A stretch of DNA of 37,702 nt from contig JACOUI010000328.1 in assembly GCA_016177915.1 (NCBI GenBank), positions 1 through 37,702 of the forward strand. Reading direction: 5' to 3'. Of the stretch, positions 1-37,702 are shown in pieces (within the stretch, counting starts at the first letter, position 1; each line of letters opens with the position of its first letter). The translations under genes were made by a program, and so were the position numbers. The DNA comes from Planctomycetia bacterium. GTDB lineage: Bacteria; Planctomycetota; Planctomycetia; Pirellulales; S012-138. Below the pieces are notes generated by a model. It did not search any database and was not told where the DNA came from. It was given only the letters and a program-made list of their open reading frames with translations.

Positions 1-640
1 GTGACCGAGGGGAACTCCGGGACGGTCGATGCCGTGTTCACCGTGACGCTGTCGGCGGCCAGCAGCGAGATGGTCTCGGCGTTCTACGCCACGGCCAACG
101 GCACGGCGACGGCCGGCAGTGATTATGTGACGACGTCCGGCACGGTTTCGTTCGCGCCGGGCGAGACGAGCAAGACCGTGGCAGTGGCCGTTAACGGCGA
201 CACCGCGCTGGAACCGAACGAGACGTTCTTCGTCAACCTTTTGATTCCGGTTGGTGCAACGCTGCTGGACGACCAGGGCGTGGGGACGATTCGAGATGAC
301 GACCTCGTCCTGTCGATCGACGATGTCACAGTGACCGAGGGGAACTCCGGGACGGTCGATGCCGTGTTCACCGTGACGCTGTCGGCGGCCAGCAGCGACA
401 TGGTGACGGCGGACTACGCCACGGCCAATGGGACGGCGACGGCCGGCAGTGATTATGTGACGACGTCCGGCACGGTTTCGTTCGCGCCGGGCGAGACGAG
501 CCAGACCGTGGCGGTGACCGTCAACGGGGATCTCTCGGTGGAACCGAACGAGACGTTCTTCGTCAACCTTTCGAATCCGGTGGGCGCAGCGCTGCTGGAC
601 GGCCAGGGCGTCGGCACGATCCAGAACGACGACGTCGGGT
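1..640 (+). repeat. 330-bp tandem repeat inside the Calx-beta gene
   Basis: Bases 1-68 recur almost unchanged at 331-398, and the match continues with scattered differences to about 630. The period of 330 bp equals 110 codons, one Calx-beta domain. Near identity at DNA level, including third codon positions, indicates a recent duplication or gene conversion, whereas the third and fourth domains of the same gene are clearly diverged. Confidence 0.85.
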
Positions 641-1377
641 CGCTGCGGATCAACGATGCGTCGGTGATCGAAGGAAACTCGGGGACGGTGAACCTGGTCT
701 TTACGGTGAGTCTGCCGGGGCCGGCGGTCGCGCCGGTGACCTTCGACTTCGCGACCGGGCCGGCCCCGGGTTCCTCGGCCGATCAGGCGACGGCCGGGAC
801 CGATTATTATTCGGCGAGCGGCCAGGCCACGATCCCCGCCGGACAGTCGTCGCGCACGATCGCGGTGACCGTGCGGGGCGACACGACGGTCGAGCGGCAC
901 GAGAGGTTCGCCGTCAACCTGAGCAATGCCGTCAACGCCTCGATCGCCGACGGCCAGGGCGTCGGGACGATCCGCAACGACGACACGACGATCGCGATTG
1001 CCGACACGAGCGTGCTGGAAGGCAACTCCGGCTTCAAGAACGCCGTCTTTACCGTGAGCCTGGCGCAGCCCAGCGCGCTTTCGGTGTCGGTGCGATACAC
1101 GACGATCAACAACACGGCCATCGGGTGGAGCGATTACCTGCCGCAATCGGGAACACTCGTCTTCCAGCCCGGCCAGACCCAGAAGACCATTTCGATTTCG
1201 GTCATCGGCGACAGGATTTTTGAGAACAATGAAACGTTCTTCGTGTTCTTGAACTCGCCGACGAACGCGGGCATCGTCGATGGCGTAGCCGTCGGCACGA
1301 TCCTGAACGACGACGGGCTGCTCTTCGGGCCTTCGTCATTCGGGGGCTTCTCGCCCTTCGGGCGGCACCGGCGGTAA
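1..1377 (+). CDS. Calx-beta repeat protein, 3' part of a longer gene
   Basis: The frame is open from base 1, so the true start lies upstream and this is a C-terminal piece of 458 residues. It consists of four consecutive Calx-beta domains of about 105-115 residues, each with the family hallmarks: a V(T/I)EGNSG opening, a YATANGTATAGSDY-like central strand, and a closing GTI(R/Q/L)NDD calcium-site loop. Domains 1 and 2 are almost identical, domains 3 and 4 are diverged. After the last domain there is only a short Gly/Phe/Ser-rich tail ending in basic residues, with no membrane anchor or sorting signal. Calx-beta arrays in planctomycetes are usually in large exported or surface proteins that bind Ca2+; export cannot be judged here because the N-terminus is missing. 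The next gene is convergent. Confidence 0.9.
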   Translation: MTEGNSGTVDAVFTVTLSAASSEMVSAFYATANGTATAGSDYVTTSGTVSFAPGETSKTVAVAVNGDTALEPNETFFVNLLIPVGATLLDDQGVGTIRDDDLVLSIDDVTVTEGNSGTVDAVFTVTLSAASSDMVTADYATANGTATAGSDYVTTSGTVSFAPGETSQTVAVTVNGDLSVEPNETFFVNLSNPVGAALLDGQGVGTIQNDDVGSLRINDASVIEGNSGTVNLVFTVSLPGPAVAPVTFDFATGPAPGSSADQATAGTDYYSASGQATIPAGQSSRTIAVTVRGDTTVERHERFAVNLSNAVNASIADGQGVGTIRNDDTTIAIADTSVLEGNSGFKNAVFTVSLAQPSALSVSVRYTTINNTAIGWSDYLPQSGTLVFQPGQTQKTISISVIGDRIFENNETFFVFLNSPTNAGIVDGVAVGTILNDDGLLFGPSSFGGFSPFGRHRR

Positions 1378-1443
1378 CGCGGGACCGGGGCAGTTCGTCG
1401 GAGAGCATTCGCTTCCGCAGACGGCCGGCCGCGCTCGCGTCGG

Positions 1444-1560
1444 TTAATTGACAAAGCCCGCGATCGCGCTGAAGTCGATCCGCCAGCCGCCGGGCCCGCG
1501 GCGGAACTCGATGGGAACGTTTCGGGCCGGCCGTCGGCCAGCTCGCGGAGGACGGCCGGG
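1444..1560 (-). pseudogene. Possible decayed 3' end of an unidentified gene
   Basis: On the minus strand, two adjacent frames carry protein-like sequence that ends at a TAA at 1444-1446. One frame reads FPAVLRELADGRPETFP and, after a one-base slip near 1520-1530 in a short C run, the other reads IEFRRGPGGWRIDF followed by SAIAGFVN and the stop. The GGWRIDF ending looks like the C-terminus of a real alpha/beta domain rather than a GC-rich shadow frame. No start and no upstream body were found; the reading upstream is closed by the stop of the small membrane gene at 1563. It is either a gene remnant or the result of sequence errors. Confidence 0.3.
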
Positions 1561-1562
1561 AA

Positions 1563-1898
1563 TCACGGTCCGGCGGGGGCGTCCGTCGGCTTCGTGTCGC
1601 CAGAGCTCGTCAAGCGGCTGACGCGCGGCGTGGCGGACACGCAGCGCCGCGACTTGACTTCGCGCAGCTGATCGCGTGCGTCGAGATAGAGCAGCAGCAT
1701 GATGAACGCGCCGATGAAACAGGGGGGCGCGAGGAGGATGACAGGCTTGAAAAAGAGCGCGCCGATCCCGGCAGCGGCCAGAGCAATCGTCCACGCCAGG
1801 CGCCCCCTCTTCCAGCGCGCGACTTGCTCGGCAAGCATCTCGTTCAACTTGCGCGCGATCTTGGCCTCTTCGTCACTTTGGTTTGTCGCGCTCGCCAT
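1563..1898 (-). CDS. Small two-helix membrane protein, unknown function
   Basis: A 111-residue protein not recognised from any named family. Residues 1-33 are polar and probably helical (rich in E, K, A). Two hydrophobic segments follow at about 34-50 and 52-73, separated by a short turn containing a Lys-Pro, and the tail from about 75 is basic and Ser/Thr-rich. The ATG at 1898 was chosen because AAAGGAGA lies 7-8 bases upstream; an in-frame start six codons earlier lacks this. The start lies 26 bases inside the end of the preceding gene (1873-2280), so the two are probably translationally coupled. The low-complexity C-terminus may not be native if the sequence near 1540-1600 has an error. 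Confidence 0.6.
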   Translation of the reverse strand: MASATNQSDEEAKIARKLNEMLAEQVARWKRGRLAWTIALAAAGIGALFFKPVILLAPPCFIGAFIMLLLYLDARDQLREVKSRRCVSATPRVSRLTSSGDTKPTDAPAGP

Positions 1899-2280
1899 CG
1901 CGATTCTCCTTTTCACCCGACGGGATCCGTCCGCGTTGTTCCTGGCTTACTTTGCCTTTTGCGAACCATACGGCTGTCTGCATCAAGTCGTCGATTTTGG
2001 TCGGCTCGAAGCCCGCTTCCGTGAGCTTGGTTGCTGCAAGCGCATGCCAGTCGTCTTCATTCATCTTTTCGCCGAAGAACTCGTCTCGCGCCCAATTGCG
2101 AATCAGCCGTTCGTACGCGCGCCACCGTCGTCTTTCCCAGTAAAATCGCGCAAAGTAAAAGCCCAGCGGGATCACGATGAGGGTGATCGCGCCGGAAACG
2201 ACGACTTGAGCCCACGTCAGCAGCGTTTGAGCGTCCAAAGCCGCCCCCGAATTGCAGACCGCGCTCGAAACGGTCGGCAT
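1873..2280 (-). CDS. Small single-pass membrane protein, unknown function
   Basis: A 135-residue protein of no recognised family. One clear transmembrane segment at about residues 22-45 (VVVSGAITLIVIPLGFYF) is followed by a basic/aromatic stretch (WERRRW), which by the positive-inside rule puts the C-terminal soluble part of about 85 residues in the cytoplasm. The ATG at 2280 is preferred; a TTG at 2346 in the same frame would add 22 residues of weakly amphipathic sequence. No strong Shine-Dalgarno is visible for either. It follows the aminotransferase gene closely (stop at 2347) and overlaps the next membrane gene by 26 bases, so the small pair looks like the tail of that transcription unit. 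Confidence 0.6.
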   Translation of the reverse strand: MPTVSSAVCNSGAALDAQTLLTWAQVVVSGAITLIVIPLGFYFARFYWERRRWRAYERLIRNWARDEFFGEKMNEDDWHALAATKLTEAGFEPTKIDDLMQTAVWFAKGKVSQEQRGRIPSGEKENRDGERDKPK

Positions 2281-2346
2281 TATAGGGCCGAGGGCCGGCT
2301 CGCACCAATGGCGAAGCGATAGTGCTAGCTGGCGGAGGATTTGCAA

Positions 2347-3522
2347 TTACCCGTGCGCGGAGGCGGCGACTTCGGAAACGGCGCGGATCGCCGCGTCGAC
2401 GTGCTGTTCGTCGTTAAAGGGACCCAGGCTCATCCGCACCGTGCCGCCGGTGGAGAGCGTGCCCAGCGACTGGTGCATCAAGGGAGCACAGTGCAGGCCG
2501 GCGCGGACCTGCACGCGATAGGCCGCGTCGAGCATGGCCGCCACTTCCTGCGGATCCAGCGGCGAAACGTTGAAGCTGACGACGCCGACGCGCTTTTGCG
2601 GGTCGCGCGGGCCGTAGAGCGCGACGCCGGCAATGGCGGACAGGCCGTCGAGCAGCCGGGACGTGAGCGAAAGGTCGTGCTCGCGGACGGCCGCGACGCG
2701 CCGCTCGTGCAGGTAGGCCACGCCCGCCGAAAGGCCGATGATCCCCGCCGCGTTCAGGTTGCCGGACTCGTATTTGTCGGGGAGGAAGTCGGGCTGATGG
2801 TCGTCCTCGCTTTTGCTGCCGGTGCCGCCCTGGCGGACGCTTTTGAGCTGCGACTCCAGGCCGGGGCGAATGTAGAGCACGCCGCTGCCCAGGGGACCCA
2901 GAAGTCCCTTGTGTCCCGGCGCGGCCAGCAGGTCCACGGGCAGCGAGGCGACGTCGATTTCGACGTGGCCCAGCGTTTGAGCGGCGTCGAGGAGAAAAAA
3001 CGCGCCGTGGCGCCTGGCGATGCGGGCAATTTCGTCGGCGGGCTGCAGAGCGCCGGTGACGTTCGAGGCGTGCGTGAGGACGACGAGGCGCGTGCCGTCG
3101 CGCAGGCGCGCCTGGATTTCATGCGGATCGACGATGCCATCGGCGCCGACGGGGACGCGGTCGACCTCGATCCCGGCCGACTCTTGCCAATGCCGCAACG
3201 GGCGGAGGACGGAGTTGTGCTCCGCCAGGGTGGTGACGACGTGGTCGCCGGGCCGCAGCAGGCCGGAAATGGCGAGGTTGAGCGAGTCGGTGCCATTGCA
3301 GGTGAAAATGACGTGCCGGGCGTGCTCTGCGCCGATGAGGCGGGCGACGCCGCTGCGTGCCGAATCGATCAGGCGGCCGACCTCGGCGGCCTGGACGTAG
3401 TTGCTGCGGCCGGCCGGGGCCCCAAGCCGACGCTGGCAGTCGTCGACGGCGCGGTAGACGGCCTCCGGCTTGGGCCAGCTCGTGGCGGCGTTGTCGAGAT
3501 AGACGCGGTCGAGGAGGGTCAC
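2347..3522 (-). CDS. Class V aminotransferase, cysteine desulfurase family
   Basis: A PLP enzyme of 391 residues, the usual length for the NifS/SufS/CsdA group and for the related family of unassigned cysteine desulfurases. Seen in order: YLDNAATSWPKP (8-19) at the N-terminus, AEHNSVLRP (100-108) with the histidine that stacks on PLP, LLDAAQTLGH with Asp179, APGHKG with the PLP lysine Lys205, and RAGLHCAP with Cys345 in the place of the sulfur-accepting cysteine. The likely reaction is removal of sulfur from cysteine (alanine plus enzyme persulfide) or a related beta-elimination. No iron-sulfur scaffold gene is adjacent, so a role outside the main suf pathway is possible. The GTG start at 3522 overlaps the stop of the Uma2 gene by four bases (GTGA), which indicates coupled translation. 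Confidence 0.9.
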   Translation of the reverse strand: MTLLDRVYLDNAATSWPKPEAVYRAVDDCQRRLGAPAGRSNYVQAAEVGRLIDSARSGVARLIGAEHARHVIFTCNGTDSLNLAISGLLRPGDHVVTTLAEHNSVLRPLRHWQESAGIEVDRVPVGADGIVDPHEIQARLRDGTRLVVLTHASNVTGALQPADEIARIARRHGAFFLLDAAQTLGHVEIDVASLPVDLLAAPGHKGLLGPLGSGVLYIRPGLESQLKSVRQGGTGSKSEDDHQPDFLPDKYESGNLNAAGIIGLSAGVAYLHERRVAAVREHDLSLTSRLLDGLSAIAGVALYGPRDPQKRVGVVSFNVSPLDPQEVAAMLDAAYRVQVRAGLHCAPLMHQSLGTLSTGGTVRMSLGPFNDEQHVDAAIRAVSEVAASAHG

Positions 3523-4157
3523 GGGTGAGTCTTGGTCGAACGAGGGGTTGGGCGAGTTGCTTGGGGTCTTGTTTTGTCGAGTGCTTGGATGATCGTCGGT
3601 CGTCGCACGCGCCAGAGCCAGCGAACATCGAGGCAGAATCCCGGCAGTACGACGCTTCGGAACAAATGATCGATGACCCGCACCTTGCGGTATTCTCCGT
3701 CACCCAAGGTCAAAAACGTTGCGGAGCGTTTGTCGGGATCGATGATCCAATACTCCCGAATCCCTGCCTGCTCGTACCTGCCTTGCCATTCGACCTCGTC
3801 GCGGAGCACGTTCTGGCCGACGGCCAATTCGACGGCGAGGTCGGGAAGGCCGCGGGCGATTCCGCCTCCGCGGACAATCCTCGATCGACGCTTCGAGATG
3901 AACGAAATGTCCGGCTGAATGGCGCGGTCTTCGAGCCAATAGGCGACCGGCGCCGTGTGCACTTCTCCCAAATCGCGCCGATCGACGAATTCGGCCATCA
4001 CTCGTGCGAGCCACAGCGCCAGGCTGTTGATCGGAAAATCCTGCACGGCGTGCGCACGGACAATGCCGTCGATCAATTCGGTCTTCCCACGGTATCCGAC
4101 GAGAGCAAAGAATTCTTCTACCGAATAGCGATGCGATCGCGGGATGAGAGTGGACAT
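3519..4157 (-). CDS. Uma2 family (DUF820) putative restriction-like endonuclease
   Basis: A 212-residue protein with the Uma2 layout: YSVEEFFAL near the N-terminus, TELIDGIV, IQPDISFISK, PDLAVEL, and REYWIIDPDKRS. The fold belongs to the PD-(D/E)XK nuclease superfamily; the biological role of these proteins, which are numerous in planctomycetes and cyanobacteria, is not established. The Asp of PDL and the Glu of VEL are present, but in the stretch RDEVEWQGRY the position usually held by Lys (Lys-x-x-x-Tyr) is Trp, so activity is doubtful. The start at 4157 is set by GAGAGGAGG ending about 8 bases upstream; seven earlier in-frame codons are excluded for that reason. Its stop overlaps the GTG of the aminotransferase. 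The divergent neighbour is aroC. Confidence 0.88.
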   Translation of the reverse strand: MSTLIPRSHRYSVEEFFALVGYRGKTELIDGIVRAHAVQDFPINSLALWLARVMAEFVDRRDLGEVHTAPVAYWLEDRAIQPDISFISKRRSRIVRGGGIARGLPDLAVELAVGQNVLRDEVEWQGRYEQAGIREYWIIDPDKRSATFLTLGDGEYRKVRVIDHLFRSVVLPGFCLDVRWLWRVRRPTIIQALDKTRPQATRPTPRSTKTHP

Positions 4158-4293
4158 GGCGGCCTCCTCTCCGCCCATCGTATACGTCGCTCCCCGAGAG
4201 GCAAGCGACGCAGGACCGGCTTCCAGGCGCTACCGCAGGCCGTGGGATTGGAAGGCGTCGGCGCTTGACATTCCTCGCTCGTCGCTGGGCACT

Positions 4294-4299
4294 TACAAT
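4294..4299 (+). promoter_or_regulatory. Putative -10 element of aroC (TACAAT)
   Basis: TACAAT lies six bases before the A of the aroC ATG. A perfect TTGACA sits at 4265-4270 but 23 bases away, longer than the usual 17, so the -35 assignment is weak. If the -10 is used, transcription would start at or next to the ATG and the mRNA would be leaderless, which fits the absence of a Shine-Dalgarno sequence. Confidence 0.4.
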
Positions 4300-4305
4300 A
4301 AGTGC

Positions 4306-5424
<1,119 letters not shown>

Positions 5425-5446
5425 GGGCGGCGGCTCGCCTGCCATT

Positions 5447-5490
5447 CTGCCGTCGACGCGCTCGTGATTCGGCAGTTTTCTGGGAAAACT
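5447..5490 (+). terminator. Weak terminator-like stem-loops after aroC
   Basis: CTGCCG at 5447-5452 pairs with CGGCAG at 5470-5475 and is followed at once by TTTTC; the loop of 17 bases is long. The T run also forms its own 7-bp hairpin, AGTTTTC (5474-5480) with GAAAACT (5484-5490). It may terminate aroC transcription, but stem and T tract are modest. A degenerate copy of the GGCAGGCG/CGCCTGCC hairpin seen near 36205-36255 lies just before it at about 5426-5443. Confidence 0.35.
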
Positions 5491-5634
5491 CTTCGCAACC
5501 TTGCACGGATTAAGGCTCCAACCGCCACTATTCCTTAAGGGCGCCCCTTCATTTGCTGGCGGCGATAGCGTCTCAAAGATTGGCCTGCAAGCGACTTGCG
5601 GCCACGACCGCTTTCTGACAGCGGAGACAGCGAC

Positions 5635-7719
5635 ATGCGACTCACGTTGCGGACGATGCTCTGTTACCTGGACGATCTTTTGGAACCGGCGGACGCCAAG
5701 GACATTGGCTCGAAGATCGAAAACAGCGAGTTTGCCACGAACGTCGTCCACCGCATTCGCGACGTCATGCGCCGGCCGCGCTTGGGCGCCCCCACGCTTG
5801 TGGGCCGGGGCGGCGGGCTCGATCCCAACACCGTCGCCGAATACCTGGACAACGCCTTGAACATGGACCGCGTGGCCGACTTCGAGAAGGTCTGTCTCGA
5901 ATCGGACGGCCACCTGGCGGAAGTCGCCTGCTGCCATCAGACGCTGGCCTTGGTGCTTGGCGAGCCGGCCGAAATCGAGACCTCCGCCCGGCAGCGGATG
6001 TACAAGCTCTTGGCCCGGCACGACGAGGAAGTGCAGCAGGCGCGGCAAGGGGCGCCGGCGGCGCGGGCGCGCCGTTCCGACGACGGCGACGGCCTGGCGG
6101 AGTCGGCGTCCGCCCGCGAAGGGGCCGAGCTGCCCGATTACCTGGCGAAGCAACCCAGCGGCACCGGATGGCGGATCGCCGTGGCGCTCGTGCTGTTCGT
6201 CGTTTTGGGCGGGGTGGTCGTGATGGCCATCAATCCGTCGTGGCTGCGGTCGATGTTCGGCGGCGGGGCGATGGTCGCCGAGGGTCCGGCGACGAGCGGT
6301 CCGTCGAGCACACCGTCCGCGACGCCGACCACAGCAAAGACTCAAGGGACGGACAAGAACGGCACAGACAAGGCCGGTCCGGAGAACGGCACGTCCACGC
6401 CGAGTGCCGCGACGCCGGGGGAGACTCCGGGCGAATCGCAGGGAACCCCCGCCGCGTCCACGCCGGCTGGCGCAGCGCCGGCGGGCGACCCGCTCACGGA
6501 CAAACCCGAATTGAAGCCGCCGGTGCCGGAGCCGCTGCCGGCGGCGGGCACGTCCGCCGAAAAGCCGCCGCCCGCTCAGCCGGCGGAGCGCGCCGTGATG
6601 GGCAAGCTCGTTTCGCCTACGCCGATGTTCAGTTCCGAGGCGGCTGGGCAGCCGTGGCGGCTGCTGCCGGTGCTGGGAACCGTTTCGCCAGGCGACCGGC
6701 TGATCTCTCCGCCGACGTTTCGCAACAGCATCAGTCTCAAGTCGGGCGTCACGGTCTATCTGCTGAGCGAGTCCGAGATGGCGCTCGATCTGGCCGAGGA
6801 CGGCAAGACGCCGCGATTGGACCTGCGGCACGGACGGATCGTGGTGACGACCACCTCGGACCTGGACACGAAGTTCTTGGTGCGCGTGGCCGGCCACGAC
6901 GCGCTCGTCGTGCTGCGCGACGTGGCGGCCACGCTGGTCGTGGAGGCGCGGCCGCAGGAGCGCCGCGGCGTGGATCCCGTCGCGCATCCCAAGCCGCTCG
7001 TGGTGGACGTGTATTCCGCCGCCGGCCAGATCACGTGGGAGGAAGCGGGGCGGGCGCACGACCTGACGGCGCCGGCAAGGCTGACGCTGGGCGCCGACGG
7101 CCCCGTCGCCGAGAAGGCCCCCGCCTGGATGACGTCTGATCTGCTCAGGGACATCGACAAGTCGGCGGCCGACGTTTTCAACGACGAATTGCGGCGACAG
7201 GCCGTCGAGGGCCGGTCGCTGGTGAGGGGTTTGTTGGAGCTGACCGACCATCGCCGGCCGGAGGTGCAGGCGCTGGCGATCCGGTCGCTGGCGGCCGTGG
7301 ACGTGCTGGAGCCGCTCGTGGCGGCGCTGAACAACAAGACGCAGGTCGGCGCGTGGAACGCCCACCTGGAGACCTTGCGGCTGCACGTCAATCTCGGGTC
7401 GGAGCGGGCAGTGCAGGTCAAGTCAGCCTTCGAAAGCGTCCGTCGCAGCGACGGCGACGAGCTGTTCCGCATGCTGTGGGGCTACTCCAACGAGCAGCTC
7501 ACCATGGAAGGGCAAGCCCAGAAGCTCGTCGATTACCTCGAGCACCCGAATCTTGACTTCCGCGTGCTGGCCATCAACTGCTTGCGCGACATCACGGGCA
7601 CGACCGGCAGCTACCGGCTGACGGCGACCGATCAGCGGAGCAGCGTGCGGTCGTGGAAGCAGAAGCTGGATTCGGGGCAGATTGTCCACGACGAGCCGGC
7701 GGCGAAGAAGCAAGATTAG
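5635..7719 (+). CDS. Membrane protein with FecR-like and HEAT-like parts, planctomycete type
   Basis: A 694-residue protein. Residues 1-110 form a hydrophilic helical domain beginning MRLTLRTMLCYLDDLLEPAD with a conserved look (LDPNTVAEYLDN, FEKVCLESD). A transmembrane helix lies at about 177-200 (IAVALVLFVVLGGVVVMAI). A Thr/Pro/Ala/Gly-rich linker of about 100 residues follows, then a beta-rich part (SGVTVYLLSESEMALDL, DLRHGRIVVTT) that resembles FecR domains, and an alpha-helical C-terminus with a HEAT-like segment (RPEVQALAIRSLAAVDV). The topology suggests a cytoplasmic N-terminus and a large exported C-terminus. By layout it could be an anti-sigma-type sensor, but no zinc finger is present and no sigma factor is adjacent, so no function is assigned. 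The ATG at 5635 has GGAG about 11 bases upstream. Confidence 0.75.
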   Translation: MRLTLRTMLCYLDDLLEPADAKDIGSKIENSEFATNVVHRIRDVMRRPRLGAPTLVGRGGGLDPNTVAEYLDNALNMDRVADFEKVCLESDGHLAEVACCHQTLALVLGEPAEIETSARQRMYKLLARHDEEVQQARQGAPAARARRSDDGDGLAESASAREGAELPDYLAKQPSGTGWRIAVALVLFVVLGGVVVMAINPSWLRSMFGGGAMVAEGPATSGPSSTPSATPTTAKTQGTDKNGTDKAGPENGTSTPSAATPGETPGESQGTPAASTPAGAAPAGDPLTDKPELKPPVPEPLPAAGTSAEKPPPAQPAERAVMGKLVSPTPMFSSEAAGQPWRLLPVLGTVSPGDRLISPPTFRNSISLKSGVTVYLLSESEMALDLAEDGKTPRLDLRHGRIVVTTTSDLDTKFLVRVAGHDALVVLRDVAATLVVEARPQERRGVDPVAHPKPLVVDVYSAAGQITWEEAGRAHDLTAPARLTLGADGPVAEKAPAWMTSDLLRDIDKSAADVFNDELRRQAVEGRSLVRGLLELTDHRRPEVQALAIRSLAAVDVLEPLVAALNNKTQVGAWNAHLETLRLHVNLGSERAVQVKSAFESVRRSDGDELFRMLWGYSNEQLTMEGQAQKLVDYLEHPNLDFRVLAINCLRDITGTTGSYRLTATDQRSSVRSWKQKLDSGQIVHDEPAAKKQD

Positions 7720-7721
7720 GG

Positions 7722-7766
7722 TCGAACGAAAAACAAATGTCGTCTTTCGCTCCGCGAAAGGCGACA
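7722..7766 (-). terminator. Rho-independent terminator of the DUF1501 gene
   Basis: A 13-bp stem (7738-7750 with 7754-7766, one G-U pair) and a three-base loop. Read on the minus strand the stem is followed by TTTGTTTTTCG, a good T tract, so it terminates the DUF1501 transcript. Read on the plus strand it is followed only by ATTCGGG, so it is weak for the convergent 694-residue gene, whose stop is 18 bases before the stem. Confidence 0.8.
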
Positions 7767-7794
7767 ATTCGGGAAGTTATTCTTCGGCCGCTCC

Positions 7795-9243
7795 TTAGGC
7801 CAGGATCGGCTCGATGATCTTGCCGTGAACGTCCGTGAGGCGGATGTCGCGGCCGCTGAAGCGGTAGGTCAGCTTCAGGTGATCGATACCCAAAAGGTGC
7901 AGCATCGTGGCGTGCAGGTCGTGGATCTCCAGGACGTTTTCCACGGCGTGGTATCCGAACTCGTCGGTCGCGCCGTAAACGACGCCCCCCTGCACCCCGC
8001 CGCCGGCCAGCCACAGCGAAAAGCCGAAGGGGTTGTGGTCGCGGCCGCCCGTTCCCTGGGCGAAGGGCGTGCGGCCGAACTCGCCGCTCCAGACGACGAG
8101 CGTTTCGTCCAACAGGCCGCGCTGCTGGAGGTCGGTCAACAGGCCGGCGATCGGCTGGTCGACGGCCTTGGCGTTGTTCGTGTGGCCGGTCACCAGGTCG
8201 TTGTGCTGGTCCCAGCGGTCGGCGCCGACGCTGGGGCAGGTGAGCTGCACGCAGCGCACGCCCCGCTCCACAAGACGCCGCGCTAAAAGGCAAATCCGTC
8301 CATAGATCGCCGTCGGCTCGTACGAGGAGTCGAGCGCGTACAGCCGGCGCGTCGCCTCCGTCTCCTGCGAGAGGTCGGTCAGCTCCGGGACGGCCATTTG
8401 CATGCGATAGGCCAGCTCGTGGTTGACGATGGCCGACTCGATCTCGCGCTCGCGGCCCAGCCGCTCTTGCCGCTCGCGGTCGAGTTTTCTCATCAGATCG
8501 AGCTTGCCAAGCTGCTGGCCGCGGGTTTTTTCGGCGGGCTGGATGTTGGCCACGAGCGGGTCGCTGTGGCCAAAGACGGAGCCTTGAAACGTGGCGGGCA
8601 GAAAGCCGCTGTTGAAATTGTCGAGCCCGCCGGGCGGAATGAGACCGCCGTTGAGGACGACGTAGGCCGGGAGGTTTTGGGATTCGCTTCCTAGCCCATA
8701 CGCGGTCCAGGCGCCGAAGCTGGGCCGGCCTTGCTGGCCGTGGCCGGTGTGCAGGAAGTAATTGGCGTTCGTGTGCTCAGGAAACTTGGAGGTCATCGAG
8801 CGGATGACGGCCAGGTCGTCGACGTGCCGGGCGACGAAGGGGAAGAGCTCGCTGACGGGCGTGCCGCACTGGCCGCATTGCCGGAACTTCCAGGGGCTGC
8901 CGAAAGTGCTGCCGTTGTTATTGAACTGCGTGGGGAGGATTTTGGCCGCGAAGGGCTTGCCGTCGTCCTTGGCGAGGCGGGGCTTGGGGTCGAAAGTATC
9001 AACCTGCGACGGGCCGCCGTCCATGTAGAGGAAGATCACCGACTTCGCGCGGCCGCGGTAATGTCCCGGCCGGGCCGCGAGCGACGAGCCGGCAGCCGGT
9101 TCGAGAGGCGCGGCACGACCTTCGTCGGCCAGAACCGAGGCCAATGCAATGGCGCCAAACCCCATCGCAGACTGCGAGAGCATCTCGCGCCGCGTGAGCG
9201 GCGGCGGAGCAAGGCGGCGGCAGGGGTAGGTCGGCAGCGACAT
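7795..9243 (-). CDS. DUF1501 family protein, predicted Tat-exported
   Basis: A 482-residue protein of the DUF1501 family, a sulfatase/phosphatase-like fold that is very abundant in planctomycetes. The N-terminus has a twin-arginine export signal: LTRREML with Arg18-Arg19, then a hydrophobic stretch to about residue 39. Family motifs seen: VIFLYMDGGPSQVDTFDPKP, LHTGHGQQGRPSFGAW, VVLNGGLIPPGG, VWSGEFGRTPFAQGTGGRDHNPFGFS, and a C-terminus with LHATMLHLLGIDH. The function is unproven. It is commonly encoded directly after a cytochrome c-like DUF1549/DUF1553 partner; here the gene upstream is eutC on the other strand, so this copy stands alone. The ATG at 9243 has GAGG about six bases upstream, and a clear terminator follows the gene. 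Confidence 0.93.
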   Translation of the reverse strand: MSLPTYPCRRLAPPPLTRREMLSQSAMGFGAIALASVLADEGRAAPLEPAAGSSLAARPGHYRGRAKSVIFLYMDGGPSQVDTFDPKPRLAKDDGKPFAAKILPTQFNNNGSTFGSPWKFRQCGQCGTPVSELFPFVARHVDDLAVIRSMTSKFPEHTNANYFLHTGHGQQGRPSFGAWTAYGLGSESQNLPAYVVLNGGLIPPGGLDNFNSGFLPATFQGSVFGHSDPLVANIQPAEKTRGQQLGKLDLMRKLDRERQERLGREREIESAIVNHELAYRMQMAVPELTDLSQETEATRRLYALDSSYEPTAIYGRICLLARRLVERGVRCVQLTCPSVGADRWDQHNDLVTGHTNNAKAVDQPIAGLLTDLQQRGLLDETLVVWSGEFGRTPFAQGTGGRDHNPFGFSLWLAGGGVQGGVVYGATDEFGYHAVENVLEIHDLHATMLHLLGIDHLKLTYRFSGRDIRLTDVHGKIIEPILA

Positions 9244-9523
9244 AGCGCCTCATCCGTCATTGCAGCCCGCCCAAAGTGCGAAAGGCGCAACGCAGGGCCG
9301 CTGGACGGCTGCCTCTATCGTAACCGCTTTCGCGGTGTGGGGAAGGCAAAGGCGGGCCGCGGCCTGGGCAGTTGCACGCCCGCGGAGTCAGAAGATGCCA
9401 AACAGCCTGCGCTGGGCGACGTTCGTGCCCCCCGCCTCAGGACGCGTTCTTTTCTGCAATACCGCTTGCATCCTCGGTTGCAGCGCGCCGAAACTATACG
9501 GCAGACCGACGAGGTGAGTGCAA

Positions 9524-10369
9524 ATGTCGAATGAGGCGCCAAAGACGGGCAAACTGACACGGGGCGGGCCGGTCTCCGGAGCCGATGGGGCCGTTTCGTC
9601 GCCCGCCGACGCGACGCTCGACCATTTCCTGGCGGAAGTGCAAGCGCGGACGTCGGCGCGGGTGCTCGTCGGCCGCTGCGGGCCGGCTTATAGGACGCAG
9701 ACGCAGCTTGAGCTGCGGCGCGACCATGCCGCGGCCCTCGATGCCGTGATGGCGGAGTTGGACATCGAGCGCGACTTGGGGGCGAAGTTTTGCGCGCAGC
9801 ACGCGATTTCTGAAGTGCAAACCGAGGCCGCCGGCAAACACGAATTCCTGATGCGGCCCGACCTGGGCCGGCGGCTCTCGCCGCAGTCCAAGGCCCTCGT
9901 CAGTGAGCGCTGCCCGCGCGAAGCCGACCTGCAAATCGTCGTGGGCGACGGGCTGTCGGCCGCGGCGGTGGCCAGGCAAGTGCCGCGGCTCTTGCCGCTT
10001 TTGATCGAGCAGGCGGAAAAACGCGGCCTGGCCGTGGGCAGGCCGCTGGTCGTGCGGCATTGCCGGGTGGGCGTGCTGAACGACGTGGGGGAGCTGCTCG
10101 ATCCGGCCGTGGCCGTGTTCTTGATCGGCGAGCGGCCGGGGCTGGCCACGGCCGAGAGCCTGTCGGCGTACATGGCTTACCGGCCGCGAGCGGGGCACAC
10201 CGACGCAAAGCGGAACCTCATCTCCAACATCCATGAGCGCGGCGTAAGCTGCGAGTCCGCCGCCCTGCGGATCGTGGCGCTCGCCGAGAAGATGATCGCC
10301 CTAAAGCAAAGCGGCGTGGCGGTGAAGGAGGATCTGCCCGAGATCGTGGCAATCGAGCGGCAGGCGTGA
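9524..10369 (+). CDS. eutC: Ethanolamine ammonia-lyase small subunit
   Basis: The 281-residue product is the light subunit of the adenosylcobalamin-dependent lyase that turns ethanolamine into acetaldehyde and ammonia. Family motifs seen: ARVLVGRCGPAYRTQTQLELRRDHAAALDAV in the N-terminal third, LQIVVGDGLSAAAV, RHCRVGVLNDVGELLDP, FLIGERPGLATAESLSAYMAY, and RAGHTDAKRNLISNIHERG near the end. The ATG at 9524 has GAGGTGAG six bases upstream; the GTG two codons earlier lies within that site. The enzyme needs EutB, normally encoded immediately upstream, but the neighbours here are a divergent DUF1501 gene and a GNAT gene, and no eutB is in the window. No eut microcompartment genes are present. The unit may be split from eutB elsewhere in the genome. 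Confidence 0.93.
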   Translation: MSNEAPKTGKLTRGGPVSGADGAVSSPADATLDHFLAEVQARTSARVLVGRCGPAYRTQTQLELRRDHAAALDAVMAELDIERDLGAKFCAQHAISEVQTEAAGKHEFLMRPDLGRRLSPQSKALVSERCPREADLQIVVGDGLSAAAVARQVPRLLPLLIEQAEKRGLAVGRPLVVRHCRVGVLNDVGELLDPAVAVFLIGERPGLATAESLSAYMAYRPRAGHTDAKRNLISNIHERGVSCESAALRIVALAEKMIALKQSGVAVKEDLPEIVAIERQA

Positions 10370-10515
10370 GTCCCCCCGGATGCAACCGGCGGGCTTGAAG
10401 CCGGCAGCGCCGCGCGCTGGAGGGTAGTGTCCGTGGGAGTCGAGAGATGACAAACACCGCCCGGTTGGTTAGCCTTTTTTGAGCTGTGTCCCTCAACCCG
10501 CGGCGAACTTGCTCC

Positions 10516-10986
10516 ATGAACGAACCTATTGCGTGGCGGATTCGAGATGCCCTGCCGGCCGACCTGGACCTGGTCGTCGAGTACAACCTGCGCCTGGCCT
10601 TTGAGTCGGAGTCGAAGGCCCTCGACCGCCAGGCGCTTTTGCGCGGCGTGGCGCGGCTGCTTCAGGATCCCGTCAAGGGGCGGTACTTTCTGGCCTGCGA
10701 TGGCGAGCGCCCGGTCGGGCAGTTGATGCTCACGACCGAGTGGAGCGACTGGCGCGACGGCTGGTTCTGGTGGATCCAGAGCGTCTACGTGGAGAAGGAG
10801 TTTCGCCGACGGGGGGTTTACCGGGCGCTGCACGAGCACGTAATGCGGGAGGCCGCCGGCCGGGGCGACGTCGTCGGCCTGCGGCTCTACGTCGACGAGC
10901 AGAACCACACCGGCCAGGCGACGTATCGGTGCATGGGAATGTCGCCGGCGGGGTATTTTGTGCTGGAGCAGATGGTGCGGACATAG
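10516..10986 (+). CDS. GNAT family N-acetyltransferase
   Basis: A 156-residue single-domain GNAT enzyme that would move an acetyl group from acetyl-CoA to an amine of unknown identity. Seen: an N-terminal IRDALPADLDLVVEYN strand-helix, a central GQLMLTTEWSDW strand, motif A as IQSVYVEKEFRRRGVYRALHEHV with the acetyl-CoA pyrophosphate loop RRRGVY (the canonical last Gly/Ala is replaced), and motif B as LYVDEQNHTGQATYRCMGM. The ATG at 10516 begins the conserved domain; a GTG ten codons earlier is possible but adds unrelated residues. It follows eutC by 146 bases on the same strand and precedes the HAD gene, but co-transcription is not evident. Confidence 0.88.
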   Translation: MNEPIAWRIRDALPADLDLVVEYNLRLAFESESKALDRQALLRGVARLLQDPVKGRYFLACDGERPVGQLMLTTEWSDWRDGWFWWIQSVYVEKEFRRRGVYRALHEHVMREAAGRGDVVGLRLYVDEQNHTGQATYRCMGMSPAGYFVLEQMVRT

Positions 10987-11296
10987 ATCGCGCCGGCGAC
11001 ATTCGGGGCGGCGGTCGGCAGCGGCGACGAAGATGAGCACGAGGAAAAACGACTGCCCATTTTCCAGGCAATCCGATCGCGCTTTCGTCGAACCCGTGTC
11101 CAATGGGTCGTCGTCGAAAGAACTCGCCGCGCAAGTGATTGCGCCCGCCGCTTCGCGCTGCCCGGCTCCTGGCACACGGATTGCACTACGATCTCCCCGT
11201 CCCGATGCCTCGCGCCTCGGCGCGGAAACGGGACGTGGCTGGGGTCGCGTACTCGTGCCCCCAGGCCCGTTTCCACCGTCCCCGAGGGTCCCTCGT
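10987..11296 (+). other. Intergenic region, no gene seen
   Basis: A stretch of 310 bases between the GNAT and HAD genes. The HAD frame is open through it, but the translation (Ser/Arg/Lys-rich, no conserved motif) does not look like protein and the HAD family domain begins only at 11297. No convincing promoter, hairpin terminator or RNA was found. Confidence 0.5.
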
Positions 11297-12166
11297 ATGG
11301 AGCGGAAGGGCAGGGCCGAAACGTTTGGCTTCCTCATCGACATGGACGGCGTCCTCTATCGCGGCAGCGAGCTGATCGCGGGGGCCGACCATTTCATCGC
11401 GCAGCTTCGCTCCCGCGAAATCCCCTTTCTGCTCCTCACCAACAACAGCCAGCGGACGCGCCGCGACGTCGTCGCCAAGCTCGCGCGCATCGGCATCGAC
11501 GTCGAAGACCAGCACATCTTCACGAGCGCCATGGCCACCGCTCGCTTCCTGGCCCAGAAAAAGCCCGGCGGCACGGCCTTCGTCATCGGCGAAGGGGGCC
11601 TCTTGACCGCGCTCCACCAGAACGGCTACGCTGTCGTCGACCACGACCCCGATTTCGTCGTCGTCGGCGAAGGGCGAACGTTCAACCTGGAGCTGGTCGA
11701 GGCGGCCGTGCGGATGGTCCTCTCCGGGGCGAAGCTCGTCGCCACGAACCTCGACCCCAACTGCCCCACCCAACACGGACTTCGCCCCGGCTGCGGCGCG
11801 ATGACGGCCATGCTGGAGATCGCCACGGGCGTGAGGGCCTTCAGCGTCGGCAAGCCCAGCCCGATCATGATGCGCGCCGCCCGCAAGGAGCTGCGCCTGG
11901 CCACGGACGAAACGACGATGATCGGCGACACGATGGAGACCGACATTTTGGGCGGTGTGCAGCTCGGCTTCCATACGGTGCTCGTCTTGAGCGGCGGCAC
12001 GCGCCTGGAGGACCTGCCGCGCTACGCCTACGGCCCGGACCTCGTCGTCCAATCGCTCGACGAGCTGGGCCGCACGCTGGACGAGGCCGGCTGGCAACCG
12101 CCCTGGCTTTCCACCGCCCCCCGCGACCGGGACGACTCGGACTTCCTGGTCGAGCCGGTGACCTGA
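11297..12166 (+). CDS. HAD-superfamily subfamily IIA phosphatase (NagD-like)
   Basis: A 289-residue cytoplasmic phosphatase of the NagD/p-nitrophenylphosphatase group. The four HAD motifs are present: motif I FLIDMDGVLYRG with nucleophile Asp15 and Asp17; motif II FLLLTNNSQRT; motif III lysine in FSVGKPSPIMM; motif IV MIGDTMETDILGG. Between motifs II and III lies the type IIA cap (GLRPGCGAMTAMLEIATG). The substrate cannot be told from sequence; relatives act on nucleotide monophosphates, phosphoglycolate or are housecleaning enzymes. The ATG at 11297 starts two lines of sequence before motif I and has GAGG 9-12 bases upstream; the longer open frame upstream is not conserved in character. The gene converges with the HEAT-like gene, the stops being 17 bases apart. 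Confidence 0.92.
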   Translation: MERKGRAETFGFLIDMDGVLYRGSELIAGADHFIAQLRSREIPFLLLTNNSQRTRRDVVAKLARIGIDVEDQHIFTSAMATARFLAQKKPGGTAFVIGEGGLLTALHQNGYAVVDHDPDFVVVGEGRTFNLELVEAAVRMVLSGAKLVATNLDPNCPTQHGLRPGCGAMTAMLEIATGVRAFSVGKPSPIMMRAARKELRLATDETTMIGDTMETDILGGVQLGFHTVLVLSGGTRLEDLPRYAYGPDLVVQSLDELGRTLDEAGWQPPWLSTAPRDRDDSDFLVEPVT

Positions 12167-12183
12167 CGCAGCGACGCGCCGGC

Positions 12184-13764
12184 TCAGCGGCCGCCGTTGG
12201 GGGCGGGCGCGCGGCGATTCATCGAGTCGACCCACGCATCGCGCAGTTCGCCGACGGCGTCTTCGCACCAGAAGTTAACCTGACGTTTCGCGATCACACG
12301 CTCCAGCGCTCGCAGGCGGATCGCGTTGGGCTTGACGTCGTCGAAGGGCGACATCAAGGCCCCGTGGGCCAGGTCGGCCACGTCGCGGCGTTCGTCGGTC
12401 AGGCCCTTCGTGATCATGAGGTCGATCATCTGGTCCAGGTATTCCTGGCCGTGCTCTTTGAAGTCCTTTCCGATCTGGGCCTTTTTCTCCGGGGTCCAGT
12501 GCTTCGCGGTCGGTCCGGAGGCGACGACGCTCATCGCCTGGATGAGCGAACAAACGGCTTCAAGGCGCACCTGCCACTTCGGATCGTTCAGAGCGTCGCG
12601 GAGGAGGACGATGAGCCGCGGGACGTCGTTCTCCAAGAAGTAGGGAAACGCACGGACCGCGGAATAGCGCGATTTCCAATTCTTGTAATCCAGCCCACGG
12701 GCGACGAGCAATTTGGCGATTTTCTCGGGGGGCAGAATGGGTTGTTTGTCGTCCGGTTTTCCGAACAGCACGTAAACGGCCTGCAGCTCGGCCTCGTCGT
12801 TGGGCGGATTGCGCAAAACGGCGAGCGCGCGCTCAATCCCTTCCTCAACGTCGCCTGCGCCTGGCGGTTGCGGCTGTGCGCCCTGCGCGTTTGCGGGCTG
12901 CTGCGCCGCTTGCTTGGCAAGTAATTCGGCCCACTTGTCCCGAAGGTCTTCGGCCGTGTCGCGCGACTCGCGATGAACTTGCCCTTTCGCCAGCACGCGA
13001 TTGAGGGCGCGAAGTCGCCTGGCGTTGGGCGTTGCCCAGTCATTAGACGGCAACGCCACGATCGCACATTCGGCGACCTCTTGGTGTTCGTCCGTTAGTG
13101 CCTTCGTAACCAAAAGCTCCACGATTTCGTCGAGATACCCGTCGCCGTGCACTCTGACGTGCTCCTTCATGTGCGACGTTTTCTTGCCATCCCATTCCTG
13201 GTGGTCCGGCCCGATCTCCAGCACCCGGATCGCGTGCTCCAGCGAGTACACTGCCTGCTGGCGCACGTTCCGCTGAGGATCGTTCAAAGCATCGCACATT
13301 AGGGGAATGAGAGTGGCAAGATCATCTTCCAACAGGTATTGGAAGGCCCATGCAGCTTCTTGCCTCGATTCCCGATTGCGGTATCGCAGACCGCGCGCCA
13401 CGAGCAATTGCTTGACCCTCTCAGGAGGATCGTATCGGCGAAGCGCGTCGAATTGCCCGAACAGGACAGACACCGCTTCGTACTCCGCACTCTCATCGGG
13501 CGGGTTTCGCCAGACGGGCAGCGCCTGATCGATCGCTTGCTGGACTTCCACGGGGTTCGGCGCTTGCTGCACGAGCATCCAGGCGCGGTTCGGCGCAGGC
13601 GGCGGCAGTTCGCGTTTTGCACGAGCGTCGTCTGCCGTGGAGTAACGGTTAACGAGCACCGCTACGGCACAAGCCACAGGAACCAACCAACGCACGAGCC
13701 GGTGTGCACCGACGTCGGCGCGAGTGATGCTGCGAGGCGGCGTCTGTCCTGATTTTGCGTTCAT
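12184..13764 (-). CDS. Duplicated HEAT-like repeat protein with N-terminal anchor
   Basis: A 526-residue protein made of two homologous halves, about residues 72-286 and 310-520. Shared landmarks include WRNPPDESAEYEAVSVLFG against LRNPPNDEAELQAVYVLFG, LLVARGLRYRN against LLVARGLDYKN, DALNDPQRNVRQQAVYSL against DALNDPKWQVRLEAVCSL, and RLRALNRVLAKGQV against RLRALERVIAKRQV. Each half looks like stacked HEAT-type helices, which usually serve protein binding. A hydrophobic segment at about 24-38 (WLVPVACAVAVLV) after basic residues is an anchor or uncleaved signal. The ATG at 13764 has GAGGGTGA five bases upstream, and 10 bases separate it from the previous stop, so it is the last gene of the 18358-12184 unit. 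Function unknown. Confidence 0.75.
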   Translation of the reverse strand: MNAKSGQTPPRSITRADVGAHRLVRWLVPVACAVAVLVNRYSTADDARAKRELPPPAPNRAWMLVQQAPNPVEVQQAIDQALPVWRNPPDESAEYEAVSVLFGQFDALRRYDPPERVKQLLVARGLRYRNRESRQEAAWAFQYLLEDDLATLIPLMCDALNDPQRNVRQQAVYSLEHAIRVLEIGPDHQEWDGKKTSHMKEHVRVHGDGYLDEIVELLVTKALTDEHQEVAECAIVALPSNDWATPNARRLRALNRVLAKGQVHRESRDTAEDLRDKWAELLAKQAAQQPANAQGAQPQPPGAGDVEEGIERALAVLRNPPNDEAELQAVYVLFGKPDDKQPILPPEKIAKLLVARGLDYKNWKSRYSAVRAFPYFLENDVPRLIVLLRDALNDPKWQVRLEAVCSLIQAMSVVASGPTAKHWTPEKKAQIGKDFKEHGQEYLDQMIDLMITKGLTDERRDVADLAHGALMSPFDDVKPNAIRLRALERVIAKRQVNFWCEDAVGELRDAWVDSMNRRAPAPNGGR

Positions 13765-13774
13765 GGTGTCACCC

Positions 13775-14239
13775 TCAACGACGGCGCCCGGGCGAGTACC
13801 TCTGGAGGCGCATGTAGGCGACGTCGCCTGCGTAGAAGTAAAAGCGGTCGATGGGCCCCGCCGTCGCATTCGGATCGCCCGGAATGAACGCATTCCCGTT
13901 TTCCATCGGAACAAAGTGGGCGTCAGGACTCATGATGTTCACAGTCGGCTCCCAATCCGCGCTGTCTTTGTTGTCGGCGCGATAGTATTTCGTGATCCCG
14001 CCGACGTAGGTTCCGTCGTTCCGCCGCGTGGCTGACTCTCCCCGGTGTCCACTCTTGTCCTTCTTGTTCATCGTGTCCGGTGCGCCTGGCTGCAGGATCT
14101 GGTGGCCGACTTCATGCAGCGCAACCTTGTTGCCAGCCACAACCGCGTCGGCGCCAAAGACTGTGGCGATGTCGGCATCTGCGCGATTGCTTCGCACGCC
14201 CTCCCCGCTCAGTCGATCACCCGCACGTCGCGTGAACAA
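13775..14239 (-). CDS. Putative metalloprotease-like protein with HExxH motif
   Basis: About 154 residues with VALHEVGHQIL, a zinc-metalloprotease HExxH (His42, Glu43, His46 counted from the TTG at 14239). Downstream come GHRGESATRRNDGTYVGGI and FYFYAGDVAYMRLQ, but a third zinc ligand cannot be named with confidence. The sequence before the motif (ADADIATVFGADAVVAGNK) is short for a full protease domain. The start is uncertain: TTG at 14239 lacks a good Shine-Dalgarno, and the gene is in the same frame as the preceding 501-residue gene, separated from it by one TGA codon (14243-14245) and one further codon. It could therefore be the severed C-terminal part of a larger protein. Ten bases separate it from the next gene. 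Confidence 0.6.
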   Translation of the reverse strand: MFTRRAGDRLSGEGVRSNRADADIATVFGADAVVAGNKVALHEVGHQILQPGAPDTMNKKDKSGHRGESATRRNDGTYVGGITKYYRADNKDSADWEPTVNIMSPDAHFVPMENGNAFIPGDPNATAGPIDRFYFYAGDVAYMRLQRYSPGRRR

Positions 14240-14242
14240 TAT

Positions 14243-15748
14243 TCAGCGAGCGTCTTCCGCAAGAGGCTTCCTATCGTCCTTCACTGGGAACGGATCGAGT
14301 TCGACCCACCCCACGATCTGCCGCTCAGGATCGGGCGCAACGACACGGAGCACTTTGTGGCGCGTGTGTTTCAATTCGAGGATGTCGCCGGCGCGGACGG
14401 TGAGCTCGCGCGCCACGAGGTCCGACTCCTCGACTTTGCGGTACGTCAGCCGTCCAGTCTCCAAGGCCGGTAGTTCGATCTTGGCAACCGGCGGCTTCGC
14501 GCCGGCGTCAGCCGGCATGATTTCTTTCACAAGGATCTCGTGCCGCTGCATTTGGCCGGCGCCGCGCAGCGGAATACAGTACGACTCGCGGCCCGGCCGA
14601 ATCGCGGCATATGCCTTAGCATCGGCGACCTTCTTGAATGTCATTTTGCGCTGGTCGTTGGCCAGCGTTTCAACTGTTTGGACGCAATAGAGCGCCGTGT
14701 CGAGGGGACCCAAAAGCGGCACGACGTCGCCGGGCTTGAAGTCCAGATAGTACGTGCGGTAGTCGAAGAAATCCTCCATCGGCAGGCGCAGCAGGTCTTT
14801 CGACGAAAGGCGGTCCAGCGCAAGCTGAACCCGGAGATTCAGCCCTCCTTCTGCGCCGGTCGCGGGATGCTGGCGGTCCAACCACGCACGATGTTGCGCC
14901 GCCATTTCCGTGGGGTCGTTCCTGGGTTTTGACCGCGGCGCGCGCTCCACTGTTAGCTCGTCGGGTTGAGCCTGGAGCTTGGTCTCGAGACGAGGGAAGG
15001 GGTTGAACTCTACCCAGCCGACCACCTGCCGCTTGGCGTCTTGAGGGACCACGCGCAACACTTCGTATGTGGCCTGCCGGTCGGCCGTGCCGAACGTCAC
15101 GTTGTCGCCAGCGGCGACGGTGACCTTGCGCGGCGGCGCCTCGGGAACATTCAACACCCGAACCGGGTGGATCACGAGCGTGGCTGCCGGTTCGCGCGAC
15201 CCGTCGCCGCGCTGCCTGATTTCAGTGACGTCGAAGAACTGCGTGTGGAGTCGCCCGCAGCAGCCGACTGGCACAGCGTAGCCCGCGCGGATTACACGCA
15301 GATCCTCGTCCAGTTCCGCTTCGGGAATTCTCTCAAACTTGTAACTTGCGGCGCTGAAGCGGTAGACGGCACAGCAAGGCGGCCCCAGCATCGCTAGCAC
15401 GTCGCCGGGCTTTGTCTCGTTTGGGAATTGGACAGCAAAGTCCCCGGAGGAGGCGTAGGAAAGGTACTCGCGCGGGGCGCTGCCCCACACCGTCAAGACG
15501 CGATCGGCGATGCTGGCGTCGCGAAACGGGGCCAGCCCGGCGCTATGGATGGGCGATGCCGGTAGCGTCCGCGGCTTCCCCTTTTCTCCCCTCACCATCT
15601 GGAACACATCCGGCGGAAGGAGCTTCTCCACGCGCCGCGGAAAATCGTCGGCCAGCACGCCGGGCAATGTCACGAGCGTCAGTCCCGCGAAGTACAGCAG
15701 GACGCGCCGGCGCAAAACGAAGGGCAAAACACAGCAGAGGTTTGTCAT
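14243..15748 (-). CDS. Secreted protein with internal duplication, unknown function
   Basis: A 501-residue protein with a signal peptide at 1-33 (basic VLRRR, then LLYFAGLTLVTLPGVLA). Two homologous segments are seen, about 95-254 and 329-489. Shared elements are KPGDVLAMLGPPCCAVY against KPGDVVPLLGPLDTALY, a following strand ending in an YAVPVGCCGR / YCIPLRGAGQ type motif, and the closing RQVVGWVEFNPFP against RQIVGWVELDPFP. The VTVAAGDNVTFG / LTVRAGDILELK pairs suggest small beta barrels. The first copy has two Cys-Cys pairs (125-126, 163-164) that the second lacks. No known family was recognised. The ATG at 15748 has AGAGGCGAT upstream and lies 14 bases after the stop of the calpain gene, so it is the second gene of that unit. 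Confidence 0.75.
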   Translation of the reverse strand: MTNLCCVLPFVLRRRVLLYFAGLTLVTLPGVLADDFPRRVEKLLPPDVFQMVRGEKGKPRTLPASPIHSAGLAPFRDASIADRVLTVWGSAPREYLSYASSGDFAVQFPNETKPGDVLAMLGPPCCAVYRFSAASYKFERIPEAELDEDLRVIRAGYAVPVGCCGRLHTQFFDVTEIRQRGDGSREPAATLVIHPVRVLNVPEAPPRKVTVAAGDNVTFGTADRQATYEVLRVVPQDAKRQVVGWVEFNPFPRLETKLQAQPDELTVERAPRSKPRNDPTEMAAQHRAWLDRQHPATGAEGGLNLRVQLALDRLSSKDLLRLPMEDFFDYRTYYLDFKPGDVVPLLGPLDTALYCVQTVETLANDQRKMTFKKVADAKAYAAIRPGRESYCIPLRGAGQMQRHEILVKEIMPADAGAKPPVAKIELPALETGRLTYRKVEESDLVARELTVRAGDILELKHTRHKVLRVVAPDPERQIVGWVELDPFPVKDDRKPLAEDAR

Positions 15749-15762
15749 GTTGCCAATCGCCT

Positions 15763-16266
15763 CTACTTGAGGACCGTAATCCCGGCCGCAGAGTTCTTCA
15801 GATTGTCAAGTGGAATCCACTCGTACTGGCCCCAGGGGTTGTAGACGCGGATGCGTTTGCCTGCGACGTCGACGCTATCGACGACGTAGCCGTGGTCACT
15901 CGCCGCATTCCCCGCCTTCGTTTCGTCCCAAGTCGAAATGACGACCTGGTCCCCATTGTCCAGTGCAGCCTTGATCGCGTCGAAGAGCGCCTGGTCGGTC
16001 GCGTAGTCGCTCGAGTCGTGCCACTCCCAGTCGTTCCCGGTCAGGACGCTCCAGGCGTAAGCCACCGAGTCTCCAGTACCAATGCGGTGATAGCCGCTTG
16101 GCCTTCGTGCAACTTGGCAAACGCCTGCTCCAACACGACGTTCCACACCTCCCATTTGCCGGTAGACGTGTCCCAATCGAACGAAAGGTTGGCCATGTCC
16201 GGACCGCGGTTCAGCAGATCTTCCTTGTCGATGCGGATTTCCTCGAGGTCGCTGAAAGGCTGCCAC
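15763..16266 (-). CDS. Calpain-like protease, C-terminal part after a frame break
   Basis: The part from about 16098 downward (GYHRIGTGDSVAYAWSVLTG, then DHGYVVDSVDVAGKRIRVYNPWGQYEW) is the second half of a C2-family (calpain-type) catalytic domain and supplies its His (DHGY) and Asn (YNPWG). The upstream 55 or so residues of this open frame are shadow sequence; the real N-terminal half is in the other frame (16041-18284). Inserting one base near 16098 joins EQAFAKLHEGQ to SGYHRIGTG and gives a continuous domain. No start codon with a ribosome site was found for independent expression. It is a sequence error or a broken gene. The gene ends with TAG at 15763 and the next gene starts 14 bases later. 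Confidence 0.8.
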   Translation of the reverse strand: MAAFQRPRGNPHRQGRSAEPRSGHGQPFVRLGHVYRQMGGVERRVGAGVCQVARRPSGYHRIGTGDSVAYAWSVLTGNDWEWHDSSDYATDQALFDAIKAALDNGDQVVISTWDETKAGNAASDHGYVVDSVDVAGKRIRVYNPWGQYEWIPLDNLKNSAAGITVLK

Positions 16267-18284
16267 CCAGTGCCGTAGACGTTCCTGGTGTCGTGCAGCT
16301 TGACGATGTAGTGGTCGCCGTGGTCCTCAATCATGTCGTAGATCGCCTGCCAATTCTCCCTCGCGAGGGCGGCCACGGCGGCCAGGAAGTAACAGTCGCC
16401 CACCTGGCCCTGTCGGACGTCGTTCTCGTGAATGCCGGGGTTGGGCGACTGAACTGGATCAACCAGCGTTGCTTCGTCGTTGTAGGCGGCGAAAAGCGTG
16501 ATGTCCTCAACGATTGTACACGTGGCCGAGTCCGTGCCGTTGAACGTCGGCTTGGTGCCCTTCAGGTCGGTCGGCGTAGGAATGACGTCGTACCCCGCCG
16601 GCGTGCTTGTTCCCGGGATCGTCGTTTCGAGAGTCACCACAAATGTCTCCAAATCGCCTTCGGGCGTGTCAGCCGCCGCGTGGAGTGTGATTGTGGCGGA
16701 GTTCTGTCCGGCGGGGATCTGGACCGTGCCGTAGTCTTGTTGAGGCAGATTCAACAGCACTGCGCGATCGCCCGCGACAATGTCGTTGGGAGAGGCGGCC
16801 GCCGTTACCGGCTTGGGCGCCGGCCCACCTGTGCTGGTCCAATCCACCTGGTAATACACGTTCAGCGGCGTTGCCAGCGTCTGGTCGCCCAAATACACAA
16901 ACGTCAGCGCGACCGTGTCTTCCGTCCCTTCGACGGCAAAGAAGTCGCCGGTGATCACGACGACGGTGTCGTAAATGTTGCCTGCGTCCACCGCGGTGCC
17001 CAGCGTGGCGTTCACAGGATTGGACAGCGTGACAGTGAATGATTCCGTCAGCTCCGGCCCCTGGTCGTCAACCGTCTTGACTTTGACTTCCTTGGTAGTC
17101 TGCCCTGGGTTGAATCGCAAGATCTCGTCGTGCGCTTCGTAATCGAGGCCGGTAGCCGCTGAGCCAGGCACCGTCTTGAACTTGACCAGGACGGGCTTCT
17201 CGCTCGCGGTGGACAAGTGAACGTAGTATTTCGCCACGCGCCCCTCGGCGACGTCCCGTTGGTTAGCCCCGACGTTAAGGGACACCGTCGGCGGCGAATC
17301 GTTGTCGTAAATCGTGCCCAGCCCGCTGCCATCGGCAATTCCGGCGCCAGTGACGCCTGCGATCTCCACGAAATAGACTTCCGTCGGCTCAAACGTGAGG
17401 TCGTCGATGATGGTCACGGGAATCTGAACCGAGTTCTGACCGGCGGGAATGACTGCTTGTCCCGCGGCTGACTGAAAGTCCTTGTTGGAACGGGCAGTTC
17501 CTGAGAACCGTTGGCCAGTGGCAGGATCGGCGTCGCGTTCCTTCGTCGTGTAGTTGACGGTCACGTCCTGCTGAAGTGGTCCGCCCTCGAGCGTGATTGT
17601 GAACGTCGCCGCGCCGGCAGATTCGTCTACGGTGACGTCGTCGATCGACACACGAGGTCCCGTTGCCGTCCCATCGTTGACCACGATCTGGCAAAAGGCG
17701 ACTCCGCGCCCGATCAGCGCGCCGGCAACGTCGATCACTTCCAGCCTGAACCATTCGTCTGGTTCCGCGTCACCGTCGTCAACGATCGGCACCTGAATCG
17801 GCACCGAAGAAGCACCGGCGGGCAAGACGACTTGCGCGAAGCTTGTCCCTCCGTAGTCCGACGGCGCAACCGCCGAATCGTCGCGGGTCGCGTACGTGAT
17901 GAGAATGTCTTGTTCGGAAACTCCGCCTTCCAGCGTCGCGTAAAAAACCGCCGTACCGCCATCTTCAAACACCGTCGTGTCGAGGACGTCGACGAGCAAC
18001 ATGGGCGCGTCGGGATCGTCGTTGTCCATGATGTCCGCAATCGCCGTCCCGTCGTCGACCAGCGCTCCTTGCGCGCTGACCAAGTGGACGCGAAACGACT
18101 CGACGCCTTCGACGGATAGGTCATTCACGATGGAGATGTTGATCGTCGCGGAAGTACTGCCCGCGGGGATGATGACCTGCTCAATGCCAGACGCGTCGTA
18201 GTCATCAGGGGCGACCGCCGAGTCGTCTGCGGTGTAATACGTTACGGCAACGTCCTGGCTCGTAACGCCGGAGAGGCTCACCAA
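16041..18284 (-). CDS. Calx-beta repeats plus N-terminal half of a calpain-like protease
   Basis: From TTG at 18284 the frame gives 747 residues: about four Calx-beta domains (about 1-90, 93-205, 210-330, 334-440), each closing with a (N/D)DD motif such as DIMDNDD or GTIYDNDS, then a more diverged beta region (about 445-600), and a calpain-type domain start with QGQVGDCYFLAAVAALA, Cys631 being the nucleophile. The His and Asn are in another frame downstream (see 15763-16266). Papain-fold C2 enzymes in bacteria are rare and often secreted; Calx-beta and calpain activity are both Ca2+ linked. The true 5' end is probably ATG 18358: it has GGAGAAG five bases upstream and a promoter above it, but one base must be added in a C run at about 18340 to keep frame; otherwise a TAG at 18351-18353 closes the frame. 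Confidence 0.82.
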   Translation of the reverse strand: MVSLSGVTSQDVAVTYYTADDSAVAPDDYDASGIEQVIIPAGSTSATINISIVNDLSVEGVESFRVHLVSAQGALVDDGTAIADIMDNDDPDAPMLLVDVLDTTVFEDGGTAVFYATLEGGVSEQDILITYATRDDSAVAPSDYGGTSFAQVVLPAGASSVPIQVPIVDDGDAEPDEWFRLEVIDVAGALIGRGVAFCQIVVNDGTATGPRVSIDDVTVDESAGAATFTITLEGGPLQQDVTVNYTTKERDADPATGQRFSGTARSNKDFQSAAGQAVIPAGQNSVQIPVTIIDDLTFEPTEVYFVEIAGVTGAGIADGSGLGTIYDNDSPPTVSLNVGANQRDVAEGRVAKYYVHLSTASEKPVLVKFKTVPGSAATGLDYEAHDEILRFNPGQTTKEVKVKTVDDQGPELTESFTVTLSNPVNATLGTAVDAGNIYDTVVVITGDFFAVEGTEDTVALTFVYLGDQTLATPLNVYYQVDWTSTGGPAPKPVTAAASPNDIVAGDRAVLLNLPQQDYGTVQIPAGQNSATITLHAAADTPEGDLETFVVTLETTIPGTSTPAGYDVIPTPTDLKGTKPTFNGTDSATCTIVEDITLFAAYNDEATLVDPVQSPNPGIHENDVRQGQVGDCYFLAAVAALARENWQAIYDMIEDHGDHYIVKLHDTRNVYGTGWQPFSDLEEIRIDKEDLLNRGPDMANLSFDWDTSTGKWEVWNVVLEQAFAKLHEGQAAITALVLETRWLTPGAS

Positions 18285-18358
18285 AAGCTGGACTTCGCCG
18301 TCGCTTTCGAAAGCCGCCGAATCGTTGATGCTAACGGCCGGGGGCGGCGGCTACCCAT

Positions 18359-18720
18359 GGTTCTTCTCCGCAGCTTGTAGAGTGCGAGCAATCCGTCGCC
18401 CTCGCGCGACTCGTGAAATGATGCCTCCTGGAGTCCGCGCGCTGAGCGCGAATCTAGCGGATCGCCAAGTCGACTTCAAGCAAATTCCGCAAACTGCCAA
18501 CCGCGCGCCAAGTGAAAAAACGCGCAGACCCGCGTACTGCCGGCCTGGCTACTCGGCATCCTGGATGCATACTACGAAAACTCTACTTTCCCTGCCGTTT
18601 CGCCGCTGTCCGTCGGCGCGGTCGCGCGATTGCGCCGGCTGCCCTTTCTTTGACCTTGCCAGGCAGTAGAATCGTCCCTGCCTGACCGTTCCCTGCAAGG
18701 ATCGACTGCGAGGATCGACC
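18359..18720. other. Divergent intergenic region
   Basis: About 360 bases between the calpain operon and cobL. It holds the minus-strand promoter at 18451-18479. On the plus side a TAGAAT -10-like box is at 18667-18672, but no -35 sits at proper distance (TTGACC at 18650-18655 is only 11 bases away). No cobalamin riboswitch signature was found before cobL. Nothing else is evident. Confidence 0.5.
18451..18479 (-). promoter_or_regulatory. Putative promoter of the calpain operon
   Basis: On the minus strand TTGAAG (18479-18474) and TAGATT (18456-18451) are 17 bases apart. Transcription would begin near 18444, some 85 bases before ATG 18358, which carries a GGAGAAG ribosome site. This supports 18358 as the intended start of the calpain gene. 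Confidence 0.45.
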
Positions 18721-19968
18721 GTGGCTCTCCGGCAAAAAATCCACATCGTCGGCATCGGCGACGACGGCCTCGACGGCCTGACCACGCACGCGCGCCAATT
18801 GATCCAGCAGGCCGACCTGCTCATCGGCGCGGAGCCGACGCTCAATCGCGTCCCCGCCGGCAAGCAGCAGCGGCACATCGTGGCCGACGACCTCGACCCG
18901 GTCGTGCGGATCATCGCGGCCCGGCCCGATTCGCGGATCGTCGTCCTGGCCTCGGGCGACCCGCTCTTTTACGGCGTCGCCCGCTACCTGTGCGACAAAA
19001 TCGGCAAGGAACATTTTGAGGTCGTCCCGCACGTCAGCAGCATGCAGCTTGCCTTCGCCCGCGTCAAAGAAAGCTGGGAAGACGCCTACCTGACGAACCT
19101 GGCCAGCCACCCGCTGGAAACGGTGCTGGAGCGGATTCGCATCGCCGGGACGGTGGGACTCTTCACCAGCGAAACGGCCACGCCCGCCGTCGTCGCCCGC
19201 GAACTCTTGGCCCGCGGCATCGATTACTTCTCGGCCTACGTCTGCGAAAACCTGGGCTCGCCCGACGAGCGCGTGACGCACGCGCAGCTCAAGGAGCTGG
19301 TCGGGCAGGAGTTCGCCCCGCTCAACGTGCTGGTGTTGGTGCGCAAACCCGGCGCCCCGGACCGGCCGAGCGACCGCGTGGGCAAGCGCCTTTTTGGCAA
19401 TCCGGATGAGGCGTTTTTGCAATCGAAGCCCAAGCAGGGCTTGCTCACGCCGGCCGAGGTCCGCAGCCTGGCCCTCGCCGAACTGGACCTGTCGCCCGCG
19501 AGCATCGTGTGGGACGTGGGGGCCGGCAGCGGTTCGGTGGCCGTCGAGGCGGCGCAGATCGCCGCCCAGGGAACGATCTACGCGATCGAGATGGACGCCG
19601 ACGACCACCAGCTCATCCGCGCCAACGCGGCCACGTTCGGCGTGGCGAATCTCGTGCCGGTTTTGGGCCGCGCGCCGGATGCCTGGAAGGACCTGCCCGA
19701 TCCCGACGCGGTCTTCGTCGGCGGGACGGGCCGCGAAATCCGGCGCATTGTGGACGAGGCCTACCGCCGGCTCCGGCCCCGCGGCCGGCTCGTGGCCAAC
19801 GTGGCCAGCATCGAGAACGTCGGCGAGGTCCACGCGGTGATGCACGGCCACGCGCCCAGCGTCAAGGTCTGGCTGATCAACGTGGCCCGCGGGACGTACC
19901 AACTGGAGCGGATTCGGTTCGAGGCGCTGAATCCGACGTTCTTGTTGTCGGTGGTCAAGCGCGCTTAG
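18721..19968 (+). CDS. cobL: Precorrin-6Y C5,15-methyltransferase (decarboxylating), CbiE-CbiT fusion
   Basis: A 415-residue bifunctional enzyme of corrin-ring synthesis. Residues 1-205 are the tetrapyrrole methylase (CbiE) half: IHIVGIGDDGLDGL, ADLLIGAEPTL, VVLASGDPLFYGVARYL, HVSSMQLAFARVKESWEDA. Residues about 215-415 are the CbiT half: LLTPAEVRSLALAEL, the SAM-binding loop VWDVGAGSGSVAVEAA, AIEMDADDHQL, and AVFVGGTGREI. Together they methylate C5 and C15 and decarboxylate the acetate side chain on C12, either in the aerobic (CobL) or anaerobic (CbiET) route; the sequence alone does not decide. The GTG start at 18721 is preceded by GAGG at suitable distance. No other cobalamin genes are here, so the pathway is scattered or the other genes lie outside. 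The product pathway would serve eutC at 9524. Confidence 0.93.
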   Translation: MALRQKIHIVGIGDDGLDGLTTHARQLIQQADLLIGAEPTLNRVPAGKQQRHIVADDLDPVVRIIAARPDSRIVVLASGDPLFYGVARYLCDKIGKEHFEVVPHVSSMQLAFARVKESWEDAYLTNLASHPLETVLERIRIAGTVGLFTSETATPAVVARELLARGIDYFSAYVCENLGSPDERVTHAQLKELVGQEFAPLNVLVLVRKPGAPDRPSDRVGKRLFGNPDEAFLQSKPKQGLLTPAEVRSLALAELDLSPASIVWDVGAGSGSVAVEAAQIAAQGTIYAIEMDADDHQLIRANAATFGVANLVPVLGRAPDAWKDLPDPDAVFVGGTGREIRRIVDEAYRRLRPRGRLVANVASIENVGEVHAVMHGHAPSVKVWLINVARGTYQLERIRFEALNPTFLLSVVKRA

Positions 19969-19991
19969 GATGCTGCCGAAACGGTTCGATT

Positions 19992-20141
19992 ATGGACTGG
20001 TGGAAAATCGCGATCGGAATCGCGTTGATTCTGCTCCCCTTCGTGCTCCTGTTCTGGTTCTGGCCCCATGACCGCAACCAGGGCCGGCAACACGGCGGCG
20101 GGTTTCGGGGCTATATGCGAATCAAGGGCGGCGGCCGCTAA
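19992..20141 (+). CDS. 49-residue single-pass membrane peptide
   Basis: A short gene from ATG 19992, 23 bases after cobL. The peptide starts MDWWKIAIGIALILLPFVLL, a strong transmembrane helix at about 5-24, followed by FWFWPHDRN and a Gly/Arg/Lys-rich tail (HGGGFRGYMRIKGGGR). The hydrophobic-then-basic layout and end at a clean TAA argue for a real small membrane protein, although no Shine-Dalgarno is obvious. Family not recognised. Confidence 0.5.
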   Translation: MDWWKIAIGIALILLPFVLLFWFWPHDRNQGRQHGGGFRGYMRIKGGGR

Positions 20142-20220
20142 ACGCACGCGCGAGTCTGCGACCCCTGTGAATGCGAGTCACCGGGGGGCTGACGTTCCCC
20201 GCTCGCCGACGGAGGCAACC

Positions 20221-20910
20221 ATGCCCACCATCCTCGACCGCGACCTGGCCCATCTCATTCACTCGCTGCACAACAAGCAGGCGCAGGCGCAGGCCCACGT
20301 CTGGATGCGCGGCGAAGGCGCGGTCGTCTACGACCAGAACGGCAAGGCGTTCCTCGACGCGCTGGCCGGCCTGTGGAACGTCGTCGTCGGCCACGGCCGC
20401 AAGGAGCTGGCCGACGCCGCCGCCCGCCAGATGTCCACGCTGGCCTACGCCACCTGCTACGCCGGCTCGACCAATCCGCCGGCGATCGAGCTGGCCGAGC
20501 GGCTGTCGGAGATCTGTTATCCGAACATCCGGCGGTTTTACTTCACCTGCGGCGGGTCGGAATCGAACGAGGCCGCCTTCAAGACCGCGCGATTCTTTTG
20601 GAAGACGGCCGGGCGGCCTGAGAAGGTCAAATTCATCAGCCGCCGCTTCGCCTACCACGGTACGACGCTGGCCGCGATGACCGCCACGGGCCTGGAGTCG
20701 TACTGGCCGATGTTCGAGCCGCGCGTGCCGGGCTTCTCGCACATCGAAAGCCCGTACCCCTACGTTTCACGTTCACCCCGCGCGACACGAGCGACCGTCG
20801 CACGCCCAGCCAGGCTGCGGCCGACCTGTTGGAAGAAGAAATCCTCCGCCAGGGTCCGGAGACCGTGGCGGCGTTCATCGGCGAGCCGGTGCAAGGGGCC
20901 GGCGGCGTGA
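20221..20910 (+). CDS. Class III aminotransferase, N-terminal part before a frame break
   Basis: Starts at ATG 20221 with GGAGG five bases upstream. Residues 1-180 are the N-terminal half of a PLP-dependent class III (omega-amino acid/pyruvate type) aminotransferase: WMRGEGAVVYDQNGKAFLDALAGLWNVVVGHG, ATCYAGSTNPPAIELAERL, FYFTCGGSESNEAAFKTARFF (phosphate-binding GSE), and RRFAYHGTTLAAMTATG. After SPYPY, near 20763, the frame turns into basic low-quality sequence; the true continuation (RFTFTPRDTSDRRTPSQAAADLLEEEI) lies one frame over and continues in 20829-21584. Adding one base near 20763 restores a protein of 454 residues, the normal family length. Either a sequence error or a recently inactivated gene. 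Confidence 0.9.
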   Translation: MPTILDRDLAHLIHSLHNKQAQAQAHVWMRGEGAVVYDQNGKAFLDALAGLWNVVVGHGRKELADAAARQMSTLAYATCYAGSTNPPAIELAERLSEICYPNIRRFYFTCGGSESNEAAFKTARFFWKTAGRPEKVKFISRRFAYHGTTLAAMTATGLESYWPMFEPRVPGFSHIESPYPYVSRSPRATRATVARPARLRPTCWKKKSSARVRRPWRRSSASRCKGPAA

Positions 20911-21584
20911 TCGTTCCGCAAGACGACTACTGGCCGCGCATCCGCCAGATTTGCGACCGACACAACGTCCTTCTGATCGCCGACGAAGTGATCACGGGCT
21001 TCGGCCGGACGGGAGACTGGTTTGCCCTCTCGCGGTACGGCATCAAGCCGGACATCGTCAGCTTCGCCAAGGCGATCACGAGCGGCTACTTTCCGCTGGG
21101 CGGGATCGGCGTGAGCGACCAGATTGCAGAGGCCATCGACGCCGCAACGGACCAGCGGACGTGGATGCACGCCTACACCTACTCTGCGCATCCCACGGGT
21201 TGCGCCGTCGCGCTGGCCAACCTCGACATCATCAAGCGCGAAGGGCTGGTGCAGCGGGCTGCGGAATTGGGGCAACTGCTCCTTTCGCGCCTGAAGACGC
21301 TCGCGGCGCATCCCAACGTGGGCGACGTCCGCGGGCTGGGCCTGATGGCCGCCGTCGAGTTGGTCGCCGACCAGAAGACCAAGGCCGAGTTTCCGCCGGA
21401 GTCCAAAATCGGCCCCAGGATCCACGCAGCCACGCAGGAGCGGGGGATGTTCACGCGGTTGCGAGGTGACGTGTACAACCTGGCGCCTCCTTTTATTACG
21501 ACACCTGCACAGATTGAACGGATGGTGCAGATTCTGGGGGATTCGACGGATGCGGTGCTGCCAGCCATGCGCGGCGCACCTTGA
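20829..21584 (+). CDS. Class III aminotransferase, C-terminal part after a frame break
   Basis: The homologous sequence in this frame begins at about 20764. It holds the core of the enzyme: FIGEPVQGAGGVIVPQDDYW, LLIADEVITGFGRTGDWF with the PLP-ring aspartate, VSFAKAITSGYFPLGG with the PLP lysine (Lys284 in the joined protein), WMHAYTYSAHPTGCAVALAN, and a C-terminal small domain ending in ITTPAQIERMVQILGDSTD. Substrates of this group are typically beta-alanine, GABA, putrescine or similar amines with pyruvate as acceptor; the specific one cannot be read. The stop at 21584 converges with the minus-strand unit, 11 bases away. See 20221-20910 for the start and the break. Confidence 0.9.
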   Translation: MEEEILRQGPETVAAFIGEPVQGAGGVIVPQDDYWPRIRQICDRHNVLLIADEVITGFGRTGDWFALSRYGIKPDIVSFAKAITSGYFPLGGIGVSDQIAEAIDAATDQRTWMHAYTYSAHPTGCAVALANLDIIKREGLVQRAAELGQLLLSRLKTLAAHPNVGDVRGLGLMAAVELVADQKTKAEFPPESKIGPRIHAATQERGMFTRLRGDVYNLAPPFITTPAQIERMVQILGDSTDAVLPAMRGAP

Positions 21585-21595
21585 GGATTGCAGCT

Positions 21596-21946
21596 CTAAG
21601 CGTCTTTCAAAAAATCCTCAACGTCGTCCCAGTCGATCGGGTAGCCCTTGCGCCGCGGGAACGCGTAAACAATGTCAACGTGGTCCTCGCGGTCGCTGTC
21701 GGGGAACGTCCAATGAATGAAAATCAGCCTGAAGCTGTGCTTGCCCGATTCCAGGTAGGCCTTGCGAAGCTGTGCGGTCGGATACCCCTGGCGGACGTGC
21801 TCTGGAACGACATCCAGCAAAGGGAACGACGACGGGTCGCGTTCCAGGGCCTCAAACGTCTCTTGCAGGAGCTTCTTGACGAGCTGGCTCGTCGCGGCGA
21901 TGGCCTTGAGTTCGCGCTTCACGTACGAAGAGTCGATCGATGCCAT
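21596..21946 (-). CDS. Small RelE/HigB-like protein, candidate toxin
   Basis: A 116-residue protein. N-terminal helices (MASIDSSYVKRELKAIAATSQLVKKLLQ is too helical for a RelE start alone) lead to FEALERDPSSFPLLDVVPE, then basic strands YPTAQLRKAYLESGKHSFRLIFIHW, and HVDIVYAFPRRKGYPIDWDDVEDFLK. The pattern of a short helix pair followed by strands with Arg/Lys and a closing hydrophobic strand resembles RelE/ParE-type ribonuclease or gyrase toxins, but no catalytic set was recognised. The ATG at 21946 lies two bases after the stop of the gene at 21949-22593, so the pair is translated together. Most likely the toxin half of a two-gene module; confidence in that role is limited. Confidence 0.65.
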   Translation of the reverse strand: MASIDSSYVKRELKAIAATSQLVKKLLQETFEALERDPSSFPLLDVVPEHVRQGYPTAQLRKAYLESGKHSFRLIFIHWTFPDSDREDHVDIVYAFPRRKGYPIDWDDVEDFLKDA

Positions 21947-21948
21947 GA

Positions 21949-22593
21949 TCAGGCACCGGCCTCTTTTTTCTGGCCACGACCGAAGTAGATGCTGCGCCAA
22001 TCCTCGCCGTGCGCTGGGCGTTTGGCCGCGCGTTCGATGCGCTTCGACAGTTCGCGATGCAGGCGTTCGTCGACCAGGTCGGACAGCCATTCCGCCTCGT
22101 CGTCGTCCAGCCCATCAAGTTCGATGCGATCCGGAGCCAGGGAAGCGAAAACAACGTCACCGCGGCGGCTGGAATTGTGAGTCGCGTTGCTGGCGGCCAT
22201 TTCAAGAATATCGTCGCTCGTCAGGTTGGCCCATCGGCGGAATGCGCGACGCAGTTCACGGTTCCAATTGGGAAAGAAGCGCCCAAAGAACCGCCGCAGC
22301 GCGGCGGCTTCCCGCCTGGATAATTCGGCCCTGATTCGTTCCGAGGGGCCGTCAAAGCAGGTCGAAATCCTGCCGGCGCTTCTGAGCTTGTTCAGCGCCT
22401 CCGAGATTTCATCGCTGAACTCCCCCAGCCGCCACTTCTTAAAGGTGAAAAGACGCCATTTTGGCTTGGCGCTCTCGTCGGCAAGAAAAAGTGTCTTGTG
22501 AAGACTGAGCGGACCGACAGCGCCGCGCCGCCACAGGCTTAACGCCCAGAGCACCGCCAGCTTCTGAATCACTGGTTTGTGCAACGCAGCCAC
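21949..22593 (-). CDS. Panacea (DUF4065)-like protein, candidate antitoxin
   Basis: A 214-residue protein with GTG start at 22593. Residues about 8-70 (KLAVLWALSLWRRG, LHKTLFLADESA, WRLGEFSDEISEALNKLRSAGRI) resemble the Panacea domain, whose known hallmarks are KLLYLAD-like and GP(F/Y)SPE-like segments in phage GepA-type and antitoxin proteins. The C-terminal 140 residues are helical and rich in Arg, Glu and Asp. Panacea proteins act as antitoxins against many unrelated toxins, and the gene order here (Panacea-like first, small protein next with a two-base gap) is as expected for such a pair. A TAGAAT box at 22627-22622 may be the -10, without a good -35. The Panacea assignment is by eye and needs a profile search. 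Confidence 0.55.
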   Translation of the reverse strand: MAALHKPVIQKLAVLWALSLWRRGAVGPLSLHKTLFLADESAKPKWRLFTFKKWRLGEFSDEISEALNKLRSAGRISTCFDGPSERIRAELSRREAAALRRFFGRFFPNWNRELRRAFRRWANLTSDDILEMAASNATHNSSRRGDVVFASLAPDRIELDGLDDDEAEWLSDLVDERLHRELSKRIERAAKRPAHGEDWRSIYFGRGQKKEAGA

Positions 22594-22707
22594 GTATCAC
22601 CCCGCGGCAATGGACAACAAGATTCTAGCATCGGCCGACATTCGCGACATCCGATCCAATCGGACCGACCCGCATGACTCGCAACCCTGCTGCCGCCGCT
22701 CGTCCGC

Positions 22708-22736
22708 TTGACACCCCCGGTGTCCACCGATACATT
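22708..22736 (+). promoter_or_regulatory. Sigma70-type promoter of the ABC ATPase gene
   Basis: A perfect TTGACA at 22708-22713, a spacer of exactly 17 bases and TACATT at 22731-22736. Transcription would start near 22743, leaving a leader of about 185 bases before ATG 22928. Confidence 0.6.
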
Positions 22737-22927
22737 TACTTGGCTGTAGCAGCAGTAAGTTTCGTCAGATTGAGGACTTGCCGATGGGGAGCGCCCCCTG
22801 GCGGGGCGTCGCCGACAGGACCTTAAGAGTCCGGCGTTCGCGGAACGGCGCTGCGTGGGTCGTGCTTTGCGCGGCCACACAAGGCGCTTTTTCCACTGTA
22901 TAGGCACGCGGTTGTCGTGCATCCGTC
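22737..22927 (+). promoter_or_regulatory. Structured leader of the ABC ATPase gene with attenuator-like hairpin
   Basis: Between the promoter and the start codon lie several stems. CGCCCC near 22791-22796 pairs with GGGGCG near 22802-22807. CGTTC pairs with GAACG at about 22833-22845. A bulged stem at 22869-22887 is followed by five T bases (22888-22892), as in a transcription attenuator. No known riboswitch class was recognised. The rest of the divergent region (22594-22707) holds only the possible -10 of the minus-strand pair. Confidence 0.35.
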
Positions 22928-24190
22928 ATGGCCCGCCTGGAACTTACCGGCTTAACCAAGCGGTTTTCGGGGGACGTGACGGCCATTCGTGATTTGAGCT
23001 TGACCGTCGACGACGAGTTGCTGGTGCTTTTGGGACCAAGCGGCAGCGGCAAGTCGACGACCCTGCGGCTGATCGCCGGGCTGGAAACGCCCGACGACGG
23101 CCGGGTCTGCATCGACGATCAGGTCGTGAATAACCTTCCGCCGGCGCGGCGCGGCGTCTCCCTGGTCTTCCAGGAACTGGCGCTCTACCCGCACCTGACG
23201 GTGAAGAAAAACTTGTCCTTTGGCTTGGAATTGAAAGGAGGAATGAACGGGCTGTCGCGGCTCGGGCTGACTTGGCTCAAGGCGCGCCTGACGGGGTCGT
23301 CCGCAGCAAAAACGCGGTGGGCCGAGATCGACGACGAGGTGACGAAGGTCGCCCGCATGTTGTCGATCGAGGGCCTGCTCGCGCGTCGTCCCGACGAATT
23401 GTCCGGCGGCGAGCGGCAACGTGTCGCTCTGGGCCGGGCGCTGGTCGGGCGGCCGCGCGTGCTGCTTTTGGACGAGCCCCTCGCGCACCTGGACGTTCGG
23501 CTTCGCGAAACGGCCCGGCGCGAGCTAGTGGACCTTCGCCGGCGACTCGGCGCTTGCATGCTGTACGTCACCCACGACCAGGCGGAAGCTCTGGCCCTGG
23601 GAGACAGGATCGGCGTGCTCGACGCGGGGCGCCTGCGGCAACTGGGAACTCCCCAGGAGGTCTACGACGCTCCCGCCGACCGGTTCGTGGCCGGGTTCCT
23701 CGGCTCGCCGCCGATGAACCTGCTGGACGGAGAACTGTCCGGCGGCGAAGGGACGGCGTTGTGCTTCCGTGGGGCCGGGTTTTGCCTGCCGCTGGCCGGC
23801 GCGCCGGTTCCCGTCGCGAGCCAACGTCGCTTCACGCTGGGCATCCGTCCGGAAGCGATCGAGGTTCGGGGGAGCCAGGTCGGCGAAGGACGGGAACAAC
23901 ACGAACCGCTGGTTGGCGAAGGGTGCAGCACCAGGTGTGCCGCCGCCTTGGACGCCCGCCACTGGCTGGGAGACACGATCGTGGCCTACGTCCTGCTCGG
24001 CGCGGCGCGTCTGGCCGTGAAGTGCGGCACGCGGACGCCGAGCGGAAGATCGATCCAAAACGCAACTGCGCCCGACCCAATCTCATGCAACATTCCCCAT
24101 GACGAAATGCACTGGTTCGACGCCCAGAGCGGCCGACGAGTGACCCGCCTGGAGCGCCTCGAAGGGTGCAACGAAATCGCGACCAACTAG
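22928..24190 (+). CDS. ABC transporter ATP-binding protein, MalK/UgpC type
   Basis: A 420-residue ATPase of the carbohydrate-uptake (CUT1) type. Walker [10 protein letters not shown] (36-44), Q-loop Gln82 in [13 protein letters not shown], signature [15 protein letters not shown] (158-172), Walker B VLLLDEP (178-184), D-loop HLD, switch His216 in VTHDQAEAL. After residue 235 come the regulatory TOBE strands ([40 protein letters not shown]). An insertion of about 32 residues (103-134, rich in Gly, Leu, Lys) lies between Q-loop and signature where MalK has a short link. No permease or binding protein is adjacent, so it may energise several separate importers. ATG 22928 is preceded by a promoter and a long leader. 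nusA begins 55 bases after its stop. Confidence 0.93.
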
Positions 24191-24245
24191 CACTGCCGGC
24201 CCCGGGCCTGGGACGGGGCACTCCACGACCGGAATCGCACGCACC

Positions 24246-25778
<1,533 letters not shown>

Positions 25779-25890
25779 CGACCACCCACAGCCGACCGGG
25801 CTTCGCGCTAGGAGAAATCGGCATGTAAATAACGCAGCAACGAGGCGCCGCGAAACGCCAAGGCGTTTCCCCGGGCCCAGGAGCAACCGC

Positions 25891-28776
25891 TTGGCCGCTC
25901 GACTTTACTCGCTCGCCAAAGAACTCAACTTCGACAGCAAGGTCCTTGTGGATCTGTGCCCCAAGGCGGGCATCCACGGCAAGGGATCGGCGCTGGCCAG
26001 CTTGACCGATGACGAAGTGACCAAGCTGCGCGCCTACCTGGCCGGCCTGTCGTCGCGCGCGGCCGCCAAGCCCACCATGCCGGCCTCCGCCAAGGCGGTC
26101 TCGACTCCGATCCCCGTCCTCAAGAGCCCCAAGACCCCCGCCCCGGCCGAGCCGCCCCGTTCACTGGAATCCGCTCCGGCGCAAGCCCTCACGGAAGCTC
26201 CGCAGGAAACCCTGGCCGAAGCGCCGGCTGAAGTCCCGTCGCCGGCGCCCGGTCCCGGCGAGCCGGCGCCTGGCCAGGCCCCGATGAGCACGCCGGCTGC
26301 GGCCGCCTTGGCGCCCGCGGCGCCGCGCGTACCCTCTGGCGGTGAAGCCGCGGCCGAAGAAAAGCCTTCCCAGCCCGTCGCGCCCTCCCCTGAGGCGCCG
26401 CCGCCTTCTGCGCCCGGTCCCGTGCGCAGCGAATACGGTCCGCTTTCCAACATCGGACCCTTGCGAAAGCTCTCTGGCAGGGGAGAAAAGCGGGCGGACG
26501 GTCAGAGAAAACCGGGCGACAAGCCCGCCGACGGGGGTCGAAGGGCCGGCACGGGTCCCGTGATTCGCGTCGGCCAGATGCCGCAGGCGCGGCCCCCCAA
26601 GGCCGCCCCCGCAGAACCCGAACCGCAGAAGCCGGACATTCGCCTGCCCCTGGACGCCCTCCGCGGCAAGAAGCCGCTGGGCGAGAAGGTCCGGGAGCAG
26701 CTCGAAAAGAAAGTCCGCGACGCGGCGGCCAAGGACACCACGCCCGGCGGCGTCTCGATCAAAGACCTCGTCGGCGGCCGCGGCAAGAAAATCAAAGGCC
26801 GCGCGGCGGATACGACCGAGTTCCGCAGCGCGGCGGTCAACCTCGAGGAGAGCCGCCGAAAGCGAAAGCTCCGCACGGAGCCGGGCGTCGCCGCCGCCGT
26901 CGACGAGCTGGTCGAGGAGCGGCAGGCGCCGCGCCGCCGCATCGTCCGCCAGAAACGCGCCGGCGCAGCCACCAGCCTGCCCCGCAAGACCAACGTCGTC
27001 GTCCAGTTCCCTTGCACCGTCCGCCAGCTTTGCGAAGCGACGGGCGTGCCGGCGGGCGACATGGTCAAGAAGCTCATCGACCTCACCGGCACGCTCAGCC
27101 GGACGATCAACAGCGTGATCGAGCCCGAGATGGCCGAGCTCCTGGCCGCCGAGTTCGGCGTCCAGGTCGAGTTCCGCCAGCCCCTCAGCGTGGAGCAACA
27201 GGTGCTCGGCAGCCTGGAAAGCGCGCCCGACGACGAATCCCGCCGCGTCACGCGGCCCCCGGTGGTCACGTTCCTGGGCCACGTCGACCATGGGAAGACG
27301 TCGCTCTTGGACCGGATCATCGGCACGAAGGTCGTCGAAGGCGAGGCCGGCGGCATTACCCAGCACATCCGCGCCTACCGCATCGATCACGAGGGCCGGC
27401 CGATCGCCTTCGTCGACACGCCGGGCCACGAGGCCTTCACGGAAATGCGCGCCCGCGGCGCCAACGTCACCGACATCGCGGTCCTGGTCGTGGCCGCCGA
27501 CGACGGCGTGATGCCCCAGACGCAGGAGGCCATCAGCCACGCCCGCGCCGCCGGCGTTCCCATCGTCGTGGCCCTCAACAAGATCGACCTCTACGGCATC
27601 GACGTCGACCGCGTCTTTCAGCAGTTGGCCGCCAACGAGCTGCTGCCGACCGAATGGGGCGGCGACACCGAAGTGGTCAAGTGCAGCGCGCTGACGGGCG
27701 AGGGAGTCGACAAGCTCTTGGAGACCGTGCTCACCATCGCCGAGCTGCACGACTTCAAGGCCAACCCCGAGCGCCCGGCCGCCGGCACCTGCCTGGAGGC
27801 CGAGCGGCACGAGGAGCGCGGCGTCGTCGCCAAGTTCCTCGTACAGGGCGGCACGCTCCGCGTGGGCGACGTCGTCGTCTGCGGCACCGCCTTCGGCCGC
27901 GTCAAGGCGATGTACGACACGCTCGACCCCCACAAGCGGCACACCGAGGCCCCCGCCTCCATGCCCGTCAACGTCATCGGCCTGCACGAAGTCCCCAACG
28001 CGGGCGAGCGTTTTTACGTCCTGCCGAACCTCACCCAAGCCCGGCAGATCGCCGAAGACCGCCGCACGGCTTCGCGCGAGACCGCGCTGGACGGCGCGAG
28101 AAAGCACATCGCCCTGGAGGACCTCAAGCAGCGCTTGGAGTCGCTCGGCCACGACGAGGTGCAGACGCTCAACGTCATCCTCCGCGCCGACACGCGCGGG
28201 TCCATCGAGGCCATCCTCAAGGAGCTTACGAAGCTCGAGCACCCGGAGGTCAAGATCAGGATCCTGCAGGCCCTGGTCGGCGGAATCTCCGTGGCCGACG
28301 TGCACTTGGCCGACGCCTCCGACGCCGTGATCCTCGGCTTCAACGTCGTCCCGGACGAAGACGCCCGCACTCTCGCCGACGCCAAGGGCGTGCAGATCCG
28401 CCGCTACGACATCATTTACCGCGTCAGCGAGGACATGAAGGCCGCCCTGGAGGGGCTGCTCAAGCCCGAGGAGCAGAAGCTCGAGCTCGGCCGGGCCCTC
28501 GTGCAGCGCGTGTTCCCGATCGGCCGCGCCAACGTCGCCGGCTGCCGCGTGATGGAAGGCGTGATCAAGCGCGAGGCCCAGGTCCGCATTCGCGTCATCC
28601 GCGACAGCACGATCATCGGCGAGTACCCCCTGGAATCCCTCCGCCGCGAGAAAAACGACGCCCGCGAAGTCCGCGAAGGCCAGGAATGCGGCATCAAGCT
28701 CGCCGGCTTCAACGACATCAAGGAAGCCGACGTCCTGGAAGCCTACAAGATCGAAGAGGTGGCCCGCACGCTCTAG
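25891..28776 (+). CDS. infB: Translation initiation factor IF-2
   Basis: GTPase that brings initiator tRNA to the 30S subunit. The TTG at 25891 was chosen: AGGAG ends seven bases upstream and the protein then opens with the typical IF-2 N-terminus [20 protein letters not shown]. An ATG at 25744 in frame would overlap nusA and add non-conserved sequence. The product has 961 residues: N-terminal domain, a Pro/Ala-rich linker of about 350 residues, and the GTPase with G1 GHVDHGKT (463-470), G3 DTPGH (509-513) and G4 NKID (563-566), followed by domains II, III ([14 protein letters not shown]) and the fMet-tRNA binding C2 domain ([31 protein letters not shown]). It is 112 bases after nusA and likely co-transcribed. 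Confidence 0.97.
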
Positions 28777-28782
28777 TGCCGC

Positions 28783-28829
28783 CGCAGAGCGACCCCAGCC
28801 CCAGGGACGGCCCCCCCGTTCGCTCTGCG
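28783..28829 (+). other. 10-bp stem-loop between infB and rbfA
   Basis: CGCAGAGCGA at 28783-28792 pairs perfectly with TCGCTCTGCG at 28820-28829 around a 27-base C-rich loop. No T tract follows, so it is not a standard terminator. It may stabilise or mark processing of the infB end, or act weakly on rbfA expression. Confidence 0.5.
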
Positions 28830-28888
28830 CTGCCTTGGCGCCGTCCGCCCTCGCGATCGCCTTTCTCGCGTTCCCGCTAAAGTGAACC

Positions 28889-29368
28889 ATGAGCTCTCGA
28901 CGACTGCAAAAAGCCGCCCAGGCCGTTCGCCAGGTCGTCAGCATGGCCATCCTCACGGAGGTGAAGGACCCGCGGGTCCGCGACGTCACGGTCACGCACG
29001 TGGAAATGTCGGCCGACATGCGCTATGCCACGGTCCACGTCTCCATCATGGGCGACGAAGTCCGCCAGAAGCTGGGCCTCGCCGGGCTGCGCCATTCGGC
29101 CGGCTTCCTCCAAGCCCGGCTGGCCGAAAAAATCGAGACTCGCTACACGCCCCGGCTGCAGTTCGAGCTGGACCAAGGCGTCAAGCGATCGATCGAGATC
29201 GCCCGGCTGCTCAAGGAAGTGCTCCCCGGCTCGGGCGCGGCGTCGCCCAACGCGGCCGAAGGCGACGATGACGAAGCCGACGGCGAGAATCGGGGCGACG
29301 AAACGCCCGACGAACCCTCCGACGAAAACCAGGACGACGAAACCGACGACGAACCGCGCGGGAACTGA
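28889..29368 (+). CDS. rbfA: Ribosome-binding factor A
   Basis: Late 30S maturation factor that binds near the 5' helix of 16S rRNA. The 159 residues start with SSRRLQKAAQAVRQVVSMAIL, then VKDPRVRDVTVTHVEMSADMRYATVHVSI (the KH-type core), and KIETRYTPRLQFELDQGVKRSIEIARLLKEV, all typical of RbfA. Usual length is about 115-135 residues; the extra part here is an acidic tail of about 40 residues, almost only Asp, Glu, Asn, Gly and Pro. The ATG at 28889 is 112 bases after infB. The following gene is not truB, as it often is, but an HhH-GPD-like gene. Confidence 0.95.
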   Translation: MSSRRLQKAAQAVRQVVSMAILTEVKDPRVRDVTVTHVEMSADMRYATVHVSIMGDEVRQKLGLAGLRHSAGFLQARLAEKIETRYTPRLQFELDQGVKRSIEIARLLKEVLPGSGAASPNAAEGDDDEADGENRGDETPDEPSDENQDDETDDEPRGN

Positions 29369-29432
29369 CGCTCGCCGCTTCTGCCTCGCCCCGCCCTCAA
29401 GGTCTTCTACTCCCTACCGCCCGCAATCGGCA

Positions 29433-30341
29433 ATGGCCAGCCTCAATCGCACCGCCCTGTTGAACAAGACCTTCAAGGTCTTGAGGAAGCACTACAAGCC
29501 GGTCCCGGTGGACGCCAGGCGGTCCGTCTCCGAGCACCTGCTCTACGCCCTGTGCCTGGAGAACAGCTCGTACGCGTCGGCCAACCGCGCCTACAAGGCC
29601 CTGCAGGCCGAGTTCATCGACTGGAACGACGTCCGCGTCGCCACCGTCACGGAGCTGGCCGAGGTGCTCGCCGGCACGGCCGACCCGCCTGCCGCGGCGG
29701 GGAACCTGCGCCGCTTTCTGCAGTCCGTCTTCGAGTCGCGCTACAGCTACGACCTGGAGAATCTCCGCAAGGAGAACCTCGGCGTCGCCGCCAAGAAGCT
29801 CGCCGAAACCGACGGCACGACGCCGTTTGCCGTGGCCTACGCCATGCAAAACGGCCTGGGGGCGCACTCGATCCCGGTCGACCGTGGCGCCCTCGGGGCG
29901 CTGCTCGTGGTGGGCGCGATCACGCCCGGCGAGGCCGCCGAGGGGGGCGTCCCCGGCGCCGAGCGGGCGATCGCCAAGAACAAGGGAGCGGAGTTCGCCT
30001 CGCTGCTGCACCAGCTCAGCGCCGACTTCGTCGCCAACTGCTACGCCCCCAGCCTGCAAAAAATCCTGCTGGAGATCAACGACGACGCCAAGGCCCGCCT
30101 GCCGAAGCGCGGCGCGAAGAAACCCGAGGAGGAACTCCCGCCGCAGGCTGCCAAGGCGAAAGAGTCGAAGCCTGCGCCCGTGCCCGTCGAATCGCGCCCC
30201 GCGCCGGGCGGCGCGGCCAAGGCGGAACCATCCAAACCGACGCCCAAAGCCGCCGCCGCGCCCGCCGCCAAAGCTGCCGCCGCGAAACCCGTCCCGGCCA
30301 AACCGGCGCCCAGACCCGCCGCCAAGCGCAAGCCCCGCTGA
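29433..30341 (+). CDS. HhH-GPD (endonuclease III-like) protein with basic tail
   Basis: A 302-residue protein. Residues 1-210 are helical and follow the endonuclease III pattern: EHLLYALCLENSSYASANRAYKAL, an AGNLRRFLQSVFE segment, and a helix-hairpin-helix region YAMQNGLGAHSIPVDRGALGALLVVGAI in which the Asp of VD is in the catalytic position. The catalytic Lys of glycosylase/lyases and the four-cysteine iron-sulfur loop are missing, so it is probably a DNA-binding or inactive relative. The C-terminal 90 residues are a Lys/Ala/Pro-rich tail reminiscent of histone H1-like proteins. ATG at 29433, 64 bases after rbfA on the same strand; the stop converges with the MFS gene, two bases apart. The family link is by eye. 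Confidence 0.7.
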   Translation: MASLNRTALLNKTFKVLRKHYKPVPVDARRSVSEHLLYALCLENSSYASANRAYKALQAEFIDWNDVRVATVTELAEVLAGTADPPAAAGNLRRFLQSVFESRYSYDLENLRKENLGVAAKKLAETDGTTPFAVAYAMQNGLGAHSIPVDRGALGALLVVGAITPGEAAEGGVPGAERAIAKNKGAEFASLLHQLSADFVANCYAPSLQKILLEINDDAKARLPKRGAKKPEEELPPQAAKAKESKPAPVPVESRPAPGGAAKAEPSKPTPKAAAAPAAKAAAAKPVPAKPAPRPAAKRKPR

Positions 30342-30343
30342 CG

Positions 30344-31603
30344 TCAAACGCAAAGTGGCCTGCGATGCGTTTTCTCCCATTCGCGCGTCGCGCGCATCCG
30401 CACCAGCCATGCCGCCACGAGCGCGCCTGCCAGCGCCAAACCAGCCAGCGAGGCGTACACCAGCCGGTCGTCCGTAATTGAACCCGCCAGCGGCGCCCCC
30501 AGGCTCCCCACGCCGAATCCCAGTGTGTTGCTGATCCCGTAGCCCAGGCTCCGCCGCCGGGCGGCGACGAATTGCGGGATCAGGCTGTTGTAAATCGGCT
30601 GGTTCATGAACTGCACGAAGGACACCGCCGCCGCCGCCACGATCCGCCAGCCCCCTTGCGCAAACGCCATCGCCACCAAGAGCGGCACCAAGGCGAAATA
30701 AATCACCGCCAGTTGCCGCTCCAGCTTCCCCGGCCGGCCGAGGCGCCCGGCGAGCATCTGGCCGGGCACGCCGACCAGGAGCACCATCGCGGCCAGAAGA
30801 TTGCGAAACACCTCGTCCTTCATCCACGTCGGCCGCAGCGCCAGGCCGCTCAAGTAACGCGGCAAAAAGTTCATAAGTCCGGCGTAGACCATGCCGGAGA
30901 AGAGCCCCGCCATGCAGAGCACGAAAAACGGCGCGGAGAGCGCCGGGCCGTCCGCCTTCGTTTCGGTTGAAGCGGTTGTGCGCGTGGCCGCGCCGCCGTG
31001 GCGGTCGGTGAGCTTGAGCGCCATCACGGCCGCGAGCACCATTCCCGGCACGGCCAGCACGAGGTAATACTCGCGCCAGTTGAGCGTCCCCAGCACCGCC
31101 GTGGCGAGGAACGGCGCGCCCGCGATCCCCAGCGACCCCAGGATGCCGTGATATCCCAGGGCCGCCGTGCGGCGGTGCGGCGGCGCGGCGTGCGAGATGA
31201 GCGCGAGGCCCGCCGGGTGGTAAATGCTCGCAAAGCTCCCCATCAGGAACATCGTGCCAAACAGAATCGCCAGCGAAGGCGCATGCCACGCCAAGACCGC
31301 CGTGGCCGCGCAGCCCGCCAGATACGTCACCAGCATCCACTTGGCGCCGAACCGGTCGACCAGCCACCCCACAAAGAGCGCTCCCAGGCCGAAGGGCAGC
31401 CGCCACGTCATCCCCAATTGCCCCATGGCCTGTTTGCCCGCGGCGGCGTCGAGATGAAACTCGCGGGCGATCAATTGCTCGACGCTGGGAAACGCCAGCT
31501 CATAGACGTGAACGAGCGCATGCGCGCAGGAGACGATCAGCACCAGGCCCAAGAGCGACGGCCCGGACCCGCGCTGCGCAAGACGGCCCGTTGCGTCGTT
31601 CAT
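30344..31603 (-). CDS. MFS transporter
   Basis: A 419-residue integral membrane protein with about 12 hydrophobic helices. The first loop motif of the major facilitator superfamily is present as GWLVDRFGAKWML after helix 2. Other landmarks are GSFASIYHPAGLALISHAAPPHRRTAALGYHGILGSLGIAGAP in the first half and a long central loop (TDRHGGAATRTTASTETKADG). The YHPAGLALISH stretch resembles FosmidR/fosfomycin-efflux type and related carriers, but the substrate cannot be named. Its ATG (31601-31603) overlaps the trpD stop by four bases (ATGA), so it is translated with trpD; export or uptake of an aromatic metabolite is conceivable but only an inference. Confidence 0.88.
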   Translation of the reverse strand: MNDATGRLAQRGSGPSLLGLVLIVSCAHALVHVYELAFPSVEQLIAREFHLDAAAGKQAMGQLGMTWRLPFGLGALFVGWLVDRFGAKWMLVTYLAGCAATAVLAWHAPSLAILFGTMFLMGSFASIYHPAGLALISHAAPPHRRTAALGYHGILGSLGIAGAPFLATAVLGTLNWREYYLVLAVPGMVLAAVMALKLTDRHGGAATRTTASTETKADGPALSAPFFVLCMAGLFSGMVYAGLMNFLPRYLSGLALRPTWMKDEVFRNLLAAMVLLVGVPGQMLAGRLGRPGKLERQLAVIYFALVPLLVAMAFAQGGWRIVAAAAVSFVQFMNQPIYNSLIPQFVAARRRSLGYGISNTLGFGVGSLGAPLAGSITDDRLVYASLAGLALAGALVAAWLVRMRATREWEKTHRRPLCV

Positions 31604-32640
31604 GCTCGGGTACGCTCGGCGAGCGCCGTCAGCAGGCGCCGCGCCGCCCCGGAGTCGATCGCCTGCGCCGCCAGGGCCGCGGCCTCGGCCGGTGCTTGCG
31701 CTTTTCCCACGGTCCACAGCGCGGCGGCCGCGTTGAGCACCACGACGTCCCGCGCCGCCCCGCGCCGGCCTGCCAGCACGCCGCGAATCACCTCCGCGCT
31801 TTCCGCCGGGCCGGCGACGCGCAGCTCGCCCGTCCCAGAGCAGGTCAACGCGGGGCAGGACAACCCGGAGCAGGACAGCCCAAAATCCTCCGGCCGCCAG
31901 GCGAACGCTCTGCGTCCCTGGGGCGTGACCTCGATCACGGCCGTCGGGCCGGCAAGGCTCACTTCATCGAGGCCGCCTTCCCCGTGCACAATTACGCTTC
32001 GCCGCGTGCCCAGAAGCCCGATCGCCTCGGCCAAGAGCGGCGCGGCCTCGGCCCGGCCCACGCCGATAAGCTGAAACGGCGCGCCGGCGGGATTGGTAAG
32101 CGGACCCAGCAGATTGAAGATCGTGGGGAAGCCAAGCTGCTTGCGCACGGGCGCCACGTGCTTCATGGCGGAGTGCAGCCGCGGCGCATAGCAAAAGCAG
32201 ATGCCGAGCTTGGCGAGACAGTCTTCGACGCAGGCCGCGTCGGCCTCGATGTTCACGCCCAGCTCGGCAAGCACGTCAGCCGAGCCGGTCCTTCCGGACG
32301 CGCTGCGGTTGCCGTGCTTGGCGACGGCCGCGCCGGCGGCGGCCGCCACGATCGCCGCGGCCGTGCTGATATTGAACGTGCCGCTGCCGTCGCCGCCCGT
32401 GCCGCAGGTGTCCAAAACATCCGCGCGCGACGTGCGGATCGGCGTCATGTGCTTGCGCATGGCCCGAGCGGCCCCGGCGATCTCGGCGACGGTCTCGCCC
32501 TTGAGGCGCAGGCCCGTGAGCAAAAGGCCGATCTCGCCGGGCGTACACTGCCCTTGCATGACGGCGTCGATGGCGGCGGACGTTTCCTCGAGCGAGAGGT
32601 TCTCGCCCGCCGCCAGCTTGCCTAGTTGCGTTTCAATCAT
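31600..32640 (-). CDS. trpD: Anthranilate phosphoribosyltransferase
   Basis: Second step of tryptophan synthesis: anthranilate plus PRPP to phosphoribosyl-anthranilate. In the 346 residues: LDTCGTGGDGSGTFNISTA (PRPP loop, CGTGGD 79-84), KHGNR (108-112), NLLGPLTNPAG, and the HGEGGLDEVSL motif that binds magnesium/PRPP. ATG 32640 is preferred over a GTG five codons earlier because GGAG is six bases upstream. An odd feature is a tandem five-residue repeat GLSCSG-LSCPA-LTCSG at 255-268, caused by a 15-bp DNA repeat, located on the strand-rich part before the C-terminal domain. No other trp genes adjoin. PRPP comes from prs, present at 36601. Confidence 0.96.
   Translation of the reverse strand: MIETQLGKLAAGENLSLEETSAAIDAVMQGQCTPGEIGLLLTGLRLKGETVAEIAGAARAMRKHMTPIRTSRADVLDTCGTGGDGSGTFNISTAAAIVAAAAGAAVAKHGNRSASGRTGSADVLAELGVNIEADAACVEDCLAKLGICFCYAPRLHSAMKHVAPVRKQLGFPTIFNLLGPLTNPAGAPFQLIGVGRAEAAPLLAEAIGLLGTRRSVIVHGEGGLDEVSLAGPTAVIEVTPQGRRAFAWRPEDFGLSCSGLSCPALTCSGTGELRVAGPAESAEVIRGVLAGRRGAARDVVVLNAAAALWTVGKAQAPAEAAALAAQAIDSGAARRLLTALAERTRA
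31834..31878 (-). repeat. Three 15-bp tandem repeats inside trpD
   Basis: Three consecutive imperfect 15-base units (31834-31848, 31849-31863, 31864-31878) with a shared GAGCAGG/GGGCAGG core. In frame they encode LSCSG, LSCPA and LTCSG. The unit keeps the reading frame, as expected for slippage expansion under selection. Confidence 0.75.
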
Positions 32641-32672
32641 CGGCCGCTCCGCCACGAAACTGCGAAGCGTCC

Positions 32673-32678
32673 ATTATC
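32673..32678 (-). promoter_or_regulatory. Putative -10 element of the trpD-MFS unit
   Basis: GATAAT on the minus strand, one base off the consensus, lies about 33 bases before the trpD ATG and just after the terminator of the upstream gene. No good -35 was found. Confidence 0.35.
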
Positions 32679-32682
32679 GATC

Positions 32683-32706
32683 AAAACCGCCCCCGCGAAA
32701 GGGCGG
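32683..32706 (-). terminator. Rho-independent terminator of the 744-residue secreted protein gene
   Basis: On the minus strand CCGCCC (32706-32701 side) pairs with GGGCGG (32692-32687 side) around an eight-base loop and is followed by TTTTGATC. It lies 26 bases after the stop of the gene at 32732 and separates it from trpD. Confidence 0.6.
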
Positions 32707-32731
32707 GCGTGAAGCGGCCGCCCAATGCGGT

Positions 32732-34966
32732 CTACGGCGTCGTCTTGGCCGGCTGCGCCTTGGTCGACGTCGCGCCTTCCTTCGGCGGCTCCTCCGGCGC
32801 CGGCTCCAGCGCCCAGCCCGCGCTCGCCCAATCGCCGCGGAAAACGTACTTCTTGAGCTTCAGCACGCCGGCCGCCTTCCAGCGGTCCGGAAGCTGGATG
32901 CCGTCGCCCAGCATCTGCTTGTCGAACGCTTTCTCGAATTCGTCGACGAGCTGCCGGCGAAGGGCCGACTCGCCGGGGCGAAGCTGCCGCCCTTCCTGGT
33001 AGTCCGGCGGCAAGGCCTCGACCAGCCCGCGATCAATGATGTACCGCTCGTCCTCCTTCTCCGACCGGATGCGCCGCGTGGCCTTGAAGCCGTCGGCGCC
33101 TTGCTCCAGGTGGTACAGCGCCGTGATGTTCATCTTCAAGTTCTGCGGCTCGCTCCTTCCCACGCGGAAGTACGTCCCCCGGATCGTGACGAGGACATGG
33201 TCGCCCGCCTGGAACTCGATCGTGATCGGGTCCTGCTCGGTGAAGCGGATCTCCCAGGGCGGGTCGTCGGCGTTCTTCTGGAACCGCTCGGGAACCTTGC
33301 CGAAGAAGGCCGTCATCTCCGCCTCGAACTGGTCGCGGTCCAACAGCCGGCCGCCGTAATAGTGCCGCGCCAGGTTGTTGAGCATCGTTTCGTGGACGTG
33401 GACGGTCATGTCGAAGTCGCCGTCGATCGTCGGCGGGGCCTCGTGCGCCGCCACGTCCGCCCCCAGCGCCTGATACCACGTGACGCGGAGCGCGTCTTCG
33501 GTCGTCGCGAAGACCAGCTTCTGCGGAAAAGCCCCCTGCTTGAGCAGCGGCTTGCGGAATTGGTTCATGAACTTGTCGTTCGTCTTCCCCAGCCGCTCCT
33601 TGGAGGCGCTGTCCAGCCGCCCCTTCACCCGCTGCGCCGCGTGCTGGCCCGCGATCTGGTTCGCGCGCCCGCGGTTCTCCTGCACCCGGCTCCAGGCGAT
33701 GCTGTCGGCCTGGCCGGCAAAAAACCCGCCCCGGCCCGAATCGACGCTGATCGGGCTGGCGTTGGTCGTGGCCGCCGCCGTGGCCGGGTAGTCGTGGAAT
33801 CCCTTGTGATCGAGCGAAACCTGCTTGAGCGCCCGAAAACTGGTGGTGCCGCGGCTGACGATCGTGGCCCCGCTGTTGTAGCCGGTCGTGTCCGACTGCG
33901 TCGTTCCCTGGAAATGGCTGTGGATCACGGCCAGGCGGTCGTTGGGGATCAGCTTCGCCGAGACCTTCCCGGTCGTCACGCCCGTCCCCTCGATCTGCGT
34001 TCCGAGGATCACGTCCGTGATCGGCGCGGTGTCGTTGACGTCCTGATTGAATCCGGCCGTCACTAGCTTCGCCGACAATGAAAGGAAGAGGTTCGGCCGC
34101 CAATAATGCCGGCGCACCTCCGCGCAGGCCTCCTTCGCCTGGCCGTGCTGCTCGAGCCAATCGAGCGCCGCGCCGGCCGCCTGAAGCTGCTCGCCGTCGG
34201 CTTTCTTCAGAAGCGCCTCGGTGCTCGCCGCCAGCGCCTCGATTTGCACTTTGTACTTCTCGCCCGCCGCTTCGTCGCCCGACACGCGCGCGTGAGCTAC
34301 GTACGGCTCGAGCGCCTCGCGGACCTTCACCATCGCCGCCGTCTCCGTCCCCGGCAGCTCGCTGGCAAACTGCGAAAGGACGCCCGCCAGCGCGTCGGCG
34401 TCGGGCTTGGCGTCGTCGGCCACCTGCGCCTTGAGGGTCTCGAACTGCAAATACTCCTTCCAACCCGCGCCGGCCTTGCCCCAGCCGTTAAGCACCTTCT
34501 CCAGCGCCGCGGTTGTCTCCTTGAGCTTCGCCTTCGACGCGGCGACTTGCTCGGCCGTGACGGGCGAGAACCCTTCCGCCGCCCCGCGCACCAGCGCCGG
34601 CAATTCCGCGGCCGTCGGCGCCGAAAGCCCCGCCGACCAGGCCTCGAGTCCCGTCCGCACGTTCACGAAGTATTGGTTCTCGAGCCCCTTGGCGCCGCTG
34701 GCGTACTGGGCCAGCACGTCCTTGACGACCTTTGCGTCGGCCTTCTCCCCCAGCGCCAATTGCTCGCGCAGCGCGTCGCTCTTGAGGTACTTGTGCCAGC
34801 CCTCGGCCGACGTGCCTTTGAGCCACCCTTCCAGGTCCGAAAACGCGCGCTTCAGGCCTTCGCTGGGAGGCGTGGGCTCGGCAAAGGCCGTCCCGCCCAG
34901 CGCTCCCCACGTCACCCCGGCCCACGCCAACGCCGAAATCGCGACGATCAAGCGCCTCGCCTTCAT
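32732..34966 (-). CDS. Secreted protein of 744 residues, unknown function
   Basis: Signal peptide at 1-29 (MKARRLIVAISALAWAGVTW, then GGTAFA before EP). Residues 30-270 are a helical region with two related segments (FSDLEGWLKGTSAEGWHKYLKSDALREQLALGEKADAKVVKDVL against VLNGWGKAGAGWKEYLQFETLKAQVADDAKPDADALAGVL), that is, an internal duplication. The rest is an alpha/beta region with LSAKLVTAGFNQDVNDTAPITDVILGTQIEGTG and a beta-rich part with strand pairs (ITIEFQAGDHVLVTIRGTYFRVG, MNITALYHLEQ). No catalytic motif or known domain was recognised. The ATG at 34966 has AAAGGAGG nine bases upstream, a strong site. A terminator follows. Probably a periplasmic protein common in planctomycetes, but this is inference. 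Confidence 0.8.
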   Translation of the reverse strand: MKARRLIVAISALAWAGVTWGALGGTAFAEPTPPSEGLKRAFSDLEGWLKGTSAEGWHKYLKSDALREQLALGEKADAKVVKDVLAQYASGAKGLENQYFVNVRTGLEAWSAGLSAPTAAELPALVRGAAEGFSPVTAEQVAASKAKLKETTAALEKVLNGWGKAGAGWKEYLQFETLKAQVADDAKPDADALAGVLSQFASELPGTETAAMVKVREALEPYVAHARVSGDEAAGEKYKVQIEALAASTEALLKKADGEQLQAAGAALDWLEQHGQAKEACAEVRRHYWRPNLFLSLSAKLVTAGFNQDVNDTAPITDVILGTQIEGTGVTTGKVSAKLIPNDRLAVIHSHFQGTTQSDTTGYNSGATIVSRGTTSFRALKQVSLDHKGFHDYPATAAATTNASPISVDSGRGGFFAGQADSIAWSRVQENRGRANQIAGQHAAQRVKGRLDSASKERLGKTNDKFMNQFRKPLLKQGAFPQKLVFATTEDALRVTWYQALGADVAAHEAPPTIDGDFDMTVHVHETMLNNLARHYYGGRLLDRDQFEAEMTAFFGKVPERFQKNADDPPWEIRFTEQDPITIEFQAGDHVLVTIRGTYFRVGRSEPQNLKMNITALYHLEQGADGFKATRRIRSEKEDERYIIDRGLVEALPPDYQEGRQLRPGESALRRQLVDEFEKAFDKQMLGDGIQLPDRWKAAGVLKLKKYVFRGDWASAGWALEPAPEEPPKEGATSTKAQPAKTTP

Positions 34967-35278
34967 GACGGTTCCCCTCCTTTTAAGCCCGGCCGCGTCC
35001 CCCTCTCAACCGGGCCAGACGTTCCGGCAGCAATGCCGCCGGTGAGTGCATCGGCCACGCCGGCCGTCGCAGTTCCGCACATTCTACGCATTCTCTGCAA
35101 ACCGCAAAGTCCAACCTTTCCGGCCACACCCATTCTTCTTGGCTTACCTCTTCTCAAACGACTTATTCTGATTATTCTGTTTACTCGTAATTATCTTTTG
35201 CATTCATCTTATGTTCTTCATTCTTTGCAGTCTTTCTACGTGAACGGTCGCTTCCACGATGGTTGCAAGGAGAACGAG
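34967..35278. other. Divergent intergenic region, pyrimidine-rich and AT-rich
   Basis: A 312-base stretch between two divergent exported-protein genes. From about 35085 to 35270 the plus strand is unusually rich in T and C and far lower in GC than the surroundings, with many -10-like boxes (TATTCT at 35164-35169 and 35173-35178; TTGGCT at 35139-35144). It probably holds both promoters, but none can be singled out. Confidence 0.45.
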
Positions 35279-36199
35279 ATGCTTGTCCGCTGCTTTCTTG
35301 GTGCCCTGACGATGCTTGCCCTGGCCCATTCGTCTCCCGCGCACGAGGTTGCAAACGCCAAAAACGCCACAAACAAGGCCCCCGCCAACGGTCAGCCCAT
35401 CTCGGCCGAGACCCCGATCTGGCACACCGACTACGCCCAAGCCTATCTCAAGGCCAAGGCCGAGGAGAAGTTCCTTCTCATCTTCTTCGATGACCCACAG
35501 CAGACCGACTACGAAAAGCGATTACTTTCCCAGCTCCCCCAGTCGTCGCAGCATCTCACTCCCGGTCGTTACGTCCTGGCCCATCTGCCGCTGGATGCAA
35601 AGGTCACAACGAACGGCCAGGAGAGCGTTCTCGTCCAGCACGAGTCGTTCGCCGAGCTTCGCGGCGGACAAGGTGTGGCGATTGTCGACCTCATGCACAC
35701 CAAAGCCAAGTTCTACACGTACGTCGTGAGCTGCTTCCCCTTCGAACAGGGCAAGACCTACGATTCCGCGACGATGGACATCGTCCTCACTCTCCCGCCC
35801 GGAACGATCACCCAGCGGACGATGGTCTTCGCCGTCCGCATGCAGCCCGAGGGCGCGCAGAGCACGCACGGCCAGATCGACGAAACGCTGGCCGGAGAGG
35901 CGGAGAGCCACTCGGACTACCAGGCCAACATCGGCGTGCAGGGCCACCACAACTGGGACGTGCGGTTCCACCGCATCAACGCGCGCCTGGGCGCCGATCT
36001 GGCCGCCCAGGAGGTCTGCGCCGAAAGCTGGCCGAACGAATCGCTCGTCGAGGCCTGCATCGACTGCGTTCACAGTTGGCGGCAGTCGTCCGGCCATTGG
36101 GACGCCGTCCGCTCGTACCATCCGCGCTACGGCTACGACATCAAGCGCGGCCGAAACGGCATCTGGTACGCGACGGGCATCTTCGGCCGCCGCTGGTAA
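35279..36199 (+). CDS. Secreted protein with thioredoxin-like and CAP-like domains
   Basis: A 306-residue protein with ATG at 35279 and AAGGAGA six bases upstream. Signal peptide at 1-22 (MLVRCFLGALTMLALAHSSP). Residues about 47-130 (WHTDYAQAYLKAKAEEKFLLIFFDDPQ) resemble a thioredoxin-fold start without a CxxC. Residues about 190-306 match the CAP (SCP/Tpx) pattern: HSDYQANIGVQGHHNWDVRF, EVCAESWPNESLVEACIDCVHSWRQSSGHW, and YGYDIKRGRNGIWYATGIFG. The histidines and Glu of CAP active sites are partly present. CAP proteins are exported and have varied roles (lipid binding, protease-like, wall-related). The frame is open far upstream, but that region is antisense to the neighbouring gene. A terminator follows. 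Confidence 0.82.
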   Translation: MLVRCFLGALTMLALAHSSPAHEVANAKNATNKAPANGQPISAETPIWHTDYAQAYLKAKAEEKFLLIFFDDPQQTDYEKRLLSQLPQSSQHLTPGRYVLAHLPLDAKVTTNGQESVLVQHESFAELRGGQGVAIVDLMHTKAKFYTYVVSCFPFEQGKTYDSATMDIVLTLPPGTITQRTMVFAVRMQPEGAQSTHGQIDETLAGEAESHSDYQANIGVQGHHNWDVRFHRINARLGADLAAQEVCAESWPNESLVEACIDCVHSWRQSSGHWDAVRSYHPRYGYDIKRGRNGIWYATGIFGRRW

Positions 36200-36204
36200 C
36201 GTAG

Positions 36205-36231
36205 GGTAGGCGGCCCGCCTGCCATTTTTTT
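36205..36231 (+). terminator. Rho-independent terminator of the CAP-protein gene
   Basis: An 8-bp stem, GGTAGGCG (36205-36212) with CGCCTGCC (36216-36223), one T-G pair, loop GCC, then A and seven T bases (36225-36231). It starts five bases after the stop codon. Confidence 0.85.
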
Positions 36232-36255
36232 GTCGGGCAGGCGTCTCGCCTGCCA
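36205..36255 (+). repeat. Two tandem copies of a palindromic GGCAGGCG/CGCCTGCC unit
   Basis: The terminator stem (36205-36223) is followed by a second hairpin with the same arms, GGCAGGCG (36236-36243), loop TCT, CGCCTGCC (36247-36254). A further copy is inside the element at 36521-36586 and a degraded one at about 5426-5443. It behaves as a dispersed palindromic repeat. Confidence 0.6.
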
Positions 36256-36308
36256 TTGCCGCCTTGGTCGCACCGCACACCTCTCCTGGCGGAGAATGCG
36301 CGTTCTGG

Positions 36309-36314
36309 TATACT
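36309..36314 (+). promoter_or_regulatory. Putative -10 element of tRNA-His (TATACT)
   Basis: TATACT lies 15 bases before the tRNA 5' end, placing the transcription start close to 36321. No clear -35 hexamer was found at 17 bases. Confidence 0.4.
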
Positions 36315-36329
36315 CTGCGCGAACGTCCC

Positions 36330-36404
36330 GGTGGCTGTAGCTCAGTTGGTTAGAGCGCCAGACTGTGGCTCTGGATGTCGAGGGTTCGAGTCCCTTCAGC
36401 CACC
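36330..36404 (+). tRNA. tRNA-His (anticodon GTG)
   Basis: Complete cloverleaf. Acceptor arms GTGGCTG (36331-36337) and CAGCCAC (36397-36403), D stem GCTC/GAGC, anticodon stem CCAGA/TCTGG with loop CTGTGGC (36363-36369), so the anticodon is GTG at 36365-36367, and a T arm GAGGG-TTCGAGT-CCCTT. A G at 36330 (position -1) opposite C73 at 36404 is the histidine identity element. The 3' CCA is not encoded (CCACAG follows the acceptor), so it must be added by a nucleotidyltransferase. Confidence 0.97.
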
Positions 36405-36420
36405 CACAGAATTCGCCAAA

Positions 36421-36455
36421 GGCTGGCGGAATGCAGTTTCCGCCGGCCTTTCCTG
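36421..36455 (+). terminator. Terminator downstream of tRNA-His
   Basis: An 11-bp stem, GGCTGGCGGAA (36421-36431) with TTCCGCCGGCC (36438-36448), one T-G pair, loop of six, followed by TTTCCT. It begins 16 bases after the tRNA. Confidence 0.65.
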
Positions 36456-36520
36456 CTCTTCGACCACGGCGAGGCCCGGACGATCGCACCCGGTTGACGG
36501 CGGCCCGGCAATCGAGAATC

Positions 36521-36586
36521 CTAGAGGGCGCGAAGTCGCGCCGCCAGGAGGCAGGCGGACGCCTGCCCCTCGAAAACGCCCTCTAG
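36521..36586. repeat. 66-bp palindromic element in the prs leader
   Basis: Bounded by perfect 10-base inverted repeats, CTAGAGGGCG (36521-36530) and CGCCCTCTAG (36577-36586). Inside are two hairpins: GGCGCGA/TCGCGCC (36527-36542) and the GGCAGGCG/CGCCTGCC unit (36550-36567). It ends 14 bases before the prs ATG and covers the place where a ribosome site would be near. It looks like a small dispersed palindromic (REP- or MITE-like) element. Confidence 0.6.
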
Positions 36587-36600
36587 CCCGACCTGCTGCC

Positions 36601-37542
36601 ATGATGGAAATGAAGGTCTTCAGCGGCCGCGCCCACCCCGAGCTGGCCCGCCGCATCTGCGACTACCTGGGCGTGCCCCTGGGCGCGATGACGATCACGA
36701 ACTTCCCGGACACCGAGATCTACTGCAAGATCGAGGAGGACGTCCGCGGCCGCGACGTGTTCATCGTCCAGCCCACCTGCCCGCCCGTCAACGAACACCT
36801 GATGGAATTGTTGATCATGATCGACAGTTTCAAGCGGGCCAGCGCGGGCAACATCACCGCCGTGCTCCCCTACTATGGCTACGCCCGGCAGGACCGCAAG
36901 GACGAGGGCCGCGTCCCCATCACCGCCAAGCTCGTGGCCGACCTCATCACCCGCGCCGGCGCGGGCCGCGTCGTGGCCATGGACCTGCACGCCTACCAGA
37001 TTCAGGGCTTTTTCGACGTGCCGGTCGATCACCTTTACGCCGCCCCGGTGCTCAACGACTATTTTCTCAAGCTGGGCCTCGTTAGCGACGACATCGTGGT
37101 CGTCAGCCCGGACGAGGGGAGCATCAAGCGCGCCTTGGCGCACAAGGCGCGGCTGGGCGGGCGGCTGGCCATCGTCGACAAGCGCCGCACCGACGCCGAA
37201 AAGACGCAACAGGAGAACATCATCGGCGGGCCGGTCGAGGGAAAGGTGATCCTCATGTTCGACGACATGATCAGCACCGCCAGCTCGATCTGCGGCGCGG
37301 CCAACCGCCTGAAGGCCTCGGGCGCCAGGAAAATCTACGTCGGCGCGACGCACGGCCTGCTCGTCAACAAGGCCGTGGACCTGTTGCGCGAGTCGCCGAT
37401 CGACGAGATCGTCATCACCGACACGATCCCGCTCAAGCCCTTCCAGATGCTGCCGAAAATCAAGGTGCAATCGGTCTCGCGTCTGTTGGGCGAGGCGATC
37501 AAGCGGATTCACCGGAACGAGTCGGTGAGCCAGCTCTTCTAA
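36601..37542 (+). CDS. prs: Ribose-phosphate pyrophosphokinase (PRPP synthetase)
   Basis: Transfers pyrophosphate from ATP to ribose 5-phosphate to give PRPP for purines, pyrimidines, NAD, His and Trp. In the 313 residues: KVFSGRAHPELARRICDYLG at the N-terminus, YCKIEEDVRGRDVFIVQ, the regulatory/ATP segment PYYGYARQDRK, the signature DLHAYQIQGFFDVPVDHLYA (from residue 128), VVVSPDEGSIKRA, the flexible-loop lysine in VDKRR, and the PRPP loop as DDMISTASSI (221-230), where most bacteria have DDMIDTAGT-like sequence. The ATG at 36601 begins the conserved domain; the longer open frame upstream runs through the tRNA. A palindromic element ends 14 bases upstream. The gene supplies the substrate of trpD. 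Confidence 0.96.
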   Translation: MMEMKVFSGRAHPELARRICDYLGVPLGAMTITNFPDTEIYCKIEEDVRGRDVFIVQPTCPPVNEHLMELLIMIDSFKRASAGNITAVLPYYGYARQDRKDEGRVPITAKLVADLITRAGAGRVVAMDLHAYQIQGFFDVPVDHLYAAPVLNDYFLKLGLVSDDIVVVSPDEGSIKRALAHKARLGGRLAIVDKRRTDAEKTQQENIIGGPVEGKVILMFDDMISTASSICGAANRLKASGARKIYVGATHGLLVNKAVDLLRESPIDEIVITDTIPLKPFQMLPKIKVQSVSRLLGEAIKRIHRNESVSQLF

Positions 37543-37580
37543 CGTTCGCAAGCGGCGGCTGTTCGTAGTGACCCGATTCA

Positions 37581-37702
37581 GTGCGCCGTGAAAAGGCGCT
37601 GGTCTTCCAGTGGGTGCAAGCCCCACCCGGCAACGGTCGCTCCAGCCGGAAGCAGTCGGAGCGGCAGTGGAGGTGACGATACTGTCGAAGCCTTCGATGT
37701 CA
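37581..37702 (+). mobile_element. 5' end of a group II intron, cut by the window edge
   Basis: The sequence starts with GTGCGCC, matching the conserved group II 5' boundary (GTGYG). It then forms nested stems expected of domain I: GCGCC (37583-37587) with GGCGC (37595-37599), GTGGG with CCCAC at about 37610-37626, CCGGC with GCCGG at about 37627-37649, and CGCTCC with GGAGCG at about 37638-37663. Little coding potential is seen. The supposed 5' exon ends at 37580, 38 bases after the prs stop. The intron's reverse transcriptase, if any, would lie beyond the window. A cobalamin riboswitch was considered but the box order does not fit. Confidence 0.6.

Follow-up and report, generated by a model that had tools for sequence, protein, structure and literature searches.

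The window, by which we mean the whole stretch of 37,702 nucleotides analysed here, carries a compact pair of genes, P0001 and P0002, that probably encodes a type II-like toxin-antitoxin (TA) module on a mobile cassette, made of a divergent antitoxin of the Panacea superfamily and a remote toxin of the RelE/ParE superfamily. The locus has the anatomy of a two-gene unit, both of its proteins are under selection, and the genes are strictly paired in two genomes; P0001 is homologous to the Panacea core, as judged from sequence profiles, and P0002 is remotely similar to RelE by sequence. Since both proteins are distant relatives of known families, the pair is a rare and divergent addition to a known kind of module and nothing unprecedented. 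Its interest is twofold: as a Panacea-like module missed by the current family models, it would mean that Panacea-type TA systems are undercounted, and P0001 suggests a connection, open to test, between two antitoxin families that have been studied separately, Panacea and the C-terminal domain of DarG.

The first-pass annotation had read two open reading frames of 214 and 116 residues at 21596-22593, joined by TGA-TC-ATG, and all of this was borne out from the sequence (Table 1). The peptides LHKTLFLADES and LGEFSDEISEALNKLRSAGRI are present as quoted, and the isolated position between unrelated genes is real: a class-III aminotransferase gene converges on the pair, its end at 21584 lying some 11 nt away from that of P0002, and an ABC-transporter ATPase gene diverges from P0001 with its start at 22928. 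The strand of the pair, absent from that annotation, is minus. The junction is consistent with translational coupling of P0001 and P0002. The promoter is expected in the intergenic region upstream of P0001, on the minus strand of which no sigma-70-like site was found.

Table 1. Coordinates of the features of the P0001-P0002 locus in the window.
Feature	Position	Strand	Basis
P0001, first gene, putative antitoxin, 214 aa, GTG start	21949..22593	-	ORF and translation
Panacea-like core of P0001, residues 10-79: helix, LHKTLFLAD helix, RLG(E/P)(F/Y)S region, helix	22357..22566	-	hhalign
P0002, second gene, putative RelE/ParE-superfamily toxin, 116 aa, ATG start	21596..21946	-	ORF and profile comparison
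Junction TGA-TC-ATG, P0001 stop to P0002 start, 2 nt	21944..21951	-	
Shine-Dalgarno-like GGGGTGA upstream of the P0001 GTG	22597..22603	-	Read from sequence
Intergenic region of 334 nt, common to the P0001-P0002 pair and the divergent ABC-transporter gene	22594..22927	.	

Two neighbouring genes deserve a remark of their own. The class-III aminotransferase (20068-21584, plus strand) is broken across two frames, an N-terminal part at 20068-20910 and a C-terminal part at 20829-21584, both matching Aminotran_3, and the split is a frameshift or a sequence error. Further away, at 16041-18284 on the minus strand, a protein has a cysteine protease domain of calpain type (Peptidase_C2) after its Calx-beta repeats; this frame may be a piece of a longer or broken gene.

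The pairing proposed by the first-pass annotation withstood an inspection of co-occurrence: both genomes that contain homologues have the two genes, side by side. Among 58 relatives, P0001 and P0002 each have one homologue (49% and 56% identity, respectively), and both homologues lie in G026:C58 (GenBank contig JAICLL010000086.1), from a Pirellulales MAG of another Pirellulales family, where they adjoin, share a strand and keep the order seen here. The spacing is 2 nt here and about 9 nt in the second genome, and the pair is thus found in two Pirellulales families. Over more than 430 Planctomycetota genomes searched, exactly one other genome has the pair; searching more widely, through 392 Planctomycetota genomes and 202 genomes of the order, gave no further one, and absence is joint, one gene being missing wherever the other is missing in the genomes searched. 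Scanning viral and genome collections by pattern returned just the one other genome, or nothing, and tblastn searches of plasmids and phages were negative or insignificant. Codon-position identities between the two genomes (0.59/0.67/0.41 and 0.61/0.73/0.39 for the two genes) indicate that both reading frames are under purifying selection; dN/dS of P0001 is about 0.2, with dS near saturation. The neighbour genes of the pair differ between the two genomes, GC over the pair is 0.59-0.62 against 0.65-0.70 around it, and GC3 of the two genes is 0.70 and 0.78 against 0.87-0.90 in nusA and a methyltransferase gene nearby. Patchy, foreign-looking, always paired and tightly spaced, the two-gene cassette has, we infer, the look of mobile TA modules.

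The proposal that P0001 is a Panacea protein is upheld by profile-profile comparison and not by family search. No significant match was found in Pfam and NCBIfam; the SocA_Panacea model (PF13274) gave no match even at E<=10, let alone at its curated cut-off, and a PF13274 search of the genome to which the window belongs found three other Panacea genes and left the contig of the window (C292) unflagged. Against a profile of 32 PF13274 proteins from Planctomycetota, P0001 scored 40.5 in hhalign (probability 85%, E 6e-6), with a best score of 21.1 among 399 column shuffles and of 12.3 for the reversed profile. The match spans residues 10-79 of 214 and nothing beyond. In this alignment, the conserved KLlKLLYxAD helix is paired with LHKTLFLAD and the GPV stretch with RLGEFSDEI, which the homologue has as RLGPYSNEV; the motif itself reads GEF in P0001 and GPY in the homologue. 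Residues 10-79 are, on these profile scores, homologous to the Panacea core. P0001 is basic overall (pI 10.0), its tail (residues 146-214) is acidic and ends in a conserved EDWRxIYF, and its structure model is unusable (pLDDT 37).

The second protein had been described as basic and as resembling RelE/HigB toxins. It is in fact acidic (pI 5.5, 16 K+R against 20 D+E; pI 5.1 in the homologue), and the resemblance is found in profile comparison and lost in the fold search of PDB and BFVD. Searches with Pfam, NCBIfam and PADLOC toxin models gave no match for P0002, the sole Pfam hint being a match of its homologue to ParE_toxin (E 0.027), below the cut-off. A profile made of the two sequences picks up P0003 (in G108; 29% identity over 113 aa), a protein that has weak sub-threshold matches to the ParE_toxin and RelE models, plasmid relatives annotated as RelE/ParE toxins and a small partner gene downstream. 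Because P0003 had been selected out of hundreds of genomes, with a chance open reading frame (L007) scoring slightly lower, further RelE tests were run; L007 itself was rejected as a relative, since it lies opposite a succinate dehydrogenase-like gene and is a frame open by chance. Compared by hhalign with a RelE set devoid of P0003, P0002 scored 34.7 (shuffle maximum 22.7). A second set of HigB-like Panacea partners, chosen solely for following Panacea genes and without using P0002, gave 23.7 (shuffle maximum 20.5, 0/200 above) over residues 52-97, the core strands. Cross-controls (P0002 against Panacea and P0001 against RelE) stayed at noise level, and P0002 had no similarity to two short Panacea partners (L017 and L041).

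The structural evidence is less favourable to this assignment. The AlphaFold model of P0002, of medium confidence (pLDDT 71, pTM 0.65, from a 4-sequence alignment), runs helix-helix-(helix)-strand-strand-strand-helix, an arrangement that fits RelE minus its first strand, and Foldseek of this model against PDB and BFVD returned no significant or RelE-like match (best TM about 0.36). HigB-2 PDB matches of one alignment profile (A8) were discounted, since that alignment includes two RelE-type viral proteins that drive them; two other alignments (A6 and A7) were rejected for misaligned C-terminal strands, and PDB matches of the A3 and A2 profiles were insignificant. Given these profile scores and the negative Foldseek search, RelE membership is backed by sequence and unproven by structure, and we regard P0002 as a remote RelE/ParE-superfamily protein by sequence.

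What P0002 would attack is a separate question. In the alignment with its relatives, K62 and R73 are kept, and F96 and R98 stand where the relatives have Tyr and Lys. An acidic charge is unusual in a ribosome-dependent RNase, and together with the missing tyrosine it makes a classical enzyme of that type less certain than the first-pass annotation implied. It is a serious possibility, falling a little short of an even chance, that the same module carries a ParE-type gyrase inhibitor, or a toxin with another target, and not a RelE/HigB mRNA interferase: the charge, the Phe that takes the place of the RelE-type C-terminal tyrosine in the alignment and the ParE_toxin hint of the homologue all lean that way, but the better-scoring relatives match RelE (PF06296) more strongly than ParE.

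The ancestry of P0001 invites a second alternative. Its sole named-family match is to the C-terminal part of PADLOC DarG (E 0.002; 0.0036 for the homologue). Against the C-terminal domains taken from 11 planctomycete DarG proteins, P0001 scored 39.8 in hhalign over residues 19-75 (shuffles <=19.8), on a par with its Panacea score of 40.5. The Panacea profile compared directly with the DarG C-terminal domain (loci L008-L041 and L046-L057, respectively) scored 48.8 over 112 columns (E 5e-7; shuffles <=21.1). From these mutual profile matches, Panacea, the DarG C-terminal domain and P0001 are best seen as one superfamily, and the first two probably form a single antitoxin superfamily by sequence. 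We put at about an even chance the fuller proposal that all three are one superfamily in which P0001 is intermediate, its acidic partner possibly being a new branch of the RelE superfamily; DarG would then be a Panacea-type antitoxin fused to a macrodomain. This kinship of Panacea and DarG is unstated in the consulted literature naming both families and may be known elsewhere; the Panacea paper names DarG just as a dual-mechanism antitoxin (PMC8832971).

P0001 may then be a stand-alone antitoxin like the DarG C-terminal domain, the pair having come from the DarTG side with a RelE-like toxin replacing DarT, but we hold this origin to be doubtful. DarG is the one named family that P0001 and its homologue both match, and the ordinary Panacea proteins of the same genome, unlike P0001, do not match it; moreover, GPYSNEV of the homologue resembles GPYAENL of DarG, and stand-alone proteins of this kind occur in the same genome and in others. 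However, the Panacea score is as high as the DarG score, the partner resembles RelE, like those of many Panacea proteins, and is not an ADP-ribosyltransferase; as Panacea and the DarG domain align with each other, choosing between them may lack content.

That the pair is no TA module at all, and instead an accessory two-gene unit in which the RelE similarity is spurious or a toxin-like partner was detoxified and serves regulation or binding, would suit the negative fold search, the acidic P0002 and the lack of curated-model matches, but is unlikely in view of the anatomy, the spacing, the sporadic distribution, the joint absence, the Panacea-superfamily P0001 and the shuffle-controlled RelE similarity of P0002.

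Returning to the TA module that we favour, we infer a toxic P0002 that is bound by P0001 until a trigger releases it. The two proteins would be made from one message by coupled translation across TGA-TC-ATG, which would keep the antitoxin in step with the toxin. The N-terminal helical core of P0001, with or without the acidic C-terminal tail, would bind and mask P0002. Should the supply of P0001 fail, following cassette loss, stress or phage shut-off, P0002 would be released, and the free protein would stop growth by acting on mRNA, gyrase or another target.

Several related loci were seen along the way. Stand-alone proteins of 167-252 aa that are like the DarG C-terminal domain and Panacea are encoded at L076 230-2070 (C320 of the same genome), L077 1551-2057 and L078 1491-3361 (PADLOC DarG, E 5e-10 to 2e-8); in L076 and L078 a gene for an HD-domain hydrolase, dGTPase-like by PADLOC, directly precedes them, which makes these two loci candidate hydrolase/antitoxin pairs. 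The same genome also encodes (L085 1368-2537, C131) a 389-aa protein in which a DarT ADP-ribosyltransferase (Pfam DarT, E 9e-47) is joined to a macrodomain (Pfam Macro, E 6e-6) and the DarG C-terminal domain is lacking; the macrodomain is placed as in the solved 406-aa macrodomain protein 7omu.

By inspection, a small RelE-type gene often comes after the Panacea gene in this phylum (L012, L013, L015, L031, L032 and L039), with RelE Pfam matches for the partners in L015 and L039. Of the three PF13274 matches in the genome of the window, one is followed by a 97-aa gene: at this locus (L083 1838-2717, C83), the canonical Panacea gene overlaps the small gene, which has no family match, and L041 has a 98-aa gene of similar appearance after Panacea. 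These 97- and 98-aa genes possibly represent a second small-toxin type. At several planctomycete loci (L010, L011, L022, L026, L028, L036 and L037), the Panacea gene is followed by a gene for a protein of 118-190 aa; these partners share a stretch like W.V.SDP....V.V..TT.R..KD..C....GDHP and look like a recurrent family of Panacea partners.

How, then, does the pair compare with systems already described? The C83 pair likewise consists of two genes, Panacea first and a small gene second; unlike P0001, its first protein is a canonical PF13274 match (E 2e-14), and its small partner has no detectable similarity to P0002. With RelE/ParE toxins (HigB-2 type, PF06296/PF05016), P0002 shares a length of about 115 aa and, by alignment and predicted secondary structure, the helical pair, the core strands with K62 and R73 and the C-terminal helix. 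It differs from them by its acidic charge, the lack of a curated match, the negative fold search, some 10 residues inserted ahead of the core strands and the Phe at the aligned C-terminal Tyr position. P0001 shares a helix and a GP(Y/F)-like stretch with the C-terminal domain of DarG, the toxin-binding part of DarTG (solved chain 7yk3_B); the similarity is to this domain alone, P0001 being without a macrodomain and its partner not being DarT. Last, like PanAT systems (PF13274; PMC8832971), the pair has the antitoxin gene first, the toxin gene within 100 nt, conservation of the two-gene locus in two species and a patchy distribution, and P0001 has in common with them a homologous helical core, as far as profiles tell, including the GP(V)-like position. 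P0001 departs from PanAT antitoxins in escaping PF13274 detection, in a similarity confined to residues 10-79, in GEF (GPY in the homologue) for the GPV motif and in an acidic C-terminal tail unlike the aligned Panacea proteins. Direct toxin binding is established for other Panacea antitoxins. The published list of PanAT toxins, with 88 toxin clusters, names ParE and also holds dozens of clusters without a name, and antitoxin-first two-gene loci pairing Panacea with a ParE-type toxin are already on it (PMC8832971).
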